From Gemmatimonadota bacterium (GTDB lineage: Bacteria > Gemmatimonadota > Gemmatimonadetes > Gemmatimonadales > Gemmatimonadaceae): a stretch of 64,000 nt of DNA. The position numbers and the translations under genes are program-made. The notes under the pieces were generated by a model. That model ran no database searches. It worked only from the letters and a program-made list of their open reading frames with translations, and was not told the DNA's origin. Location: positions 62,001 through 126,000 of the forward strand of contig JAQBQB010000026.1 in assembly GCA_028287235.1 (NCBI GenBank). The letters run 5' to 3'. This document shows positions 1 through 64,000 of the stretch, piece by piece; position 1 is the first letter of the stretch, and the number at the start of each line of letters is the position of its first letter.

Positions 1-616
1 CGCCCAAGCCTGGCAGGATGTATCCACTCTCGTTGAGCTCACGGTCGAGCGCCGCGCAGTAGACGATCACGTCGGGGTGCGCGGTGGCGAGGCGCTGTAC
101 GCCTTCGGGCGCGGCGACGATGCACATGAAACGAATGCGTGTGGCGCCGGCGCGCTTGAGTGAAGCCACGGCAGCCGCGGCACTCCCGCCCGTCGCCAAC
201 ATCGGATCGAGCAAGAAGAAGTCGCGCTCCGGTGCGTCGCTGGGGACCTTGAAGTAGTAGTCCACCGGCTCGAGCGTATCGTGGTCGCGATAGAGGCCGA
301 TGTGGCCCACGCGCGCACCGGGCACCAGCCGATAGATCCCTTCGACCATCCCGAGGCCGGCGCGCAGGATCGGCACCAGCGTCAGCTTTTTTCCGCTCAC
401 GCGGTGTCCGTGTGTACGCTCGAGCGGCGTCTCGACGACCGCGTCTTCCAGCGCCAGATCGCTCGTCGCCTCGTACGCCATGAGCATCGCGATCTCGTCG
501 ACGATCTCCTTGAAGATCTTCGTCGGGGTCTCGCGGTCTCGCAGGATGCTCAACTTGTGCTGGACGAGCGGATGCGAAACGACGCGCAACGTCGGAAAAG
601 CCGGGGTGGTGTCCAT
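1..616 (-). CDS. upp: Uracil phosphoribosyltransferase, 3' end outside window
   Basis: Cytosolic pyrimidine salvage enzyme: uracil + PRPP gives UMP + pyrophosphate. Translated from the ATG at 614-616 the protein begins [20 protein letters not shown]. It carries the family blocks [31 protein letters not shown]-type text and the PRPP-binding loop [14 protein letters not shown]. About 205 residues are visible, close to the usual family length, so only a few C-terminal residues are missing at the window edge. It is divergent from the DUF218 gene that starts 100 bases away. The reading frame is open throughout. Identification rests on clear family motifs. Confidence 0.95.
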
Positions 617-715
617 GGCGCGCAAACTACTAATTTCGCGGCCATGAATGAATACCGAGCGGTTGCACGCAGCGTATTTGCGTGCCCTGCCGACGCCGAC
701 CGCTAACTTCCATCC

Positions 716-1324
716 ATGCTTCCGCGGCGTCGCACGAGCTGGCTCCAGCTCGGCTGGATCATCGGTTTTCTCATGCTTGGCACGTGGGGCATGTCGCTCG
801 CGGGCGTGCTGTTCTGGGAGCGTCGCGACAACGCTCGGCCCGCGTCGGCGATCGTCGTGCTCGGCGCGGCGCAGTACGTGGGGCACCCGTCGCCCGTGCT
901 GCGCGCCCGCCTCGACCACGCGATCGATCTCTACCGGCGGGGAATGGCGCCGCGCATCATTTTCACCGGGGGCTTCGGCGATCGCGACACCACGAGCGAA
1001 GCGGCGGTGGGCCAGCGATACGCCATCGACCACGGCGTGCCGCCGCGAGTCATTCTCATCGAGAACAGCGGACGCACCACGTCGGAATCGCTGCAGCACG
1101 TCGCGGCGCTCATGGACGCGGAACCGTCGCGCGACGTCATTCTCGTGAGCGATCCCTTTCACATGCTGCGCCTGTCGATCCTGGCGCGCCGCTACGGCAT
1201 GACGCCGTATGCCTCGCCGACGCGCACCAGCCCCATCTCGCTCAGCCGTCGCGAGTCGTGGAAATACGCGCTCGCGGAGTCGATCAAGGTACCAATCGCG
1301 TTTCTGCTGGAGAGGCGGGAATGA
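716..1324 (+). CDS. DUF218 (YdcF/SanA/ElyC-type) membrane-anchored protein
   Basis: A 202-residue protein with one N-terminal membrane segment (about residues 12-34) followed by a DUF218 domain. Family hallmarks visible are [10 protein letters not shown] near residue 45, the [12 protein letters not shown] helix, IIFTGGFGD, the [10 protein letters not shown] block and [12 protein letters not shown]. Relatives such as SanA and ElyC affect envelope integrity or peptidoglycan/undecaprenyl metabolism, but the reaction is not settled. The ATG at 716 is chosen because the membrane segment follows at once. The 3' end overlaps the convergent hydrolase gene by about 40 bases. Function beyond family membership is unknown. 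Confidence 0.85.
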
Positions 1325-2162
1325 CCGCCTCGGTGGCTCCGGGCTGAACCGCTCGACGAAGCCACGTCCAGTAGTCACGGCCGCCGACGTCCGGCACGTC
1401 ATTGTGACCCGCACCGCGCACGATGAGGAGCTCGCCTTTGCGCGCGGCGGCCTCGAATACCTCGCGCCCCATACGCACCGGGATGATCATGTCCCGATCT
1501 CCGTGCGCGACCCATACCGGACGATCGAGTGCGCGCACGCGTTCGATGGTGTCGAAATGCACGCGGGAGATGAATCCCCAGAGCGCCGCAACCCCTGGCA
1601 CGACCATGCGGCGCGCCATGTCGCGCGCCGAGGAGAAGGGCGACTGGAGCACGAGCGCACGCGGCGGCTCGGCCGCGGCAAGCTCGGCCGCGATCGCCGT
1701 GCCGAGGGAGTGACCGAAATAGACGATGTTTTTCTGGGAGACGCCGAGAGCTTCGCGCACCAGCACGAGCGCGGCACGAGCATCGCGTTGAGACGAGTCG
1801 TACGATGGTGCGCCGGCGAGTCCGTCGTAGCCGCGATACTCGGGGAGAATGACGCAGGCGTTCGTCTCGCGCGCGACCTCGGTCGCCCACGGAACGAACC
1901 ACCGCGAGATGTCCGCATTTCCGTGAAATGCGATCACCGCCGTGCCGTTCGGTGCGCAATCACCGACGACGTACGCGAACAGCTCGACCCCGTCCGACGC
2001 GCGATAGCGCTCCAGGCGCGCGGGAACTCGCGATGCGGCGACTCCGGTTGGTGGCTGGAAGACGATTCGCTCCTGGAATCGCCAGAGCGTCGCCACCCAA
2101 CCGGCGTACACGAGAATCAATCCGAGCGCGACGAGCGCCACGAGCGTGAACGCGTAGGTCAC
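1284..2162 (-). CDS. Membrane-anchored alpha/beta hydrolase
   Basis: About 292 residues: an N-terminal transmembrane helix ([20 protein letters not shown]), then an alpha/beta-hydrolase domain of the YqkD/FrsA-like type. Visible catalytic elements are the oxyanion motif FHGNADI, the nucleophile elbow FGHSLGTA, the acid in HGDRDMIIP and the histidine in GAGHND. The serine-Asp-His triad is complete, so an active esterase or lipase-like enzyme is expected. The substrate is unknown. I chose the GTG at 2162 directly before the membrane helix. A TTG at 2177 is an alternative, and upstream in-frame ATGs would run into the divergent M16 gene. Confidence 0.8.
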
Positions 2163-2228
2163 GCGCGATCTCGACAAGGACGTGGCGTCAGGGTTCCTGA
2201 GGTCATCACAGTGGTGCAATTTAGAGCG

Positions 2229-3542
2229 ATGCGTATTCCGATCGAAACGTTTCGGTTGCCGAACGGGCTGTTCGTCACGCTGTCCGAGGATCACACCGCG
2301 CCGATCGTCGCGGTGAACCTCTGGTATCATGTCGGCTCGGCCAATGAACCGCCCGGTCGTACGGGCTTCGCGCACCTGTTCGAGCACATGCTCTTTCAGG
2401 GCTCGGCCGACGTGGCGGCGAACGAGCATTTCGAGCTCGTGGCGCGTGCCGGCGGCACCTTGAACGGGTCCACCTGGCTCGAGCGCACGAACTATTTCGA
2501 AACCGTTCCGTCCAATCAGCTCGAGCTCGCGCTCTGGCTCGAGGCCAATCGCATGGGTACGCTGCTTTCCGCGATGACCCAGCAGAAGCTCGACAACCAG
2601 CGCGACGTGGTGATGAACGAGCGGCGGTGGTCGATGGACAACCAGCCGTACGGCTCATGGATGGAAAAGCTTCCGGCGCTCGTGTTCCCGCCCCAGCACC
2701 CGTTCCATCACTCGTTGATGGGATCGATGGAAGACCTCGCCGCCGCGAGCCTCGACGACGTCTCGCAGTTCTTCAGCACCTACTACACGCCGGACAACGC
2801 AGTGCTGTCCATCGCCGGCGACTTCGAGCCGGGCGAAGCGCGCCGGATGATCGAGCGGCATTTCGGCGGCATTCCGCGCGGCAAGGGAAAGCCGCCCCTT
2901 CCCGACATGTCGCTTCCTCCCGTGTTCGGTCAATGGAAGCGCGAGGTCGTACCCGACGACGTGATGCTGCCGCGGCTATTCATGGCGTTCCGCACGCCGG
3001 TGTTCGGCAGCGAGGAGTACTACGCGGCGAGTGTCACGGGCGCGGTGCTCGGACTCAGGAACGCCAGCCGTCTTCGTCGTCGCTTGGTGCGCGAGCGGCA
3101 GGTTGCCGCCGACGCATCGGCCTTCACCTATGACCTTGCGAAGGGCTCGGACTTGCTCGTCATCGACGTCACCGGCAGACCGGGCATCGGCGCCGAGCAG
3201 CTCGAACAAGAAGTGGCGCACGAGATCGATACCGTCGTGCGCGATGGCCTCGACGCGTCCGAAGTCGAGCGCGCCGTGGCGGTGATTCAGACGGCGTTCG
3301 TCTCCGGGATGCAGGAGGCCGGCGACCGCGCCGATCGCCTGTCGATGTTCGCGACATACCTCGGACGGCCGGAGGCGATCAACGAAGAGGTCGATCGATA
3401 CAAGGCGGTCACCACGGAGCGCGTCAACGCGTTCGTGCGCGAGCGGCTGGATGAGAACAACCGCGCGAGCCTGCTTTATGTGCCGCGTGAGAACGCGCCG
3501 GCCGAGCTTGCGAGCGCCGGCGCCGCGACGGAGGCCGAATGA
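2229..3542 (+). CDS. M16 family zinc peptidase, active subunit
   Basis: A 437-residue pitrilysin-family (M16B) peptidase. The inverted zinc motif HxxEH is visible as HLFEH at residues 49-53, and a downstream glutamate in VVMNERRW fits the third zinc ligand. Family blocks LPNGLFVTLSEDH, GTLNGSTWLERTNYFETVP and the C-terminal M16 domain (YYAASVTGAVLG) are present. The start is the ATG at 2229, which gives the usual MRIPIETFRLPNG opening; the frame is open further upstream but that stretch overlaps the opposite-strand hydrolase. It overlaps the next M16 gene by 4 bases, implying translational coupling and a heterodimer, as in other two-gene M16B peptidases. No signal peptide is apparent. Confidence 0.93.
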   Translation: MRIPIETFRLPNGLFVTLSEDHTAPIVAVNLWYHVGSANEPPGRTGFAHLFEHMLFQGSADVAANEHFELVARAGGTLNGSTWLERTNYFETVPSNQLELALWLEANRMGTLLSAMTQQKLDNQRDVVMNERRWSMDNQPYGSWMEKLPALVFPPQHPFHHSLMGSMEDLAAASLDDVSQFFSTYYTPDNAVLSIAGDFEPGEARRMIERHFGGIPRGKGKPPLPDMSLPPVFGQWKREVVPDDVMLPRLFMAFRTPVFGSEEYYAASVTGAVLGLRNASRLRRRLVRERQVAADASAFTYDLAKGSDLLVIDVTGRPGIGAEQLEQEVAHEIDTVVRDGLDASEVERAVAVIQTAFVSGMQEAGDRADRLSMFATYLGRPEAINEEVDRYKAVTTERVNAFVRERLDENNRASLLYVPRENAPAELASAGAATEAE

Positions 3543-4921
3543 CGACCAGCGCCGAAGCCAAAGCGGCGCGCCCCCAACCGGGAGCGCCGCGCGAGTATCA
3601 TTTCCCGCGTTTCGAGCGCCGGAAACTCGAGAACGGGCTCGAGATCGTCGTGGCACCGGTGACGAAGCTGCCGCTCGTCACTGTCGCGGTGCTGTTCGAT
3701 GCTGGCGCCGTCTGCGATCCCGCGGGACGCGAAGGCACCGCGCAGCTCGTCGCCAAGCTGATGGTCGAAGGAACGGTGAACAGCGACGGCGGCGAGCTCA
3801 CGGAGCGCTTCGAGCGCCTCGGCGCGTCGATCGATGCGCAGGCCGACTGGGACGCCGCCGCGGTCACGATGACTACGCTCACCGAGCACCTCCCGGAGGC
3901 GTTCGACCTGCTCGGTGAAGTGCTGCGCACGCCGGCGTTTCGCGCGCGTGAAGTGGAGCGGTTGAAGGCCGAGCGCCTCGCTGAACTGTTGCAGCTGCGC
4001 GCCGACCCTGGCGCGTTGGCCGACGAGCTCTTCTCACGCTTTCTCTACGCGCCAACGTCTCGCTATTCGCGCCCAGATGGCGGCGACGAGCAGAGCGTCG
4101 ACGCGATCGAGCGCGAGCACGTGCTGACCTTTTACGAATCGCGCTATCTCCCGGGAGGCGCGACGGTCATCGTGTCGGGCGACGTGACCGTGGACGCCGC
4201 CGAGCAGCTCGTCCGCAAGGCGCTCGGGGGCTGGACCGGCGGCGCCCCGACGCGCGTCGTGGGCGACGATCTGCCGGCGCGGCGGAAGCGCGAGGTGCAC
4301 ATCATCGCCAAGAGCGACGCGCCACAGTCGGAGCTCCGAATTGGGCACGTCGGCATTCCGCGCAAGCATCCGGACTTCTTTCCGGTGAACGTGATGAACG
4401 CCGTGCTGGGGGGCCTGTTCAACTCGCGCATCAATCTCAATCTGCGCGAAGTGCACGGGTACACCTACGGTGCGTTCTCCGGCTTTTCGTGGCGCCGCCA
4501 GGCCGGGCCATTCACCGTGTCGACGGCCGTCAAGTCGGACATCACAGACGCGGCCGCGCGCGAGGTGTTGATCGAGATCGATCGCATTCGCGCCGAGCCG
4601 ATCACGGCCGACGAGCTGTCGCTCGCGACGAGCTATCTCGACGGCGTGTTTCCGATTCGCTTCGAGACGACGTCGGCGATCGCGGCGGCCTTGTCGGTGC
4701 TCGTGTTGCACGGATTGCCGGACGACTACTACGACCGCTACCGCGAACGCGTGCGGTCGATCACGGCCGAACAAATTCTCGTCGCCGCGCGAAAGTATCT
4801 GCACCCCGACGAGCTGCAGATGGTCGTCGTCGGCGATCCGGCGACGATCGGCGAGCCGCTGGCGAAGCTCGAGTTCGGACCGACGACGCTCTACGACACA
4901 CAGGGTCACGCGATCGCATGA
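3539..4921 (+). CDS. M16 family peptidase-like subunit lacking the zinc motif
   Basis: A 460-residue M16 homologue. At the position of HxxEH it reads TAQLVAKLMVEG, so zinc ligands are missing and the protein should be catalytically inert. It retains the R/Y substrate-binding region typical of the partner subunit (NLREVHGYTYGAFSGFSW). This is the classic arrangement of an active and an inactive subunit forming one peptidase, comparable to mitochondrial processing peptidase beta and alpha. The ATG overlaps the stop of the active subunit (ATGA), and its own stop overlaps the start of the Nudix gene, so the three are one transcription unit. The partnership is inferred from pairing and family knowledge. 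Confidence 0.92.
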   Translation: MTTSAEAKAARPQPGAPREYHFPRFERRKLENGLEIVVAPVTKLPLVTVAVLFDAGAVCDPAGREGTAQLVAKLMVEGTVNSDGGELTERFERLGASIDAQADWDAAAVTMTTLTEHLPEAFDLLGEVLRTPAFRAREVERLKAERLAELLQLRADPGALADELFSRFLYAPTSRYSRPDGGDEQSVDAIEREHVLTFYESRYLPGGATVIVSGDVTVDAAEQLVRKALGGWTGGAPTRVVGDDLPARRKREVHIIAKSDAPQSELRIGHVGIPRKHPDFFPVNVMNAVLGGLFNSRINLNLREVHGYTYGAFSGFSWRRQAGPFTVSTAVKSDITDAAAREVLIEIDRIRAEPITADELSLATSYLDGVFPIRFETTSAIAAALSVLVLHGLPDDYYDRYRERVRSITAEQILVAARKYLHPDELQMVVVGDPATIGEPLAKLEFGPTTLYDTQGHAIA

Positions 4922-5496
4922 GCGACGACAAGACGCCGCAAACGACACAGGCACCGGGAAAGATCAGCAGCCGACGCATCCACACCGGGAAGATCATCAA
5001 CCTCGACAGCGACACCGTGCGTTTTCCCGACGGGTCGGTTGGCGAGATGGAGATCATTCGCCACCCCGGCGCCAGCGCGATCGTCCCGTTTCTTGGCGAG
5101 CCGACGGGTGACGATCCTCAGATCCTGCTGCTCAAGCAGTATCGCTACGCGGCCGAGCAGTATCTGTACGAGATTCCGGCCGGCCGGCTCGATTCGGGTG
5201 AGGATCCGAAAGCGTGCGCCATTCGCGAGCTCCGTGAAGAGACCGGATGCACCGCGAAGAACATGGAATTCCTCTTCACCATGTTCACGACCCCCGGCTT
5301 CACCGACGAGAAGATCCATGTATTCATGGCTACCGGGCTCGAGCACGGCGAGCACGCGCGAGAAGCCGACGAATTCATGACGGTTGAGACGGTGACGATG
5401 TCCGCGGCGTTGCGGTTGATCCAGAACGGCGAGATCAAGGACGCCAAGACGGCGCTGGGCGTCCTTTTCGCCGCCGGATTCCGCGCCGGGTTCTAA
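4918..5496 (+). CDS. Nudix hydrolase, ADP-ribose pyrophosphatase type
   Basis: A 192-residue Nudix enzyme. The full Nudix box is visible: GRLDSGED, then ACAIRELREETGCT, satisfying GX5EX7REUXEEXGU. Text before it (LLLKQYRYAAEQYLYEIPAG) and after it (FTTPGFTDEKIHVFMA) is typical of ADP-ribose pyrophosphatases, which split ADP-ribose to AMP and ribose 5-phosphate. The ATG at 4918 overlaps the stop of the M16 gene by four bases. Other nucleoside-diphosphate-linked substrates are possible. Cytosolic, no signal peptide. Confidence 0.9.
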   Translation: MSDDKTPQTTQAPGKISSRRIHTGKIINLDSDTVRFPDGSVGEMEIIRHPGASAIVPFLGEPTGDDPQILLLKQYRYAAEQYLYEIPAGRLDSGEDPKACAIRELREETGCTAKNMEFLFTMFTTPGFTDEKIHVFMATGLEHGEHAREADEFMTVETVTMSAALRLIQNGEIKDAKTALGVLFAAGFRAGF

Positions 5497-5799
5497 GCCG
5501 GCGTCTCAGCGGGCTTTCGAAGCAACCACAACAGTTCGAAGTGTGTCAAATCGGAGACAGGCGCTTACGGCCTTTTCTCCCCTGGCGTCGCGTATTTAGG
5601 ACAGACGCAGCGGCGGAGCTGTGCGCACGAGCACGCATAAACCACGTAATACCAACGTCTTAACGTTGTGTTCCACGAAACGTCTAACAGGCATACCGTC
5701 TGCCTTTTCCTAGTACCGTAGAGAGCCAGTACGGAGGGTGAGAAATCGAATCTGTTCTGTCTATGAAGTCGTACCCTGAAGAAGGACCAAGGGGGCCAT
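5497..5799. other. Intergenic region upstream of the ECF sigma gene
   Basis: About 300 bases without a credible gene. It is less GC-rich than the flanks and must contain the promoter of the sigma factor gene. I could not assign a convincing -35/-10 pair. The end carries a purine-rich ribosome-binding region (AAGGACCAAGGGGG, about 5785-5796) just before the ATG at 5800. Confidence 0.5.
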
Positions 5800-6435
5800 A
5801 TGGCTGAAGTCGCAATCAAGCGGGCGTTGTTGCCTGGACAGGCGACAAGAGAACGGCTCAAGAGCCAGGATGACGCGACCGTCGTGTCGTCCTTTCTCGA
5901 GGGCGAGGAACGCGCCTTTCAAGAGCTCGTCGAGCGGTATCAGACGCGCCTATTGAATTTCATATATCGAACGATCGGCGATCGGGAAAAGGCTGAGGAC
6001 CTCGTGCAAGAGGTGTTCATCCGCGTGTATCGGCACATTCACCGGTTCGATCGCACGAAGAAGTTCTCGACGTGGGTGTACACCATCGCGTCGAACCTGG
6101 CGAAGAACGAGCTCCGCAACCGTTCGCGGAATCCGCTCGTGCTCTTCCAGACGATCAAGGGAAACTGGGAGGACGAGGATCGTCCGCTGCAGTTCGAGGA
6201 CACGACTGCTCGTCCGGACGACATGTACCGGAAGCGGCACCTGCGCGAGCTGGTCGAAGAGACAGTCGCGAAGCTGCCGGAGCATCACCGGCAGGTGTTC
6301 GTGCTCCGCGAGCTCGAGGGTAAATCCTACGAGGAGATTGCGGAGATCACGGATTGCAACCTCGGCACCGTGAAGTCGCGGCTGAATCGGGCGCGGAATG
6401 CGTTTGCGTCGATCATCGAGCCGAGCATCGACTAA
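5800..6435 (+). CDS. ECF-family RNA polymerase sigma factor
   Basis: A 211-residue sigma-70 of the extracytoplasmic-function (RpoE/SigW-like) group. Region 2 is visible as FQELVERYQTRLLNFIYR, the promoter-melting segment AEDLVQEVFIRVYRHIHRF and KFSTWVYTIASNLAKNELR. Region 4 is visible as LPEHHRQVFVLRELEGKSYE with the DNA-reading helix NLGTVKSRLNRAR. It directs RNA polymerase to a stress or envelope regulon. The next gene on the strand is a zinc-finger anti-sigma factor, the usual partner. The ATG at 5800 has a strong purine-rich ribosome-binding site. A terminator-like hairpin separates it from the anti-sigma gene, which may set unequal expression. Confidence 0.95.
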   Translation: MAEVAIKRALLPGQATRERLKSQDDATVVSSFLEGEERAFQELVERYQTRLLNFIYRTIGDREKAEDLVQEVFIRVYRHIHRFDRTKKFSTWVYTIASNLAKNELRNRSRNPLVLFQTIKGNWEDEDRPLQFEDTTARPDDMYRKRHLRELVEETVAKLPEHHRQVFVLRELEGKSYEEIAEITDCNLGTVKSRLNRARNAFASIIEPSID

Positions 6436-6458
6436 CGGCGCCATCGCGGACACGGATC

Positions 6459-6513
6459 GACAAGCGCGGACCTTTGGCGAGATCTTTCGCCCGGGGTCCG
6501 CGCTTGTCATTTT
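6459..6513 (+). terminator. Hairpin between sigma and anti-sigma genes
   Basis: Perfect 14-bp inverted repeat: GACAAGCGCGGACC at 6459-6472 and its complement at 6495-6508, loop of 22 bases, followed by ATTTTAG. It fits an intrinsic terminator with a short T tract. It lies 24 bases after the sigma stop and about 90 bases before the anti-sigma start. Confidence 0.7.
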
Positions 6514-6602
6514 AGTGTCGCGTTCGTGCTCTCCCCGGAACTAGCCCCGAGCCTCAGGGTACCGACTGACGAACGCAAGTTGTCCAGCAAACGAGTTGCC
6601 CG

Positions 6603-7145
6603 ATGGATTGTCGCGAGTTTCGAAACAAGCACGTCGCTTTTGTGGATGATCTGCTGTCGGCCGTCGAGATGGACGCGCTGGAGCGGCATCTGAGCGCCTG
6701 TCCGCGATGCTCTCGCCAGGACACCGCGGTGCGGCGCAGCTTGCTTCTGGTTCGGAATCTTCCGCCCATCCAGCCCTCGCCCGAGTTCATGTCGCGGCTC
6801 AATCAGCGGCTGCAGGCGATGGGCCCGGCGTCCCAACTCGAGCTCATTTCGCCCCGTCCGCGACTGTCATCCGTTGGCGCCTTTGCCGCGCTCGCCGCCG
6901 GAGTTGTCGCGGTGGCCTACATGGCGATCGAGACGAACAACTACTTCGCCCCGCAAGCCGAAGTGCGGCTGGCGCCGGTCGTCGCCACGCTGCCGGACGA
7001 GCAGGCGCCCGCGTCGATCGCCGATGCAGCGTTCGTCGCCTCCGTTCCGACAGGGATGCCGGTCTGGCCGGCGGTGCTCATGGTTGGGCAGGCGCCGATG
7101 CGTTTCGCCGAACGCGATTTTTCGGAAACGCATCAGGCGCGATAA
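6603..7145 (+). CDS. Zinc-finger anti-sigma factor (membrane-anchored)
   Basis: A 180-residue protein with an N-terminal zf-HC2 anti-sigma domain: MDCREF at the start and the HxxxCxxC motif in ERHLSACPRC near residues 28-37. One transmembrane segment follows at about residues 91-110 (VGAFAALAAGVVAVAYMAI), then a periplasmic tail. This is the expected topology for an anti-sigma that holds an ECF sigma factor at the membrane and releases it on a signal. It lies directly downstream of the ECF sigma gene on the same strand. The ligand or stress sensed is not evident. Confidence 0.9.
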   Translation: MDCREFRNKHVAFVDDLLSAVEMDALERHLSACPRCSRQDTAVRRSLLLVRNLPPIQPSPEFMSRLNQRLQAMGPASQLELISPRPRLSSVGAFAALAAGVVAVAYMAIETNNYFAPQAEVRLAPVVATLPDEQAPASIADAAFVASVPTGMPVWPAVLMVGQAPMRFAERDFSETHQAR

Positions 7146-7188
7146 GTCTGCGTCTTCGGAAAGTCCTGGGTAGAGTAGGGTGAAGGGA

Positions 7189-7313
7189 TTCGCGGATGAC
7201 GCGGAAAGTGCGGCGGATCACGACGGGTCGTTCCGGGTTCGTTGTGCTTGGAGCCTTCCCGGTCGACGAAGGATCCGTCGTGATCCACGTCTTTTCTCCC
7301 CGTGATCCGCGAA
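7189..7313. repeat. Nested inverted repeats after the anti-sigma gene
   Basis: Inner arms GGATCACGACGG (7215-7226) and CCGTCGTGATCC (7275-7286) are perfect 12-bp complements. Outer arms TTCGCGGAT (about 7189-7197) and ATCCGCGAA (about 7305-7313) pair outside them. The stretch could fold into one long hairpin between anti-sigma and holA. A T-rich CTTTTCT follows the inner right arm, so it may act as a terminator or processing site. Confidence 0.55.
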
Positions 7314-7404
7314 CCCCCCTCGGAAGCATTCCGGTCTCGAACGCCTCCTCGGCGCGACGATCTCGCTCATTCAGCCGTGATCGTTTTTTCGTATATTGGT
7401 CAGC

Positions 7405-8466
7405 ATGTCTCCCCTGGCCGACTCGAAGGTGCTGCGCGCTTCCATCAAGGAGCGCGCGTTCGCGCCTGCGTACTATTTCCACGGCGAAGACGACTACCTG
7501 AAGGACGAAGAGCTCAAGCGGCTCGTCGACGCGGCCGTCGATCCCGCGACGCGCGATTTCAACTTCGAAGCGTTGCGGGGCGCGGAGCTCGATGCGGAGA
7601 CGCTCGGCTCCATGGTGAGCACGCCGCCGATGATGGCGGATCGCCGCGTGGTCGTGATTCGCGACGTGAGCGCGCTCAAGAAAGATGCGCGCACGATGCT
7701 CGACAAATATCTCAAACACCCCGCTCCAGACCTGTTGCTCGTGCTCGTGGGGCCGGCGTCGGCAAAGACGGACGCAGGATTGGTCAAGGCGACGATGGCG
7801 ATCGACTACCCGTCGCTCACCGGCGCACGAATTCCAAAATGGATCTCGTATTACGTCGAACACGACCTCGGCGCGACGATCACCCCCGGTGCGGTCACGC
7901 TGCTGCAGGAAGCCGCGGGAACCGACCTCGGTCAGCTGCGCATCGAGCTCGACAAATGCGTGAGCTTCACCGGCGGCGGACCGATCAATGAGGCCGCGGT
8001 GTCGGCGGTCGTCGGCGTGCGTGCCGGCGAAACGATGGGAGATTTTCTCGACGCGATAGCGCGCCGCGATGCGCTGTCGGCGCTCGCGATGTTGCCGGTG
8101 GTGCTGCAACAGCCGAAAGCGAGCGCCGTCACGACCGTCATGGCCCTCACCGCGCAGACGCTCGCAATCGGCTGGGCGCAGGCGGCGCGGGAGCGCGGGA
8201 CTCATCCGGCAAAGTTGAACGGCGATCTGTTCAACCTGCTCAAGGAATCCGGCTCGGTATACACGGGGCGCTCATGGGGAGAGTTCGTCGCCACCTGCGC
8301 GCGCGCGTCCGACGTGTGGACGGCCGCGGCGATCGACGACGCGCTCGAGGCGCTGCTCGACGCGGACGCATGTCTCAAGGACACGCGTCTCTCCTCCGAC
8401 GAGCAGCTGCTCTCCACGCTCGTGCTCTCGCTGTGCGGCGTGTCGACGCGCCGTCGCGCGGCATGA
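7405..8466 (+). CDS. holA: DNA polymerase III subunit delta
   Basis: A 353-residue HolA-type clamp-loader subunit. Characteristic text is PAYYFHGEDDYLKDEELKRL at the N-terminus, DFNFEALRG, STPPMMADRRVVVIRDV and the C-terminal collar region. Delta opens the sliding clamp in the replisome. The ATG at 7405 gives the standard opening; a TTG at 7396 is in frame but less likely. The stop overlaps the start of the next gene by four bases. Delta subunits diverge strongly, but the N-terminal signature is clear. Confidence 0.88.
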   Translation: MSPLADSKVLRASIKERAFAPAYYFHGEDDYLKDEELKRLVDAAVDPATRDFNFEALRGAELDAETLGSMVSTPPMMADRRVVVIRDVSALKKDARTMLDKYLKHPAPDLLLVLVGPASAKTDAGLVKATMAIDYPSLTGARIPKWISYYVEHDLGATITPGAVTLLQEAAGTDLGQLRIELDKCVSFTGGGPINEAAVSAVVGVRAGETMGDFLDAIARRDALSALAMLPVVLQQPKASAVTTVMALTAQTLAIGWAQAARERGTHPAKLNGDLFNLLKESGSVYTGRSWGEFVATCARASDVWTAAAIDDALEALLDADACLKDTRLSSDEQLLSTLVLSLCGVSTRRRAA

Positions 8467-9419
8467 GGGCGGCTGAGCGTCGTGTCATCCTGAGCAACGC
8501 GAAGAATCTCTTCGCGCCGACAGCGCCCCTTGGGTTGCTTCGCGGCCTCAGGACGGCAGTCCTGCTGACTGTTGCCCTGGCCTCCACGGCGCACGCGCAA
8601 TCCGGCGCCGGACGCCGCGCGGATTCCGTGTTCGTGCGCGCGCGACAACTCGTCGTCAACGGCAACGGAGCCGCAGGACGCGTGTTGATCGACTCCGTGA
8701 TCGCAACGACGGAGCGCGACACGCCGGCCTACGCCGAGGCGTTGTTCTGGCGCGCGTCGTTGGCGGCGGCGAGCGCTGACGCGGAACGGGATTACCGGCG
8801 GATCATCGTGGAGTATCCGCTCTCGCCGCGAGCGAGCGACGCGCTGTTGCAGCTCGGGCAGCTCGAAGCGGCGCGCGGCGATCGAGTCGCGGCCGCGTCG
8901 CATCTCGACCGATATCTCACCGACAATCCGAAGGGCGCCGACCGGGCGCGGATTGGGCTGCAGCTCGTGCGCCTCTCGTTCGAGCAGAACGACCTGCAGC
9001 GCGGATGCACGGCGCTCGGGCGCGCGCTCGGCGACGTGCCGGCGAGTGCGGTCGAGATGCGGAACCAGCTCGACTATTACTCGCCACGCTGCGCCGGCGT
9101 CGACACCATGCATGCGGCGGCTGTCGTCGCTCCGACGGCCGTGAAGGCCGACTCGGCGCGCGAGACGCATGCAACGCGCGACATTGCCGGCCGCTTCACG
9201 CTGCAGGTGGCGGCGTACACGTCGCGCGCCGACGCCGACGGGCTCGCGAAGCGACTCAAGAAGCGCGGGCTGGACGCGCGCGTCGCCGGAACGACGAAGC
9301 TCTTTCGGGTGCGCATCGGACGCTATCCCACGCGCGCGGCGGCGGCCGCGGCCGCGAAGGAGCTCAAGGCGAAGAAGATCGACGCGTTCGTCACCGACGT
9401 CGGAGCCGACGACAAGTGA
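8463..9419 (+). CDS. Exported TPR-like protein with C-terminal SPOR domain
   Basis: About 318 residues. A signal-peptide-like segment ends in ASTAHAQ near residue 45. A helical tetratricopeptide-like region follows (YRRIIVEYPLSPRASDALLQ, GDRVAAASHLDRYL), then a SPOR domain at about residues 225-315 (RFTLQVAAYTSRADADGLAK, FRVRIGRYPTRAAAAAAAKE). SPOR domains bind denuded septal peptidoglycan, and with TPRs this resembles YbgF/CpoB-like envelope factors. The ATG at 8463 overlaps the holA stop. The first 30 residues are encoded by a dispersed repeat (8484-8557), so the true start could be later, for example in LLRGLRTAVLL. Confidence 0.85.
   Translation: MRAAERRVILSNAKNLFAPTAPLGLLRGLRTAVLLTVALASTAHAQSGAGRRADSVFVRARQLVVNGNGAAGRVLIDSVIATTERDTPAYAEALFWRASLAAASADAERDYRRIIVEYPLSPRASDALLQLGQLEAARGDRVAAASHLDRYLTDNPKGADRARIGLQLVRLSFEQNDLQRGCTALGRALGDVPASAVEMRNQLDYYSPRCAGVDTMHAAAVVAPTAVKADSARETHATRDIAGRFTLQVAAYTSRADADGLAKRLKKRGLDARVAGTTKLFRVRIGRYPTRAAAAAAAKELKAKKIDAFVTDVGADDK
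8484..8557. repeat. TCATCCTGAGC-type dispersed repeat inside a coding start
   Basis: Arm GTCATCCTGAG at 8484-8494 is nearly complementary to CTCAGGACGGC at 8547-8557, with GCGAAGAATCTCTTCGCG between them. A related half-element lies at 50906-50930. From memory, elements of this type are dispersed in intergenic DNA of many GC-rich soil bacteria. Here the element is translated as part of the SPOR protein's N-terminus. Confidence 0.65.
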
Positions 9420-12064
9420 CGGCCCCGACGCAAACGCCGCTCATGCAGCAGTATCGCGAGATCAAGGGCCGCCACCAGAACGCGATCCTGTTTTTCCGTA
9501 TGGGTGAGTTTTACGAGATGTTCTATGACGACGCGGAGACCGCGTCGCGCGTGCTCGGACTCACGCTCACGGCGCGGAACAACGGCGGCGCGGCAGAAGT
9601 GCCGTTGGCCGGCGTGCCGGTGAAGGCCGCGGGTGATTATGTACGCCGCCTCGTACAGCGCGGTTTTCGCGTGGCGATCTGCGAACAGGTGGAAGATCCG
9701 AAGCTCGCGAAAGGCATCGTCCGTCGCGAGGTGGTGGAGACGGTCACGCCCGGCGTGGCGTTCTCCGACGACCTGCTCGACGGCGCGCGGAACAACTTCA
9801 TTTGTGCGGTCAACGGGGGCGTGGGAAGCGGAAAGGGGGAAGCGGGAAGAGGGGAATTCGTTGGCGTTGCGGCGGCGGACGTATCTACGGGCGAGGTGCG
9901 GCTGTTCATCACGAGTGTCACCGAGCTCGATCCGTTGCTTGCGCGCCTGGCGCCGCGAGAAATCCTGTTGCCCGTCGCATCGCGCTTCCCCCTTCCCCCA
10001 TCCCGTAACGAGGCCCTCGTTACGGAGCGGGAGGCGTGGGAGTTCGACGAGCCGTTGGCGCGCGAGGATCTGGCGCGGCAGTACGCCGTGCTGTCGCTCG
10101 ACGGGCTAGGTATCGACTCGAGCGACGCGCTCGCCGTGGGCGCGGCGGGCGCGCTGCTGCGCTATCTGCGCGAGCTGCAACCGGCCGGACTACCGCAGCT
10201 CGCGCGGCCCTCGATCGAGCGGCCGGGCGGCGTGATGCCGCTCGACGAGATGACGCGGCGCAACCTCGAGCTCGTGGAATCGCTGCGCGGCGGCGGCGTG
10301 GAGGGCACGCTGCTCGCGGTGCTCGACCGCACCGGCACGCCGATGGGCGCGCGCCTTCTGCGACACTGGTTGCTCGCGCCGCTCACCGAGCGCGCGGCGG
10401 TCGACGCGCGGCTCGACGCCGTCGCAACGCTCGCCGCCGACGTCGTGTCGCGCGAAGGAATGCGCGAAGCGATCGACGACGTGCGCGACGTCGAACGTCT
10501 CGCCGCCAAAGCCGCGTCGGGACGCAGCACGCCGCGCGAGCTACGCGCGCTCGGCGATTCGCTGTGCGCGCTGCCCGCCGTCGCGAGCGCACTGCATCGC
10601 GTCGCGGGAAAGGGACGGCTCGCGGAAATGCTCGCCGCATGGGACGATGCAGCGGAGCTTGCGTCGCAAGTCTGCTCCATGCTCGTCGAGCGTCCGCCGC
10701 TCGCCGTGGGCGACGAGGCGACGATTGCGCTCGGCATCGATCCCGATCTCGACGTGTTGCGCGAACTGCGCGACGGCGGCCGCGATTCGATCGCCCGCAT
10801 TCAGGCCGACGAGCGTACGCGCACCGGGATCGCGTCGCTCAAGGTGGGCTTCAACAAAGTGTTCGGGTATTACATCGAGGTGACGAACGCCAACCGACAC
10901 CTCGTGCCTGCGGAGTACCAGCGTCGCCAGACGATCACGTCGGGCGAGCGGTACGTGACGACAGCGCTCAAAGAGTACGAAGAGAAAGTGCTGAGCGCGG
11001 CGGAGCGCATCGAGACGCGCGAGCGCGAGCTGTTCGAGGCGCTGCGCGCCGCGGCGGGGCGCGAGATCGCGCGCCTACAAGCGATCTCGAAAGTCATCGC
11101 CGAGCTCGACGTGTTGAGCACTCTCGCCGACGTCGCGACGCGCGAGGGGTACGTTCGCCCGACGATGACGGACGACTTCGAGCTCGAGATCGGCGCGGGG
11201 CGGCATCCGGTCGTGGAGCGGATGATGCCGCGCGACAAGTTCATCCCGAACGATCTGCTGCTCGCGCCGGATTCGCGGATGATCATTCTCACCGGGCCGA
11301 ACATGGCCGGTAAGTCGACCGTGCTGCGGCAGATTGGCCTCATCGTGCTGATGGCGCAGGTGGGCAGCTTCGTGCCGGCGAGCTCGGCGCGCATCGGAAT
11401 CGTCGATCGCATTTTCACGCGCGTGGGCGCGAGCGACAATCTGGTGCGCGGGCAGTCGACGTTCATGGTGGAAATGAGCGAGACGAGCGCCATTTTGCAC
11501 ACCGCGACGGCACGGAGCCTGGTGCTCCTCGACGAGATCGGACGCGGCACGGCCACGTACGACGGCGTGTCGATCGCCTGGGCGGTGAGCGAGCACATTC
11601 ACGACGCCGTGGGCTGCAAGACGGTGTTCGCGACGCACTACCACGAGCTCACGCAGCTCTCGGACGAATTAGTAGCACTTCGTAACTATAATGTCGCCGT
11701 GCGCGAGGCTGGAGATCAGATCCTGTTTCTCCACCGGCTGCAGCCGGGCGGTGCGGATCGCTCGTACGGCATCGAGGTGGGGCGGTTGGCGGGGCTGCCG
11801 GCGCCGGTCATCTCGCGCGCGCGGGAGATTCTCGCGCTGCTCGAGGGCGAGCAGCTGGTGCGCGGAGAGCATCTTGGCGGCAAGGCTATGCCTGTCACCG
11901 ACCGCCGGCCGGCGGCGGCGGTTCAGGACCAGCTTGGATTGTTCGCCGCCGCACCGAACCCGGTGGTCGAGCGGCTGGCGGCGGTCGACGTCAATGTGTT
12001 GACGCCGCTCCAGGCGCTCAGCCTGCTGGCGAGCCTCGTGGAGGAGGCGAAGGGGTCCGCGTAA
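9416..12064 (+). CDS. mutS: DNA mismatch repair protein MutS
   Basis: An 882-residue MutS. The mismatch-binding Phe-Tyr-Glu motif is in GEFYEMFYDDA near residue 38. The clamp/lever region follows, then the ABC-type ATPase: Walker A TGPNMAGKST, signature and Walker B SLVLLDEIGRGTATYDG, and the His in FATHYHELT. It recognises mispairs and recruits MutL. The GTG at 9416 overlaps the upstream stop (GTGA). An unusual purine-rich stretch encoding VGSGKGEAGRGE and a perfect hairpin (10003-10025) lie in the connector domain, an area of natural length variation. Otherwise full length and intact. Confidence 0.97.
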   Translation: MTAPTQTPLMQQYREIKGRHQNAILFFRMGEFYEMFYDDAETASRVLGLTLTARNNGGAAEVPLAGVPVKAAGDYVRRLVQRGFRVAICEQVEDPKLAKGIVRREVVETVTPGVAFSDDLLDGARNNFICAVNGGVGSGKGEAGRGEFVGVAAADVSTGEVRLFITSVTELDPLLARLAPREILLPVASRFPLPPSRNEALVTEREAWEFDEPLAREDLARQYAVLSLDGLGIDSSDALAVGAAGALLRYLRELQPAGLPQLARPSIERPGGVMPLDEMTRRNLELVESLRGGGVEGTLLAVLDRTGTPMGARLLRHWLLAPLTERAAVDARLDAVATLAADVVSREGMREAIDDVRDVERLAAKAASGRSTPRELRALGDSLCALPAVASALHRVAGKGRLAEMLAAWDDAAELASQVCSMLVERPPLAVGDEATIALGIDPDLDVLRELRDGGRDSIARIQADERTRTGIASLKVGFNKVFGYYIEVTNANRHLVPAEYQRRQTITSGERYVTTALKEYEEKVLSAAERIETRERELFEALRAAAGREIARLQAISKVIAELDVLSTLADVATREGYVRPTMTDDFELEIGAGRHPVVERMMPRDKFIPNDLLLAPDSRMIILTGPNMAGKSTVLRQIGLIVLMAQVGSFVPASSARIGIVDRIFTRVGASDNLVRGQSTFMVEMSETSAILHTATARSLVLLDEIGRGTATYDGVSIAWAVSEHIHDAVGCKTVFATHYHELTQLSDELVALRNYNVAVREAGDQILFLHRLQPGGADRSYGIEVGRLAGLPAPVISRAREILALLEGEQLVRGEHLGGKAMPVTDRRPAAAVQDQLGLFAAAPNPVVERLAAVDVNVLTPLQALSLLASLVEEAKGSA

Positions 12065-12122
12065 GCCTCGTCCGGGAGAGCGTCGGGATGACACGGTGCC
12101 CGAAGGCGCCTTACATTCCGTC

Positions 12123-12578
12123 ATGTTCCGCTCGGTCCTTTCCTCGGCGCTCATTGCAGTCCTCGTTGCCGGGTGCGGAAAGGCCGATGCGCCGCCGCCG
12201 CGCATGCCACCGGCGCGCGACCCGGGCCTCCGGCCCGACGAGTTGCCGGCCCTGGTCAATGCGGAGCTCCCGTTCAGATACCCCGCCGCGCTCTACGCAC
12301 GGAAGGTGCAAGGAAATGTCACGCTCAAGCTGTTCATCGATCGCGACGGGCGGGTGCTCCCCGATTCGACGCGGATCGACGAGCCGAGCGGATTTCCGGC
12401 GCTCGACACCGCGGCCATCAAGGGATCGCAGGAGCTGCACTTCGTTCCGGCGAAGCTGCATGGCGAGGCGATTCCCATCTCGCTCCTGTTTCCCGTCTAT
12501 TTCCGTCACCCGGAGGCGCGCCCGCTTCCCGGCGACACCATCTTGCGATCGGCATCGCGCGGCCCGGACGGCGTCTGA
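12123..12578 (+). CDS. Lipoprotein with TonB C-terminal domain
   Basis: A 151-residue protein. It has a lipoprotein signal (MFRSVLSSALIAVLVAGC, cysteine near residue 18), a proline-rich linker (APPPRMPPARDP) and a TonB-C-like domain: FRYPAALYARKVQGNVTLKL, then IDRDGRVLPDSTRID and FVPAKLHGEAIP. TonB-C domains contact outer-membrane receptors. A lipid anchor in place of the usual membrane helix suggests an accessory or structural role, not a proton-driven energiser. ATG 12123 is chosen because the lipobox then sits at a normal distance. No ExbB/ExbD genes are adjacent. Confidence 0.8.
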   Translation: MFRSVLSSALIAVLVAGCGKADAPPPRMPPARDPGLRPDELPALVNAELPFRYPAALYARKVQGNVTLKLFIDRDGRVLPDSTRIDEPSGFPALDTAAIKGSQELHFVPAKLHGEAIPISLLFPVYFRHPEARPLPGDTILRSASRGPDGV

Positions 12579-12620
12579 CTGAGCCCAACCGTGCATCATA
12601 GATCTCTCATTACCACCGTC

Positions 12621-14018
12621 ATGGATCGAAATCGAAAACCGTACGACGACGTGCGCGGCCTGATCGGCAACACGCCCCTCATTCGCCTGAACAAGGTGGC
12701 CCGCGGCATTCGCACGCCGGTGTACGCGAAAGCCGAGATCTTCAATCCCGGCGGATCGATCAAGGATCGCATCGGCGGGCCGATCATCGAGCAGGCCGAG
12801 CGCGAGGGACGGCTCAAGCCCGGCGGCACGATCGTCGAAGGCACGAGCGGCAACACCGGCATCGGGCTGGCGATCGCCGCGGCCTTCAAGGGTTACAAGT
12901 GCATCTTCACGATGCCCGACAAGATGTCGCAGGAAAAAGTGCGGCTGCTCAAGGCGTTCGGCGCGGAGGTCATCGTCACGCCCACAGCGGTGCCGCCCGA
13001 TCATCCGGACAACTACGTGATGATGGCGAAGCGCATCGCGGACGAGACGCCGAACGCCATTCTGGCGAACCAGTTCTACAATGACGCGAACCCGCGGGCG
13101 CACTACGAGACCACCGGTCCGGAGATCTGGGAGCAGACGGAAGGACGCGTCACCCACTTCGTGTACGCCGCGGGCACGGGCGGCACGATTACTGGCGTGG
13201 GCCGGTATCTCAAGGAAAAGAATCCCAAGATTCAGATCATCGCCGGCGATCCCGTCGGATCGATTCTCGCCGACATGTGGCGGACGAAGGGCGAGGGCAA
13301 GCCCGAGGGTGTGCCGTACAAGGTCGAAGGCATTGGCCAGGACAAGATTCCCGGCACCCTCGACATGGGACTGATCGACGACTTCATGACGGTGAGCGAC
13401 AAGGAATCGTTCGCGATGGCGCGCCGCCTCACACGCGAGGAAGGATTGTTCGTCGGCGGATCGAGCGGGTTGATCGTGCACGTGGCGCTGCACATTGCGC
13501 GCAGGCTCGACGATCCGAACGCGCTCGTCGTGGCGCCGCTGCCGGATACGGGCGAGCGCTATCTGTCGAAGTTGTACAACGACGAATGGATGCGCGAGAA
13601 CCAGCTCCTCGACGCCGACCGCACCACGCTGGCGATGGTGCTCGAGGGCAAGAGCGCCGACCACGGCGACACGCCGGGTATCGTCAGCGTGACGCCGGGG
13701 CAGACGGTGCGACAGGCGCTGCGGCTCATGTCGCTGCACGACGTCTCGCAGCTTCCGGTGATGGACGGCAGCAACTGCGTCGGATCCGTGAGCGACTGGT
13801 CGCTTTCGGCCAAGAGTCTCGAGGACACGAAGATGCTCGACGCCACGGTGGGTCAGATCATGGACGCGCCGTTCCCGATGGTGGACGTTGCGCAGCCGGC
13901 GGACGCCGTCGCCAAGCTGTTGTCGAAGTCGAATCCGGCGGTCCTCGTCCGCTCCAACGGCACGGTGAAAGGCATCGTGACCCGGTCGGACATGTTGAAC
14001 TACTTAATGGCGCGGTAG
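12621..14018 (+). CDS. Cystathionine beta-synthase with CBS domains
   Basis: A 465-residue PLP-dependent fold-type II enzyme. The PLP lysine is in NPGGSIKDRIG, the phosphate/substrate loop in EGTSGNTGIG, and GTGGTITGVGRYLKE and GGSSGLIVH are conserved. Two C-terminal CBS modules (about residues 345-465: VSVTPGQTVRQALRLM and VTRSDMLNYLM) match cystathionine beta-synthase more than plain cysteine synthase. It condenses serine or O-acetylserine with homocysteine or sulfide. The ATG at 12621 gives a standard opening; a GTG at 12591 is possible. The ddl gene starts 3 bases downstream. The precise substrate cannot be told from sequence. Confidence 0.9.
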   Translation: MDRNRKPYDDVRGLIGNTPLIRLNKVARGIRTPVYAKAEIFNPGGSIKDRIGGPIIEQAEREGRLKPGGTIVEGTSGNTGIGLAIAAAFKGYKCIFTMPDKMSQEKVRLLKAFGAEVIVTPTAVPPDHPDNYVMMAKRIADETPNAILANQFYNDANPRAHYETTGPEIWEQTEGRVTHFVYAAGTGGTITGVGRYLKEKNPKIQIIAGDPVGSILADMWRTKGEGKPEGVPYKVEGIGQDKIPGTLDMGLIDDFMTVSDKESFAMARRLTREEGLFVGGSSGLIVHVALHIARRLDDPNALVVAPLPDTGERYLSKLYNDEWMRENQLLDADRTTLAMVLEGKSADHGDTPGIVSVTPGQTVRQALRLMSLHDVSQLPVMDGSNCVGSVSDWSLSAKSLEDTKMLDATVGQIMDAPFPMVDVAQPADAVAKLLSKSNPAVLVRSNGTVKGIVTRSDMLNYLMAR

Positions 14019-14020
14019 CC

Positions 14021-15037
14021 GTGAGAGTCACGTTGTTGATGGGCGGAACGAGCTCCGAGCGCGATGTGTCGCTCGCGTCGGGCGTTCGCGTGGCTGAGGC
14101 GCTGCGGTCGCGCGGCCACGAGGTGACGATGGTCGATCCGGCGCGCGGGCCGATCGGCGCGGAGGAGCAGCAGGCGTTGGCGAGCGGCAAAGTGGTGCAG
14201 GCCGCGCCGCCGACCCCCGAAGCACTCAAGAAGTTGGCGCGCGAGGCGCTGCCGCGGCTGGTGAACACGCTTCCGCGAATGGGGGACACCGACGTGGTCT
14301 TCATCGGCCTCCACGGAGGCACGGGCGAAGATGGGACCATTCAGTCTCTTTTGGACCTGACCGGCGTGCCGTACACCGGCAGCGGGCATTTGCCGAGTGC
14401 GCTGGGGATGGACAAGGACGTCACCAAGCAGCTGTTCCGGCAGTCGGACGTGAGCACCGCCGACTGGCTCATGGCGCCGGCGACGATCGAGGAAGTCCGT
14501 GCGGCGCTTGGCTTTCCGGTGATCGTCAAGCCATCCAAGCAGGGGTCCACTGTGGGGTTGTCGATCGTGAAGGACCCCGCCGAGCTGCAGCCCGCGATCG
14601 ACGAGGCATTCCGGCACGACGACGAGGTGATGATCGAGGCCTTCATCGCCGGCCGAGAATTCACGGTGGGCATTCTGGGAAATGTCGCGCTGCCAGTTGG
14701 CGAAATTATTCCCCAGCACGAGATTTACGACTACGAGTGCAAGTACACCCCGGGCATGACGGAAGAAGTCTTTCCCGCCGAGCTCACGGAGCAGGAAACG
14801 GCGCGCGTGCAGGAAGAAGCGCGCAAGGCGTTTCGGGCGCTCAAGCTCGGGGGCTGCGCGCGCATTGATTTTCGCATGTCGTCCGATGGTACCTTTTACT
14901 GCCTCGAAGCGAACACGCTTCCCGGCATGACGCAGACGAGTCTCATTCCACAGGCCGCGGCAGCAGCGGGCATCTCCTTTCCCGAGCTGTGCGATCGGAT
15001 CGTGCAACTCGCGCTGGACAAGCGCGGAGGCGAGTGA
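14021..15037 (+). CDS. ddl: D-alanine--D-alanine ligase
   Basis: A 338-residue ATP-grasp enzyme that joins two D-alanines for peptidoglycan precursors. Visible features: MGGTSSERDVSLASG at the N-terminus, FIGLHGGTGEDGTIQ, PYTGSGHLPSALGMDK, VKPSKQGSTVGLSIV, and the metal/substrate site CLEANTLPGMTQTSLIPQ. The GTG at 14021 lies three bases after the preceding stop. The stop overlaps the next gene's ATG, so the two are coupled. Length is normal for Ddl. Confidence 0.95.
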   Translation: MRVTLLMGGTSSERDVSLASGVRVAEALRSRGHEVTMVDPARGPIGAEEQQALASGKVVQAAPPTPEALKKLAREALPRLVNTLPRMGDTDVVFIGLHGGTGEDGTIQSLLDLTGVPYTGSGHLPSALGMDKDVTKQLFRQSDVSTADWLMAPATIEEVRAALGFPVIVKPSKQGSTVGLSIVKDPAELQPAIDEAFRHDDEVMIEAFIAGREFTVGILGNVALPVGEIIPQHEIYDYECKYTPGMTEEVFPAELTEQETARVQEEARKAFRALKLGGCARIDFRMSSDGTFYCLEANTLPGMTQTSLIPQAAAAAGISFPELCDRIVQLALDKRGGE

Positions 15038-15693
15038 TGGCACAGGTGGCGGGTCCGACGGCGGCACTCGCGGGCGTTCCGGCCGGCTTACAGGCGCAAG
15101 GCGTCTGGGCGGGACGTCGTCAGCTGTTCATTCGCTTTGCCGCGGAGGCGGAGACGGCGACGATGTACACCGCCGACGCTCTGGCGAACGAGCTGCGCCG
15201 CAGCACGGCGCGTTCGGCCTACCACTCGATCAGCATCGCCGGCCGCGATCCGCTCGCGAACATGGAGTATCTGTGCGCGGCGTTCGACAAATTTTCCACG
15301 GAGCTGCCCGTGATGCTCGATTGCGACGGTCAGCGGCCGGAAGAGATCGCCGAGTTGAAGGGGTTCGTCACGCTGACGCAGGTGACGCTCTCCGGTCCGA
15401 TGGTGGAAGCGCAGAACGAGCGCGCGTTCGAATCCATCGAGATCGCCGCGAAAGCGAAGATGGAACACGCCCTCGTGGTGTGCGTGGATGAACGGACGAC
15501 CGATGCGCACGTGCTGCGCGTCGTCGAGCAGGCGCACGCAGCAAGCGGATCGACGGTCGTTGTCGTACATCCAAGTGCCGGAACCCCGGTCGATCGCGAC
15601 CGGCGCTGGACCACGTTGTTCGAGCGTGCGGCGGCCTTACATGGCGACGTGCGCCTCGCGCTGAAGCTGCCTCCGCCGACGGGGATGCGTTGA
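15037..15693 (+). CDS. Unknown protein resembling a radical-SAM barrel without cysteines
   Basis: A 218-residue protein coupled to ddl (TGATG overlap). I do not recognise a named family. Its middle part reads like a pyruvate-formate-lyase-activase or QueE half-barrel: HSISIAGRDPLANMEYLC stands where these enzymes have xxSGGEPLL, and ELPVMLDCDGQRPEEIAEL where they have PVxLDTNGTxPE. There is no CxxxCxxC motif for an iron-sulfur cluster, and the GGE motif is AGRD. If the resemblance is real it is a non-catalytic or repurposed derivative. Cytosolic, no membrane segment. Function unknown. Confidence 0.7.
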   Translation: MAQVAGPTAALAGVPAGLQAQGVWAGRRQLFIRFAAEAETATMYTADALANELRRSTARSAYHSISIAGRDPLANMEYLCAAFDKFSTELPVMLDCDGQRPEEIAELKGFVTLTQVTLSGPMVEAQNERAFESIEIAAKAKMEHALVVCVDERTTDAHVLRVVEQAHAASGSTVVVVHPSAGTPVDRDRRWTTLFERAAALHGDVRLALKLPPPTGMR

Positions 15694-15720
15694 GCCCGTT
15701 CGAGCCTGTTTGAGCCCGTT
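15691..15720 (+). repeat. Three 10-bp tandem repeats beginning at a stop codon
   Basis: TGAGCCCGTT, CGAGCCTGTT and TGAGCCCGTT follow each other exactly. The first TGA is the stop codon of the preceding gene. The array may have arisen by slippage. No function is assigned. Confidence 0.7.
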
Positions 15721-15801
15721 GCCCGCTTTCGGTGACCGGAACCCGCGTCTCAAAGTCGTGTTACTAGGATAGCCGCTCCTTTTTCGCTTCGTGCAGGACC
15801 T

Positions 15802-16698
15802 ATGTCGTTTCCGGCCACTTACGAGCAAGACCAGACTCCAAAGCTGACGCCAGCGGTACAGGTGCTTCTCGCGATCAACGTCGCGGTGGCGTTCCTGCAG
15901 TTGACGTTGGTCGACGACCTTTCGGGCGCGCTGGCGTTCGATTTCAGCGCGCTTCCCGGGCGGTGGTGGGCGGCGGCGACGTACATGTTCGCGCACGTCA
16001 GCGTGTGGCATCTCGTCGCGAACATGTACGGGCTATACGTCTTCGGTCCGCGCCTCGAGCAGGCGTGGGGAGCGAAGAAGTTCACCTGGTTCTACCTGCT
16101 GTGCGGCTTCGGCGGCGTGGCGTTCGAGATTCTCTTCCTTCGCGCCGGAACGTTGGTGGGCGCGTCGGCGGCCGTGTTCGGCGTGATGACCGCGTACGTC
16201 ATGCAGTGGCCCGACGACGAAGTGAATCTGCTTTTCGTCGTGCCGATGCGCGCGCGCTCGCTCGTGGCGGGGCTGGTGGTGTTCAATCTCGTGATGGGGG
16301 TCATGGCCACCGGCGAGGGGATGAACATCGCCTACGTGGCTCACGTGGGCGGCATGCTCGCGTCGTACGTCTACGTGCGGATGACGGCGTCTACCGGCAT
16401 GGAGCAGGTGCGCCAGCGCGTCGCGAACCTTCCCGACGCCGACGAGCCGCCGCGCGCCATTCCGCGGAATCTTCCGCGCCGCGAGCGCGGCGACGAGGTG
16501 GATGACATCGTGGCGAAGAGCAAGGCGATCGCGGCGAAACGCGTTCCGTCGCTCGCGCCCACGTCGCGCCGGCGCGAAGGCAAGGCGGACGAGCTCAATC
16601 GGGTGCTCGACAAAATCTCGGAGCTCGGCATCGACAGTCTCACGACGGACGAGCGGAAGACGCTCGAAGAGATGTCGAAGAAGCTTCGCGGTACCTGA
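15802..16698 (+). CDS. Rhomboid-family intramembrane serine protease
   Basis: A 298-residue polytopic protein. The catalytic serine motif is GASAAVFG (GxSxxxxG) and the catalytic histidine lies in VAHVGGMLAS, within a six-helix rhomboid core. The early helix text ATYMFAHVSVWHLVANMYGL is the conserved L1/TM2 region. The cytosolic C-terminal tail (about residues 205-298) contains an ELNRVLDKISELGIDSLT block found at the end of many bacterial rhomboids. It should cleave membrane-protein substrates within the inner membrane. Start at the ATG 15802. No neighbour indicates the substrate. Confidence 0.93.
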   Translation: MSFPATYEQDQTPKLTPAVQVLLAINVAVAFLQLTLVDDLSGALAFDFSALPGRWWAAATYMFAHVSVWHLVANMYGLYVFGPRLEQAWGAKKFTWFYLLCGFGGVAFEILFLRAGTLVGASAAVFGVMTAYVMQWPDDEVNLLFVVPMRARSLVAGLVVFNLVMGVMATGEGMNIAYVAHVGGMLASYVYVRMTASTGMEQVRQRVANLPDADEPPRAIPRNLPRRERGDEVDDIVAKSKAIAAKRVPSLAPTSRRREGKADELNRVLDKISELGIDSLTTDERKTLEEMSKKLRGT

Positions 16699-16750
16699 TC
16701 GTCGGTCCGAGCTACGCTCGGAACGACATACGCCTTCGTCTCGACCGCAA

Positions 16751-16782
16751 AAAAGAGCCCCCCCGGGCTATGCCGGGGGGGC
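16751..16782 (-). terminator. Strong GC hairpin with T tract on the minus strand
   Basis: Arms GCCCCCCCGG (16757-16766) and CCGGGGGGGC (16773-16782) are perfect complements with a six-base loop. The run of A at 16749-16754 becomes a T tract on the minus strand, so intrinsic termination is oriented leftward. No minus-strand gene is evident to its right. It may also end rhomboid transcription as a hairpin. Confidence 0.6.
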
Positions 16783-16941
16783 GGTGCCGCCACGCCGTTC
16801 TCGCGGCGGCGATGACCAGCGCATAGCGCCGGCACAACTCGAATATGTAGCACGGTACACAGGCTCGCCAGAGTGAGTTCCGCGATGAGTTCGCCGCGCG
16901 AGGCGATTGATCGCGGACTCTGCGGCGTGCATTCTTTCACG

Positions 16942-17349
16942 ATGCCAAAGCCAGAACTCCTCGAGACCTTTCCGAATCCCCACCCGGGCCGCGACTACGA
17001 GATCGCCATGGAGTGCCCGGAGTTCACCGCGCTCTGTCCGCTTGGCGGCATCGAGAGCGACGCCGACGAGCTGGTCGCGCTGAAGGGCGGCGCACCGGAC
17101 TTCGCCACCATCTACATCACCTATGTGCCGGGCGACCTGTGCATCGAGCTGAAGAGTCTCAAGCTCTATCTCTGGAGCTTTCGCAACGACGGCATCTTCT
17201 ACGAGCGCGCGGTCAACCGAATTCTCGACGACGTGTCGCACGCCACTCAACCCCGCTGGATGGAGGTAGTCGGTGATTTCAATATTCGCGGCGGTATCAA
17301 GTCGATCATCACGGCGCGCGTCGGGGCGCGGTCGCCCGAGAGCTTCTGA
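16942..17349 (+). CDS. queF: 7-cyano-7-deazaguanine reductase (preQ1 synthase)
   Basis: A 135-residue unimodular QueF, which reduces preQ0 nitrile to preQ1 amine with NADPH in queuosine biosynthesis. The active-site cysteine lies in CPEFTALCPLGG, followed by PDFATIYITYVP. The diagnostic QueF motif ELKSLKLYLWSFRNDGIFYE is intact. The start MPKPELLETFPNPHPGRDYE matches the usual beginning, so I chose ATG 16942; an in-frame start at 16873 is less likely. I searched upstream for a preQ1 riboswitch and saw none. Other queuosine genes are not in the window. Confidence 0.95.
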   Translation: MPKPELLETFPNPHPGRDYEIAMECPEFTALCPLGGIESDADELVALKGGAPDFATIYITYVPGDLCIELKSLKLYLWSFRNDGIFYERAVNRILDDVSHATQPRWMEVVGDFNIRGGIKSIITARVGARSPESF

Positions 17350-17353
17350 TCGC

Positions 17354-18934
17354 GTGAGAGCTATTCGCCTCTGCGTCGGCGCCGCGGCCATCGCGGCGTG
17401 CTCCTCGACCGGCGGAACGACCGGCTCGTCGTCGATGCCGTCGCCCTTGCGCGGCGGAATCGCGCCCGCGCTGGACGCGATCACCGAAGCCGATCTGCGC
17501 CGCGACATGTTCGCCATGGGCGGCGACGCAATGCGCGGCCGCGAAGCCGGCACGCTCGACGAGATGCGCGCCACGGGCTGGATCGCCGAACGCGCGCGTG
17601 AAGCCGGTCTTCAGCCGGCCGGCGACGACGGAACGTTCTTTCAGTGGTGGCCGATGCGCCGCTCACGGCTCAGCGAGAACAGCCAGCTCTCGGTGGGGGG
17701 ACGTTCGCTGCGCATGTGGAAGGACGCCGTGGTATTGAACGCGCAGAACGGCACCCTCGACTTGCCCATCGTGTTCGTGAGCGACACCGCCGCCCTCCGC
17801 TCGGCAGACGTTCGCGGCAAGGCGGTGGCGATGGTCGTTGCGCCCGTTCCGACGCAACCGCTCGACCAGTTCACGATTCGCGGCAACTTCCAGGCGACCT
17901 TGAGCGCCATGATTCGCCAGCGCGCGAGCGCGATCGCGCAGGCGGGAGGCGCCGCCGCAATTCTCATCAACGACGGCTCGCCGATTCTCAATACAGCGCT
18001 CGACGCAACGGCGGCGCTGACGTCGCGCGGCCAGTACGGCATCGACTCCGCAGGGGCGCCGACGGGAACGTTCGCGCGCGCCGCGGGAGGCGCGGGCGGC
18101 GCGGGCGGAGGTCGCGGCAACGCCGGCCCTGCGATTCCGACCGTGTGGCTTCGAACCGGCATGCTCGACGCAGCGCGCGCGTCCAACGCCCGTCTCACGG
18201 CGCTGACGTTCAACGAGACGTTCTACTATCCGTCGGGCAACGTGATCGGCGTCGTGCGCGGCACGGACCCAAAGCTCGCGAACGAATACGTGTTGTTCAG
18301 CGCGCACCAGGATCACGACGGCACGCGGTACTCGGTGAACGGCGATTCCATCTGGAACGGCGCCGACGACAACGTGAGCGTGAGTGTGGCGGTCCTCGCG
18401 GCGGCGCGCGCGTTCGTGAAGCATCCGGCTCCGCGGCCGGCGATCTTCATCTGGCAGGGCGCGGAAGAGCGCGGGCTGCTGGGCTCTCGCTGGTTCGTGG
18501 GTCATCCCACCGTTCCGCAGTCGCAGATCATCGCGGTGTTGAACGGTGACATGATCGGCCGCAACAACCCCGACAGCGCCGCATTGCTTGGCGCGCAGCC
18601 GCCACACAAGAACTCGAATGCGCTCGTCGATGCCGCGCTTCGCGCCAACGCCGAGCTCACGCACTTCAAGCTCGACACGATCTGGGACCGGCCGACGCAT
18701 CCGGAAGGGTGGTACTTCCGCAGCGACCATTTGCCGTACGCGCGCGCGGGAATTCCGGCGATCATGTTCAGTACGCTGTTGCATCCCGATTATCACACGC
18801 CGCGCGACGAGCCGTCGCGGATCGACATCGCGAAGTTGGCAAAGATGACGCAGTGGATGTACGCCACGGGGTGGATCGTGGCGACGGCGCCGCAGCGGCC
18901 GGACGTGATTCCGGGGTTCAAGTTGGAGCGGTAG
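17354..18934 (+). CDS. M28 family metallopeptidase, lipoprotein
   Basis: A 526-residue exported peptidase. The lipobox cysteine is in AAIAACSS near residue 16. A PA-like inserted domain with a glycine-rich stretch (AGGAGGAGGGRG) precedes the M28 catalytic domain. Di-zinc ligands fit SAHQDHDG, WNGADDN, GAEERGLLGS, LNGDMIGRN and HPDYHTPRDE. It probably acts as an aminopeptidase on extracellular peptides. The GTG at 17354 lies four bases after queF's stop and gives a proper signal sequence. A paralogue lies at 47011-48816. Confidence 0.9.
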   Translation: MRAIRLCVGAAAIAACSSTGGTTGSSSMPSPLRGGIAPALDAITEADLRRDMFAMGGDAMRGREAGTLDEMRATGWIAERAREAGLQPAGDDGTFFQWWPMRRSRLSENSQLSVGGRSLRMWKDAVVLNAQNGTLDLPIVFVSDTAALRSADVRGKAVAMVVAPVPTQPLDQFTIRGNFQATLSAMIRQRASAIAQAGGAAAILINDGSPILNTALDATAALTSRGQYGIDSAGAPTGTFARAAGGAGGAGGGRGNAGPAIPTVWLRTGMLDAARASNARLTALTFNETFYYPSGNVIGVVRGTDPKLANEYVLFSAHQDHDGTRYSVNGDSIWNGADDNVSVSVAVLAAARAFVKHPAPRPAIFIWQGAEERGLLGSRWFVGHPTVPQSQIIAVLNGDMIGRNNPDSAALLGAQPPHKNSNALVDAALRANAELTHFKLDTIWDRPTHPEGWYFRSDHLPYARAGIPAIMFSTLLHPDYHTPRDEPSRIDIAKLAKMTQWMYATGWIVATAPQRPDVIPGFKLER

Positions 18935-18949
18935 AGAATCCAGGACGCT

Positions 18950-19080
18950 CGCAGCTGTCAGCTCTCTGCTCGCAGCACGTTGCTGGGGCGGGCTTTCATT
19001 GCCGCGATGCCGGCGTTGCGACCAGGAAGACGAGCCCAAGCAGCGAGCTGTGAGCTAGCGAGCTGTGAGTCATGAGCTTC
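18950..19080. repeat. Dispersed palindromic repeat, copy A
   Basis: Contains CCAAGCAGCGAGCTGTGAGC followed by TAGCGAGCTG. Over about 35 bases from 19031 it differs by one base from copy B near 30727. The left half (GCTCGCAGC...TTGCTGGGGC) is a degenerate inverted counterpart. It fills the gap between two convergent genes, just before a terminator. Confidence 0.75.
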
Positions 19081-19093
19081 ATATCGTGGAAAT

Positions 19094-19127
19094 AAAAAGG
19101 GGGGCGCCGCGAGGCGCCCCCCTTTTC
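19094..19127. terminator. Bidirectional intrinsic terminator
   Basis: GGGGGGCGCC (19099-19108) and GGCGCCCCCC (19113-19122) form a perfect 10-bp stem with a four-base loop. An A tract lies on the left and a T tract on the right. It serves the convergent M28 and TonB-dependent receptor genes. Confidence 0.93.
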
Positions 19128-19144
19128 TCGTACCCCTCGGCCAC

Positions 19145-22100
19145 TTAGAACGTGTACTTCACCTGCAATTGCAGCGCGTAGTTCGACTGGATGTTCTTCG
19201 TCGAGAACTGACTGAAGTTCGTGAAGTTGAAGACCGGCTGCGCACCGCTCACGACCTTGAGCGGCTGGCCCGCGGTGGGCTGCACGTACGAGCGGCGGGT
19301 GAGGAGCGTCGGGCTGTTGGTGCTGCCCACGTCCTGCGTGCCCCAGCTCTTGTTGAGCAGGTTCAGGAAGTTGAACACGTCGAGTTGCAGAATGAAGTTC
19401 TGCGCGCCGATCGTCTTGAGCGACTGGCGGGCGGAGACGTTCACCGTCTTGGTCCACGGCGTGCGGCAGGAGTTGCGCTTCATGATCGTGCCGCGCTGCG
19501 AATTGAGACAGTCGTGCGAGGCGATGAAGTTCTCGAGCGAATCCGCCTGCATCGCCGGCGTGAGCGCCGAGGCGCCGGTGCCGTTGGTGCTGAACTGGAT
19601 CTCCTTCGTGTCGTGTGCGTTCTTCGGCACGTAGACGAGATCGTTCGCCGTGGAGTTGTCGCCGTTCATGTCGTTGCCGTACACGTACTCGAATGGCGTG
19701 CCGGCTTCGCTGAACATCGTCATCGAGATGTCGGTCTTTGTCGGGAAGCTATAGGTGCCTCCGAGAATGATGCGGTGCGGCGAGTCCCACTTCGAGTACG
19801 CCAGCTCCTGCGCATCCTGGCGTCCGGCGTACGAACGGCCGAACGACCAGTTGGAGAACGCCACCGACGAGGTCAGGTCGTAGATGTCGTAGGCGTGCCC
19901 ATATGTGTACGACACGCTTCCTTCGAACGAGTTCGAGAAGCGCTTTTCGAGCTTGCCGGTGTAGTTGTACGAATAGTCCTTGGCATTCGTGTTCGAGAGG
20001 TGGATCACGTCGCCGAGGAACTGAGTCGTACCCGGAATCGGACGGCGCACCGGAACGGTGTTGCTCGTCGCCGAGGTGATGTCGCCGTACATGGCGCGGC
20101 CGTTGAGATCCGTGCCGATCGGGTTAGCGACGAGACCAAGGTTCTGATAATAGAAGTTGTACACCGAGCGCGTGTACATCGCCTCGAACGTGCCGATGAC
20201 GTTCCACGGCAGGCGGCGGTCGTAGCCGATGGTGCTGCGCCACACCTCGGGGAACTTGAGGTTCGGATCGACGGTGTTGACGGTGACCGCCGGCGCGCCG
20301 GTGGTGCCCTTACACGCGGTGGGTGCCGGCTGTCCGGCGGCCGGCATTGCCGGAGCCGAGGCCATACCGCTGCAGGTGACGTTGCCGTAGCCGTTCACGC
20401 CGGAGTTGCCGAACAGGTTGCTCAACCACACGTAGGCCGGCTGTGCCATGAAGTAGCCCGAACCGCCGCGGAGCTGGTTGACCTGGTCGCCCGTCACGTC
20501 CCAGTTGAAGCCGATGCGCGGCTGCCATTGCTTGGCGCTTGTCGGTACCGCCGTGGTGTTGATGCCGAGGGCGTTCTGGATGTTCGGGTTGAGGCCCGGG
20601 CTGTCGGTGATGCCCGGCATGTCGAGGCGAACGCCCATCGTCACGGCGAGGTTGTTCGACGCCTGCCATTCATCCGACAGGTAGAAGCCGATGGTGCGGG
20701 CATGGAAGCGCGCGGCGCCGTCGGTATTGTCCAGCTTGATGCCCAGCGTCGCCGAGCTCGGCGTGTTGTTGATGAGCGAGTCGATCGTGCCGAACGTGAA
20801 GTTGCCGTACGAGTTCTGCGCGAACAGGTTGCGCACTTTATAGAACTCGTTCTTGGTGCCGAGCTCGAAGCGGTGCGAGCGCCACGGCAGCGTGATGTTG
20901 TCGCTCAGCTCGAGAATGTTCTGATCGAGCTCGTTGCCCTGCGACGAATTCTCGGTGCCGCCGGCGAGCTGGCCGGTGCCGCCGTTCGGGTTCGTCGTGC
21001 GCGAGATGACGACGAACGGCGCCGTGATCGGCGTGATGCGCTTGTCGCGGATCGTCGTGTACCCGGCGAGCAGCTCGTTCGAATTGCCGTTCGCGAAGTT
21101 CGTGAACAGCGTGGCCAGCCCGTTGTTGGTCTTCGACTGGAAGTTGTAGCCGTTGTTCGACAGGCTCACGCGCGTGTTGCTGCGGCTGAAGATGTCCTGC
21201 TGCGCGTTGACGTAGTTGTAGCGCGTCACGAGGCGGCTGTTCATCGGCAGATTCACGAAATCCAGTCGCGCGAACATGTTCGCGAGCGGATTGTCGTTGT
21301 TCACGATGGTGCCGACGCCAGGATCGGTGTAGCCGTACTTCGCCGAAGTGAAGACGTTGCGCAGGCTGTCCACGCCCTGCTGCGTTCCGGGCACGGCGGG
21401 CGTGAGGTTCGACGGCTGGCCGATGTACGGACCACTGGCCGGCGCCGATTGCTGCTGGAACTCGGGGGCGATCGAGAAGAAGAGGCGGTCGCTGATGATC
21501 TTGCCGCCGCACCAGAACCCTTCCTGCTTCTGGGTGAACGGCGCGCGACGCAGGTAGTCGACATTGCGCTCGAGCTTCTCGCTGCGGTAGGCGGCGGTGC
21601 CCGAACAGTGGAGATCGTTCGAGCCGCTCTTGGTCACGGCGTTCAGCAGGAAGCCGGAGAAGTAGCCCTGACGAACATCGTAGGGCGAGAGCAGCACCTG
21701 GTATTCTTTGATCGCTTCGAGCGAGATCTGCTTCGCACCCGCCTGGCCGCCGGGCTGGCCGGTGGAACCGAGACCGAAGACGTCGTTGGCGACCGATCCG
21801 TCGATCTGGATGGCGTTAAAGCGATTGTTCTGGCCGGCGCCGGAATTGCCGGGACCCTTCGTGGAGATCTGCGGCGTGAGGCCGACGAAGTCCGTGAAGT
21901 TACGGTTCAGGGTTGGGAGGCGAGCAATCGCCGAATCCGTCACCGTGGTCGAGACGCCCTTGTGCGACGGGGAGATCGTGGCGCTGGGTGTGGTCGAGAC
22001 GATTTGAACACCCGCGAGCTGCGCGGCCTGCGTGCGGAGGTTGAAGTCGACGCGAAGGTTTTGCCCGAGCGACACGAACAGGCCGGCGCTGTCGCGCGGC

Positions 22101-22378
22101 GCGTACCCGATGCGGCGAATGGAGACCGTGTACGGTCCGCCGACCTCGAGGCCCTGCACGTAATAGCGGCCGTCGGCGCGGGTCATCGTGCCGGCGCGGG
22201 CGCCGGTGTTGCGATTGACGACCTGCACCTGCGCGCCTTCGAGGCCCTTGCCTAGTTCATTGAGGACGGTGCCACTCACGGCGGCCGTCGTGACGCCCTG
22301 CGCCGCGAGCGCATTCGCTTGGCCGACGAGCGCCGCGACCAGCACGGCACATCGCAGTGTCCAACGTGGGATGTTCAT
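19145..22378 (-). CDS. TonB-dependent receptor with N-terminal CarboxypepD-like domain
   Basis: A 1077-residue outer-membrane protein. The signal peptide is MNIPRWTLRC to ALAAQG. A carboxypeptidase-regulatory-like beta-sandwich follows at about residues 28-110 (VSGTVLNELGKGLEGAQVQV). The plug domain includes RFNAIQIDGSVANDVFGLGS and LSPYDVRQGYFSGFLLNAVT. A long 22-strand-type barrel ends in YALQLQVKYTF with the terminal phenylalanine used by the BAM machinery. The style matches Oar-like receptors thought to move peptides, proteins or glycans. The ATG at 22378 directly precedes the signal peptide. No SusD-like partner is adjacent, so the ligand is unknown. Confidence 0.93.
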   Translation of the reverse strand: MNIPRWTLRCAVLVAALVGQANALAAQGVTTAAVSGTVLNELGKGLEGAQVQVVNRNTGARAGTMTRADGRYYVQGLEVGGPYTVSIRRIGYAPRDSAGLFVSLGQNLRVDFNLRTQAAQLAGVQIVSTTPSATISPSHKGVSTTVTDSAIARLPTLNRNFTDFVGLTPQISTKGPGNSGAGQNNRFNAIQIDGSVANDVFGLGSTGQPGGQAGAKQISLEAIKEYQVLLSPYDVRQGYFSGFLLNAVTKSGSNDLHCSGTAAYRSEKLERNVDYLRRAPFTQKQEGFWCGGKIISDRLFFSIAPEFQQQSAPASGPYIGQPSNLTPAVPGTQQGVDSLRNVFTSAKYGYTDPGVGTIVNNDNPLANMFARLDFVNLPMNSRLVTRYNYVNAQQDIFSRSNTRVSLSNNGYNFQSKTNNGLATLFTNFANGNSNELLAGYTTIRDKRITPITAPFVVISRTTNPNGGTGQLAGGTENSSQGNELDQNILELSDNITLPWRSHRFELGTKNEFYKVRNLFAQNSYGNFTFGTIDSLINNTPSSATLGIKLDNTDGAARFHARTIGFYLSDEWQASNNLAVTMGVRLDMPGITDSPGLNPNIQNALGINTTAVPTSAKQWQPRIGFNWDVTGDQVNQLRGGSGYFMAQPAYVWLSNLFGNSGVNGYGNVTCSGMASAPAMPAAGQPAPTACKGTTGAPAVTVNTVDPNLKFPEVWRSTIGYDRRLPWNVIGTFEAMYTRSVYNFYYQNLGLVANPIGTDLNGRAMYGDITSATSNTVPVRRPIPGTTQFLGDVIHLSNTNAKDYSYNYTGKLEKRFSNSFEGSVSYTYGHAYDIYDLTSSVAFSNWSFGRSYAGRQDAQELAYSKWDSPHRIILGGTYSFPTKTDISMTMFSEAGTPFEYVYGNDMNGDNSTANDLVYVPKNAHDTKEIQFSTNGTGASALTPAMQADSLENFIASHDCLNSQRGTIMKRNSCRTPWTKTVNVSARQSLKTIGAQNFILQLDVFNFLNLLNKSWGTQDVGSTNSPTLLTRRSYVQPTAGQPLKVVSGAQPVFNFTNFSQFSTKNIQSNYALQLQVKYTF

Positions 22379-22809
22379 ACGGTGGGGGATCCTTGTGGAG
22401 AGTGACGCCAATCAACGGCGTCGCCCGATTGCACCCGCGACTTCGGGAGTGGAGTGCGCGAGGGAAGTCGGAAAAATCGGTGTGCGAGTTCTCACTTGGC
22501 CGCACGGCTTGGTAACGGATGCGTCACCAGCGATGACGAGAGTGCGACGAAACGCTACACATGCGAGCGAAACAGCGAGCGCAATTTACGACTGGGACTG
22601 CCGCTTCGCGAGATTATTCTTGCGCGATTTTCTGCCACGAGGAACGTCGTATGTTGTATCCACGGCACGGCGAGATCGTTCGCAGTGCTCCGGCGGGTCA
22701 TTGCCTGTCGCAGCGGGTTCGGTGGGCCCCCAACGCGGCGCATTCGGCCGGACGACTGCCGCTGGCGCATTCCGAGTTTAGATTTCCGCTGCGCCGCGGT
22801 TCCGGCGGT
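22379..22809. other. Intergenic region between receptor and tRNA-Phe
   Basis: About 430 bases with no convincing gene on either strand. The left end must carry the receptor's promoter and leader (reading leftward). Short open frames here lack ribosome-binding sites and family signatures. Confidence 0.5.
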
Positions 22810-22839
22810 TTGACAGTAGATGAGTAACTCGCGTAAATT
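22810..22839 (+). promoter_or_regulatory. Sigma-70 promoter of tRNA-Phe
   Basis: TTGACA at 22810-22815 and TAAATT at 22834-22839 are separated by 18 bases. The tRNA begins at 22858, about 19 bases after the -10 box. This is a near-consensus housekeeping promoter. Confidence 0.8.
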
Positions 22840-22857
22840 GAAGGACTTGGGAAGATT

Positions 22858-22930
<73 letters not shown>

Positions 22931-22933
<3 letters not shown>

Positions 22934-23826
22934 TTGGTAAGTCGTTGGAGCGACACAACTCGGCGAAGCGCGACGGCCACCCTCTCCGGTGGCCGTTCGT
23001 CTAGAAAAGCCCCCAAAAAGCCCCCACCGCGCGGCGGACCAAGCGTGTGATGGCTTCGCCTCGCGCCCGACGATTCTTGGCGGCGACGGGCGCTGTTGCG
23101 CGCTTGTTCACCATCGCTCCTCGGATCGATCTTGCTCGCCGCCTACGAGGCGGAGATTGAGGCACGCGCCGCATCATTTTTTGATTAGAGTTTACTAAAC
23201 CCATTACCATTGGGCTTTTGCTTCGTCTCCGTTGCTGGGCAAGTGCTGACTAACCCGATTGCCGCACTCTGCGCCGTGGGCCGGTCTGAAAGAACGTCAA
23301 ATCGCCAACTCAGGTTCAACATGACGCCAACGGACGAGCCGTGGGTCAATGAGGTTGTGTTAGAACTGCCTCATGAACCCCCGCGTCGCGGTGCTCCTTG
23401 AAAACCCGGCTACGAACATCCCTTCGTCGCGAAGGTGGTCCGACTCCGCGTTGTTCCAATCGCGAAGGTTCGTCCCGGCGCGGCTGACTCGCTGACTCTT
23501 CCAACGTATGAACTCGGCAGCGGTGACCTGCACAGGAGCGGCGCGGCTTTCTCAGGCAGCCGCGCTAAAGCATCGATCAGGGAGCAACTTTCTTCAGCTT
23601 CGATAGGAATTGGAGCAGCCGTAGGAGTTGGGCGTGAGGGGCGAAAGGTCTCTCGACCAAGCGCGGCCGACCCTCGAAAGTTTGGGTCGCAATTCCGATT
23701 CACGCCTTACCAGCCCGATGCCAAGGACAGCGACATGATGCACCGTATCGTCGTATCAGCGTAAGTATTTGATTAGTAAAGCGTTGCCGATACAAAGGCT
23801 GAGCGGAACTTATTGTCGAGATTTCC
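22931..23826. other. Left part of the island without a recognisable gene
   Basis: About 900 bases. It begins with a hairpin ACGGCCACC/GGTGGCCGT (22973-22981 and 22988-22996) that could now terminate tRNA-Phe. Open frames on both strands (for example 23435-23764) have no family signature or clear ribosome-binding site. I looked for tyrosine-recombinase motifs and saw none. It may be the remnant of a deleted recombination module. Confidence 0.5.
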
Positions 23827-23874
23827 TGTATTGTCAGCTGTATCTTTGGGTGTATCTTTCCGTGTATGCTAATA
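23827..23874 (+). promoter_or_regulatory. Four-copy 12-bp TGTAT iteron array
   Basis: Four consecutive 12-base units all begin with TGTAT: TGTATTGTCAGC, TGTATCTTTGGG, TGTATCTTTCCG, TGTATGCTAATA. The array ends 15 bases before the chosen ATG of the island's first gene. One-turn-plus spacing of a conserved pentamer fits a repressor-binding array. The helix-turn-helix protein two genes along is a candidate ligand. Confidence 0.6.
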
Positions 23875-23889
23875 ACATCGGGGCATGGG

Positions 23890-24711
23890 ATGACGGCTAA
23901 CGCGCCCTTAACCAGTCCGAACAAGTTGGACAATGCGCCCCTTGTGCACACGGTGGCGCAAGTTCGGTTTTCGCCCGATCTGAAAATTTCCGAGGCTGTT
24001 CCCAACATCCAGGGCGACCTAAAGGGAATTGGATTCCCGCGTTTCGAGAAAAGCGAAGTTTCGAACATCGATCTAAGCTCCGGTGTTCCCAAGCTCGACC
24101 AACTCGACCGATGGGATTTCCTCACCCGTGATAAGAAGACCGGAGTCGCACTCACGCGCGACTTCGTCGTTCTTCAGACGAGCGCGTACGACACATTCGC
24201 GATTTTTGGCGACCTTCTACGTCAGGTTCTTGAGATTCTCGCGAAGTACGCACGAATAGACGTTGTAGAGCGTCTCGGTATTCGATACGTCGACTTGGTT
24301 CGCCGACAAAAAGACGAATCGTTCAAGGACTATTTGAAGCCAGGTCTCGTGGGATTTCCGTTCGATGAAGTTCATGGCGAGGAAATCATTGAATCCTTTT
24401 CCGCTGTCCAGTCGGTGGCCAAGCTAGCCGACAGTGCGTTGACAATTCGATGCCTCCAAGCGAACAACGGTCAATTTTTACCGCCGGATTTGGCCCCGAC
24501 TGGGCTGCACTATGAAGTGGTGCTTGAGAAGGGAGAGTTGGTCGCAATTATCGACTCAGATCACTACGCGATGGTTGACATGGATTTTGGGCCAAAGGCG
24601 ATCATTGAGCGACTTGACTCGTTGCATCAGCTCGCGAATAAGGCGTTTCGCTCTGCTGTTACCTCTCACGCGTTGAAACAATGGGGGGCGATCAATGTTC
24701 AATCTGTTTGA
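23890..24711 (+). CDS. TIGR04255-like protein of the tRNA-Phe island
   Basis: A 273-residue cytosolic protein. It matches the style of the sporadically distributed TIGR04255 family: an opening LDNAPLVHTVAQVRFSPDL, a central DFVVLQTSAYDTFAIFGDLL and the block VERLGIRYVDLVRR. No enzymatic motif is visible and the family's role is not established. Start ATG 23890 follows CGGGG by six bases; the ATG at 23866 lies inside the TGTAT array and lacks such a site. It overlaps the next gene by 17 bases, so the two are translationally coupled. Base composition is lower in GC than the chromosome, indicating transfer. Family call moderately sure, function unknown. Confidence 0.8.
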   Translation: MTANAPLTSPNKLDNAPLVHTVAQVRFSPDLKISEAVPNIQGDLKGIGFPRFEKSEVSNIDLSSGVPKLDQLDRWDFLTRDKKTGVALTRDFVVLQTSAYDTFAIFGDLLRQVLEILAKYARIDVVERLGIRYVDLVRRQKDESFKDYLKPGLVGFPFDEVHGEEIIESFSAVQSVAKLADSALTIRCLQANNGQFLPPDLAPTGLHYEVVLEKGELVAIIDSDHYAMVDMDFGPKAIIERLDSLHQLANKAFRSAVTSHALKQWGAINVQSV

Positions 24712-25426
24712 AGGGCTAATTGATTTTGCACTCTCTGCGACGGGCATCGTCTCGGCCACGGCCTCGTACGAAACGTCTACGGGAAGTCGAACCAACGTTC
24801 CGGGTCGGACGGGGCGCGCCGTTATGGCCTTGTCGCTCTTGTTAGCGGCAGGCACTGGGAGCCTTCCTAGCAAAGCGAACGCTCAGCCATCGACGAGTAG
24901 CCGAGTCGTAATCCAGGAAAGGCTAGCACGCCGAAACACTGAGACGCCCAGCGCGCCGTCAGTGGCGACCGAGGAAGTCTCGGTCGCGGGCAGACTGCGG
25001 ACCGTGCAAGAACAACTTTCACTGAACACGAAGCAACTTGCGGATTCGATGCTGGTTGGAAGACCAGCAGTGTATGGTTGGTTGCAGCAGGGCATCACAC
25101 CGCGGGAGGTTCAACAGATACGCCTGAAGGCGCTCTACGACATTGCGCGTGAATGGAGCGCATCCAACGACACTCCGGTTGGAAAGCTTTTGGTTGCTCC
25201 GTTGGATGGGGGCGAATCCCTCGCGATGCTGCTTCGGTCGGAGACGCTGGACCGCGAGCGGATCTCGAAGGTCTTCCGGAGTCTCGCAGCGACAGTTCAG
25301 AGAGCGAGCAACCAGCGACAAGCAAGTCGCTATAAGAGCGTCGCGAGCCTGATGCAAGAGAAGGGTATTAACGCGCCTAGCTCAAGCGTTCAGCGCCAGC
25401 GGCTCGACGAGCTGACTGATTTCTAG
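24695..25426 (+). CDS. Membrane-segment protein with helix-turn-helix domain
   Basis: A 243-residue protein with an unusual layout. Hydrophobic stretches occur at residues 1-20 (FEGLIDFALSATGIV) and 42-53 (VMALSLLLAAGT). A flexible linker reaches about residue 95, then a helix-turn-helix region at about 100-155 (SLNTKQLADSMLVGRPAVYG). An uncharacterised helical C-terminus ends in QRLDELTDF. It could be a membrane-tethered DNA-binding regulator, or a soluble regulator whose N-terminus is not membrane-inserted. It overlaps the TIGR04255-like gene and precedes the third island gene by 18 bases. I do not recognise a named family. Autoregulation through the TGTAT array is an inference. Confidence 0.78.
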   Translation: MFNLFEGLIDFALSATGIVSATASYETSTGSRTNVPGRTGRAVMALSLLLAAGTGSLPSKANAQPSTSSRVVIQERLARRNTETPSAPSVATEEVSVAGRLRTVQEQLSLNTKQLADSMLVGRPAVYGWLQQGITPREVQQIRLKALYDIAREWSASNDTPVGKLLVAPLDGGESLAMLLRSETLDRERISKVFRSLAATVQRASNQRQASRYKSVASLMQEKGINAPSSSVQRQRLDELTDF

Positions 25427-25444
25427 GATTCGAGGAACGACTAG

Positions 25445-26302
25445 TTGTGGACGACAGGTAGCGTGGCGAGCGACGACGAGAATGCAGAGAAAGTCCGAAC
25501 GAACGGGTGGAGGCAGGGTGCTGTCATGCCCGCCTCCACCTTTGCATTCCTGTCGGAAAAGACCGGATTGGAGTTCACAGAAGGGAAGCACCTGCCGGTC
25601 CTCGTGGCGCAAGACTGCGATGTTGTCCATCCGCATTATTCGAAAGAACCAACTGTCGAAATTGTTCGGGGAACAATTCGAAAGAAGATCGACGGCAATC
25701 TAATGTTCGCGAAGAGTGGTCGACGTCTCCATTTAGAGTTTCTGCGCCACGATGGCGGCGCGCCGCTCGTCCTGGACCTGTCGATTCACGAACGACGGTC
25801 AATCGACCGCCGGTTTCTCGAAGACGCCAGACCAGATACAACGGTATCGATAACGGATGACGGGAAGCGGACGCTCGCAGGTTGGTTGGCAAAGCGTTAT
25901 CGCCGCGACCCGTTTCCCGATTCGTTTGTCGAGCGAATCAAGACGCAACCGCAAGCCGACGCGCTTCGCGACCTCTTGAAAGAGTGGGGACGATCCGTCA
26001 GCGCGATCAGCCTCGCCCTCGACACGGACGAGGAGCTTCCCAGCTACACGCCATACCGCCTCGTCGTCTATGCGCTCGTCCCTGCGGAACTATATGACGC
26101 AAAGCAGGCCGAAGAGGAGCTCCAAGACGAATTCCAACCGCTCTTTGAGCAGGCACTGAAGGGCTTTCCTGGTCTTGACGTGACCGCAGTGATCGTCGTA
26201 TCCGAAGGCGTATTCACGGTCGACGATTTCAAGAAAACGCGGCGGCTAGACTTTGATGACCTGAGCTTCCGCGAGCCTGACGCGCCTGAACCGGCCGAGT
26301 GA
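25445..26302 (+). CDS. Unrecognised protein, third gene of the island cassette
   Basis: A 285-residue soluble protein of no family I can name. Striking text includes NGWRQGAVMP (20-29), VLVAQDCDVVHP with an acidic/cysteine QDCD at 56-59, KEPTVEIVRG (67-76) and KSGRRLHLEF. The C-terminal half is acidic and helical (EEELQDEFQPLFEQAL). The TTG at 25445 is chosen because GAGGAA at 25432-25437 stands seven bases before it. Same strand and short spacing place it in the operon of the two preceding genes. It could be an effector or toxin partnered by the other two, but nothing in the sequence proves an activity. Confidence 0.75.
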   Translation: MWTTGSVASDDENAEKVRTNGWRQGAVMPASTFAFLSEKTGLEFTEGKHLPVLVAQDCDVVHPHYSKEPTVEIVRGTIRKKIDGNLMFAKSGRRLHLEFLRHDGGAPLVLDLSIHERRSIDRRFLEDARPDTTVSITDDGKRTLAGWLAKRYRRDPFPDSFVERIKTQPQADALRDLLKEWGRSVSAISLALDTDEELPSYTPYRLVVYALVPAELYDAKQAEEELQDEFQPLFEQALKGFPGLDVTAVIVVSEGVFTVDDFKKTRRLDFDDLSFREPDAPEPAE

Positions 26303-26567
26303 CGATTCTCGCTCCCCCCGCCAAAGACTCGGTGCGGAGGCGAGATTGTCGCGAGCGTTTGAGATCTGAGCGATTTTTGGCGAAGCGCCGCGAAAATCGA
26401 TCAGAAGTCGCGGTCGAGACAGACGATCAAGTGTGCCGGATTTTTGACCGGGAACCATCCTCCTCCCTGGGGACCGGCAGGGACACTCACAGCGCCCTGC
26501 TTAGCGCTGGCAGCCGACGCGTAGCCGACGAGGATGTACGGGGAAATGCAGTGAGCGTGCGAGAACC
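26303..26567. other. Right end of the island, non-coding
   Basis: An imperfect hairpin CGATTTTTGGCG/CGCCGCGAAAATCG (about 26371-26399) follows the last cargo gene and may terminate the operon. The remaining bases to the right repeat carry no recognisable gene. Confidence 0.45.
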
Positions 26568-26614
26568 GACTGAAAATCCGCGTGTCGGCGGTTCGATTCC
26601 GTCCCTAGCCATTG
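26568..26614 (+). repeat. attR: displaced 3' part of tRNA-Phe
   Basis: 47 bases identical to 22887-22933. It has no 5' half of the tRNA before it, so it is a truncated copy left at the right junction. It was presumably the 3' end of the ancestral tRNA gene. Confidence 0.9.
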
Positions 26615-26636
26615 GATACGTTGTACGTTGGATACG

Positions 26637-26669
26637 AAAGAGGCGCGGCCCCTGCCGCGCCTCTTTGTA
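26637..26669 (+). terminator. Displaced terminator of tRNA-Phe
   Basis: AAAGAGGCGCGG (26637-26648) and CCGCGCCTCTTT (26655-26666) form a perfect 12-bp stem with a six-base loop ending in T's. It lies 26 bases after the truncated tRNA end, the normal place for a tRNA terminator. It can also terminate the convergent universal stress gene. Confidence 0.85.
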
Positions 26670-26702
26670 TTCATATGAACATTCTCGGAAGCGCTGCGTC
26701 CG

Positions 26703-27656
26703 TCATCCGCGCGCCATCGCCCCCGCGCCGTCGACCTCCGACGCCGCATGCGCCGCATCCGCCCGCCGCCGATGCACCAGCACCGGCGCGGACGACGCGC
26801 GCATCACCTTGTCGGTGACGCTGCCCAGTAACAGCCGCGAGACGCCGGTGCGCGCGTGCGTCTCCATCGCGATGAGATCCGCATCCAGCTCGTTCGCGAT
26901 CTCGACGATCACCTTCGCCGGCGAAACGTCGTCGAGAATGCGTGTCGACGTCGAGATGCCGCGTGCGCGGATTCGGCGCGCGAGCTCCTCGAGGTGTTGC
27001 GCGACGACCGACTCCACGGTCGGCACCGTGACCGCCGTATCCATCGGCTCGGCGAGGTAGGCCACGGGCACCACGACGTGCAGCAGCACGAATTCCACGT
27101 CCGGCTCGCCTGCGACGGCAATCGCGTGCTCGATCGCCTCGTCATCGGCGCTGCTGCCGTCGAGCGGAACCAGCACGTGACGGAAGGGCGGCGCCGTTGT
27201 CTCGCGTGAACCCGATTGGGACGGTCGCACGAGCAGCACCGGCGTGTCGGAGTGCCGAACGAGCTCATTCGCCACGCCGCCGATCCATATACGGCTCAGA
27301 CCGCCCTTGCCGTGCGTCGCCATGACGACGAGATCGGCGCGGCGGTCGGCGAGATGTTCGGCCAACGCTGCGGCGACGTTCATTCCCGTGAGGACCGTGG
27401 TGCTCACGCCCGCCGAGCTGTGTTCCTGTACCCACCTGGCGATGGAATCGAGGTAGCTCTGTTGCTCGCGCTGCAGGTCGGCGTCGAGCGCGGGATCGAG
27501 CGGCGGCGCGCCCTGGACCATGTACGGCGGAATCGCCTTGTGCACGTGTACGAGCTCCACCTCCGCTCGCTGGCGCTCCGCGATGCGAATCGCCAGTTGA
27601 AGCGGTTGCTCCCCGAACGGCGATCCGTCCAGCGGCACGACGATGAGTCTCAACAT
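26703..27656 (-). CDS. Universal stress protein with two Usp domains
   Basis: A 317-residue cytosolic protein with tandem UspA domains. Each repeats the alpha/beta signature: LIVVPLDGSPFGEQPLQLAI with VMATHGKGGLSRIWIGGVAN, then HVLVPLDGSSADDEAIEHAI with METHARTGVSRLLLGSV. The glycine pattern near each C-terminus resembles the ATP-binding form. Such proteins support survival under stress or stasis. I chose ATG 27656 because the domain starts immediately; an ATG at 27704 would add 16 residues. It stands alone, ending just inside the island's right border. Confidence 0.92.
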   Translation of the reverse strand: MLRLIVVPLDGSPFGEQPLQLAIRIAERQRAEVELVHVHKAIPPYMVQGAPPLDPALDADLQREQQSYLDSIARWVQEHSSAGVSTTVLTGMNVAAALAEHLADRRADLVVMATHGKGGLSRIWIGGVANELVRHSDTPVLLVRPSQSGSRETTAPPFRHVLVPLDGSSADDEAIEHAIAVAGEPDVEFVLLHVVVPVAYLAEPMDTAVTVPTVESVVAQHLEELARRIRARGISTSTRILDDVSPAKVIVEIANELDADLIAMETHARTGVSRLLLGSVTDKVMRASSAPVLVHRRRADAAHAASEVDGAGAMARG

Positions 27657-27770
27657 GGCCGGCGCAGCCTCGGTCGGGTGAGCCAGCAGGATGAGGCTCG
27701 ACATGACCGGCGTCTGTCATCCAAACACGAACGCGCTGCCGGGCTTCATCCGACAGCGCGTGTCACGCAG

Positions 27771-29405
27771 CTAGTCGGCTCCGGCGTTGCTGCGCCAACG
27801 CTCGAGCTCCGCCACGCGAGCTTCGAGTCCGGCCACGCGGTCAGGCGCCGCCACTCCAACAGGCGACGGCACTGGTCCCGCGCGCGCGGCCCTGCGGCCG
27901 CTCGAACCTCGAGTAACCGTGACGTTTGCGGCCGAGAGCGAACCCGCGCCGGAGCCTCGTGCGATGCCGCGTCCCGCGAGCCGAGCGAATCCGCGGCCGA
28001 GTGGGCCGAGCCACACCAATCGAAACAGCCGCTCTCCCACGGGCATGCGAAACGGGCTTCGCAGCAGCAGCACCGCGCTGATGCCTAGGAGGATCGTTCC
28101 CGAGAAGATGAGGATGATGCCGGGTATTGGAGTCGCGTAACCACCGTCTCGCTGAATTCGGAACGACAACCCTCCGACGAACATCACCAACGCCGCGGCC
28201 AGCTCCACGACGCCCATGGCGATCGTGCGCCGCCGCACGCGCCGCGTTCGTTCGTCGCCTCGCAACTCGTCGCGCCGGCTCTGGCGCTCGGCTACAACAG
28301 CGGTGAGTCCGCGATGCACGTCGCCCGCGCTGAATCCGCTGCGTGCGAGACGCCGCGCCTCGCTGAACGTCTGCAACGCGCGCGTGAAGAACACGCCGAC
28401 GAGCAGCAACACCGGCAAGAGAACGTCGGCGTTGCCGACGCCCTGCGCCATCTGCGAGCGAACGACGACGAAGCCCAGCAGACCGCCGAAGATCAACACC
28501 ATGGACAACGTGCCGGCCTCTTGCGCGAACAGGCGGATCGGCACGGGAATTTCCGGCGCGGCGAGCTGCGCCACGTCGAGCGCTTCGACGAGCGCTTCCG
28601 CGCGCTGAAAGCGCGCCGCCGGATCCTTCGCCAGGCAGCGGTCGATCGCCTCGGCGAGCGGCGCGGGGAGATCGGTGCGCAGCGTGCGCATCGGCGGCAA
28701 CACCTCGGTGATCTGGCGGACGAACACCTTGCTGGTGGAATCCGCCGACATCGCGGCGCGACCGGTGAGCGCGAAATACGCCGTGAGCCCGAGCGCGTAC
28801 AGATCGCTGCGTCCGTCGACGACGTCGCCCGTCGCTTGCTCGGGACTCATGTACTCCGGCGTGCCGACGACTTCGCCCACGCGCGTGAGCCCCGCGTCGG
28901 GGCCGGCGCCCGCGATGACGCGTGCGACTCCGAAATCCATGACGAGCGCGCGCCCTGTCGCCCGCTCGATCATGACGTTGTCGGGCTTGATGTCGCGATG
29001 TACGATGCCGCGACCGTGCGCGTAGGCCAGCGCGTACCCCACGTCTTGCAGCAGACGCACCGTTTCGCGCGCGGTGAGCGGACCGGCGCGCTTCACGCGG
29101 TCGGCGAGGCTCTCGCCCTCGACGAAGCCCATGACGTAGGCGACCACCGCGTCCGTCTCCTCGATCGCGTACACCGGAACGATGTTCGGATGGGAGAAGC
29201 TCGCAGCGGTTCGCGTCTCGCGGAGGAAGCGCTCGCGCAATGCGGCCTGCGACGCGAACTCCGGCGGCAGCACTTTGATCGCGACCGGACGGTCGAGGCG
29301 CAAGTCGCGCGCGAGATACACGGCGCCCATGCCTCCGCGGCCGAGCTCGCGATCGATGCGATAGCGGTCGGCCAATTGGACGCGAAGCTCGTCGACTGTG
29401 CTCAT
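27771..29405 (-). CDS. Hanks-type serine/threonine protein kinase
   Basis: A 544-residue kinase. Subdomains visible in order: glycine loop LGRGGMGAVYLARD near residue 22, lysine in VAIKVLPPEF, catalytic loop HRDIKPDNVM, DFG as VMDFGVARV, and the activation segment end GTPEYMSPEQ. Several membrane helices follow after residue 300 (LSMVLIFGGLLGFVVV, VLLPVLLLVGVFF, VELAAALVMFVGGL, IILIFSGTILLGIS). The C-terminus ends in a short coiled-coil-like helix. It signals from the inner membrane to unknown targets. Start at ATG 29405. A different kinase with a TPR tail lies at 50945-54112. Confidence 0.95.
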   Translation of the reverse strand: MSTVDELRVQLADRYRIDRELGRGGMGAVYLARDLRLDRPVAIKVLPPEFASQAALRERFLRETRTAASFSHPNIVPVYAIEETDAVVAYVMGFVEGESLADRVKRAGPLTARETVRLLQDVGYALAYAHGRGIVHRDIKPDNVMIERATGRALVMDFGVARVIAGAGPDAGLTRVGEVVGTPEYMSPEQATGDVVDGRSDLYALGLTAYFALTGRAAMSADSTSKVFVRQITEVLPPMRTLRTDLPAPLAEAIDRCLAKDPAARFQRAEALVEALDVAQLAAPEIPVPIRLFAQEAGTLSMVLIFGGLLGFVVVRSQMAQGVGNADVLLPVLLLVGVFFTRALQTFSEARRLARSGFSAGDVHRGLTAVVAERQSRRDELRGDERTRRVRRRTIAMGVVELAAALVMFVGGLSFRIQRDGGYATPIPGIILIFSGTILLGISAVLLLRSPFRMPVGERLFRLVWLGPLGRGFARLAGRGIARGSGAGSLSAANVTVTRGSSGRRAARAGPVPSPVGVAAPDRVAGLEARVAELERWRSNAGAD

Positions 29406-29510
29406 AGGTCGAGAGTATACGCTCGATCGCGCGCGCTCGCACTACTGGCTGCGCTGCGTGCCGCTGGGCTATTATGGCACCACGGCACGACTGGGACCGG
29501 GGGGCACCGG

Positions 29511-30035
29511 ATGAGCGCTGACGAATACGTCGTCCTCGTCGATCGCGACGACGTGGCGGTGGGCACACAGGAAAAGCTCCGCGCGCACGTGGCCGGCGAG
29601 CTGCACCGCGCCTGCTCAGTGCTCGTGTTCAACGAGGCCGGCGAGCTGCTGCTGCAGCGCCGTGCCGCGACGAAGTACCACTCGCCGGGCCTGTGGTCCA
29701 ACACTTGTTGCACGCATCCACGACCGGGCGAGCTCGCGTCGGACGCGGCGCGGCGCCGGCTCGGCGAAGAGCTGGGCGTGGACTGCGAGCTCGCGCCGTT
29801 GTTCACGTTCATCTATCGCGCGGACGTCGGTGCGGGACTCACCGAGCACGAATACGATCACGTGTTCGTCGGCCATTGCGACGCAACGCCACAGCCCGAC
29901 CCCACGGAGGTGGGCGACTGGCGCTGGGAGTCGCTGACATCCATTCGGAGTGACGCCGCGCGCCATCCCGAGAACTACACGGCGTGGTTTCACGTGCTGC
30001 TGGAGCAGCCCGAGCTCCGCCGCCGGGTGGCGTAG
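29511..30035 (+). CDS. idi: Isopentenyl-diphosphate delta-isomerase, type I
   Basis: A 174-residue Nudix-fold enzyme that interconverts IPP and DMAPP for isoprenoid synthesis. The active-site cysteine lies in SNTCCTHPRPGE and the catalytic glutamate region in TEHEYDHVFVG. The opening DEYVVLVDRDDVAVGTQEKL and the HRACSVLVFN block match bacterial Idi. The ATG at 29511 is preceded by GGGGGCACCGG. It is divergent from the kinase gene and 33 bases before the nitroreductase gene. Confidence 0.95.
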   Translation: MSADEYVVLVDRDDVAVGTQEKLRAHVAGELHRACSVLVFNEAGELLLQRRAATKYHSPGLWSNTCCTHPRPGELASDAARRRLGEELGVDCELAPLFTFIYRADVGAGLTEHEYDHVFVGHCDATPQPDPTEVGDWRWESLTSIRSDAARHPENYTAWFHVLLEQPELRRRVA

Positions 30036-30068
30036 AACGCATCGGCGTTTTCGCGCTAACTTCATGGC

Positions 30069-30629
30069 ATGCATGTAACCGAAGCCATTCAGCAGCGCCG
30101 GTCGGTCAAGCGCTTTACCGACCGCCCCATTTCCCGGGCCGAGCTCGAGACCTTACTCTCCGCCGCGACGCTCGCACCGAATCACAAGCTCACGCAACCG
30201 TGGCGCTTTTACGTGTTGGGCCCCGAGGCGCGCTACGCCTACGGCCTGGCGCTGGGCGCGCGCAAAGCGAAAAAGATCGAGGACCCCCAGGCCGCGCGCA
30301 CGATGCGCGAAAACGTCGCCAACGAACACCGCGCGCTGCCAAGCATGATCGCGGTCGCGATCGTGACGAGCGAGAGCCCGGAGACTTCGGAGGAGGACTA
30401 CGCGGCGGTGATGATGGGCATCCAGAATCTCGCGCTCGCGGCAGTAGAGATGGGGCTGGGAACGCACATCAAGACTGGGGCGGTAATGAGCGATCCGGCG
30501 GCACGCGGGGCGGCTGGCGTCCGCGAAGGGGAGAGGATCGTGGCGGTAGTGAATGTCGGGGAGCCGGTTGAGATGACGCCGGCGAAGAAGAGGGAAGCGG
30601 CAGAAGCATTCACTACTTGGGTGGCGTAG
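30069..30629 (+). CDS. Nitroreductase-family flavoprotein
   Basis: A 186-residue FMN-dependent oxidoreductase of the nitroreductase fold. Conserved text: IQQRRSVKRFTDRPI at the N-terminus (FMN phosphate binding), APNHKLTQPWRFYVL, and the helix MGIQNLALAAVEMGLGTHIK. The natural substrate is unknown; members reduce nitro compounds, flavins or quinones. It sits 33 bases downstream of idi and may share its transcript. A dispersed repeat follows it. Confidence 0.92.
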   Translation: MHVTEAIQQRRSVKRFTDRPISRAELETLLSAATLAPNHKLTQPWRFYVLGPEARYAYGLALGARKAKKIEDPQAARTMRENVANEHRALPSMIAVAIVTSESPETSEEDYAAVMMGIQNLALAAVEMGLGTHIKTGAVMSDPAARGAAGVREGERIVAVVNVGEPVEMTPAKKREAAEAFTTWVA

Positions 30630-30635
30630 GAAATC

Positions 30636-30776
30636 GGCTCGCTGCTGGGGGTTCGGTGCTCACGGCTCGCGACTTGGACTCGCTTTCCAGCTCGCAATGC
30701 CGTGCCGGGCGATTCGACCGTGAAGGCGAGTCCAAGCAGCGAGCTGTGAGCTAGCGAGCTGCCAGCAGCGAGCATC
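30636..30776. repeat. Dispersed palindromic repeat, copy B
   Basis: Outer arms CTCGCTGCTGG (30638-30648) and CCAGCAGCGAG (30762-30772) are perfect. Inner 26-base arms at 30658-30683 and 30726-30751 pair with three mismatches. It separates the nitroreductase and four-helix-bundle genes. Its right arm is repeated in inverse at copy C. Confidence 0.85.
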
Positions 30777-31275
30777 GGATTGCGCCGCGGTGCAGCCGAT
30801 TGATGCCGCTCGGCGCAAGTGGGCGCGGTACGATCGCGCATGCGCGACTTCAAGAACCTCTTGGTGTGGCAGCGGGCGCACGCGCTCTCAGTGTCGATGC
30901 ACGTGACGGCGCGCCGATTTCCGCGGAGCGGATTCGGCAACCTGAGATCGCAGCTCGAGCGCGCGACGGATTCCATTGCGACGAACATCGTCGAGGGCTG
31001 CGGAGCGGCGACTCAGAAAGAGTTCGCGCGCTACCTCGACATCTCGATCAAGTCGGCGAACGAAACCGAGCACCATCTATTGGCGGCTCGGGATCGAGAC
31101 GCCTTGCCGGCCGAAGGGTGGCAGCCGCTGACTGCCGAATTGATCGAGATCCGCCGGATGCTCTACTCTCTGCGCAAGAAAGTCCTGCTCGACGCAGAAG
31201 GCTCGTGATACGCGAAGAGCTCGAAGCTGAAAGCTCGGTGCTCACAGCTCGCTGCTTGGACTCGCCTTCACGGTC
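30716..31275 (+). mobile_element. Candidate cassette: four-helix-bundle gene between 36-bp inverted repeats
   Basis: Bases 30716-30751 and 31240-31275 are exact reverse complements over 36 bases. They enclose one gene (30840-31208), with 88 and 31 bases of margin. No transposase is present and I saw no target-site duplication. The repeats belong to a family also found at about 19.0, 48.9 and 56.7 kb. The arrangement could mark a mobile or repeat-associated gene, or a chance pairing of two repeat copies. Confidence 0.5.
30840..31208 (+). CDS. Four-helix bundle protein (S23/TIGR02436 type)
   Basis: A 122-residue helical protein. The opening MRDFKNLLVWQRAHALSV and the central SQLERATDSIATNIVEGCG are the signatures of the family first seen in 23S rRNA intervening sequences. 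The family is related to the Avd accessory proteins of diversity-generating retroelements, which bind nucleic acid and form pentamers. No reverse transcriptase is nearby. The ATG at 30840 gives the standard start. It is bracketed by inverted copies of a palindromic repeat, which is unusual for a chromosomal gene. Confidence 0.9.
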   Translation: MRDFKNLLVWQRAHALSVSMHVTARRFPRSGFGNLRSQLERATDSIATNIVEGCGAATQKEFARYLDISIKSANETEHHLLAARDRDALPAEGWQPLTAELIEIRRMLYSLRKKVLLDAEGS

Positions 31276-31360
31276 CCAGCGCCAGCCGGAGCACCGCGAT
31301 CTCAGACCCCGAGCCCCAGCAAAGAGCCACGAGCGCCGAGCTACGAGCCGTGAGCCTCTA
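31213..31360. repeat. Dispersed palindromic repeat, copy C
   Basis: Begins with GAAGAGCTCGAAGCTGAAAG and contains GCTCACAGCTCGCTGCTTGG at 31240. The right half (CGAGCCCCAGCAAAGAGCCA, then CGAGCTACGAGCCGTGAGCC) is its degenerate inverted counterpart. It lies between the four-helix-bundle gene and the convergent transpeptidase gene. Confidence 0.8.
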
Positions 31361-32164
31361 CTCAGCCGCCCCGACCCACGGGTCACCCGCCATCCACCCC
31401 TTATCCGGCGCGAAGAGAAATACCATTGCTCCCCCCGCCAACTTGGGCAGTAGCTCCTTCGCGCGCGCCGGCTCCATCGCCGGGCAACCCTCGCTGCGCC
31501 CAGCCCTGGTGGGCGTCACGTACGGTGCGCCGTGCGCAACCACGCGGCGGGCGAGGGCATTCGTGTTGAAGCCGTCCGACACACCCTGCAAGCGCAGACC
31601 GATCGAGCTGTACGGCTGGCCGCCGGTGTGGCCATGGAAGTCGTACGTCGCCTGCGTCAGGTAGAGACCGAGCGACGTCGCGGCGCTGTTTGGCGTGTTC
31701 GAGAACTTCGTTGGGACGCCGTACTGCGACGTCGACGAGCCGCGGCCGTGGGCGACGGTGAACGGACCTTCCACGATCTTTAGAGAATTCATATCGAAGA
31801 CGTAGCCGCGCGGCGTCGTGCTCGGCAGGCCGTAGTCGACGAAGTAGAGATAGGGCTTCTTCACGTCGTTCGGGTGCGCCGTCTTGTACGCGAAATAGCT
31901 TCGAAACGCGTCGTCGAGCGCCTTGGGATGGCTGAGCTGCGCGACGGCGCCCGACAGTGCGCCCAGGGCGGCCTGGACGTTCGAGGCGAGTGTACTAGTC
32001 GAGGTCGTCACAGGGTCAGACGGCTTCGGCTTGCCGATCACGAGCGTGGTGGCCGCGGTAAGCACCGGACCCGACTGGTTGGCGCTTGGGACGAAGTGCG
32101 TACCCACAAGGGCAACGGCGGTCACGCCGAGTAGAACATTCTGGACGTATTTCGGTGGACGCAT
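31358..32164 (-). CDS. Murein L,D-transpeptidase catalytic-domain protein
   Basis: A 268-residue exported protein with an N-terminal signal/membrane segment (VLLGVTAVALVGTHFVPSA) and a YkuD_2-type catalytic domain. The conserved pieces are VDYGLPSTTPRGYVFDM, the histidine loop VAHGRGSS and the catalytic cysteine in AGRSEGCPAM. Such enzymes form or edit 3-3 or protein-linked crosslinks in peptidoglycan. The ATG at 32164 precedes the signal segment. The linker at residues 30-70 is serine/threonine-rich, as expected for an envelope protein. Confidence 0.9.
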   Translation of the reverse strand: MRPPKYVQNVLLGVTAVALVGTHFVPSANQSGPVLTAATTLVIGKPKPSDPVTTSTSTLASNVQAALGALSGAVAQLSHPKALDDAFRSYFAYKTAHPNDVKKPYLYFVDYGLPSTTPRGYVFDMNSLKIVEGPFTVAHGRGSSTSQYGVPTKFSNTPNSAATSLGLYLTQATYDFHGHTGGQPYSSIGLRLQGVSDGFNTNALARRVVAHGAPYVTPTRAGRSEGCPAMEPARAKELLPKLAGGAMVFLFAPDKGWMAGDPWVGAAE

Positions 32165-32474
32165 GCGCTTTCCTCCGCTGGGCTACGACATACATGGCGG
32201 TCTCGGGAGCAGGACGGGAGGCTCCGGGACGGCGTGCTCTATTGGGTTGGATCTAGAAATCTAGCAATGTGCTGGCGAGGTGTAAAGCGTTGCAGCATAT
32301 AGTTTTACGGCTCTGCTCGCCACTCCGCGCACTCATCCGTTTGCAACCCGCTCATGAGGGCCTTTACCTTATACACCAGACCGGTGAAACAGGTGTTTTC
32401 CACGGGTTTCCGCTGGCCGACAAAAGCCCTCAACATTACGTTCGCCGCGCCGCGTCCCATTCCTCCCCCTTGAG
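32165..32474. other. Intergenic region between transpeptidase gene and kinase remnant
   Basis: About 310 bases. The left end contains the leader of the transpeptidase gene; AT-rich text around 32250-32305 may hold its promoter. No open frame shows a family signature. Confidence 0.4.
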
Positions 32475-32573
32475 TTCGTAAACCTCTGGAAGAACGCGGA
32501 CCCCGAGTTCCAGCCAAAGGTGGCCGACGCGAAGCAACGGCTCGGGCGGCTGCGCGATCGCGAGGCCAAGTAG
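32475..32573 (+). pseudogene. Remnant of a kinase-TPR protein C-terminus
   Basis: The frame 32475-32573 reads FVNLWKNADPEFQPKVADAK then QRLGRLRDREAK and a stop. It aligns with the last 33 residues of the kinase-TPR protein encoded at 50945-54112 (FVDLWKTADPALQPKVREVK, then ARLARLGRSTG). Nothing upstream continues the similarity and there is no start codon. It is therefore the tail of a lost paralogue, with the Uma2 gene ending three bases beyond it on the other strand. Confidence 0.8.
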
Positions 32574-32576
32574 CGC

Positions 32577-33209
32577 TCAGAGACGCTCGAGCTCTTCGAG
32601 CTCGAGCCACTCGGCCTCGCTCTCCGGATCCTCGCGCACGCGGAACGGCGGCATCTCGATTCCTTCGTACACGTCGTCGAGCGAGAGCGCGCCCGTGAGG
32701 CAGGGAAGGGCCATGCTTCCCGTCGTGACGATCTCGTCGCGACGCCACTCGGTACCAACCGGGCGAGAGTACAGCGTGACGTGCCGCCGATCGTGTTCCG
32801 CGATGAGATACCCGCGCAGCGACGGGATCGCGAGGTACGCATCGAGCTTCTCGCCGCGATCGATACGGCGAGTGGTCCGCGACGTGACCTCGACGATCAG
32901 GCAGGGCTCGTCGATGAGCGTGGTATCGGCGGAGTGCGGTGCACAGGCGACGACGCAGTCGGGGTAGTACACCCGATCGTGCGCGGCGCGGACTTTGAGA
33001 TCGATGATATACGGGCGGCACGCGCCGCCACGCGCGGCGATCCGTAACTGCGCGTGAATGTTCGCCACGATCGTGTTGTGCCGCGTCGTGGTGCCGGAGA
33101 GCGCATACGCTCGGCCGGCCACGAGCTCGTGGCGCACCGCCGATCCGTCTTCGAACTGCAGAAACTCCTCGATGCTCAGAGGACCAAGAGCCGGCGTCTT
33201 GTCGCGCAT
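32577..33209 (-). CDS. Uma2-family (PD-(D/E)XK-type) protein
   Basis: A 210-residue protein of the Uma2/DUF820 family, a restriction-endonuclease-like fold common in multicopy in cyanobacteria and soil bacteria. The visible signature is VRHELVAGRAYALSG (Glu), DRVYYPDCVVAC (Asp), EPCLIVEVTS (Glu-x-Thr/Ser in place of ExK) and GEKLDAYLAIPSL. Catalysis is presumed but the biological role is not known. ATG 33209 is chosen; a longer start at 33272 lacks family similarity. It abuts a kinase-gene remnant, so the locus has been rearranged. Confidence 0.88.
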   Translation of the reverse strand: MRDKTPALGPLSIEEFLQFEDGSAVRHELVAGRAYALSGTTTRHNTIVANIHAQLRIAARGGACRPYIIDLKVRAAHDRVYYPDCVVACAPHSADTTLIDEPCLIVEVTSRTTRRIDRGEKLDAYLAIPSLRGYLIAEHDRRHVTLYSRPVGTEWRRDEIVTTGSMALPCLTGALSLDDVYEGIEMPPFRVREDPESEAEWLELEELERL

Positions 33210-33291
33210 GGCCGAGCATACGCTCGGCGACGGCTGCTGGTCAAGCGATGCGTTGCTTTGGTACGAATGCAATCAATTGTAGAAGCCATCA

Positions 33292-34887
33292 TCACGGAAC
33301 TGACGACGGCACGTTCGGATACTTCACGCCGAGCTGCTGCAGGTATGTCTCGAACTTCGCCGGATCGTAGTAGTACTTTCTCATCTCGTCGCGATACTTC
33401 GCCATCTTGTCGGCGTTGAGCCAGATCGCCGGTTGATCGCTCGGCGCCATGAGCGGGCGATAGTGAATCGTCTTGGTCTGTACGTTGACGAAGTAGTCCT
33501 TCGCGTCGGAGACGAGCTTGGGCGCGAGGATCAGGTCGAGGAGCGTCATCGCCTGCACCTTGGCGCCAGCCACCACGCCTTTGTGCGCGATTGGCGTCGC
33601 CATCGCGATGCCGTCGGCCCAGTTGTGCCCCGGCGTCTCCGGAATGTTCGCCGGATAGTAGAGCGTGACCGAAGGCAGGTTCCAGGTGATGTCGCCGATG
33701 TCGTCGCTCCCAGTGCCGGTGCTCGCCTTCGCCGCCTCTTCCGGGGAGCGCAGGGGTGGAACGGTGGTGTGCAGCCCGCTGTCGGGTTGGCCCATCATGC
33801 GCTGGACGCCGCGCGCCATCGCCTGATCCTTGTCGTCCCACGCCGGCATGCCGACGCGCACGGCGTTGGCGTGCATCGCCTCGGCGATGGGCTTGTTGAA
33901 GTGCGGGCGCCATGCCGTGCCGATGACCTGAACCGTGTCGAGCGTGGTGAACGTCGACATCGCGGCGCCGCGTGCGATCTGCTTGGCGTCCTCGAACATC
34001 TTCGTCACGTGCTCGTAGTCGCGCTCACGGAAGTAGAACCAGATCGCCGCCGTGCTGGGGACGACGTTTGGCTGATCGCCGCCGTCGGTGATGACGTAGT
34101 GCGACCGCTGCACGGGCTCCATGTGCTCGCGGTGGAACTCCCACGAGTTGGCCATGTTCATCACGCCGTCGAGCGCGCTCCTGCCGCGCCACGGCGCGCC
34201 CGCCGCATGCGCGCTCTGGCCCTTGAACTTGAAGATCGCCGAGATGAGCGAGAGCGCCGGCTCGTCGCCCCAGGAGATGCCGAATTCGTCGCTCACGTGC
34301 GCGAAAAGATTCGCGTCGACGTCTTTGAACACGCCGGCGCGCACGTAGTACGCCTTGCTTCCGAGCTGCTCTTCGGCGACGCCGGGCCAGAGCATGATGG
34401 TGCCCGGGATCTTGTCGCGCGTCATGATGTCCTTCACCGCGAGCGCGGCGAGGATGTTGAGCGGGATGCCGCTGTTGTGTCCTTCGCCGTGCCCCGGCGC
34501 ACCGGTGACGACCCAGTCGCGCGCCGCGGTGCCTGGCCGCTGGTTCGCCTGCGGAATGCCGTCGATGTCGGAGCCGAGCGCGATGACGGGCTTGCCGGTT
34601 CCCCATTTCGCGACCCAGGCGGTGGGGATTCCCGCGACGCCGCGCTCGATGGTGAAGCCGTTCTGAGCGAGGATGCCGGTGAGGTATTTAGAGGACTCGA
34701 ATTCCTGCATTCCGAGCTCGCCGAAGGAGAACACCTGGTCGACCATCTGCTGGGCGAGCTTGGCCCGCCCGTCGATGGACCGGGCGATCTCGGCCTTCAG
34801 GCGGTCGAGGCGCGGGTCTTGGGGAGCTTGAGCGCCGAGGAGCGCGGGCGTCAAAAGGACGAGCGAGGCGAGGCGGAGGGTGCGCAT
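33292..34887 (-). CDS. Exported M20-family amidohydrolase (AbgB-like)
   Basis: A 531-residue secreted enzyme with a clear signal peptide (MRTLRLASLVLLTPALLGAQ). The M20 catalytic domain shows IALGSDIDGIPQ, the metal-ligand segment PGHGEGHNSGIPL, VAEEQLGSKAYY and a dimerisation/lid domain starting near residue 215 (FKGQSAHAAGAPWRGRSAL). The closest style is aminobenzoyl-glutamate utilisation protein B, but a general peptidase or amidohydrolase role on exported peptides is equally possible. The ATG at 34887 opens the signal peptide. It is divergent from the CocE gene, sharing a 130-base promoter region. Confidence 0.9.
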   Translation of the reverse strand: MRTLRLASLVLLTPALLGAQAPQDPRLDRLKAEIARSIDGRAKLAQQMVDQVFSFGELGMQEFESSKYLTGILAQNGFTIERGVAGIPTAWVAKWGTGKPVIALGSDIDGIPQANQRPGTAARDWVVTGAPGHGEGHNSGIPLNILAALAVKDIMTRDKIPGTIMLWPGVAEEQLGSKAYYVRAGVFKDVDANLFAHVSDEFGISWGDEPALSLISAIFKFKGQSAHAAGAPWRGRSALDGVMNMANSWEFHREHMEPVQRSHYVITDGGDQPNVVPSTAAIWFYFRERDYEHVTKMFEDAKQIARGAAMSTFTTLDTVQVIGTAWRPHFNKPIAEAMHANAVRVGMPAWDDKDQAMARGVQRMMGQPDSGLHTTVPPLRSPEEAAKASTGTGSDDIGDITWNLPSVTLYYPANIPETPGHNWADGIAMATPIAHKGVVAGAKVQAMTLLDLILAPKLVSDAKDYFVNVQTKTIHYRPLMAPSDQPAIWLNADKMAKYRDEMRKYYYDPAKFETYLQQLGVKYPNVPSSVP

Positions 34888-35019
34888 GAGAATGGGCTAT
34901 GAGGTTCGCCGAACATACGACGCCGGTCGTGGCGCGTAAACAGCACCGCGTATAGCCGGGCCACTCGCCGCCGCCTAGATTTTCGCCCGTCCTCGTTGCG
35001 TCCTTCCCGGGAGAGAATC

Positions 35020-36927
35020 ATGCGCTCGTTCGCTCGTTGCTGCTTCTATATGATGGTCGCCGTCGCCCCGGCGATTCGTGCTCAGGTTCCAACGCTTCCG
35101 AGCGAGACCCCCGCCAAGCTCGTACCCACCAACGCCGGCTTCGACTACGCGCGCCGCGAGGTCATGATCCCCATGCGCGACGGCGTCAAGCTGCACACCG
35201 TCATCCTCGTACCCAAAGCGGCGAGCGGCGCGCCGCTGCTCATGACGCGCACTCCGTACGACGCCAACGCGCTCACGACGCACGCCCAGAGCATGCACCT
35301 CGCGCCGGCGCTCGTCGGCTACGACAACGCGCTCGACGTGATCATCGGCGGCGGATACATCCGCGTGGTGCAGGACATCCGCGGCAAGTACGGCTCCGAG
35401 GGCGACTACGTGATGAACCGCCCGCTCCATGGCCCGCAGAATCCCACGAGCGTCGACGAGTCGACGGACACCTACGACACCGTGGACTGGCTCGTGAAGA
35501 ACGTACCCGAGTCGAACGGCAAGGTCGGAATATTAGGAATCTCATATGACGGCTTCCTGCCGCTCATGGCATTGGTCAATCCGCACCCGGCGCTCAAGGT
35601 GTCGGTGCCGATGAACCCGATGGTCGACGGATGGATGGGCGACGACTGGTTCCACAACGGCGCGTTCCGCCAGCAGAACATGCCGTACATCTACGAGCAG
35701 GAAGCGACGCGCGACAACAGCGCGAAGTGGTGGACGAGCCACTTCGACGACTACGACATGTTCATGCAGGCGGGGTCCGCCGGCGAGCTCGGTCGGCTCC
35801 GCGGACTGGAGCAAGTCGGCTTCTGGAACAAGATCCTCGCGCATCCGTCGTACGACGCGTTCTGGCGCGAGCAGGCGATGGACAAGATCCTCGGTGCGAT
35901 GCCGCTGACGATTCCCGTGATGCTCGTCCACAGCCTCTGGGACCAGGAAGACATCTACGGCGCGCCGGCGGTGTACCGCGCGATCAAGCCGAAGGACACA
36001 AACAACGACAAGGTCTTTCTCGTCATGGGACCGTGGCACCACGGCCAGGAGATCGACGAAGGCAGCTCGCTCGGCGCGCTGCGCTTCGAGACGAATACTT
36101 CGCGCACCTTCCAGCGCGAGGTGCTGTTGCCGTTTCTGAACCAGTATCTGAAGGACGGTGCGCCCAAGGCGAACGTCGCGCCGGTGACGGCGTACGAGAC
36201 GGGCACGAACGTGTGGCGCCGGCTCGATGCGTGGCCCGCGGCGCAAGGAACTACGCCGCTCTACCTCGAGCCGAATCTCAAGCTCGGCTTCGCCGCACCG
36301 GCTGGCGGCGCGGCATTCGATGAGTACGTGTCCGATCCGGCGAAGCCCGTGCCCTTTCGCGCGCGCCCGAGCCAACCGGTGGGGTACGACAACGGCCTGA
36401 CCTGGCCGCAGTGGCTCGTCGACGATCAGCGCGAGGCGTCGGGAAGACCGGACGTGCTGGTGTACGTGTCCGACGTGCTCACCGATCCGGTGAAGATCGG
36501 CGGCCAGCCGATCGCGAATCTCGTCGCGTCGACGAGTGGCACGGATGCCGACTGGGTGGTGAAGCTGATCGACGTCTACCCTGATGAAGTCGCGGGCCAG
36601 GCGGCGATGGGCGGCTACCAGCTCATGGTGGCCGGCGACATCTTCCGCGGCCGGTATCGCGAGAGCTTCGAGACGCCGAAGGCGATCGAGGCGAACAAGC
36701 CGCTCACGTACAAGTTCGCCCTGCCCACGGCGAACCATGTCTTCCTGCCCGGGCACAAGATCATGGTGCAGGTGCAGTCGAGCTGGTTTCCGTTGTACGA
36801 CCGAAATCCGCAGACCTTCGTGCCGAACATCTTCTGGGCGAAGCCGGGCGATTACAAGAAGGCCACGCAACAGATCTATCATGCGCCGGGTCAGGCGAGC
36901 TTCATTGCGTTACCGGTAGTCCGTTAG
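35020..36927 (+). CDS. CocE/NonD-family exported hydrolase (X-Pro dipeptidyl-peptidase fold)
   Basis: A 635-residue secreted serine hydrolase. A signal peptide (MRSFARCCFYMMVAVAPAIR) is followed by the S15/CocE domain: REVMIPMRDGVKLHTVILVP, LLMTRTPYDAN and the nucleophile GISYDGFLPL near residue 174. MGPWHHGQ supplies the histidine region. The C-terminal jelly-roll domain (VSDVLTDPVKIGGQPIANL) is intact. Family members include cocaine esterase, glutaryl-7-ACA acylase and X-Pro peptidases, so the substrate is open. ATG 35020 follows GGGAGAG. Confidence 0.92.
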   Translation: MRSFARCCFYMMVAVAPAIRAQVPTLPSETPAKLVPTNAGFDYARREVMIPMRDGVKLHTVILVPKAASGAPLLMTRTPYDANALTTHAQSMHLAPALVGYDNALDVIIGGGYIRVVQDIRGKYGSEGDYVMNRPLHGPQNPTSVDESTDTYDTVDWLVKNVPESNGKVGILGISYDGFLPLMALVNPHPALKVSVPMNPMVDGWMGDDWFHNGAFRQQNMPYIYEQEATRDNSAKWWTSHFDDYDMFMQAGSAGELGRLRGLEQVGFWNKILAHPSYDAFWREQAMDKILGAMPLTIPVMLVHSLWDQEDIYGAPAVYRAIKPKDTNNDKVFLVMGPWHHGQEIDEGSSLGALRFETNTSRTFQREVLLPFLNQYLKDGAPKANVAPVTAYETGTNVWRRLDAWPAAQGTTPLYLEPNLKLGFAAPAGGAAFDEYVSDPAKPVPFRARPSQPVGYDNGLTWPQWLVDDQREASGRPDVLVYVSDVLTDPVKIGGQPIANLVASTSGTDADWVVKLIDVYPDEVAGQAAMGGYQLMVAGDIFRGRYRESFETPKAIEANKPLTYKFALPTANHVFLPGHKIMVQVQSSWFPLYDRNPQTFVPNIFWAKPGDYKKATQQIYHAPGQASFIALPVVR

Positions 36928-36983
36928 GAGTGCGGCGCGCGCGGAGGGATGGAACAAGGAAAACCGAACAATAAACTGCACAT

Positions 36984-37066
36984 GAAACGCCAATGAGCGG
37001 CAATGAGTTCTGTGGTTGGACGACAGAGCTCCCGCCGGATCGATTGCAATCGATTGCAGTCATGCG
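36984..37066. repeat. GCAAT-type iterons upstream of the GxxExxY gene
   Basis: Short related units are clustered: CCAATGAGCGGCAATGAG near 36990 and GATTGCAATCGATTGCAG near 37041. They resemble units downstream of the gene (about 37585-37620) and at 38288-38327. GAACAATAAA also occurs directly at 36967 and 37521, on both sides of the gene. Confidence 0.6.
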
Positions 37067-37112
37067 AAATTCTTTGGTTCCGCTCGTCCATGCGCTGCGA
37101 ACAGATTGCGTC

Positions 37113-37529
37113 ATGGCGCTACACCTGCCCGCCCACGGATTGCTTCACTCGATCGTGGGGGCATTCTACTCCGTATACAACTATTACGGGTATGGATTCG
37201 TCGAGTCGGTTTACTGCGGCGGGATGGAGTACGAGCTCACCGACCGCGGGCATCATGTCGCACGAGAAGTAGCGATCGCCATCGAATACAAAGGCCGCCA
37301 TGTGGCCTGGCAGCGAATCGATATGCTCGTCGACGGAAAGGTGATCGTCGAAATCAAGGCGACGGAGCTGCTTCCGCCGTACGCCAAGCGGCAGCTCGTG
37401 AACTATCTCCGTGCCACACCCATGAAGACCGGACTCCTGCTTTATTTCGGACCGCGCGCCAGGTTCTGGCGCATCATGGACGTAACACGAGCGATCGGAG
37501 GCGAGTTGGAACCAAGAAAAGAACAATAA
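37113..37529 (+). CDS. GxxExxY protein (PD-(D/E)XK nuclease-like)
   Basis: A 138-residue protein. The naming motif occurs as GFVESVYCGGMEYEL, followed by the nuclease-core text RQLVNYL-type helix and DMLVDGKVIVEIKATELLPP, where D and E-x-K fit the PD-(D/E)XK active site. The family is sporadically distributed and of unknown role. I chose ATG 37113 because family members start close to the LLHSIVGAFYSVYNYYGYG helix. Frame 36993-37529 is also open, which would add 40 residues across the iterons. The gene is less GC-rich than its neighbours and lies between repeat clusters, suggesting acquisition. Confidence 0.85.
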   Translation: MALHLPAHGLLHSIVGAFYSVYNYYGYGFVESVYCGGMEYELTDRGHHVAREVAIAIEYKGRHVAWQRIDMLVDGKVIVEIKATELLPPYAKRQLVNYLRATPMKTGLLLYFGPRARFWRIMDVTRAIGGELEPRKEQ

Positions 37530-37539
37530 AAAGCGGATG

Positions 37540-37630
37540 AGCTGCAATTAGCCCCATGAACCGGTCGTCGCCATGGCACGGAATCAATTGCACTTCATTG
37601 CAGTTGATTGCTCTTCATGTTTTCAGCTTG
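37540..37630. repeat. GCAAT-type iterons downstream of the GxxExxY gene
   Basis: Around 37585-37620 the units CAATTGCACTTCATTGCAG and TTGATTGCTCTTCATG recur with roughly 10-base spacing. On the complementary strand they read GCAATCAAC, GCAATGAAG, GCAATTGAT. This is the same motif as the upstream cluster. Confidence 0.6.
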
Positions 37631-37700
37631 GTTCGAATTGTCCATCGCGTGTCCAAACGCCAAGCTACCGCCCGCATGCTCGCGGTAGCAGCTTTCGTGG

Positions 37701-38255
37701 ATGTCCATCCGTCGCAAATACCGCCCGCAATCCACAACTGACCAACGCTCGCCCGACGAACGTCTCGAGGCGCTGGTGCGCGAGCCGAATCTCAACCGCG
37801 CGGAGCGAATGATGGACCGCATCCGCGACGATCTCGATCTCACGCCGGAGCCCGGCCCGTGGATCGCCGCGGCGCGCTCGCTCAGCGAGCGGCTGATCAT
37901 CAGCGAGAATTCGCTGTACCACCTCGTGGAGATCTTCACCGAGTGTGTCGTCTTCGCCGCAGCGATCACCGATGCGGAGCTGGTGCGGATCGGGTCAGAG
38001 TTGCGTGACCTCGAGCGCGCGCATGGGCTGCGCGAAGGCGAGACATGGCATGTCGACGACGCGCCGCCCGAATGGCGCGCATTGAGCGAGCGTTGGAGCA
38101 ACCGCGCCGATGCAGTCGTGGCGGCGCGGCTGCGAGAGCTCGGCCACCCCGATATCGCGGCGGTGCTCGAGCAGAGCCGAAGCGAGTTCGAACGCCGTGC
38201 GGAGCAAGGCGAAATCGATCTTTGGGGTGAGAGCGAAGAACTCGACCAACGATGA
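37701..38255 (+). CDS. Unrecognised charged helical protein
   Basis: A 184-residue soluble protein with no family I recognise. It is rich in Arg, Glu and Leu and predicted mainly helical (NLNRAERMMDRIRDDLDLTP, AVLEQSRSEFERRAEQGEID). No membrane segment, metal motif or catalytic pattern is visible. The ATG at 37701 begins MSIRRKYRPQST; no strong ribosome-binding site precedes it. It lies between two clusters of GCAAT-type repeats and just after the GxxExxY gene, so it may belong to the same accessory patch. Codon use and GC content look like the host's. Confidence 0.65.
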   Translation: MSIRRKYRPQSTTDQRSPDERLEALVREPNLNRAERMMDRIRDDLDLTPEPGPWIAAARSLSERLIISENSLYHLVEIFTECVVFAAAITDAELVRIGSELRDLERAHGLREGETWHVDDAPPEWRALSERWSNRADAVVAARLRELGHPDIAAVLEQSRSEFERRAEQGEIDLWGESEELDQR

Positions 38256-38287
38256 GATCGGCCGCGAGTTAGGGCGCGACGTCGATC

Positions 38288-38327
38288 GGCAATGAACGGC
38301 AATTCGAGTTCATTGCCGTTCATTGCC
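38288..38327. repeat. Perfect 16-bp inverted repeat of GGCAATGAAC units
   Basis: GGCAATGAACGGCAAT (38288-38303) and ATTGCCGTTCATTGCC (38312-38327) are perfect complements with an eight-base loop. Each arm holds two copies of the GCAAT motif seen around the GxxExxY gene. Confidence 0.8.
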
Positions 38328-38432
38328 ATTGCGACTCGGTTCCAACCGTCAAATGCGCGGTCCGGCAGTTGACTATCCGGCCTCCGAGACGGCGCCTAAG
38401 TTAGGCGCGTCCCCTACCCAAGGATTGCCAGG

Positions 38433-38744
38433 ATGATCAAGCTGAGCGTACTCTATCCGAACTCGGATGGCGCTTCCTTCGACATCGACTATTACCGCGC
38501 CAAGCACTTGCCCCTCATTCAGCAGCGATGCGCCGGCGCCTGTACGCGCGTCGCAATCGATGAGGGACTGGGCGGCATCGCGCCTGGTTCGCCGGCGCCA
38601 TACATCGTCATCGGTCACCTGTACTTCGACTCGCTCGATTCGATGCAGACCTCGTTCGGCCCGCACATGGCCGAGGCCGTGGCCGACATACCGAACTTCA
38701 CCAACGTTCAACCCACGATCCAGATCAGTGAAGTCGTGATGTAG
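38433..38744 (+). CDS. EthD-family protein
   Basis: A 103-residue dimeric alpha/beta-barrel (ferredoxin-like) protein. The EthD signature appears as MIKLSVLYPNSDGASFDIDY then YRAKHLPLIQQRC, with the second half GHLYFDSLDSMQTSFG and TNVQPTIQISEV. Members are small oxygenase-accessory or reductase-like proteins of uncertain reaction; EthD itself is needed for ethyl tert-butyl ether degradation. The ATG at 38433 follows AAGGATTGCCAGG. No pathway genes adjoin it. Confidence 0.9.
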   Translation: MIKLSVLYPNSDGASFDIDYYRAKHLPLIQQRCAGACTRVAIDEGLGGIAPGSPAPYIVIGHLYFDSLDSMQTSFGPHMAEAVADIPNFTNVQPTIQISEVVM

Positions 38745-38800
38745 TACGTCTCGCGCCACGAACTACCAGCTACGAGCCAACCCGCCTCCCGGACCCTTCG

Positions 38801-41800
38801 ATGCCCCGCCGTCTCGTCGTTCTCTTCCTCGCCCTCTCCGTCGCGATCCCGGCCGCCGCCCAGTCGCCTTTCGCCTCCGTCAAATGGCGCTCGATCGGTC
38901 CGGTGAACACCGCCGGCCGCATCGACGACATCGCCGTGGCGCGCATTCGCGGTGAGCCCGACGCGATCTATGTCGCCACGGCAAGCGGCGGCCTCTGGAA
39001 GAGCGCCAACAACGGCGTCTCCTTCTCGCCGATCTTCGACGGCGTCGATGCGATGATGTCCATCGGCGCGGTGGCCGTCGCACCATCGGCGCCGACCACC
39101 GTGTGGATCGGCACCGGCGAAGCGAACACGCGCCAGAGCTCGAGTTGGGGCGACGGCATGTACAAGAGCACCGACGGCGGAAAGACCTGGGCGAACATGG
39201 GGCTCAAGGACACGAAGTCGGTGGGACGGATCGTGATCGATCCGGCGAACGCCGACGTCGTCTACGTCGCTGCGGGCGGCCACCTGTGGGGACCGAACGC
39301 CGAGCGTGGCGTGTTCAAGACCGCCGACGGCGGCAAGACGTGGAGCAAGGTGCTCTACGTCGACGAGAACACGGGCGCCAACGACATCGTCATGGACCCG
39401 GCGAATCCGCAGACGCTGTACGCGTCGACCTATCAGCGCCAGCGCCGCACCTGGGGCTTCAACGGCGGCGGCCCGGGCTCCGGCATCTACAAGACGATCG
39501 ACGGCGGCGCCAACTGGACCAAGCTCACCGCCGGCCTGCCGGCGGGCGACAAGGGACGCATCGCGCTGTCCTTGCACGCGAGCGATCCGAAAGTCGTCTT
39601 CGCGACGGTCGAAGCGCGCGCCGCGGATGCCGGCACCTACCGCACGGTCGACGCCGGCACGACGTGGGAGAAGGTATCGTCGCTCAACACGCGGCCGAAC
39701 TACTTCTCGCAGATCCGCGTGGACCCGCGCGACCGCGAGCACGTCTACCAGCTCGGCTCCAACCGCGGTTTCTACTTCTCTAATGACGGCGGCAAGGCCT
39801 GGACGGAGCTGTTCAGCAACGTCCATGGCGAGGATCACGCGCTGTGGGTGGATCCGGACAACGGCAACCATCTCATCATCGGCGGCGACGGCGGCGTGTC
39901 GATCTCGTGGGACCGCGGCCGCACCTGGGATTTCCGACGCAACATGCCGCTCGGCCAGTTCTATGAAGTGGACGTCGACCAGAGCGTGCCCTTCCGCATC
40001 TGCGGCGGCCTGCAGGACAACGGCGTGTGGTGTGTGCCGAGCGCAGTCAGAGACCGCAACGGCATCGCGGACCGCGACGCTTGGAACATCGGCGGCGGCG
40101 ACGGCTTCCACGCGCACTTCGATCCCGCGAACAACAACATGGTGCTCCAGTCGTCGCAGAACGGCAACGCGGCGTGGGTGAACATCGAGACGCTCGAGCG
40201 TCAGGGCACGCGTCCCGGTACGGGCGATCGCGCAGCGGCTCCGGCGGCGGCCGCCGAGGGTGCACTCGGTGGCCCAGGAACCGGCGGCGGTCGCGGCGGC
40301 TATCGCTGGAACTGGGACACGCCGATCATCGTCTCGCACCAAAATCCGAAGACGTGGTACATGGGTGCGCAGATGCTCTTCAAGAGCACCGACCGCGGCT
40401 CGAGCTGGCAGAAGATCAGCGGCGACCTCACGCTCAACGTCAATCGCGACACGCTCAAGATGATGGGCAAGGTCGTGCCGGCCGACGCGCTGTCGCGCCA
40501 CGACGGCCAAACGAGCTACGGCTCGCTCACGTCGATCGGCGAATCGCCCGTGAATCCGCTCGTCGTCTACACCGGGAGCGACGACGGACAAGTGCAGCTC
40601 ACGCGCGACGGCGGAAAGTCATGGACCAACATCACGAGCAAGATTTCCGGCGTGCCCGATCAGACGTACGTGAGCACGGTGCTCCCCTCGAAGTACAAGG
40701 CCGGCCGCGTGTACGTGACGTTCGACGGCCATTACTCCGACGACTACAAGCCATACGTGTTCGTGAGCGACGATTTCGGCGCCACGTGGCGCTCGCTGTC
40801 GGCGGGCTTGCCCGAGACCTCGGTCAACCGCATCCGCGAGCATCCGAAGAATGAGAAAGTGCTCATCCTCGCGCACGAGCGCGGCGTGCACGTCTCGAAC
40901 GACGGCGGTGCGACGTGGAGCTCGCTCGCGACGAACATGCCCACAGTCTCGGTGGACGACGCGGTGTTCCAGGAGCGCGACAACGCGCTCGTCGTCGGCA
41001 CGCACGGGCGCGGCATCTGGGTGCTCGACGACGTCGGGCCGCTCGAGACGCTGACGCCCAGCGCCGTCGCCGCCAATGCGACGCTGCTGCCCATCGCGCA
41101 CGCGCGACTCATGAGCACACATTCACCGCAAGCCTGGTATGGTGCGGGCGAGTTCTTTGCGCCGAATCCGGAGTGGAACGCGGTGATCGCGTACAACCTG
41201 CGCGACGCAGCGAGCGGACAAACAGAAGTCGCCGTGATGGACGCGCAGGGGAAGGTCATCAGAACCCTCAAAGGTCCGGTGCTCAAGGGCGTGAACCGGG
41301 TCGTGTGGGATCTTCGGTACGCACCGCCCGTCGATTCAGCCAACGTACCGGTAGCCGGCGGTCGCGGCGGCGGTGGTGGTCGCGGTGGTCCGCCGGCAGC
41401 CGTGCCGGTTGGATTCCCCGCCGGCGGCGAAGGCGGCGGTGGACGTGGCGGTGCGCCGCTCGGACCAACGGTGTTGCCGGGTCGCTACTCGGTGCGCGTA
41501 ACCGTGCCCGGGGTCGCGCCGCCGCTCGCAAGCACCATCGTGGTCGAAGGCGATCCGCTGCCGAAGTTCACGGTGGCCGACCGCGCGGCGCGCCAGGCTG
41601 TCTTGATGAAGATCTACGATTGGACCAAGTCGCTCGGCAACGCCCGCATCGCGGCGCGTGCCCTCGTGGCGCAGCGGGATTCGATCAAGGCCGACCTACA
41701 TGGCGACGCGAGCGCCGATTCGCTCAACGCGCACATCGGCCGCACGGCCGCCGACGTGGACCGAGCGCTCACCGCGGTGAACGCGCAGCGCGCGCCGGTC

Positions 41801-41986
41801 GAAGGATGGAGCGGGTTGCCGAGCATCGACCAACGCGCGGCTACCGATCACGCCATCGAGGACGCGCGGAAGGCCGTTGCCGATGTAAATCGGTTGATCG
41901 CCACCGACGTGCCGGCGGCCTACAAGCTTGCCGGCAAGAAGGAGTGGCCGCGAAAAATCAGTCTCGTTGCCGCGCCGCCGCGCTGA
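38801..41986 (+). CDS. Secreted VPS10/BNR-repeat beta-propeller protein
   Basis: A 1061-residue exported protein with signal peptide MPRRLVVLFLALSVAIPAAA. Repeated Asp-box/BNR motifs are visible: MYKSTDGGKTWANMG, VFKTADGGKTWSKV, IYKTIDGGANWTKL, FYFSNDGGKAWTEL, MLFKSTDRGSSWQKI, VQLTRDGGKSWTNI, VHVSNDGGATWSSL. These build a sortilin (VPS10)-like ten-bladed propeller. Two glycine-rich linkers interrupt it (near residues 495 and 850-880). The C-terminal 150 residues are helical. Such proteins are abundant in Gemmatimonadota and Bacteroidota. No glycosidase active site is certain, so ligand or substrate remains unknown. Confidence 0.9.
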   Translation: MPRRLVVLFLALSVAIPAAAQSPFASVKWRSIGPVNTAGRIDDIAVARIRGEPDAIYVATASGGLWKSANNGVSFSPIFDGVDAMMSIGAVAVAPSAPTTVWIGTGEANTRQSSSWGDGMYKSTDGGKTWANMGLKDTKSVGRIVIDPANADVVYVAAGGHLWGPNAERGVFKTADGGKTWSKVLYVDENTGANDIVMDPANPQTLYASTYQRQRRTWGFNGGGPGSGIYKTIDGGANWTKLTAGLPAGDKGRIALSLHASDPKVVFATVEARAADAGTYRTVDAGTTWEKVSSLNTRPNYFSQIRVDPRDREHVYQLGSNRGFYFSNDGGKAWTELFSNVHGEDHALWVDPDNGNHLIIGGDGGVSISWDRGRTWDFRRNMPLGQFYEVDVDQSVPFRICGGLQDNGVWCVPSAVRDRNGIADRDAWNIGGGDGFHAHFDPANNNMVLQSSQNGNAAWVNIETLERQGTRPGTGDRAAAPAAAAEGALGGPGTGGGRGGYRWNWDTPIIVSHQNPKTWYMGAQMLFKSTDRGSSWQKISGDLTLNVNRDTLKMMGKVVPADALSRHDGQTSYGSLTSIGESPVNPLVVYTGSDDGQVQLTRDGGKSWTNITSKISGVPDQTYVSTVLPSKYKAGRVYVTFDGHYSDDYKPYVFVSDDFGATWRSLSAGLPETSVNRIREHPKNEKVLILAHERGVHVSNDGGATWSSLATNMPTVSVDDAVFQERDNALVVGTHGRGIWVLDDVGPLETLTPSAVAANATLLPIAHARLMSTHSPQAWYGAGEFFAPNPEWNAVIAYNLRDAASGQTEVAVMDAQGKVIRTLKGPVLKGVNRVVWDLRYAPPVDSANVPVAGGRGGGGGRGGPPAAVPVGFPAGGEGGGGRGGAPLGPTVLPGRYSVRVTVPGVAPPLASTIVVEGDPLPKFTVADRAARQAVLMKIYDWTKSLGNARIAARALVAQRDSIKADLHGDASADSLNAHIGRTAADVDRALTAVNAQRAPVEGWSGLPSIDQRAATDHAIEDARKAVADVNRLIATDVPAAYKLAGKKEWPRKISLVAAPPR

Positions 41987-42342
41987 CCCGGGTATGACGC
42001 ATCGCCGGCTCGGAATTGTGCGGTGAGTGTGGAGTGCAGTAGCGACAATCCGTTCCAAACCCTTGCGCCAAAACCATTGCATAGGCATCTTCGCGGCCCG
42101 CTCGCGTAAACATTCAATATTGTGATGGCCGTCACCTAGCTCTGATTCTCCGAGCATACTCAGCTCGCAGCACTCCCTCGCCCGCCGCGCGATCATCGCG
42201 TCGCGTGGCCGCAACCCATCCCATGACTGCTCCACCCTCGACGGCTACCCGCCGGGGTGTTTCACGCGTCCGGAGGCGACCGCCTCCGGCAGCTACTGCT
42301 TTGCCCCCAACCTTGTCGACGACGACAACCTCCGGAGGACGT
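41987..42342. other. Leader region of the PKD/Ig-like lipoprotein
   Basis: About 355 bases without a gene. It contains a stem CCGGAGGC/GCCTCCGG (42270-42277 and 42282-42289) with a GACC loop, and later GGAGGA (42334-42339) as ribosome-binding site. The stem may be a leader regulatory structure. I could not match it to a known riboswitch. Confidence 0.45.
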
Positions 42343-45300
42343 TTGACCCCGTTCCACACAGCAACCCGTAAGACCGTCGCCGCGCTGCTCGCGGCGTTCA
42401 CGATCGCCGGCTGTTCGCGCGACGCGACCGCTCCAATCGCATTGCAAGACACGCCCGAAAATGTCGAAGTTCGCGACAACGTCGTCTTCACGCCGTCCGG
42501 TGCCGTATTCCCGGTCTCGGAGTGGAAGACCATCGACCACGCGCTCTACCTCATCCCAGCGGAGCTCTCCGCGGCGAAGACCCAGGCGACCGTGCTCGAT
42601 CGCGCCACCGGCGCGCTGCGCTCGGTCGTCGGCATCGCTTCTTCCTATAGGATCCTCTGCCACACCAACGCCGCGGTCTGTAACCAGATCCCCGCCCTCG
42701 TGCCGGGCGCGCTGATCACGTTCTGGAGCGACGCGCAGTGGGCAAGTGCCACGGTCGCGAGCTTCTCGCAGTTCAACATGATCTACATCAATGACGCCGC
42801 GAACACGACGCCCGCGATCGTCAACTCCAAGGCCACCTGGGTGCAGGCCATCACCGGCCGTGTCGCGCTCACGAGCGTGCACTACGAGCATTGCAACGCC
42901 GGCAGCCCGGGTACCGGGCCGTGCATCGTTCTCAAGGGCTCGACCAACTGGATCGTCGGCGGCACCGGCACCGGACTGCTCTCGTCCACGCAGCCGTCCG
43001 TCGGCAACTGGCTGCCGACCACCGGCGTGTTCGCCGGCGTGACGTACGGCGTCAACGGCGGCGGCTTCGATCTCGTGCACGTCACGGATCCGGGCCATGC
43101 CACCATGGCCGGATCCAGCGATGCCTCGCTCTCCAACTTCTCGCAGAGCGCGCACAGCTACTTCGCCGGCATCGGCAGCTTCACCGAGGTGGCCACGGTC
43201 TGCAAGACGCAGGGCGCCAGGTACCCCGGCACCTGCGCGGGCGGCTTCGCGCCGAACTTCCTCGTCACCTCGGTCGCCATTCAAGACCAGGACGGCGACG
43301 GCGTGCCCGACGCGACCGACAACTGTCCCACCGTGTCGAACGCCGACCAGCTCGACGCCAACCACAACGGCATCGGCGACGCATGCGAGTCCGCGCCGCA
43401 GGTCACGCTCGTTCCGCTCGCGACGACCGTTGCTTCCGGAACGCCGGTGACGTTCACCGCCACCGCGACCGATGCCGACAACACCCAGGCGCAGCTCACC
43501 TACGAGTGGCGCGTGAATGGCATCGTGCAGCCGGCGACCACCACCACGTTCACCACGACGATCTCGGCCACCACCACGGTGCGCGTCACCGTGCGCGATC
43601 CGGGGAGCCTGTCCGGCTTCGCCGAGTCGGTGATTTCCGTGATCACGAACCGCGCGCCGACGGCGTCGTTCGGCAGCCCGTTCTCGGGCAACGAAGGCCA
43701 GGCGATCACCGTCGTCGCGACCGCGGCTGATCCCGACAACGATGCGCTCACCTACAAGTGGGACATCAACGGCGACGGCGTCATCGATTCCGTGAAGACC
43801 ACGCCGGAGATCTCGCTCACGTACGGCGACCAGGGTACGTACAGCCCCAAGCTCACCGTCGACGACGGTAAGGGTGGCTCGGTAGTCGTCACCGCCACCG
43901 TGAACGTCGCGAACGTCGCGCCGGTCATCGCGTCGCTCAGCCCCGTCGTTTCCGGCCCGCTCGGCCAGAGCTTCGCGCTGTCCGGCACGTACACCGACGC
44001 CGGCAGCGCCGACGGTCCGTTCACCACGACGATCAACTGGGGCGACAACACCGCGCCGCAGACGGTGTCGTCGGCAACGCTGTCGTTCGCCGCGCCGCAC
44101 ACCTACACCGCGGTCGGCAGCTTCACGATCGCCGTGACCGTGACCGACAAGGACGGCGGCACGAGCGCGCCGATGACGACCACCGCGTCCGTGACCGACG
44201 CGACTCCGCCGGTGGTGACGCCGGTCGTGAGCGGCACGCTTGGACAGGGCGGCTGGTACACGGGTGACGTGTCCGTCACCTGGACCGCGGCCGACCCGGA
44301 GACGGGCATCTCGACGAAGACGGGTTGCGACGCCACGACGCTGTCGAGCAACACCAGCGCCGCCGGCACGACGTACACCTGCACGGCCACGAACGGCGCG
44401 CAGCTCTCGACCACGGCCGCGGTCACCGTGAAGCGCGACGCCGATGCGCCGGTCATCACGGGCGCGGTCAACGGCACCGTGGGCACGGACAACTGGTTCA
44501 CGAGCGACGCGCTCGTCAGCTGGAACGTGTCCGACAACGAGTCGGGTGTCGCCAGCTCCACGGGCTGCTCCGCGACGACCGTGTCGCAGAACACCGCGGG
44601 CACGACCTTTACCTGCACGTCGATCAACGGCGCGGGCTTGTCGGCCACCAAGACGCTCAGCATGAAGCGCGACGACAGCAAGCCGGTCGTCACGCCGGTG
44701 GTAACGGGCACGCTCGGCGGCGGCAACTTCTACACGTCGAACGTCGGCATCTCGTGGACCGTCTCCAACCTCGGTCCGTCGAGCGCCACCGCGAGCTGCG
44801 CTGCCTCCACCCAGAGCAGCGACACGCAGGGTGCGCCGTTCTCGTGCACCGCAACGTCGGGCGCGGGCATCGCGACCACGGGTTCCATCACCATCAAGCG
44901 CGACGCCTCGCCGGCGACGATCGTTCCCACCGTCAGCGGCACGCTCGGCAACGGCGGCTGGTACGTTGGTGACGTGAACGTCTCGTGGGCGGTGAACGAC
45001 GGTACGTCGGGCGTCGCATCGACCACCGCGGGTTGCTCCACCGTCACGACGACCAGCGACAACAGCGGCACCACGTACACCTGCTCGGCGGTGAACGGCG
45101 CCGGTTTGCCGTCCACGCAGAGCGTGAGCGCGAAGCGCGACGCCACGAAGCCGGTAATCGGCTACACGGGCAACGCGGGCAGCTACACCGTCGATCAGGC
45201 GGTCGCCATCACCTGCTCGGCGACGGATGCGATGTCGGGTATCGCGACGAAGACCTGCGCCAACGTGTCAGGCGCTGCGTACGCGTTCACCCTCGGCTCG

Positions 45301-45567
45301 AACAGCTTCACGGCGACGGCGCAGGACAACGCCGGCAACGTGAACTCGGCCATCGCGACGTTCACCGTGACCGTCTCGCAGGGCAGCCTGTGCAGCCTCG
45401 TCGAGCGTTGGGTGTCGAACGCCGGCGTCGCCAACTCGCTGTGCGTCAAGCTCCAGCATGGCAGTTATGATGCGTTCCGCAACGAGCTGTCGGCGCAGTC
45501 GGGCAAGAAGATCTCGGACGCGAATGCGGCAATTCTGCTGAGCCTCGTGAACGCGCTCGATCGGTAG
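42343..45567 (+). CDS. Lipoprotein with thrombospondin-3, PKD and tandem Ig-like modules
   Basis: About 1074 residues. The lipobox cysteine is in LAAFTIAGCSRD near residue 25. A 250-residue N-terminal domain is followed by a calcium-binding thrombospondin type-3 repeat (DQDGDGVPDATDNCP), then PKD/cadherin-like domains (YKWDINGDGVIDS, INWGDNTAPQTV). Four cysteine-paired Ig-like modules of about 75-80 residues come next, each ending near KRDxxxP. The C-terminus (SLVNALDR end) is helical. It is probably a surface adhesin or matrix protein. I chose TTG 42343 because GGAGGA stands just before it and the lipobox fits. A terminator follows. Confidence 0.85.
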   Translation: MTPFHTATRKTVAALLAAFTIAGCSRDATAPIALQDTPENVEVRDNVVFTPSGAVFPVSEWKTIDHALYLIPAELSAAKTQATVLDRATGALRSVVGIASSYRILCHTNAAVCNQIPALVPGALITFWSDAQWASATVASFSQFNMIYINDAANTTPAIVNSKATWVQAITGRVALTSVHYEHCNAGSPGTGPCIVLKGSTNWIVGGTGTGLLSSTQPSVGNWLPTTGVFAGVTYGVNGGGFDLVHVTDPGHATMAGSSDASLSNFSQSAHSYFAGIGSFTEVATVCKTQGARYPGTCAGGFAPNFLVTSVAIQDQDGDGVPDATDNCPTVSNADQLDANHNGIGDACESAPQVTLVPLATTVASGTPVTFTATATDADNTQAQLTYEWRVNGIVQPATTTTFTTTISATTTVRVTVRDPGSLSGFAESVISVITNRAPTASFGSPFSGNEGQAITVVATAADPDNDALTYKWDINGDGVIDSVKTTPEISLTYGDQGTYSPKLTVDDGKGGSVVVTATVNVANVAPVIASLSPVVSGPLGQSFALSGTYTDAGSADGPFTTTINWGDNTAPQTVSSATLSFAAPHTYTAVGSFTIAVTVTDKDGGTSAPMTTTASVTDATPPVVTPVVSGTLGQGGWYTGDVSVTWTAADPETGISTKTGCDATTLSSNTSAAGTTYTCTATNGAQLSTTAAVTVKRDADAPVITGAVNGTVGTDNWFTSDALVSWNVSDNESGVASSTGCSATTVSQNTAGTTFTCTSINGAGLSATKTLSMKRDDSKPVVTPVVTGTLGGGNFYTSNVGISWTVSNLGPSSATASCAASTQSSDTQGAPFSCTATSGAGIATTGSITIKRDASPATIVPTVSGTLGNGGWYVGDVNVSWAVNDGTSGVASTTAGCSTVTTTSDNSGTTYTCSAVNGAGLPSTQSVSAKRDATKPVIGYTGNAGSYTVDQAVAITCSATDAMSGIATKTCANVSGAAYAFTLGSNSFTATAQDNAGNVNSAIATFTVTVSQGSLCSLVERWVSNAGVANSLCVKLQHGSYDAFRNELSAQSGKKISDANAAILLSLVNALDR

Positions 45568-45598
45568 GCTCGACGCTGGCAAAGTCGAGGTAAAACGA

Positions 45599-45629
45599 AG
45601 GGCTCCGGTTCGCCGGAGCCCTTTTTTTC
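45599..45629 (+). terminator. Intrinsic terminator with TTCG loop
   Basis: AGGGCTCCGG (45599-45608), loop TTCG, CCGGAGCCCT (45613-45622), then a run of seven T's. Perfect 10-bp stem after the PKD/Ig-like gene and before the convergent fic gene. Confidence 0.95.
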
Positions 45630-45656
45630 TGTCTGTCGTTTCACGCCCAAATTGGT

Positions 45657-46826
45657 CTATCGCAGCGGCTCCGTGCCCTCGCTGAGTATTCTCAAATACT
45701 CCGCGTAGCTGAACAGGCGATTCCGTTTGCGCCCGGTCACTTCACTCACGATTCCGACCTCCCCCAGCGCGACTAGGGCCGAGTTCACCGCGGGTATCGA
45801 AACACCGCTCAGTCGCGCGAGGAGAGTCGCCGACGCCAACGGCCGCTGCTGCAACGCGTGGTGTACGCGCAACGCCGATCCGGCGATCCGCTTGATGCCG
45901 CGAATGCGCTCCGCGTCCTCTCGCGCGCGTTCAACGAGCCGTTGCGCGGTCGTCACGGCTCCTTTGGCGCTCTCACGCACTCCCTGCGCAAAGAAGCCGA
46001 GCCATTCTTCCCAGTCGCCTTCGCGGCGCACGCGGTCGAGCAGCGAGTAGTATTCCGCGCGATGCTGTTTGAAGAACAGGCTCACGTACAGCAGCGGCTC
46101 CCTCAGCACTCCTTCGGAACAGAGAAGCAGCGTCACGAGCAGGCGGCCGACGCGACCGTTGCCGTCGAGAAAGGGGTGGATCGTCTCGAACTGCACGTGT
46201 GACAGCGCCGCCTTCACGACCGGCGGCGTGCGTTCAGGACGGTCGTGGATCCATCGCTCCAGGCTACCCATGCACTCCGCGAGATACTCGGGCGGCGGCG
46301 GAACGAAGGCGGCGTCGCCAGGACGTTGTCCGCCAATCCAATTCTGCGATCGACGAAACTCGCTTGGCTGCTTTTCCGCACCGCGTCCCTTGGCGACGAG
46401 AATCCCGTGAATCTCGCGAATCAATCGATTCGAGAGCGGAAAACCGTCGCGAATGCGGGCGAGTCCGTGCTCCAATGCCGCGACGTAGCTCGAGACCTCC
46501 GTAACGTCATCGAGCGGCACCCCGGGCAGCTCGTCAGCCTCGAAGAGCAACAGATCGAACAGCGACGACTGCGTTCCCTCGATCTGGGACGACAGCACCG
46601 CTTCCTTGCGGACGTACATGTATAGAAAGAGATGCGTATCCGGCAGCAGCGTGGTGACGCTGTCCAAGCGTCCGAGTGCGAGCAACGCCGCGTCCAGCTT
46701 GTCCCGAAGCGCCGAGTCGACGGCAAGCGCCGGCGATGGAGGAAGCGGATTGGGAAGGAACGCCTTCGCTGTCTCGCCTCCGACGGTGGAGATCGTCAGC
46801 ATCCGACCTGTAGGCCCGCGCTTCAT
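45657..46826 (-). CDS. Fic-domain protein (class II, N-terminal inhibitory helix)
   Basis: A 389-residue putative AMP-transferase. The core motif HPFLDGNGRVGR is at residues 217-228. The inhibitory motif (S/T)xxxE(G/N) is SSQIEGT at 79-85, placing it in class II where the N-terminal helix occludes ATP. An N-terminal DUF4172-like segment precedes the core. A C-terminal winged-helix region follows (SATLLARLSGVSIPAVNSAL, then EVTGRKRNRLFSYAEYLRIL). A self-restrained modifier with its own DNA-binding domain suggests autoregulation. Three GTTAATTAA sites lie 25-73 bases upstream. A decayed relative lies at 56819-57074. Target protein unknown. Confidence 0.95.
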   Translation of the reverse strand: MKRGPTGRMLTISTVGGETAKAFLPNPLPPSPALAVDSALRDKLDAALLALGRLDSVTTLLPDTHLFLYMYVRKEAVLSSQIEGTQSSLFDLLLFEADELPGVPLDDVTEVSSYVAALEHGLARIRDGFPLSNRLIREIHGILVAKGRGAEKQPSEFRRSQNWIGGQRPGDAAFVPPPPEYLAECMGSLERWIHDRPERTPPVVKAALSHVQFETIHPFLDGNGRVGRLLVTLLLCSEGVLREPLLYVSLFFKQHRAEYYSLLDRVRREGDWEEWLGFFAQGVRESAKGAVTTAQRLVERAREDAERIRGIKRIAGSALRVHHALQQRPLASATLLARLSGVSIPAVNSALVALGEVGIVSEVTGRKRNRLFSYAEYLRILSEGTEPLR

Positions 46827-46850
46827 TCGTGGGAGTCGCTAGTAAACGGA

Positions 46851-46899
46851 GTTAATTAACGAGCTACGTTAATTAAAGATACTGCCTAACGTTAATTAA
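46851..46899. promoter_or_regulatory. Three GTTAATTAA sites upstream of fic
   Basis: Exact GTTAATTAA at 46851-46859, 46868-46876 and 46891-46899. Such AT-rich nonamers are conspicuous in GC-rich DNA. They lie between the divergent fic (start 46826) and M28 (start 47011) genes. They are likely binding sites for a regulator, perhaps the winged helix of Fic itself. Confidence 0.7.
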
Positions 46900-47010
46900 G
46901 GCTAGTTGAGCATACTGGTTCCGAACGGCGCACGGCCAGCCCGCGTAGTCAGTAGAGACGACAGCAATCGTCGCTGCAGTCGACGGCGCAGTTCCCTAAG
47001 ACCTTATCCA

Positions 47011-48816
47011 GTGAAGACTTCCGTGACCTATCGACTCGTCGCACACACGGCTCTGTCCGCCCTCGCGCTAGCCGTGACGACACCGGCGCTCGCCCAGCAG
47101 ACCTGTCCCGCCGTGACCGGCGCGACCATGCCCCTGACCTACCGCGGCGGCCCAACCGTCGCCGCCATCACCCCCTGCGACCTGATGACGCGGCTCTACA
47201 TCTACGCCGCCGATTCCATGCGTGGACGCGAGGCCGGCACCCCCGACGCCATTCGCGCCACCGCCTACCTCGAGCGCGAGGCACGCCGGCTGGGCCTGAA
47301 GCCCGCCGGTGACAAGGGCACCTACTTCCAGTATCTCCCCGTCACCGCGCGCGTGGTCACGGCGGCGTCGACGATCACAGCGGGATCCAAGGTCTTCCAC
47401 GCCAACAAGGATTTCGTCGTCAACGGCGCGACCGCCGACAAGAAGGTGTCGGCCGACGTGATCTTCGGCGGAACGATGGGCGACACCGTGAACGCGCTCT
47501 CGGCCGACGCCGTGCGCGACAAGATCGTGGTGATGCTGCCGGGCGCGGGCGGCGGCCGCGGTGGATTCGGTGGACGGGGCGGCAACGGGGCGAACAACCC
47601 GCTCGGCGGCGCGGCGGCGATCGTCACCGTGAACGCAGCGCTTCCGCGCGCGCGCTTTCAGCCGACACTGAACGACACGATGCAGAACGAAGGGCGCGAC
47701 GCCTACGCCGCGGCGCATCCGTCGAACGGTCCGCAGGGCAGAGGCGGCCGCGGCGCCGGCGCGGGCAACGCGCTCAACGTCACCGTCACGCCGCAGGTCG
47801 CCGCGGAGCTGCTCGGCAAGCCGGTCGACCGCGCGTCACGCGGCGACACCGGCGGCTCCGCGACGCTCGACGTCCATGTGCAAACCGTGAATGAGCCGAC
47901 GCGCAACGTCGTCGCGATTCTGCCGGGCACCGATCCCAAGCTCAGGAACGAGTACGTCGTGATCGGCGCGCACTCCGATCACATCGGCATCTCCGGCACC
48001 ACGCCCGTTGTGGAGCACGATTCGCTCAAGGCGTACAACATGGTCGCGCGCGTCGAAGGTGCCGACACTCGCACCGCGACGCAGCCGACCGCCGAGGAGT
48101 GGACGCGCATCAACGCGATCAAGGATTCGCTGCGGAAAGTCTATCCGCCGCGCCTCGACTCGATCAGCAACGGCGCCGACGACGACGGCACGGGCTCGGT
48201 GTCGATCCTCGAGATCGCCGAGGCGTTCGCGAAGGGCCCCGTGAAGCCGAAACGGTCGCTGATCTTCATCTGGCAGATCGGCGAGGAGAAAGGACTCTGG
48301 GGCTCGCAGTGGTTCACGAACCATCCCACCGTGCCCCTCGACTCGATCGTCGCCGATCTCAATCTCGACATGGTCGGCCGCGGCGAGGCGACGGACGCCA
48401 CCGGCAAGAACAAGGAGAACGCCGAGCTCACCGGCGCGCCGAACTATCTCCAGCTCGTCGGCTCACGCCGCCTCTCGACGGAGCTCGGCGACATCGCCGA
48501 ACAGGTGAACCTCACGCAGCCCACGCCGTTCAAGTTCGATTATTCCATGGATGCGAACGGGCATCCGCAGAACATCTACTGCCGCAGCGATCATGCGAAC
48601 TACGCGCGGTACAACATTCCCGTCATCTTTTTCACAACGGGCGGGCATGCGGACTATCACCAGGTGACCGACGAGCCGGAATACATTCGCTACCAGCACA
48701 TGGCGAACGTCGACAAGCTCGTGTTCGACATCGCCGTGAAGGTTGCCGATCTCGATCATCGCGTGTCAGTGGACAAGACCAAGGCGGACAGTCCGTTCGC
48801 GAGGTGCCAGCAGTAA
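47011..48816 (+). CDS. Secreted M28 family metallopeptidase
   Basis: A 601-residue exported aminopeptidase-like enzyme with signal peptide ending ALAQQ near residue 27. Early text YAADSMRGREAGTPDAIRAT is shared with the paralogue at 17354-18934. A glycine-rich insertion (PGAGGGRGGFGGRGG, near residue 180) and another (QGRGGRGAGAG) interrupt the PA-like domain. Zinc ligands fit GAHSDHIG, SNGADDDGTG, GEEKGLWGS, LNLDMVGRG and HADYHQVTDEP. It probably degrades extracellular peptides. The GTG at 47011 fits the signal peptide. It is divergent from fic. A palindromic repeat follows the gene. Confidence 0.92.
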   Translation: MKTSVTYRLVAHTALSALALAVTTPALAQQTCPAVTGATMPLTYRGGPTVAAITPCDLMTRLYIYAADSMRGREAGTPDAIRATAYLEREARRLGLKPAGDKGTYFQYLPVTARVVTAASTITAGSKVFHANKDFVVNGATADKKVSADVIFGGTMGDTVNALSADAVRDKIVVMLPGAGGGRGGFGGRGGNGANNPLGGAAAIVTVNAALPRARFQPTLNDTMQNEGRDAYAAAHPSNGPQGRGGRGAGAGNALNVTVTPQVAAELLGKPVDRASRGDTGGSATLDVHVQTVNEPTRNVVAILPGTDPKLRNEYVVIGAHSDHIGISGTTPVVEHDSLKAYNMVARVEGADTRTATQPTAEEWTRINAIKDSLRKVYPPRLDSISNGADDDGTGSVSILEIAEAFAKGPVKPKRSLIFIWQIGEEKGLWGSQWFTNHPTVPLDSIVADLNLDMVGRGEATDATGKNKENAELTGAPNYLQLVGSRRLSTELGDIAEQVNLTQPTPFKFDYSMDANGHPQNIYCRSDHANYARYNIPVIFFTTGGHADYHQVTDEPEYIRYQHMANVDKLVFDIAVKVADLDHRVSVDKTKADSPFARCQQ

Positions 48817-48837
48817 GTCTCGCGTTCTAGAGGTGTC

Positions 48838-49000
48838 GCGCGGCTCGCTGCTCTGGGCCAGTGGAACTCTAGCTCATAGCTGTCAGCTCGTGACTCACGG
48901 CTCGCTGCTGGGGCTCGCCGTAGGCATCGCGATGCCTCGGGCCGAGCCCCAGCAGCGAGCCGTGAGCTCCGAGCTACCAGCTCCGAGCTCACGAACCGCT
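48838..49000. repeat. Dispersed palindromic repeat, copy D (perfect 24-bp arms)
   Basis: Arms at 48894-48917 and 48943-48966 are exact 24-base reverse complements (CTCACGGCTCGCTGCTGGGG and onward). The centre holds its own palindrome AGGCATCGCGATGCCT (48922-48937). It lies between two convergent genes and could end both transcripts as a hairpin. Confidence 0.9.
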
Positions 49001-50762
49001 AGCGCTTGATGCGCAACCGGTACGCCCCGCTCGCATCCACCCCGAGCAGCTTCACGCTGATTCCACTCACCGAATCGGTGTACGACGAGATGTCGTTCGC
49101 TCCGAGCCCGTACGTCGCATCGGCGAACGCCCCGCACTTGGTGTACAACGGCCCGCTGTTCGTCGCGCGCGACGCGCGAATCTTGCCGACGTTCACTCCG
49201 CTCGCCGCGGACGCGTCGACGTCGTAGATCAGCACGCCGGTGGAGCAGAGCCCCGCGTCGATCCCCTGGTTCGACCGCACCTCGATGACGACCGCGCGGC
49301 TCGCGTCGAGCGGAAGTGCGACCATCTTGATTCCACCCGCGACCTCGAGCGGCTGCACCACGACTTCTTCGCCGCCGGTGCCTTCGATGCAATCGACCTG
49401 ACTCGCGTCGAGGAAGCCGAGCTTGCGCTTCTCCCACGCCAGCGTGTGTCCCTGCACGAAGATGTTCGACATGATGGACCACGCGCCGAAGTTCTGGAAC
49501 TGGTCGCCGGGGTATGCATCGCCGGCCGTGCGCGGTGTGAAGTTGTACAGATCGACGAGCCCGAACATGTGCTGCGTCTCGTGCGCGAGCACGACGAAGC
49601 CGTACTTGCGCGCGTCCTGGCCGAACGTGACGCCGTTGCCGATGATCTTACCGTCGAACTTGAGTCCGCCCGTGGACTGTCCTGCGTTGAAAGTCGGCGA
49701 GATCGGCTGCTTGGCTGCCGCGGGCGTGAAGACGTAGACCGCGTCGTATTGCGAGAAGTCGACGTCGGCGTCGGCAAGCGTCATGACTTCGCCGATGAAA
49801 TCGTGGTGGCCCTGGAAGGTGCGCCACGTGTAGCTGTCGCTCGTGCCCGACATGCGGTACCACTTGGGTACGATCGTCGTCGTGATCTGGATGCGGCCGT
49901 AGCTGAGCTCCTTGAGCATCGCGAGTCCTGGCGTGACGACCAGATCGACGAGCGACTGAAAGGTGTCGCTCGCCGGCGCGGGCGCGTCGCTGAAGTCCGC
50001 GTAGAGGAGCGCGATCTTGTGCGGCGCCGTCGGATTCAGGCTGAGCGTGGGGTCGCTGGGCCCGAGCGTCATGCGCTGGCCCACGGGTGCGAGCACGCAC
50101 GCACCGCTCGTGCGGCCGTTCGACTTGAGCGTGAGATTTGCCGAGCCGGCCATGGCGACCGTCGCGGTGGCGTCGCCGGTGCCGGCGACCCATTGCACGC
50201 GCGCCACGCCGGTGGCGTCGGTCGTCGCGGTGGTGGACGACAGCGTGCCGCTCGACGCGGTCAGCGTGATCGCGACGTTCGGCGCAGGTGCGCCGGCCGC
50301 GGTCTTGGCGCGCACGACGAGCGAGTCGGCGAGCGCGCGGCCGGTGAGGCCCTTTTGCGCGTCGCCGGAGACGACTTCGAGGAGCGCGGGAAGCGGCGCG
50401 ACGACGGTGATCGCGGAGCTCGCGGTCTTGCCGTCGACGTCTGCGGTGATCGAGGCGGTGCCTGCGCCGATCGCGGTGACGGTGCCGCCGGAAACGGTTG
50501 CGACCGCGGCGTTGCTCGTGGTCCAGCTGGCGGTCTTGCCGGAGATCGCGGCGCCGGCGGCGGTCAGCGCCGAGGCGCTCAGGCTGCCGGTGGTGCCGAC
50601 GGTGAGGTTGAGGGTGGCCGGGGTGACGGTGACGGAGGCGACGACCGCGGGCGGGACGACAACGGGGGTGATAGAAGAGTCAGAGCCGCCGCCGCAAGCG
50701 ATGATCAGGGATGCGTAGGCGAAGACCGCGGCGCGATGTCGCGTCGTGGGTGATGATGCCAT
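48999..50762 (-). CDS. Lipoprotein metalloprotease with BIG2/Ig-like domains (M6-like)
   Basis: A 587-residue lipoprotein with lipobox in ASLIIACGGG near residue 23. A bacterial Ig-like BIG2 domain (VASVTVTPATLNLTVGTTGS) follows, then a BIG1-type domain (APNVAITLTASSGTL, GVARVQWVAGTGDATATV) and a metalloprotease domain. The zinc site HExxHxxGxxD is visible as LAHETQHMFGLVDLYN. The downstream GAWSIMSN methionine-turn-like segment fits an M6/immune-inhibitor-A-like peptidase. It probably acts at the cell surface on proteins. The stop lies at the edge of repeat D. Confidence 0.88.
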   Translation of the reverse strand: MASSPTTRHRAAVFAYASLIIACGGGSDSSITPVVVPPAVVASVTVTPATLNLTVGTTGSLSASALTAAGAAISGKTASWTTSNAAVATVSGGTVTAIGAGTASITADVDGKTASSAITVVAPLPALLEVVSGDAQKGLTGRALADSLVVRAKTAAGAPAPNVAITLTASSGTLSSTTATTDATGVARVQWVAGTGDATATVAMAGSANLTLKSNGRTSGACVLAPVGQRMTLGPSDPTLSLNPTAPHKIALLYADFSDAPAPASDTFQSLVDLVVTPGLAMLKELSYGRIQITTTIVPKWYRMSGTSDSYTWRTFQGHHDFIGEVMTLADADVDFSQYDAVYVFTPAAAKQPISPTFNAGQSTGGLKFDGKIIGNGVTFGQDARKYGFVVLAHETQHMFGLVDLYNFTPRTAGDAYPGDQFQNFGAWSIMSNIFVQGHTLAWEKRKLGFLDASQVDCIEGTGGEEVVVQPLEVAGGIKMVALPLDASRAVVIEVRSNQGIDAGLCSTGVLIYDVDASAASGVNVGKIRASRATNSGPLYTKCGAFADATYGLGANDISSYTDSVSGISVKLLGVDASGAYRLRIKR

Positions 50763-50905
50763 GGAGATTTCTTGGGAAAGGGAAGGGGGGCGGGAACAAC
50801 GTTCGCGCAGGAACGCCCCGGCGAGAAGTGATGCAATCTCGCGAGTTGAAGCGAGAGCGCAAGCAAATGTTTAGTACGGCGGGTCTATGCGCCAGCGTGC
50901 CGCGC

Positions 50906-50930
50906 GTCATCCTGGGCGTAACGAAGGATC
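50906..50930. repeat. Half copy of the TCATCCTGAGC-type repeat
   Basis: GTCATCCTGGGCGTAACGAA followed by GGATC resembles the element at 8484-8557 and the general TCATCCTGAGC...GAAGGATC consensus I recall. It lies just beyond the 3' end of the kinase-TPR gene. Confidence 0.6.
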
Positions 50931-50944
50931 GCTACGGTCACGCA

Positions 50945-53900
50945 TCAGCCAGTCGACCGGCCGAGCCGCGCCAAACGCGCTTTTACTTCGCGCACCTTCG
51001 GCTGCAGCGCCGGGTCGGCGGTCTTCCACAGGTCGACGAACCTGCTGTACGCGCTGATCGCCTTTTGCGTATCGCCTTTCGCCTCGTACAACTCGCCCAG
51101 CCGTTTGTTCGCCACCGCGAGGTACGTCGCATCGACAGTCATGCGGCCGGCGAATGGCGCGTTGACGTACATCTCCAGCGCCTTGATCGCCGAATCGGGC
51201 ATGTCCCCCAGGTCGAACGCACGGGCGAGCGCCACGTAGGTGCACGGCGCACACGCGTTCGACGGACCATCCGGAAGTTGATCGCTCTTTCGCACCGCGG
51301 CGATCGCTTCCGTCGCGTGGCGCTCGGTCATCGCGAGAAAGGCGAGCGCGCTCTGGTGGTCCGGCTCCGCATCGCGCCGCAGCGTGGTGTCCTTGACGTC
51401 TGCTTCGAACTTCGCCATCTGCGCGCGTGCTTTGTCCGCCCTGCCCGCGAGTGCATACGCTGCCGCAATGCCGAAGTCGTGGCGTTGGGCGTACGGCAAA
51501 CGCTCGAGCGGATATTGCTGGAGGGTCGAGTCGAGAATCGCAACGGCTCGCGCCGACTGCTCGGCGAAGACCATCACGTTCGTCGCATTGATCAAGGCAG
51601 CGTCCACAGGTGAGCCGCTCAGACGATTCGCGACCGACTCGGCGTACAGGTCGCGCGAGAGCTTGTTGCTCTCCTCGAGGTGCCCGCGAAGCGCGGCCAT
51701 CGATTGCATGGCCGTGAGCGCGCCGACGCGCGTGGCAAGCGACGGTGAGCCGCGGAGCACGCGAAGGCGTATGTCGATGGAATCCAGACGGCCGCGCTGA
51801 TACAGCACGACAATGGGAAGCATGTCGATGACGGGCGTGTGAAATCGCGCCTGCGCGACGGCCAGCAGCGACTCCGCAGCCGCCGTACGCCCCAGGTTGA
51901 GCTCCGTTCGAACGGTGTTTCCCAGCGCCACGGCGCCCTTGGACTCTCGCCACGCTCCCGCGTAGAGCGACTCGGCGCGCGCGAAGTTGCGGCGGCTCGC
52001 TTCCACGAGCCCAAGGTTGTTCAACGCCGTCATGTCTCGCGGATTTCTGACCAGCATCTCCTCGAATGCAGCGGCCGCCTTCGCTCGGTCGCGCCCAGGG
52101 CCGATCCAGAATTCCGCCACCGTCAATAGACGTTCGCGTTCCGTCAGCCGCTCGCGGTGGCGATACGCCTTCGCCATGGCCGAATCGGCTTCGGCGCGCG
52201 TACGACTCGCGTTGCGAAAAGCGATGCCGAGCGAGCGCCAAGCGCTCGCGAACGTACTGTCGATCGTCACGGCCTCGGTGTTGAGCTGAATGCTCTTTTC
52301 GTAGTCGCCTTCGACGTTGTTGGCGCGCACGGCGGCGGCGTACTTGCGCAGCGCGTCGAGACTGGACGTGGTCACCTGCTCGAGCGGCGGCGTCGCATGC
52401 ACCGTCTTCAGCGACTCGCCCATCTTGCCACGCAGCGCGTGCGTCAGCTTGTCGAGCGCAGGCAATAGCTCCTTGGGACTGTCGGCCGTCTCGCGAAACG
52501 ATGCGAGCGTCGTACCGGAGTCAGCGCTCACGAGGCGCACGGCGATGATGTAGCCGGCGCCGAGCGGCGTGACGTCTCCGTCGATCACCGCTTTGGCCCC
52601 TTCGCGCTGCGCGATCTCACGGCCGAGCGCGAGATCCACATGCGTCGTCGGCGCGCGCTTCATGCGTGAGAGCGCGCCCGCCATGGCAGTGGGAGGCATG
52701 ATGTTCACTACGCTCGACTGTCCGAGCTCCGTACGGACCGCTTCGCCGATCACCGGCCCGAGCGTGGAGTCGCCGCCGGCCACGTGAAAGTCCGTAACCA
52801 CGAGCTGATCGCGCTCGGTCAAACGGCCCGCGGCGAAGAGCGAGCCGGCCGGTCCCACGCCCAAGCCGCGGAGCAACATGTACCCGCCGATCAACAGCAC
52901 GAACGCGCTGACGGCAGCTGCACCGCCCCACATCGTGCGTCGCCACGACACGTGCGGACTCGCGCGGAGGGCGAGCGTTGCCATGGTGCCGTGCACCGAG
53001 GACGGAGTGCCGCCCGGCGTATAGGTCGGGGTTGCCGTGAGCACTCGGCGCGCGGCGTAATGTGTGTACCCTGTGAAGAGGATCACCGGGAGCCCGAGCG
53101 CCATGACGATGAGCGCGCCTGGAAATACCCAATCCGGGAGACCGACGCCGACGATCGCCGCCTTGGCGACGACGGCGACGAGCACGAAGGCAACTGCGTA
53201 CAGCGCGAGCGCCTTCCATAACATGCCGCGACCACCGAATAGAATGGGCGGCATCGCCGACTGCGGCGCACTCACCGCGGCGTCGAGCAGACGAACGACC
53301 TCCTCGGCCGACTGCGGGCGATGCTCCGGATCTTTCTCCAGCGTTCGCGCGATGAGATCGGCCAGCGCCGGCGGAACGTCGGGCCGCAGCGTGGTCACGA
53401 GCTGCGGACGCTCGCTCATGTGCGCCGTGAGCAGACGGTGCGGCGACTTCTCCACGAACGGTGGACGCCCGGCGAGCAGCTCGTAGGCCATGCAACCGAA
53501 CGCGTAGATGTCGGCGCGGTGATCGGTTGCCGGATCGCCGGCTGCCTGTTCCGGCGCCATGTACGCCGGTGTGCCGATGGAGGTGCCGATCTGCGTGAGC
53601 GTCGTGCCTGGCGCCGAGGTGCGCGACGCGCTCAGCGCCTTGGCGATACCGAAATCCGCGACGACCGCCGAGCCGCCGGAGATGAGCACGTTGTCCGGCT
53701 TGATGTCGCGATGGACGACGCCGCGCTCGTGAGCGTATGCTAATGCCCGGGCCACCTCGCGCAGAATTCCGATCACGTCCGCCACGGGCAACGGACCGCG
53801 CGCCAACCGCGCGCGGAGTGACTCGCCGCTGACCAACGGCATGGTGTAGTAAGGCAGCCCGTCGGTCTCACCGGCCGACAGCACCGGCACGATGTTCGGA

Positions 53901-54112
53901 TGCTGGAGCTGCGCCGCGAGCTGAATCTCGCGCCGGAACCGGTCGACGTTGACTCCAGCCGCGAGCTCCTCGGGCAGCACCTTCACAGCGACGTCGCGAT
54001 TGAGCGCGACATCGCGGGCCACGAACACGCGCGACATTCCTCCGCCGCCCAGCTCGTTGGTGACGGTGTAGGCGGCGCCGAGGGTGCGCTGGAGCTGGTC
54101 CTGGAGCGTCAT
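50945..54112 (-). CDS. Serine/threonine protein kinase with TPR-rich extracytoplasmic region
   Basis: A 1055-residue protein. The kinase domain occupies residues 1-275: glycine loop LGGGGMSRVFVARD, lysine in VAVKVLPEEL, catalytic HRDIKPDNVL, VADFGIAKAL and GTPAYMAPEQ. Two membrane helices follow near 310-360 and another near 420 (VSAFVLLIGGYMLLRGLG). The rest is a FlgO/TolB-like domain (VVNIMPPTAMAG) and a long tetratricopeptide array ending in YSRFVDLWKTADPALQPKV. This layout is common in Gemmatimonadota and Acidobacteria. The ATG at 54112 opens MTLQDQLQRTLG. A tail-only relic of a paralogue lies at 32475-32573. Confidence 0.93.
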   Translation of the reverse strand: MTLQDQLQRTLGAAYTVTNELGGGGMSRVFVARDVALNRDVAVKVLPEELAAGVNVDRFRREIQLAAQLQHPNIVPVLSAGETDGLPYYTMPLVSGESLRARLARGPLPVADVIGILREVARALAYAHERGVVHRDIKPDNVLISGGSAVVADFGIAKALSASRTSAPGTTLTQIGTSIGTPAYMAPEQAAGDPATDHRADIYAFGCMAYELLAGRPPFVEKSPHRLLTAHMSERPQLVTTLRPDVPPALADLIARTLEKDPEHRPQSAEEVVRLLDAAVSAPQSAMPPILFGGRGMLWKALALYAVAFVLVAVVAKAAIVGVGLPDWVFPGALIVMALGLPVILFTGYTHYAARRVLTATPTYTPGGTPSSVHGTMATLALRASPHVSWRRTMWGGAAAVSAFVLLIGGYMLLRGLGVGPAGSLFAAGRLTERDQLVVTDFHVAGGDSTLGPVIGEAVRTELGQSSVVNIMPPTAMAGALSRMKRAPTTHVDLALGREIAQREGAKAVIDGDVTPLGAGYIIAVRLVSADSGTTLASFRETADSPKELLPALDKLTHALRGKMGESLKTVHATPPLEQVTTSSLDALRKYAAAVRANNVEGDYEKSIQLNTEAVTIDSTFASAWRSLGIAFRNASRTRAEADSAMAKAYRHRERLTERERLLTVAEFWIGPGRDRAKAAAAFEEMLVRNPRDMTALNNLGLVEASRRNFARAESLYAGAWRESKGAVALGNTVRTELNLGRTAAAESLLAVAQARFHTPVIDMLPIVVLYQRGRLDSIDIRLRVLRGSPSLATRVGALTAMQSMAALRGHLEESNKLSRDLYAESVANRLSGSPVDAALINATNVMVFAEQSARAVAILDSTLQQYPLERLPYAQRHDFGIAAAYALAGRADKARAQMAKFEADVKDTTLRRDAEPDHQSALAFLAMTERHATEAIAAVRKSDQLPDGPSNACAPCTYVALARAFDLGDMPDSAIKALEMYVNAPFAGRMTVDATYLAVANKRLGELYEAKGDTQKAISAYSRFVDLWKTADPALQPKVREVKARLARLGRSTG

Positions 54113-54243
54113 GATGCGGCGAGGGCAGGAGGCGGCCGTAAAGTAGCCTCTTGGGGCGTGCCGCGCGAATTGTCCGCGCGCACCGTCTATCGCGTCGGGC
54201 ACCCGGCAACCAACTTTGCGCCCAACCGCCACCGAGACGACAG

Positions 54244-54462
54244 ATGCGCGCCCGATTCCTCCTGCTCCTGCTCCCTTCCGCCCTTCCAGCGCAATCAGTA
54301 CTGGGCACTCGCGACTCGCTCGCCCGGCGGGTCGACCAAGTCTACCGCGCCTTCGACCGCACAGTGATCGAGTTCAGTCGGACCGGAACCGGCCGCGTGT
54401 CGGGGTTCGTGTTGGAGTCCGGTCGCGTGCGCGGACTGAAGTTCGTGCGAGGCACGCCGTAA
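54244..54462 (+). CDS. Small exported protein resembling a hydrolase tail
   Basis: A 72-residue protein: a signal peptide (MRARFLLLLLPSALPAQS) joined to about 50 residues. The last part (FSRTGTGRVSGFVLESGRVR) looks like the C-terminal DUF3471-type tail of exported beta-lactamase-like hydrolases. It may be a deletion derivative of such a gene or a genuine small secreted protein. ATG 54244 is chosen for the signal peptide. It is divergent from the kinase gene. Confidence in coding is moderate. Confidence 0.6.
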   Translation: MRARFLLLLLPSALPAQSVLGTRDSLARRVDQVYRAFDRTVIEFSRTGTGRVSGFVLESGRVRGLKFVRGTP

Positions 54463-54522
54463 GGCGAGGAAACTGGCAACTCCAAACTCGAATCTCATCA
54501 CTCGAACCTGGACTCGTCCCTC

Positions 54523-55155
54523 ATGCGATTGCCATTCGTGCTTTCCGCCGTGGCCGTGCTCTCCCAAGCGGCCTTCGTCCGCCAGGCCGCAACGATCTCG
54601 TTCGTCACGACCGATGACAAGGACACCATCGCGGTAGAACAGATCACACGAACGGCCGCAACGCTCACAGGCGATCTCGGCCTCGTCCAGCAGGGGACGC
54701 ACACGCACTACGTGGTTCACCTGCGGACGGACGGCAGCCCCGAACGCGTGGAGGTGATCAACGACGCACGCGGTTTCTTCACGGGAACGATCGCGTTCGA
54801 CGCCATCGCGAGGAATTCGGCGCGGGCGGGCGGCGGCGGACTCTCCGATAAGATCATCATGGCGCCCCCGGGGGCCTATCCCACCATCGGCACTTCGGTC
54901 GCGTTGATGGACCAGCTCGTACGCAGAACGCACTTGGCGTTGGGCGACAGCGCCATGCTACCGGTGATCAACATCCGCAACCGGAACACCGGCCTGGCGA
55001 CGCTCAAGCGCATCGCCGCGGATTCGGTGCGCGTCTACTGCGACGGCTGCATGAATCGCGGCGCGATCGAGGAGCTGCGGTTCGCGATCGCGAAGGACGG
55101 CGGCATCGCGGGCGGCACGAGCCCGAGCCAGCACTGGGTGATCGCGCGAAGGTAG
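54523..55155 (+). CDS. Exported protein of unknown function
   Basis: A 210-residue protein with a signal peptide (MRLPFVLSAVAVLSQAAFVR) and a beta-rich body. The central sequence TATLTGDLGLVQQG-like text and THTHYVVHLRTDGSPERVEV suggest a barrel or lipocalin-like sheet. A CDGCM pair of cysteines occurs near residue 170. I recognise no family. It follows the small exported protein on the same strand and is convergent with the MNT-HEPN gene, only four bases apart at the 3' ends. Confidence 0.75.
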   Translation: MRLPFVLSAVAVLSQAAFVRQAATISFVTTDDKDTIAVEQITRTAATLTGDLGLVQQGTHTHYVVHLRTDGSPERVEVINDARGFFTGTIAFDAIARNSARAGGGGLSDKIIMAPPGAYPTIGTSVALMDQLVRRTHLALGDSAMLPVINIRNRNTGLATLKRIAADSVRVYCDGCMNRGAIEELRFAIAKDGGIAGGTSPSQHWVIARR

Positions 55156-55159
55156 GGGG

Positions 55160-55891
55160 CTACTTGCCCGGAAGCGTATTCGTGTAGGCCGCGGTCGCGC
55201 CGCGCACGCGTCCTGCGGCGGCGACGCACGCCGAGACTTCATCGCTCGTTGGCATCGGCTTGTGCGGGTAGCGAGATTTGTCGTACACGGAGTCGAGCAC
55301 CCCGCACGCATCGCGCACACTTGGATTGGTGCGCAATTCGGGCGAAGACATTCGCAGAAGCTCGCTGAGGCTATGCGTTCGCGGGGGCGGCGTTTCGTTG
55401 AACACCAGCGCCGCCTTCAGAAACTTCTCGGCAGACCGGTGCGCGTGAAAGCACGCTCCGTCTGGAACTTTGTCGGCGGCAAGCTCCATCATCTGATAAT
55501 CGGCTGCGGCGCGGTTCATCCACTCGTGAAACGATTCCGGCGGCTGTCCCGAGCCCTCGAGCACCCGCGACACGCTCGGCGCAGGATCCCGATCGTAGAG
55601 AACTCGACCCTCGCGCTCGACGACATACTCCATGGTGCCCACGTCGTCGCGACGGCGATCGAACCGCTCGGGCGTATCGACCAACACGTCCACGCGATAC
55701 CGGTCGCGCAACGACTCCCGTAGCCGCTCGGCGTCCGAGTCGGCGACGACGAAGATGTCGTAGTCGCTATCGGGACGATGATCGCCGCGCGCACGGCTGC
55801 CGAACAGGATCACTCGGCGCGGAGCGCACAGTTCCACGATCGCAGCCGTCAGCTCGGCGAGGCTGGTATCGAGTGAGTCGACGGCAGACAT
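55160..55891 (-). CDS. Nucleotidyltransferase-HEPN fusion protein
   Basis: A 243-residue protein joining two domains usually encoded by separate genes. The N-terminal minimal nucleotidyltransferase shows GSRARGDHRPDSDYDIFVV (GS...DxD active site). The C-terminal HEPN domain shows HAHRSAEKFLKAALVFNETP and RTHSLSELL. In two-gene MntA-HepT modules the MNT protein AMPylates the HEPN RNase toxin to neutralise it. Here both parts are in one chain, as in known kanamycin-nucleotidyltransferase-like HEPN fusions. I do not see a clear Rx4-6H RNase motif, so toxicity is doubtful. ATG 55891 is chosen. Confidence 0.85.
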   Translation of the reverse strand: MSAVDSLDTSLAELTAAIVELCAPRRVILFGSRARGDHRPDSDYDIFVVADSDAERLRESLRDRYRVDVLVDTPERFDRRRDDVGTMEYVVEREGRVLYDRDPAPSVSRVLEGSGQPPESFHEWMNRAAADYQMMELAADKVPDGACFHAHRSAEKFLKAALVFNETPPPRTHSLSELLRMSSPELRTNPSVRDACGVLDSVYDKSRYPHKPMPTSDEVSACVAAAGRVRGATAAYTNTLPGK

Positions 55892-55968
55892 GGATTGACG
55901 ATACAATCGCGCGGCCGGAGTGCAATCACCGAAACAGCGCGAGCATCATCAACCGCGGGACGACAGCG

Positions 55969-56439
55969 TTAGTGCAAACGCGCCAGCACCTGCTGAAGCA
56001 GTGACGACGGCACGTTGCTGAAGCTCAGCTGATTCGTTCCCGGCCGGACGATCGCACGGTGCTCCGTTCCGTTGCGGAGCCGGTAATACACGTACTGTGA
56101 ATTGCCCGACGGAACCACGCGGGTCACGGTGTAGCCGCGATCGCGAAAGACTCCGCTCAACGCATCGGCGCCCTGACTGGGGCTGTACAATTTCTTGTAT
56201 TGCCCGGGCGGCATCTGTCCGGGCTTCTTGGCGAGACCCGGCGGAATCCCGCGCCCGCCGCGAACCCCCGGCGATTGAACGATGACGTTGGCGTCCGGAA
56301 CACGTACGTCCTCTCCCTTGGCCTTTCCGTGCTCGTCCCCTTTGCCCTTGTCGTGTCCCCGGCCCTGCGCGTGCGCCGAAGCGGCGACCAGAAGCACCGC
56401 GGCTGCGAGACCCAAGGTGCGACGGATATGATGGCGCAT
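55969..56439 (-). CDS. Small exported basic protein, function unknown
   Basis: A 156-residue secreted protein. Signal peptide MRHHIRRTLGLAAAVLLVAA with cleavage after ASAHAQ. A lysine/glycine/histidine-rich stretch (GRGHDKGKGDEHGKAKGE) follows, then IPPGLAKKPGQMPPGQYKK, a motif reminiscent of RcnB-like periplasmic proteins. The C-terminal domain has a YVYYRL strand. It could bind metal or polyanions, but this is speculation. It is a single gene with a normal GC profile. Confidence 0.75.
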   Translation of the reverse strand: MRHHIRRTLGLAAAVLLVAASAHAQGRGHDKGKGDEHGKAKGEDVRVPDANVIVQSPGVRGGRGIPPGLAKKPGQMPPGQYKKLYSPSQGADALSGVFRDRGYTVTRVVPSGNSQYVYYRLRNGTEHRAIVRPGTNQLSFSNVPSSLLQQVLARLH

Positions 56440-56702
56440 GTGTGACTCCCTAATGGATGCGTACGCTGATTGCCCTCACCAGGGTCTCAATGCACCATCG
56501 GAGCCAAAGCTTCCGAAAGACGCTAAGTCGGCCATTAGTCCATAGTTGGGGTTGGCGAGCCGAGCGGTTGGCGGAGGAATGTCGCCTGGCAGGCAGGTTG
56601 AAATGTCGAGACTCCTCTGTGCGGTGTGGCGGTCAACAAGGACTCGGTCCGCGTCTCACGACGGCGAGATAAGTCCCTTGAGCTTCGGGCAACATCATCG
56701 TG
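56440..56702. other. Intergenic region, nothing recognised
   Basis: About 260 bases containing the leader of the small exported gene (reading leftward). No gene, terminator or repeat could be identified before repeat copy E. Confidence 0.4.
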
Positions 56703-56770
56703 CGGCTCGCCTTACACGCATCGCGATGCGGATGGCGAGCCCCAGTCTCGAGCTCCGAGACTCGAGCTAA
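56703..56770. repeat. Dispersed palindromic repeat, copy E (short)
   Basis: Contains GGCTCGCC (56704-56711) and GGCGAGCC (56734-56741) around CGCATCGCGATGCG, the same central palindrome type as copy D. It is followed by AGTCTCGAGCTCCGAGACTC. Confidence 0.7.
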
Positions 56771-56818
56771 CAGACGACAGTTCAACCCGCAACGACATTG
56801 AGGTTCCTACTCCGAAAC

Positions 56819-57074
56819 TCACAGCGGCTCCCCCCTCAGTCAGGATCTTGAGGTATTTGTCATACCGGAACACGCGATTCCGCTTTCGGCCGGTGATCTC
56901 GCGACCGATCCCAGCATCTACGAGCGCGACGAGCGACGCATTCACCGAACGCAACGATATGCCGCTCGCTGTCGAGAGCATCACTGTGGTGGACACCGGC
57001 CGCTGCTCCAACGCGCGGTGCACGCGAAGCGCCGAATCCGCGTGGCGTTTGATCTCCTGAATGGCGCGCGCGAG
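56819..57074 (-). pseudogene. Remnant of a second fic gene (C-terminal winged helix)
   Basis: The minus strand encodes EIKRHADSALRVHRALEQRP, then SVNASLVALVDAGIGREITG and RKRNRVFRYDKYLKILTEG. This matches the C-terminal winged-helix part of the Fic protein at 45657-46826. The Fic core is absent, with a stop codon directly upstream of the fragment. At the end a G-run appears to carry one extra base: removing it gives EGEPL and a stop, matching the intact EGTEPLR ending. So the copy is truncated and frameshifted. Confidence 0.85.
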
Positions 57075-57568
57075 TCACGGGCTCGAAGCGTGCGGTCGCG
57101 TTGATACCGGGAGCCAATTAAGCGGCCATGCCAACGAACGTTGTCGCGTTCCGCTAATTAGTGCCAGAGAACCTGAGGGCGGTTGCTCGAATGCTGAAGG
57201 CTTCCGGACCCTCGATGAACTCGTCGCAGCGCGTTCGCCGGGTTCGTCGCGCCTCGAGGAACGTCCGCGAGAGGCGTCTTGAGCTGGCCCCTGAGTGCGT
57301 CGACGAAGCGCTCGGCGCCGTCCTCCTCGCTTAACTATTCAAACGCAAAGTCATCAGGTGCTGTTTCAGCTAACGACCTCTCCAAGGCAGCTGTGAGCAT
57401 CACATGATGTATTGAGCAGGACGCCGCGCGGCAATGCGGATAAGAGAACGAGTAATTCGTCCCGGACACCCCACGTCAAAGTTCACGCGCTTGCGGGGCA
57501 CAAGTACAGCCCTATCTGCCTGGCGTTGCGGGATGCTTTCTCGCCCCGCCCGGTGCATCATTACCGTC
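57075..57568. other. Intergenic region before the amidase gene
   Basis: About 490 bases. Two AT-rich elements, CCAATTAAGCGG near 57113 and CCGCTAATTAG near 57150, form an imperfect inverted pair and may be relics of a fic-type operator. No credible gene is seen. The amidase promoter must lie in the right part. Confidence 0.45.
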
Positions 57569-59257
57569 ATGCGCCCACTAACCGCCCTCTGCCTCCTCGC
57601 CGCCCTCCCCGCTGCCGCCTCCGCCCAGCAGTTCTCGGTGGTCGAGTCGAGCATCACCGACACCCGCCGCGCCTTGGAACAAAAGCGCGTCACGTCCCAC
57701 GAGCTGGTTCGCCAGTACCTCGAACGCATCGGCATGTACGAGGACAAGCTGCACGCCGTGATCACGGTGAACCCGCGCGCGCTAGCGATCGCCGACTCAC
57801 TCGACCGCCTGCGCGCACAGGGTAGAATCCTCGGCCCGCTGCATGGCATCCCGGTCGCGCTCAAGGACAACATCCAGACGACCGACATGCCGACGACGGG
57901 CGGCGCGTTGGCCTTCGATGGTCTCCGTCCTCCGTACGACGCGACGCTGACCAAGAACCTCGAGGCCGCCGGCGCGATCATCATCGCCAAGACGCAGCTC
58001 ACGGAGCTCGCGAACTGGGTCGCGTCCGGGATGCCCGGGAACTACAACGGGCTGAATGGCTATGGATTCAACCCGTGGGATCCGCGCCGCGACCCGCGCG
58101 ACGCATCCTTCGACGGACGCCCGGTGCTCGGCACCGGCGGCTCGAGCTCCGGCGCGGGCACCAACGTGAGCTTCTGGGCGGCGAACGTCGGCACCGAGAC
58201 GAGCGGCTCGATCCTGAGTCCGTCGCAGCAGAACTTTCTCGTCGGCATCAAGCCGACCGTCGGCCGCGTGAGCCGGTACGGCGTCATTCCGATCACCGCC
58301 GATCAGGACACGCCGGGCCCCATGGCGCGCACGGTGTCCGACGCCGCGATCATGCTCGGCGCGCTCGAGGGCGCCAACCCCGACCCGAACGATCCGGCGA
58401 CGCGCAAGTGTCCCCCGCCGGCGGGTCGCGACTATACCGGATCTCTAAACACGGCAAGCCTCAAAGGTGCGCGGATCGGTATTCCGCGCGCATTCTTCTA
58501 TGAGCCGACAACAGCGGGCGGCAGCAAGACCCCGCGCGGCGGCCTAAATGACGCGCAGCGGAAGGCGATGGCCGACGTCATCGCGGTGCTCCAGCAACAG
58601 GGCGCAGTAATCGTCGATCCCGCGGACATCCCGAGCGTCGTGACCGCGGACTCCGTGAACAATTTCCTGAACTGGGGCACGTGCGGCGGTCTCGAGGACG
58701 CGAAAGGCCGCGACGCGAACTGCTCGGGCGTTCTCAAGTACGGCATGAAGCGCGACTTCAATGCATGGCTCAGGCTACTGGGTGACAGGGCGCCCGTGAA
58801 GTCGCTCACGGAGCTCCGTCAGTGGAACATCGCGCACCAGCGCGCGGGCGCGATCAAGTATGGTCAGGCTCTGCTCGATATCTCGGACGAGATGGACGTG
58901 CAGGCGGATCGCGCCAAGTACGACGCGGATCGGCGGAAGGACGTCCTGCTCGGCGGAGCGAATGGAATCGACGCGGCGCTTACGGCGAACCGGCTCGACG
59001 CACTGCTGTTTCCGGGCGTGAGCAGCGCCAGCATTGCGGCGAAGCCGGGCTACCCGACGGTCACCGTGCCGTACGCGCTGCTGCCGGTATCAGCCGGCAC
59101 AGGGGCAAATACGTTCCCCGCGGGCTTCGAGCCGCGCCCCGCGCCGTTCAACGTCAGCTTTACGGGAACGGCCTGCAGTGAGCCGAAGTTGATCGGGTTG
59201 GCATTTGCGTTCGAGCAAGCGACAAAAAGGAGAATCGCGCCGCCGCTTTTTCCGTAG
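57569..59257 (+). CDS. Exported amidase-signature family enzyme
   Basis: A 562-residue secreted amidase with signal peptide MRPLTALCLLAALPAAASAQ. The Ser-cisSer-Lys triad is visible: lysine in VALKDNIQTTDMP, cis-serine in GGSSSGAGTN and nucleophile in TETSGSILSP. The family hydrolyses carboxamides; periplasmic members process peptide amides or similar compounds. The end is intact. The preceding frame is open to 57434, but ATG 57569 precedes a clean signal sequence. It is unlikely to be the GatA subunit because it is exported and stands alone. Confidence 0.93.
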   Translation: MRPLTALCLLAALPAAASAQQFSVVESSITDTRRALEQKRVTSHELVRQYLERIGMYEDKLHAVITVNPRALAIADSLDRLRAQGRILGPLHGIPVALKDNIQTTDMPTTGGALAFDGLRPPYDATLTKNLEAAGAIIIAKTQLTELANWVASGMPGNYNGLNGYGFNPWDPRRDPRDASFDGRPVLGTGGSSSGAGTNVSFWAANVGTETSGSILSPSQQNFLVGIKPTVGRVSRYGVIPITADQDTPGPMARTVSDAAIMLGALEGANPDPNDPATRKCPPPAGRDYTGSLNTASLKGARIGIPRAFFYEPTTAGGSKTPRGGLNDAQRKAMADVIAVLQQQGAVIVDPADIPSVVTADSVNNFLNWGTCGGLEDAKGRDANCSGVLKYGMKRDFNAWLRLLGDRAPVKSLTELRQWNIAHQRAGAIKYGQALLDISDEMDVQADRAKYDADRRKDVLLGGANGIDAALTANRLDALLFPGVSSASIAAKPGYPTVTVPYALLPVSAGTGANTFPAGFEPRPAPFNVSFTGTACSEPKLIGLAFAFEQATKRRIAPPLFP

Positions 59258-59310
59258 AGGCATAGACCGTGGTCGGATGACGAGTCCGAACATTCGCCCC
59301 AGGAGTCGCG

Positions 59311-60912
59311 ATGGCTGACTTCTTCCAGGATTCACCGAGCCTCGAGAATCAGTACGCGAGCGACGCCCTGCTTCGCTCGTACCTCCGCCGCCGCCTGCCT
59401 GCGACCACGCTCGCCGAGATAGAACCCGGCCTCCACCGCCTCGGCGAGCGCGCGATAACGGACATCCTTGCCCTCGGCGACGAGGCAGAAGCGAATCCGC
59501 CGCGCCACGTTCCGTACGACCCGTGGGGCCGCCGCATCGACGACATCGTCGTCTCAGCCGCGTGGCGCGCACTCGACCGCATCTCCGCGGAACAAGGACT
59601 GGTCGCCACCGCGTACGAGCGACGTCACGGCGCGCTGTCGCGCGTGCACCAGATGGCGAAGCTGTATCTCTTCCACGCATCGTCCGCCACGTACAGTTGT
59701 CCGCTCGCCATGGGCGACGGGGCGGCGCGCTTCCTCGAGCTACACGGCGGCGGCAATGCACACGCCCGCGCTGCCTTCGAGCATCTGACGTCGCGCGACC
59801 CCGAGCAGTTCTGGACGTCGGGCCAATGGATGACCGAGCGCACCGGCGGCTCCGACGTGTCGCAGACGTCGACGATTGCGCGCCGCGACGACGTGGGCGG
59901 CTATCGCTTGTACGGCACGAAGTGGTTCACGTCAGCGACGACGTCGCAAATGGCGATCGCCCTCGCGCGCATCGAAGGCGCGCCGGCTGGCGGCCGCGGA
60001 TTGAGCGTGTTCTTGATCGAGCTCCGCGACGAACACGGCGCGCTGCGCAACATTCAGGTCAACCGCCTCAAGGACAAACTCGGCACCCGCGCGCTGCCGA
60101 CGGCGGAGCTCACCCTCGATGGCACGCCGGCCACGCTGGTCGGCGGCGAAGGCGACGGCGTGCGCAAGATCGCCGCGCTCTTCAACGTCACGCGCGTCTA
60201 CAACGCCGTGGCCGCGGTGTCTGGCATGCGCCGCGCAGTGGCGCTGGCGCGCGACTATGCCACGCGTCGCACGACATTCGGTAAGCGGCTCATCGACCAT
60301 CCGCTGCACGCCGAGACACTTTCAGATCTCGAAGCGCGCGTGCGCGCCTCGTTCCTGCTGACGTTCCGCGTCGTGGAGCTGATGGGCAAACACGAATGCC
60401 GCGAGGCGACTGACGCCGAGCGGGCGATTCTACGTTTGCTCACACCGGTGGCGAAGCTTTACACGGCGAAGCAGGCCGTCGCGGTTGCGAGCGAAGCGCT
60501 CGAAGCGTTCGGCGGTGCTGGGTACGTCGAGGACACAGGCTTGCCGCGGCTGCTGCGCGACGCACAGGTGCTGCCAATTTGGGAGGGCACGACGAACGTG
60601 CTGAGTCTCGACATGTGGCGCGCGATCGAGCGAACGGGCGCTTTCGAGCCCTGGCTCGACGATGTGCGGGTGCGGCTGGGCCGCACGGCGGCGGCGCCGG
60701 TAGCAGACGTTGTCGAGCGCATCGCACGCTATGTGTCGGAGACGCAGGACAGTGACAGGCGTGAAGCGGGCGCACGTCGTCTCGCCTTCGCGATTGCGCG
60801 CGTCACGGCCGCCATGGAGCTAGTCGAGCTCGCGGCGTCCGAGCACGCCGACCCGGACGCCGCGAGCGTCGCCGCACGCTGGCTGCGACGAGATCTGGCG
60901 GGTGTCGCGTGA
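59311..60912 (+). CDS. Acyl-CoA dehydrogenase-family protein, AidB-like
   Basis: A 533-residue flavoprotein. It shows the AidB-like N-terminal extension (LLRSYLRRRLPATTLAEIEP), TSGQWMTERTGGSDVSQT near the FAD site, GTKWFTSATTSQMAIA, and EAFGGAGYVEDTGLPRLLRD with WEGTTNVLSLD at the C-terminus. AidB in E. coli is part of the adaptive response to alkylation damage and binds DNA; acyl-CoA activity is weak. A plain acyl-CoA dehydrogenase role is possible. The ATG at 59311 begins MADFFQDSPSL. Cytosolic. Confidence 0.9.
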   Translation: MADFFQDSPSLENQYASDALLRSYLRRRLPATTLAEIEPGLHRLGERAITDILALGDEAEANPPRHVPYDPWGRRIDDIVVSAAWRALDRISAEQGLVATAYERRHGALSRVHQMAKLYLFHASSATYSCPLAMGDGAARFLELHGGGNAHARAAFEHLTSRDPEQFWTSGQWMTERTGGSDVSQTSTIARRDDVGGYRLYGTKWFTSATTSQMAIALARIEGAPAGGRGLSVFLIELRDEHGALRNIQVNRLKDKLGTRALPTAELTLDGTPATLVGGEGDGVRKIAALFNVTRVYNAVAAVSGMRRAVALARDYATRRTTFGKRLIDHPLHAETLSDLEARVRASFLLTFRVVELMGKHECREATDAERAILRLLTPVAKLYTAKQAVAVASEALEAFGGAGYVEDTGLPRLLRDAQVLPIWEGTTNVLSLDMWRAIERTGAFEPWLDDVRVRLGRTAAAPVADVVERIARYVSETQDSDRREAGARRLAFAIARVTAAMELVELAASEHADPDAASVAARWLRRDLAGVA

Positions 60913-61027
60913 CGACCCGGTTTAGTTGAGCGTTTTGTCATAGGTGGCCGCTCAACGGGGCGGCGGATCCCGCGGCTCCGCGCGCCGGGGCGACGAATAT
61001 CGCGGCGCCCGCGCGAAGAAGCCGCCC

Positions 61028-62227
61028 CTACCGACCGCCAAGCTTGCTCAACGCATCGCGAGCCCGCTGATTCTTGGGATCGAGCGCCACTGCCCGCTCG
61101 TACGCTACTCGCGCGCGCACGGAATCACGCGCCGCTGCGTACATCGCACCGAGCGACTGAAACGCATGCGAGCTCGTCGGATAGAGCTCGGTGTTGATCT
61201 GCATCAGCGCGACGGCCTTGGTGGTATCGCGACTGAGCTCGATCGTCCCAAGCTGATCGACCATCCGTTCCGGCGGCTTCACCCGATAGCCCAATTCCGA
61301 CGAGAGCTTTGCGAAGTGGTCCACGATCGACGCCGGCCGGTCCATCGCGGCGACGAGATTCGCCTTGTAGGCGCTGAAGATGAACCGGAGCGCGTCATAC
61401 TCGGCGATCATCGGCACGGAACCGTGATCGTCGTCGTCATAGTACTTGTATGCGTACCGGATGCCGGACTTGTTGTTCTCCAGCAGCAGCTTGTTGAACT
61501 CGACGATCGAATTGAAGTGCACGTTCTTGCTAGGATCAGAAGGATCCTTGGTGTTTGCCTGGCCCACGAACAACGTCCGCGCCGCCGGCGCGCGCTTGCT
61601 GAAATACGCGTTGGCCTGCTTGAGCAGCGTCTGGTTGTCCCACCATAAGCTCGGATCGATGGCGACGTAGGCGTTGAACGTCTCTGGGATCGTGTACAGC
61701 GCGTCGATCGTCGCGATGCCGCCGAAGGAATGTCCCACCAGCACGCGGTAGGGCTCCGTGCGATACGTCGAATCGACGTGCGGAATGAGCTCCGACTTCA
61801 CGAACTGGAGAAAAGTCGGCATGCCGCCGCTCGTGGCGAACGCCGGCGCTGGTTTGCCGTCCACGCCGGCGGCGGCGTGCGTCGGCGTGAGATCGCGCGT
61901 CCGATCGGTGTTCGGAATGGCGATGACGATCATCTCCGGCACGACGTACGTGCCGTTGACGCCGGTGCCGAGGATCTGGAGCAGGCCCGTGACGGAGTGG
62001 AAGTGCGCGTCGCCGTCGAGCAGATACAGCACGGGATATGCGCGCGGCAGATACGTCGATTGCCGATAGCTTGGCGGCGTATAGATCTCGTACTTGCGGT
62101 ACTCCTTCAGCGCCGGCGAATAGATGGAGTCGGTGGTGCCGATGATGATCGTGCCCGGCGCGGCGGCCTGCGCGTGCGCTGCCGCGGGCAGGAGGGCGAG
62201 GAGACAGCACCTGAGGAAGGAGCGCAT
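61028..62227 (-). CDS. Exported esterase (IroE/Fes-like fold) with C-terminal TPR
   Basis: A 399-residue secreted alpha/beta hydrolase. A signal peptide (MRSFLRCCLLALLPAAAHAQ) is followed by the putative-esterase domain: YPVLYLLDGDAHFHSVTG, nucleophile LVGHSFGGIATID near residue 168 and the histidine in DDDHGSVP. A tetratricopeptide-like hairpin lies at the C-terminus (SSHAFQSLGAMYAAARDSVR, ARVAYERAVALDPKNQRARD). Relatives hydrolyse siderophore esters or acyl esters. The ATG at 62227 fits the signal peptide. It is convergent with the AidB-like gene. Confidence 0.9.
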   Translation of the reverse strand: MRSFLRCCLLALLPAAAHAQAAAPGTIIIGTTDSIYSPALKEYRKYEIYTPPSYRQSTYLPRAYPVLYLLDGDAHFHSVTGLLQILGTGVNGTYVVPEMIVIAIPNTDRTRDLTPTHAAAGVDGKPAPAFATSGGMPTFLQFVKSELIPHVDSTYRTEPYRVLVGHSFGGIATIDALYTIPETFNAYVAIDPSLWWDNQTLLKQANAYFSKRAPAARTLFVGQANTKDPSDPSKNVHFNSIVEFNKLLLENNKSGIRYAYKYYDDDDHGSVPMIAEYDALRFIFSAYKANLVAAMDRPASIVDHFAKLSSELGYRVKPPERMVDQLGTIELSRDTTKAVALMQINTELYPTSSHAFQSLGAMYAAARDSVRARVAYERAVALDPKNQRARDALSKLGGR

Positions 62228-62429
62228 GGTTGTATTGGTTGAAGGACGCTGGTTGGCGGCCGTACGTCCCAAACCATACACGGCGCGCGCTCGCGCGCTA
62301 CCACCGCTACGGCGTCAGGCGCCCTCGTGTCCCAGCGCGCAATGCCTGGCATCGAAACGCGCTCGGTCGGATTGGTATGGCGACGCTATCGGGTCACGAC
62401 ATCGCTGTGCGCCAGACTATCTTGTAGGG

Positions 62430-64000
62430 ATGCGGGAACCACCCCCGGCCACCTGGCCGCCAAATCTGCGGCTGGTGTACATCATCGACCTGACCGCCCG
62501 TTCGCATAGCGACGGGCTGAGCGTCGAGTTGGCCACAGAGCCTGTCGGCGCCGAGTATCCGCCGGGTGAGCTCGCGCCCTTTGAGCTGGCCGCCGGGGTG
62601 TGGCTCGCCGCCCCTGACGCCGCCGATCGAGAGATCGCGCGACTGCTTCTCGGTCCCCACCCCGACGACTATCGCTCCGGCAGAATCCCCCTCCCCGCGA
62701 GCTTCCTGCTCCGCGATCGCGACTTCGACACGACTCTCGCCGCCATCAGCGCCACCGGCCGCAGTCGCATCCGGCTCTCGGCCACCGAGCTCTCCCAATG
62801 TTCCGTCCACTGGGACGCGGGCGAGCCGTGGCGTCTCGAGCTCACGGTGCACGAAGCGGAGTCCGGCCCGAGTACGCTCACGGGCGCGCTCCGCCGCGCC
62901 GGCGGAACGATGCCGCTCTCCGCGCCGCAGGTCCTCCACCAGGCCGGCGTTCTATATGTAGGCGATACGCTCGCGCGCGTCGACCACGGCGGCGCGTTCA
63001 TCATCGCCGCGACGCTGCGTACCGTCCCGCGCATTCCGCTCGCCGAAGGCGAGCTGCCCGACCTGCTCGAGACGCTGTACGCGCTCCCGAATGGCCCGGC
63101 CATCTCGCTGCCTGGCCATATCTCGATCGGCGAACAGACGACGCCGCCGCGACCGTGGCTCTCGATCACCGCCGATCCGTCGCCCTGGAAATACGCGCCG
63201 CCGGTGCTCACGCTCGGCTTCGAGTACGGCGACGCGCGCATCCCGGTCGAGTATTCGCGCGACACGGTGTTCGACAAGACGAAGCTCACGCTCTACCGCC
63301 GCGACCGAGACGCCGAGCGCCAAGCGCGCGAGAAGCTCGTCGAAGCGGGCGTTCGCGAAGAGCCCGACTTCACGCCGCGTCCGCCGCGCCTCACGATCGC
63401 GAAACGCAAGCTCGGCCCGCTCGTGTTGCAGCTCATTCGCGACGGCTGGCGCGTGGAGGCGAGCGGCGTTCGCTATCGCACACCGGGCGTCACGCGCGCC
63501 GCGGTGCGGTCGGGCATCGATTGGTTCGACCTCGACCTCGTGGTGGAATACGACGGCGTCGCGGCGCCGCTTCCGGCGCTGCTCGACGCGTTGCGCAAGC
63601 GACAGACGACGGTGACGCTCGCCGACGGCAGCGTCGGCCTCCTGCCGCTCGACCTGCTCTCGCGCTTCGGACCGGCGCTCGCCGCCGGATCGCCGTTGGC
63701 GGACGTCACACGCTTCACGCGGTCGCAGGTGGGCCTGCTCGACGCGCTGCTCGCCACGATGCCCGACGTGTCGGTCGACGAGACCTTCGAGACGGCGCGC
63801 GCGCGGCTGCACGACTTCGAGGGAATCACGCCCGCCGACGCCGCGCCGACGTTCGTGGGCACGCTGCGCGAGTATCAGCGCGAGGGCTTGGGCTGGCTGC
63901 GCTTCCTCCGCGACTTCGAACTCGGCGGCTGTCTCGCCGACGACATGGGACTCGGCAAGACGGTCCAGGTGCTCGCCCTGCTCGACTTGCTGCCGCGCGA
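62430..64000 (+). CDS. SNF2-family helicase, N-terminal part (3' end outside window)
   Basis: At least 523 residues are visible. The first 440 residues are a helicase-associated extension (MREPPPATWPPNLRLVYIID). The SNF2 ATPase core then begins with LREYQREGLGWLRFLRDF and Walker A LADDMGLGKTVQVLALLD near residue 510. Such large RapA/HepA-like helicases remodel nucleoprotein complexes or serve in defence systems. The ATG at 62430 is in frame with the whole sequence. What follows is unknown because the window ends inside the ATPase domain. Confidence 0.9.
   Translation, partial: MREPPPATWPPNLRLVYIIDLTARSHSDGLSVELATEPVGAEYPPGELAPFELAAGVWLAAPDAADREIARLLLGPHPDDYRSGRIPLPASFLLRDRDFDTTLAAISATGRSRIRLSATELSQCSVHWDAGEPWRLELTVHEAESGPSTLTGALRRAGGTMPLSAPQVLHQAGVLYVGDTLARVDHGGAFIIAATLRTVPRIPLAEGELPDLLETLYALPNGPAISLPGHISIGEQTTPPRPWLSITADPSPWKYAPPVLTLGFEYGDARIPVEYSRDTVFDKTKLTLYRRDRDAERQAREKLVEAGVREEPDFTPRPPRLTIAKRKLGPLVLQLIRDGWRVEASGVRYRTPGVTRAAVRSGIDWFDLDLVVEYDGVAAPLPALLDALRKRQTTVTLADGSVGLLPLDLLSRFGPALAAGSPLADVTRFTRSQVGLLDALLATMPDVSVDETFETARARLHDFEGITPADAAPTFVGTLREYQREGLGWLRFLRDFELGGCLADDMGLGKTVQVLALLDLLPR

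Follow-up and report, generated by a model that had tools for sequence, protein, structure and literature searches.

An IVP gene between inverted heptamer arrays in a Gemmatimonadaceae genome, probably a small mobile element akin to the 23S rRNA intervening sequence

The rRNA intervening sequences (IVS) with an S23p ORF, as in Leptospira and Coxiella, carry a single ORF between stem-forming terminal inverted repeats, are inserted at helix tips and are suspected to be mobile. The IVS of Coxiella has a 28-bp terminal stem and is excised by RNase III, and its mobility is merely conjectured (Warrier 2016, PMC4990558). The rRNA intervening-sequence protein (IVP) belongs to PF05635/TIGR02436, and the homology of PF05635 with Avd has been noted (PMC10053308). 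In the RAYT-REP systems one gene has inverted palindromic flanks, with many solo repeats per genome and genome-specific repeat families. Heptameric repeats of cyanobacteria, the STRRs, were reportedly described by Mazel in 1990. Heptamers of the GGGAATC/GGGGATT type occur in Xanthomonas and Nostoc, with 70-75 inverted pairs in Xanthomonas (Rehm 2015, PMC4692102), and TAACTGA heptamers in Beggiatoaceae, cyanobacteria and Bacteroidetes (MacGregor 2015, PMC4679880). The available text of both papers links no gene to the repeats and does not use the terms S23, four helix or intervening. It settles neither their origin nor their function, with "no mechanism is evident" in one (PMC4679880) and "remains to be elucidated" in the other (PMC4692102). 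Among open PMC papers, none joining PF05635 genes with heptamer arrays was found.

The window, that is, the whole 64-kb stretch of DNA analysed, corresponds to C9:62001-126000 of a 5.73-Mb Gemmatimonadaceae genome. The sequence-only reading had described a perfect 36-bp inverted repeat enclosing one 122-codon ORF and nothing else, and this proved exact: the two copies are reverse complements without a mismatch and form the sole gene-enclosing inverted pair of the window, where a search at E<1e-3 for inverted copies within 1.5 kb of each other gave no second pair. The 36-mers are a portion of two longer hairpins of ~137 nt each, which match each other at 73% over 139 nt in inverted orientation and at 67% in direct orientation. 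Both hairpins have a 7-nt period (units GCTCGCT, GCTGGGG, GTTCGGT, GCTCACG, GCTCGCG) and wholly fill the junction between the nitroreductase and YkuD stops, leaving room for the IVP gene only; no recognisable transposase is present in the element. The predicted RNA fold has 108 pairs with a span of over 350 nt, and in predicted transcripts a long stem closes on a loop that holds the gene. Feature coordinates are detailed in Table 1.

Table 1. Features of the IVP locus and related hairpins, in window coordinates
Feature	Position	Strand	Evidence or remark
IVP / four-helix-bundle gene, 122 codons (PF05635, TIGR02436)	30840..31208 (ATG to end of stop)	+	Profile matches, AlphaFold, dN/dS
Left hairpin, inverted 7-nt unit arrays (GCTCNNN) around a core	30637..30773	.	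75% self-complementary
Right hairpin	31219..31356	.	Inverted relative to left hairpin
36-bp perfect inverted repeat, left copy	30716..30751	+	
36-bp perfect inverted repeat, right copy	31240..31275	-	
Solo hairpin of the same family, without gene	18947..19080 (approximate)	.	7-nt units
Solo hairpin of the same family, without gene	48871..48989	.	7-nt units; 83% self-complementary
Nitroreductase-family gene, left neighbour	30069..30629	+	Hairpin begins 8 nt past its stop
YkuD_2 L,D-transpeptidase gene, right neighbour	31358..32164	-	Stop abuts right hairpin

As in an IVS, the window copy has an IVP ORF between complementary ends. It is called IVS-like only, and not an rRNA IVS, because it is located outside an rRNA gene, between the nitroreductase and ykuD genes. 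Unlike rRNA IVS, this copy and nearly all the others studied lie between protein genes, gene-less solo copies exist, and each locus has arms built from ~7-bp units of its own.

The protein passed both curated cut-offs, with 93.9 bits against 33.8 for PF05635 (E 8.8e-27) and 94.4 against 24 for TIGR02436. Its AlphaFold model has four helices (mean pLDDT 95.4) and is a four-helix bundle by comparison with Foldseek, with a TM-score of 0.90 to XCC0516 (2gsc); further matches were BT_0352 (2rld) and Avd (4dwl, 8ub7), the latter at about 0.76. The kinship of IVP with Avd that had been proposed from sequence is thus borne out by the TM-score of 0.76 to 4dwl. Avd is a pentamer, with which the five chains present in both 2gsc and 2rld agree. 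The locus shares this fold with DGR Avd but, unlike DGR, has no RT, TR or VR near the IVP gene, the neighbours being nitroreductase and YkuD. The pI of the window protein is 9.35 and its dN/dS against the closest relatives about 0.2-0.3; across the family, in-domain stops were absent from 60/60 IVP genes, and dN/dS was about 0.06-0.33 where measurable. IVP matches were also observed inside open frames of 538-768 codons (G017:C2:4973452, G058:C58:28694, G025:C3:65950, G051:C226:4043), which could be fusions or merely long frames.

Six searched genomes of the genus contained 4-9 IVP genes each. Stretches of ~20 kb around each of 60 IVP genes, taken from 26 Gemmatimonadaceae genomes, were compared, the loci being picked by profile score and contig size, blind to repeats. 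Inverted-repeat pairs enclosed 42 of the 60 genes, versus 11 other inverted clusters in 1.18 Mb; one of these lies at the L088 gene itself and one at a frameshifted IVP, so that about 9 remain. This frameshifted pseudogene (L067, about 14368-14995) is still flanked by a 69-nt inverted repeat. When the 350 nt upstream were locally aligned with the reverse complement of the 350 nt downstream, 44/60 IVP genes scored at least 25, versus 13/1757 shifted control positions (Fisher 6e-63); in direct orientation merely 7/60 did. The mean lag-7 identity (autocorrelation) of the arms was 0.51 versus 0.27 in the background, with harmonics at 14, 21 and 28, and a few arms had a period of 8, 9 or 13. Arrays of AGAGTTG, for example, precede one gene and CAACTCT follows it; other units are ATCGTGA, GAGCGTG and TGCAGAG. 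The inner spacing between arms had a median of 459 nt, 80% of the values falling within 431-538. In other phyla, represented by three genomes of Acidobacteriota, two of Bacteroidota and one MAG with the label Actinomycetota, matching arms (score ≥18) were found in 21/23 complete IVP loci versus 1/506 cross pairs, and an IVP gene between mirror-image heptamer arrays occurs in at least five bacterial phyla. Chance or a low-complexity background was rejected by the positional and cross-pair controls.

The arms vary from locus to locus and match within each locus, and related solo arrays or hairpins are present in the same genomes. The link between gene family and repeats is far stronger and wider than could be seen from the window. 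Other such genes share the inverted flanks and not the repeat itself, each gene having its own unit; a single sequence-recognised repeat family was rejected, as arms differ between loci and seldom match other genomes. Plain terminators or insulators were also discarded, since simple arms such as the AGAGTTG arrays lack an internal complement and pair with the opposite arm. Some IVP clades have no arms (the atpA-side orthologs L093/L100/L105, and also L081/L082). Arm-less orthologs lie beside an apparent atpA in three species of the genus (G000:C25:54595, G003:C12:39205, G004:C9:157542) and are perhaps a domesticated version. A second, TTAGGGT-like heptamer family was observed in the genome of the window, as IVP arms at L013 (G000:C12:108152) and as a solo array at L010.

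Filled and empty versions of the same, otherwise almost identical sites demonstrated that array, gene and inverted array insert as one unit in relatives elsewhere. Plasmid C of Trichormus variabilis is filled, and plasmids of Microchaete, Tolypothrix, Aulosira and Nostoc (97.5% identity) are empty at this site. The insert of 428 bp runs from AAATCAGAATTCAGAAGTCAG through the gene to CTGACTCCTGACTCCTGAGTTCTTCTTT, and GTAAT (5 bp) stands on both sides of it and once in the empty site; this is the only clean target duplication, the other sites being blurred. Scytonema has the same insert minus two units, and at this site in Nostoc C052 pC052_E there are heptamers together with a truncated gene. 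At a second site, Nostoc C052 and N. edaphicum are filled and C057 is empty, and Nostoc ATCC 53789 pNsp_c (L230 1525-1749) has an inverted heptamer hairpin without an IVP gene. Picosynechococcus 7003 is filled and 7002 empty. In Azospirillum lipoferum 4B, one 23S rRNA copy has a 473-nt insert with GAGGACG-type arms, heptameric like those of the free-standing copies, and an IVP frame, and another has a 19-nt hairpin tip instead; because this insert has the same anatomy, the classical rRNA IVS is counted as one instance of the unit of array, gene and inverted array. For the window copy itself, absence was seen only in a diverged ortholog: in G004 the nitroreductase and ykuD genes are adjacent, without the element or window-type hairpins, and the sequences are too diverged for boundaries or a target duplication to be read. 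Presence/absence polymorphism, which the sequence-only reading had asked for in relatives, was thus found in cyanobacterial plasmids and in the Azospirillum 23S rRNA genes, with this diverged ortholog for the window copy.

The elements of cyanobacterial plasmids lie between cas6/cas4, nrdB/nrdA, cas10/cmr3 and tra/virB genes, and the insertions sit between genes and operon members, leaving them unbroken. IVP genes at L109, L111 and L217, all on cyanobacterial plasmids, are within type I-D and III-B cas operons. The 23S rRNA IVP has been listed as CRISPR-linked in genome mining (PMC10910872), which may be due to such insertions in cas operons.

Heptamer arrays are absent before insertion from the sites whose empty version is clean (Microchaete, N. 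carneum, PCC 7002 and the A. lipoferum 23S rRNA). This bears on the possibility that heptamer hairpins are an independent dispersed repeat and that IVP genes prefer to insert into hairpin tips, the arms being split host repeats. Two observations would agree with such an origin: the genome of the window also has solo hairpins of this family, and the 23S rRNA IVS is located at a hairpin tip. However, both arrays come with the gene at these sites, and arms still match through unit turnover in vertical orthologs, so split host repeats are considered unlikely.

This turnover was evident upstream of ychF (identified by its N-terminal sequence), where 11 of the 60 IVP genes are divergently located. 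Eight of these loci belong to one supported clade (98/94), and two more groups are separate arrivals there. The units of the eight orthologs differ outright (GTGAGTT, TTGAGAC, the 8-mer AGGACGAG and the 9-mer GAAGCACGG), and yet the left arm at each locus matches the right arm of that locus with a median score of 27.5, the value between loci being 11 (permutation p 5e-5). The arm sequence thus turns over and the left-right complementarity stays; we infer that the latter is kept by arm-to-arm copying or by selection on the stem. Vertical inheritance at such sites indicates that movement is infrequent. The ychF-side genes (L053, L055, L060, L062, L063, L073, L074, L084, L086-L088) are spread over many genera of Gemmatimonadaceae; at least 2-3 independent arrivals took place at ychF, and the association recurs in a Porphyromonadaceae genome (Bacteroidota locus L046). 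An invertible switch was rejected, as the gene orientation relative to ychF is identical at 11/11 loci.

The vertical retention at ychF in many genera, the purifying selection on IVP genes and the insertion between genes or operon members without disruption are also what would be expected of a regulatory RNA stem (insulator, RNase III site or terminator) selected by the host around a domesticated nucleic-acid-binding protein, mobility being rare cassette recombination. On the other hand, like insertions have reached 23S rRNA, cas, nrd and virB/tra among other loci, and for several of these an empty allelic site is known as well. Some copies are truncated or frameshifted, and the arms have genome-specific dispersed relatives; host regulation is, accordingly, a quite improbable origin of the arms.

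Solo repeats of the flanking family, which the sequence-only reading had noted across the window, are present in the same genome, including the two of Table 1. The window hairpin arm has 11 scored matches in its own genome, mostly solo and intergenic where read. Sequences resembling the arms of an IVP gene were 60-fold denser in that gene's own genome than in other genomes of the family (17.5 versus 0.29 sites/Mb). Strict heptamer arrays numbered 27 within 300 nt of the 60 IVP genes and 42 in the remainder. None was detected in the 730 kb taken from ten IVP-less genomes, and 6 were present in 303 kb from ten IVP-rich genomes (p 6e-4 counted by arrays, in a small sample with kinship incompletely controlled). 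Counted by genome, the matched random sample gave 4/10 IVP-rich versus 0/10 IVP-less (p 0.087, not significant), and all 26 IVP-bearing genomes gave 12/26 versus 0/10 (p 0.008, with unequal sampling). Such a distribution would follow from a dependence of solo arrays on the IVP gene in trans. Solo repeats are more numerous than IVP genes, one half of what the sequence-only reading had named as adverse; such an excess would, however, be expected of by-products, and the sampled IVP-less genomes had no heptamer arrays.

The Y1 transposase PF01797 was absent from 11/12 IVP-rich genomes, that of the window among them, and the reverse transcriptase PF00078 (RVT_1) from 8/12; the genomes lacking them include near-complete ones with 8-11 IVP genes, and the genome of the window has a single PF00078 match, on another contig (C2). 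Despite inverted palindromes around a single gene that resemble RAYT-REP and an Avd-like fold (TM-score 0.76), these gaps led to the rejection of both a RAYT origin, in which a Y1 transposase would move the repeats, and a general dependence on RT, with IVP as an Avd-like cofactor of a host reverse transcriptase, the pair being very improbable. The comparison with RAYT drawn from sequence is a useful analogy and wrong as kinship: the element has no Y1/HUH transposase, its PF05635 protein has an unrelated fold, and its repeats are heptamers that differ between loci and not one conserved family.

The window thus probably contains a small mobile element in a single copy, with an IVP gene bracketed by inverted arrays of ~7-bp units, as a free-standing form of the 23S rRNA IVS; the element is IVS-like and free-standing, and its mobility is probable. 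An action of the IVP protein on the repeat, raised by the sequence-only reading, is likely as a putative function. Movement would be guided by structure, a stem-loop of the element RNA or single-stranded DNA, and not by a fixed end sequence; insertion of the 23S rRNA copy at a hairpin tip fits a targeting of structured RNA or DNA. The IVP, a putative Avd-like nucleic-acid-binding oligomer, may hold the stem or the periodic array and recruit host enzymes, which would break and join. One arm could be copied from the opposite arm by hairpin templating or gene conversion, so that complementarity is kept while unit sequence and number drift, and IVP activity in trans may spread gene-less hairpins such as those at 18.9 and 48.9 kb. 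The best reading of the solo repeats is as by-products of this IVS-like mobile element.

A wider proposal is offered tentatively: there may be a class of elements that recognise their own ends by structure or periodicity and not by sequence. In this class an Avd-like protein of ~120 aa, enclosed by heptamer arrays that match each other, would also seed gene-less hairpins in trans, and the class could be the common source of rRNA IVS as well as of the heptamer repeats dispersed in cyanobacteria, Xanthomonas, Bacteroidota and Gemmatimonadota. The known heptameric repeats resemble the element arrays in their 7-bp units, intergenic location and frequent inverted pairs, and here the arrays are tied to IVP.

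Complementary arms that persist despite sequence turnover differ from the ends of known transposons, which are fixed, and point to mobility guided by structure or to copying between the arms. The rRNA intervening sequences have stood without an explained origin for more than 30 years, and intergenic heptamers without a function or vector. The IVP heptamer element is a candidate origin for the heptamer repeats scattered through many bacterial genomes, and with IVS and heptamers tied to one gene family that has natural empty sites, both questions become testable in culturable cyanobacteria.
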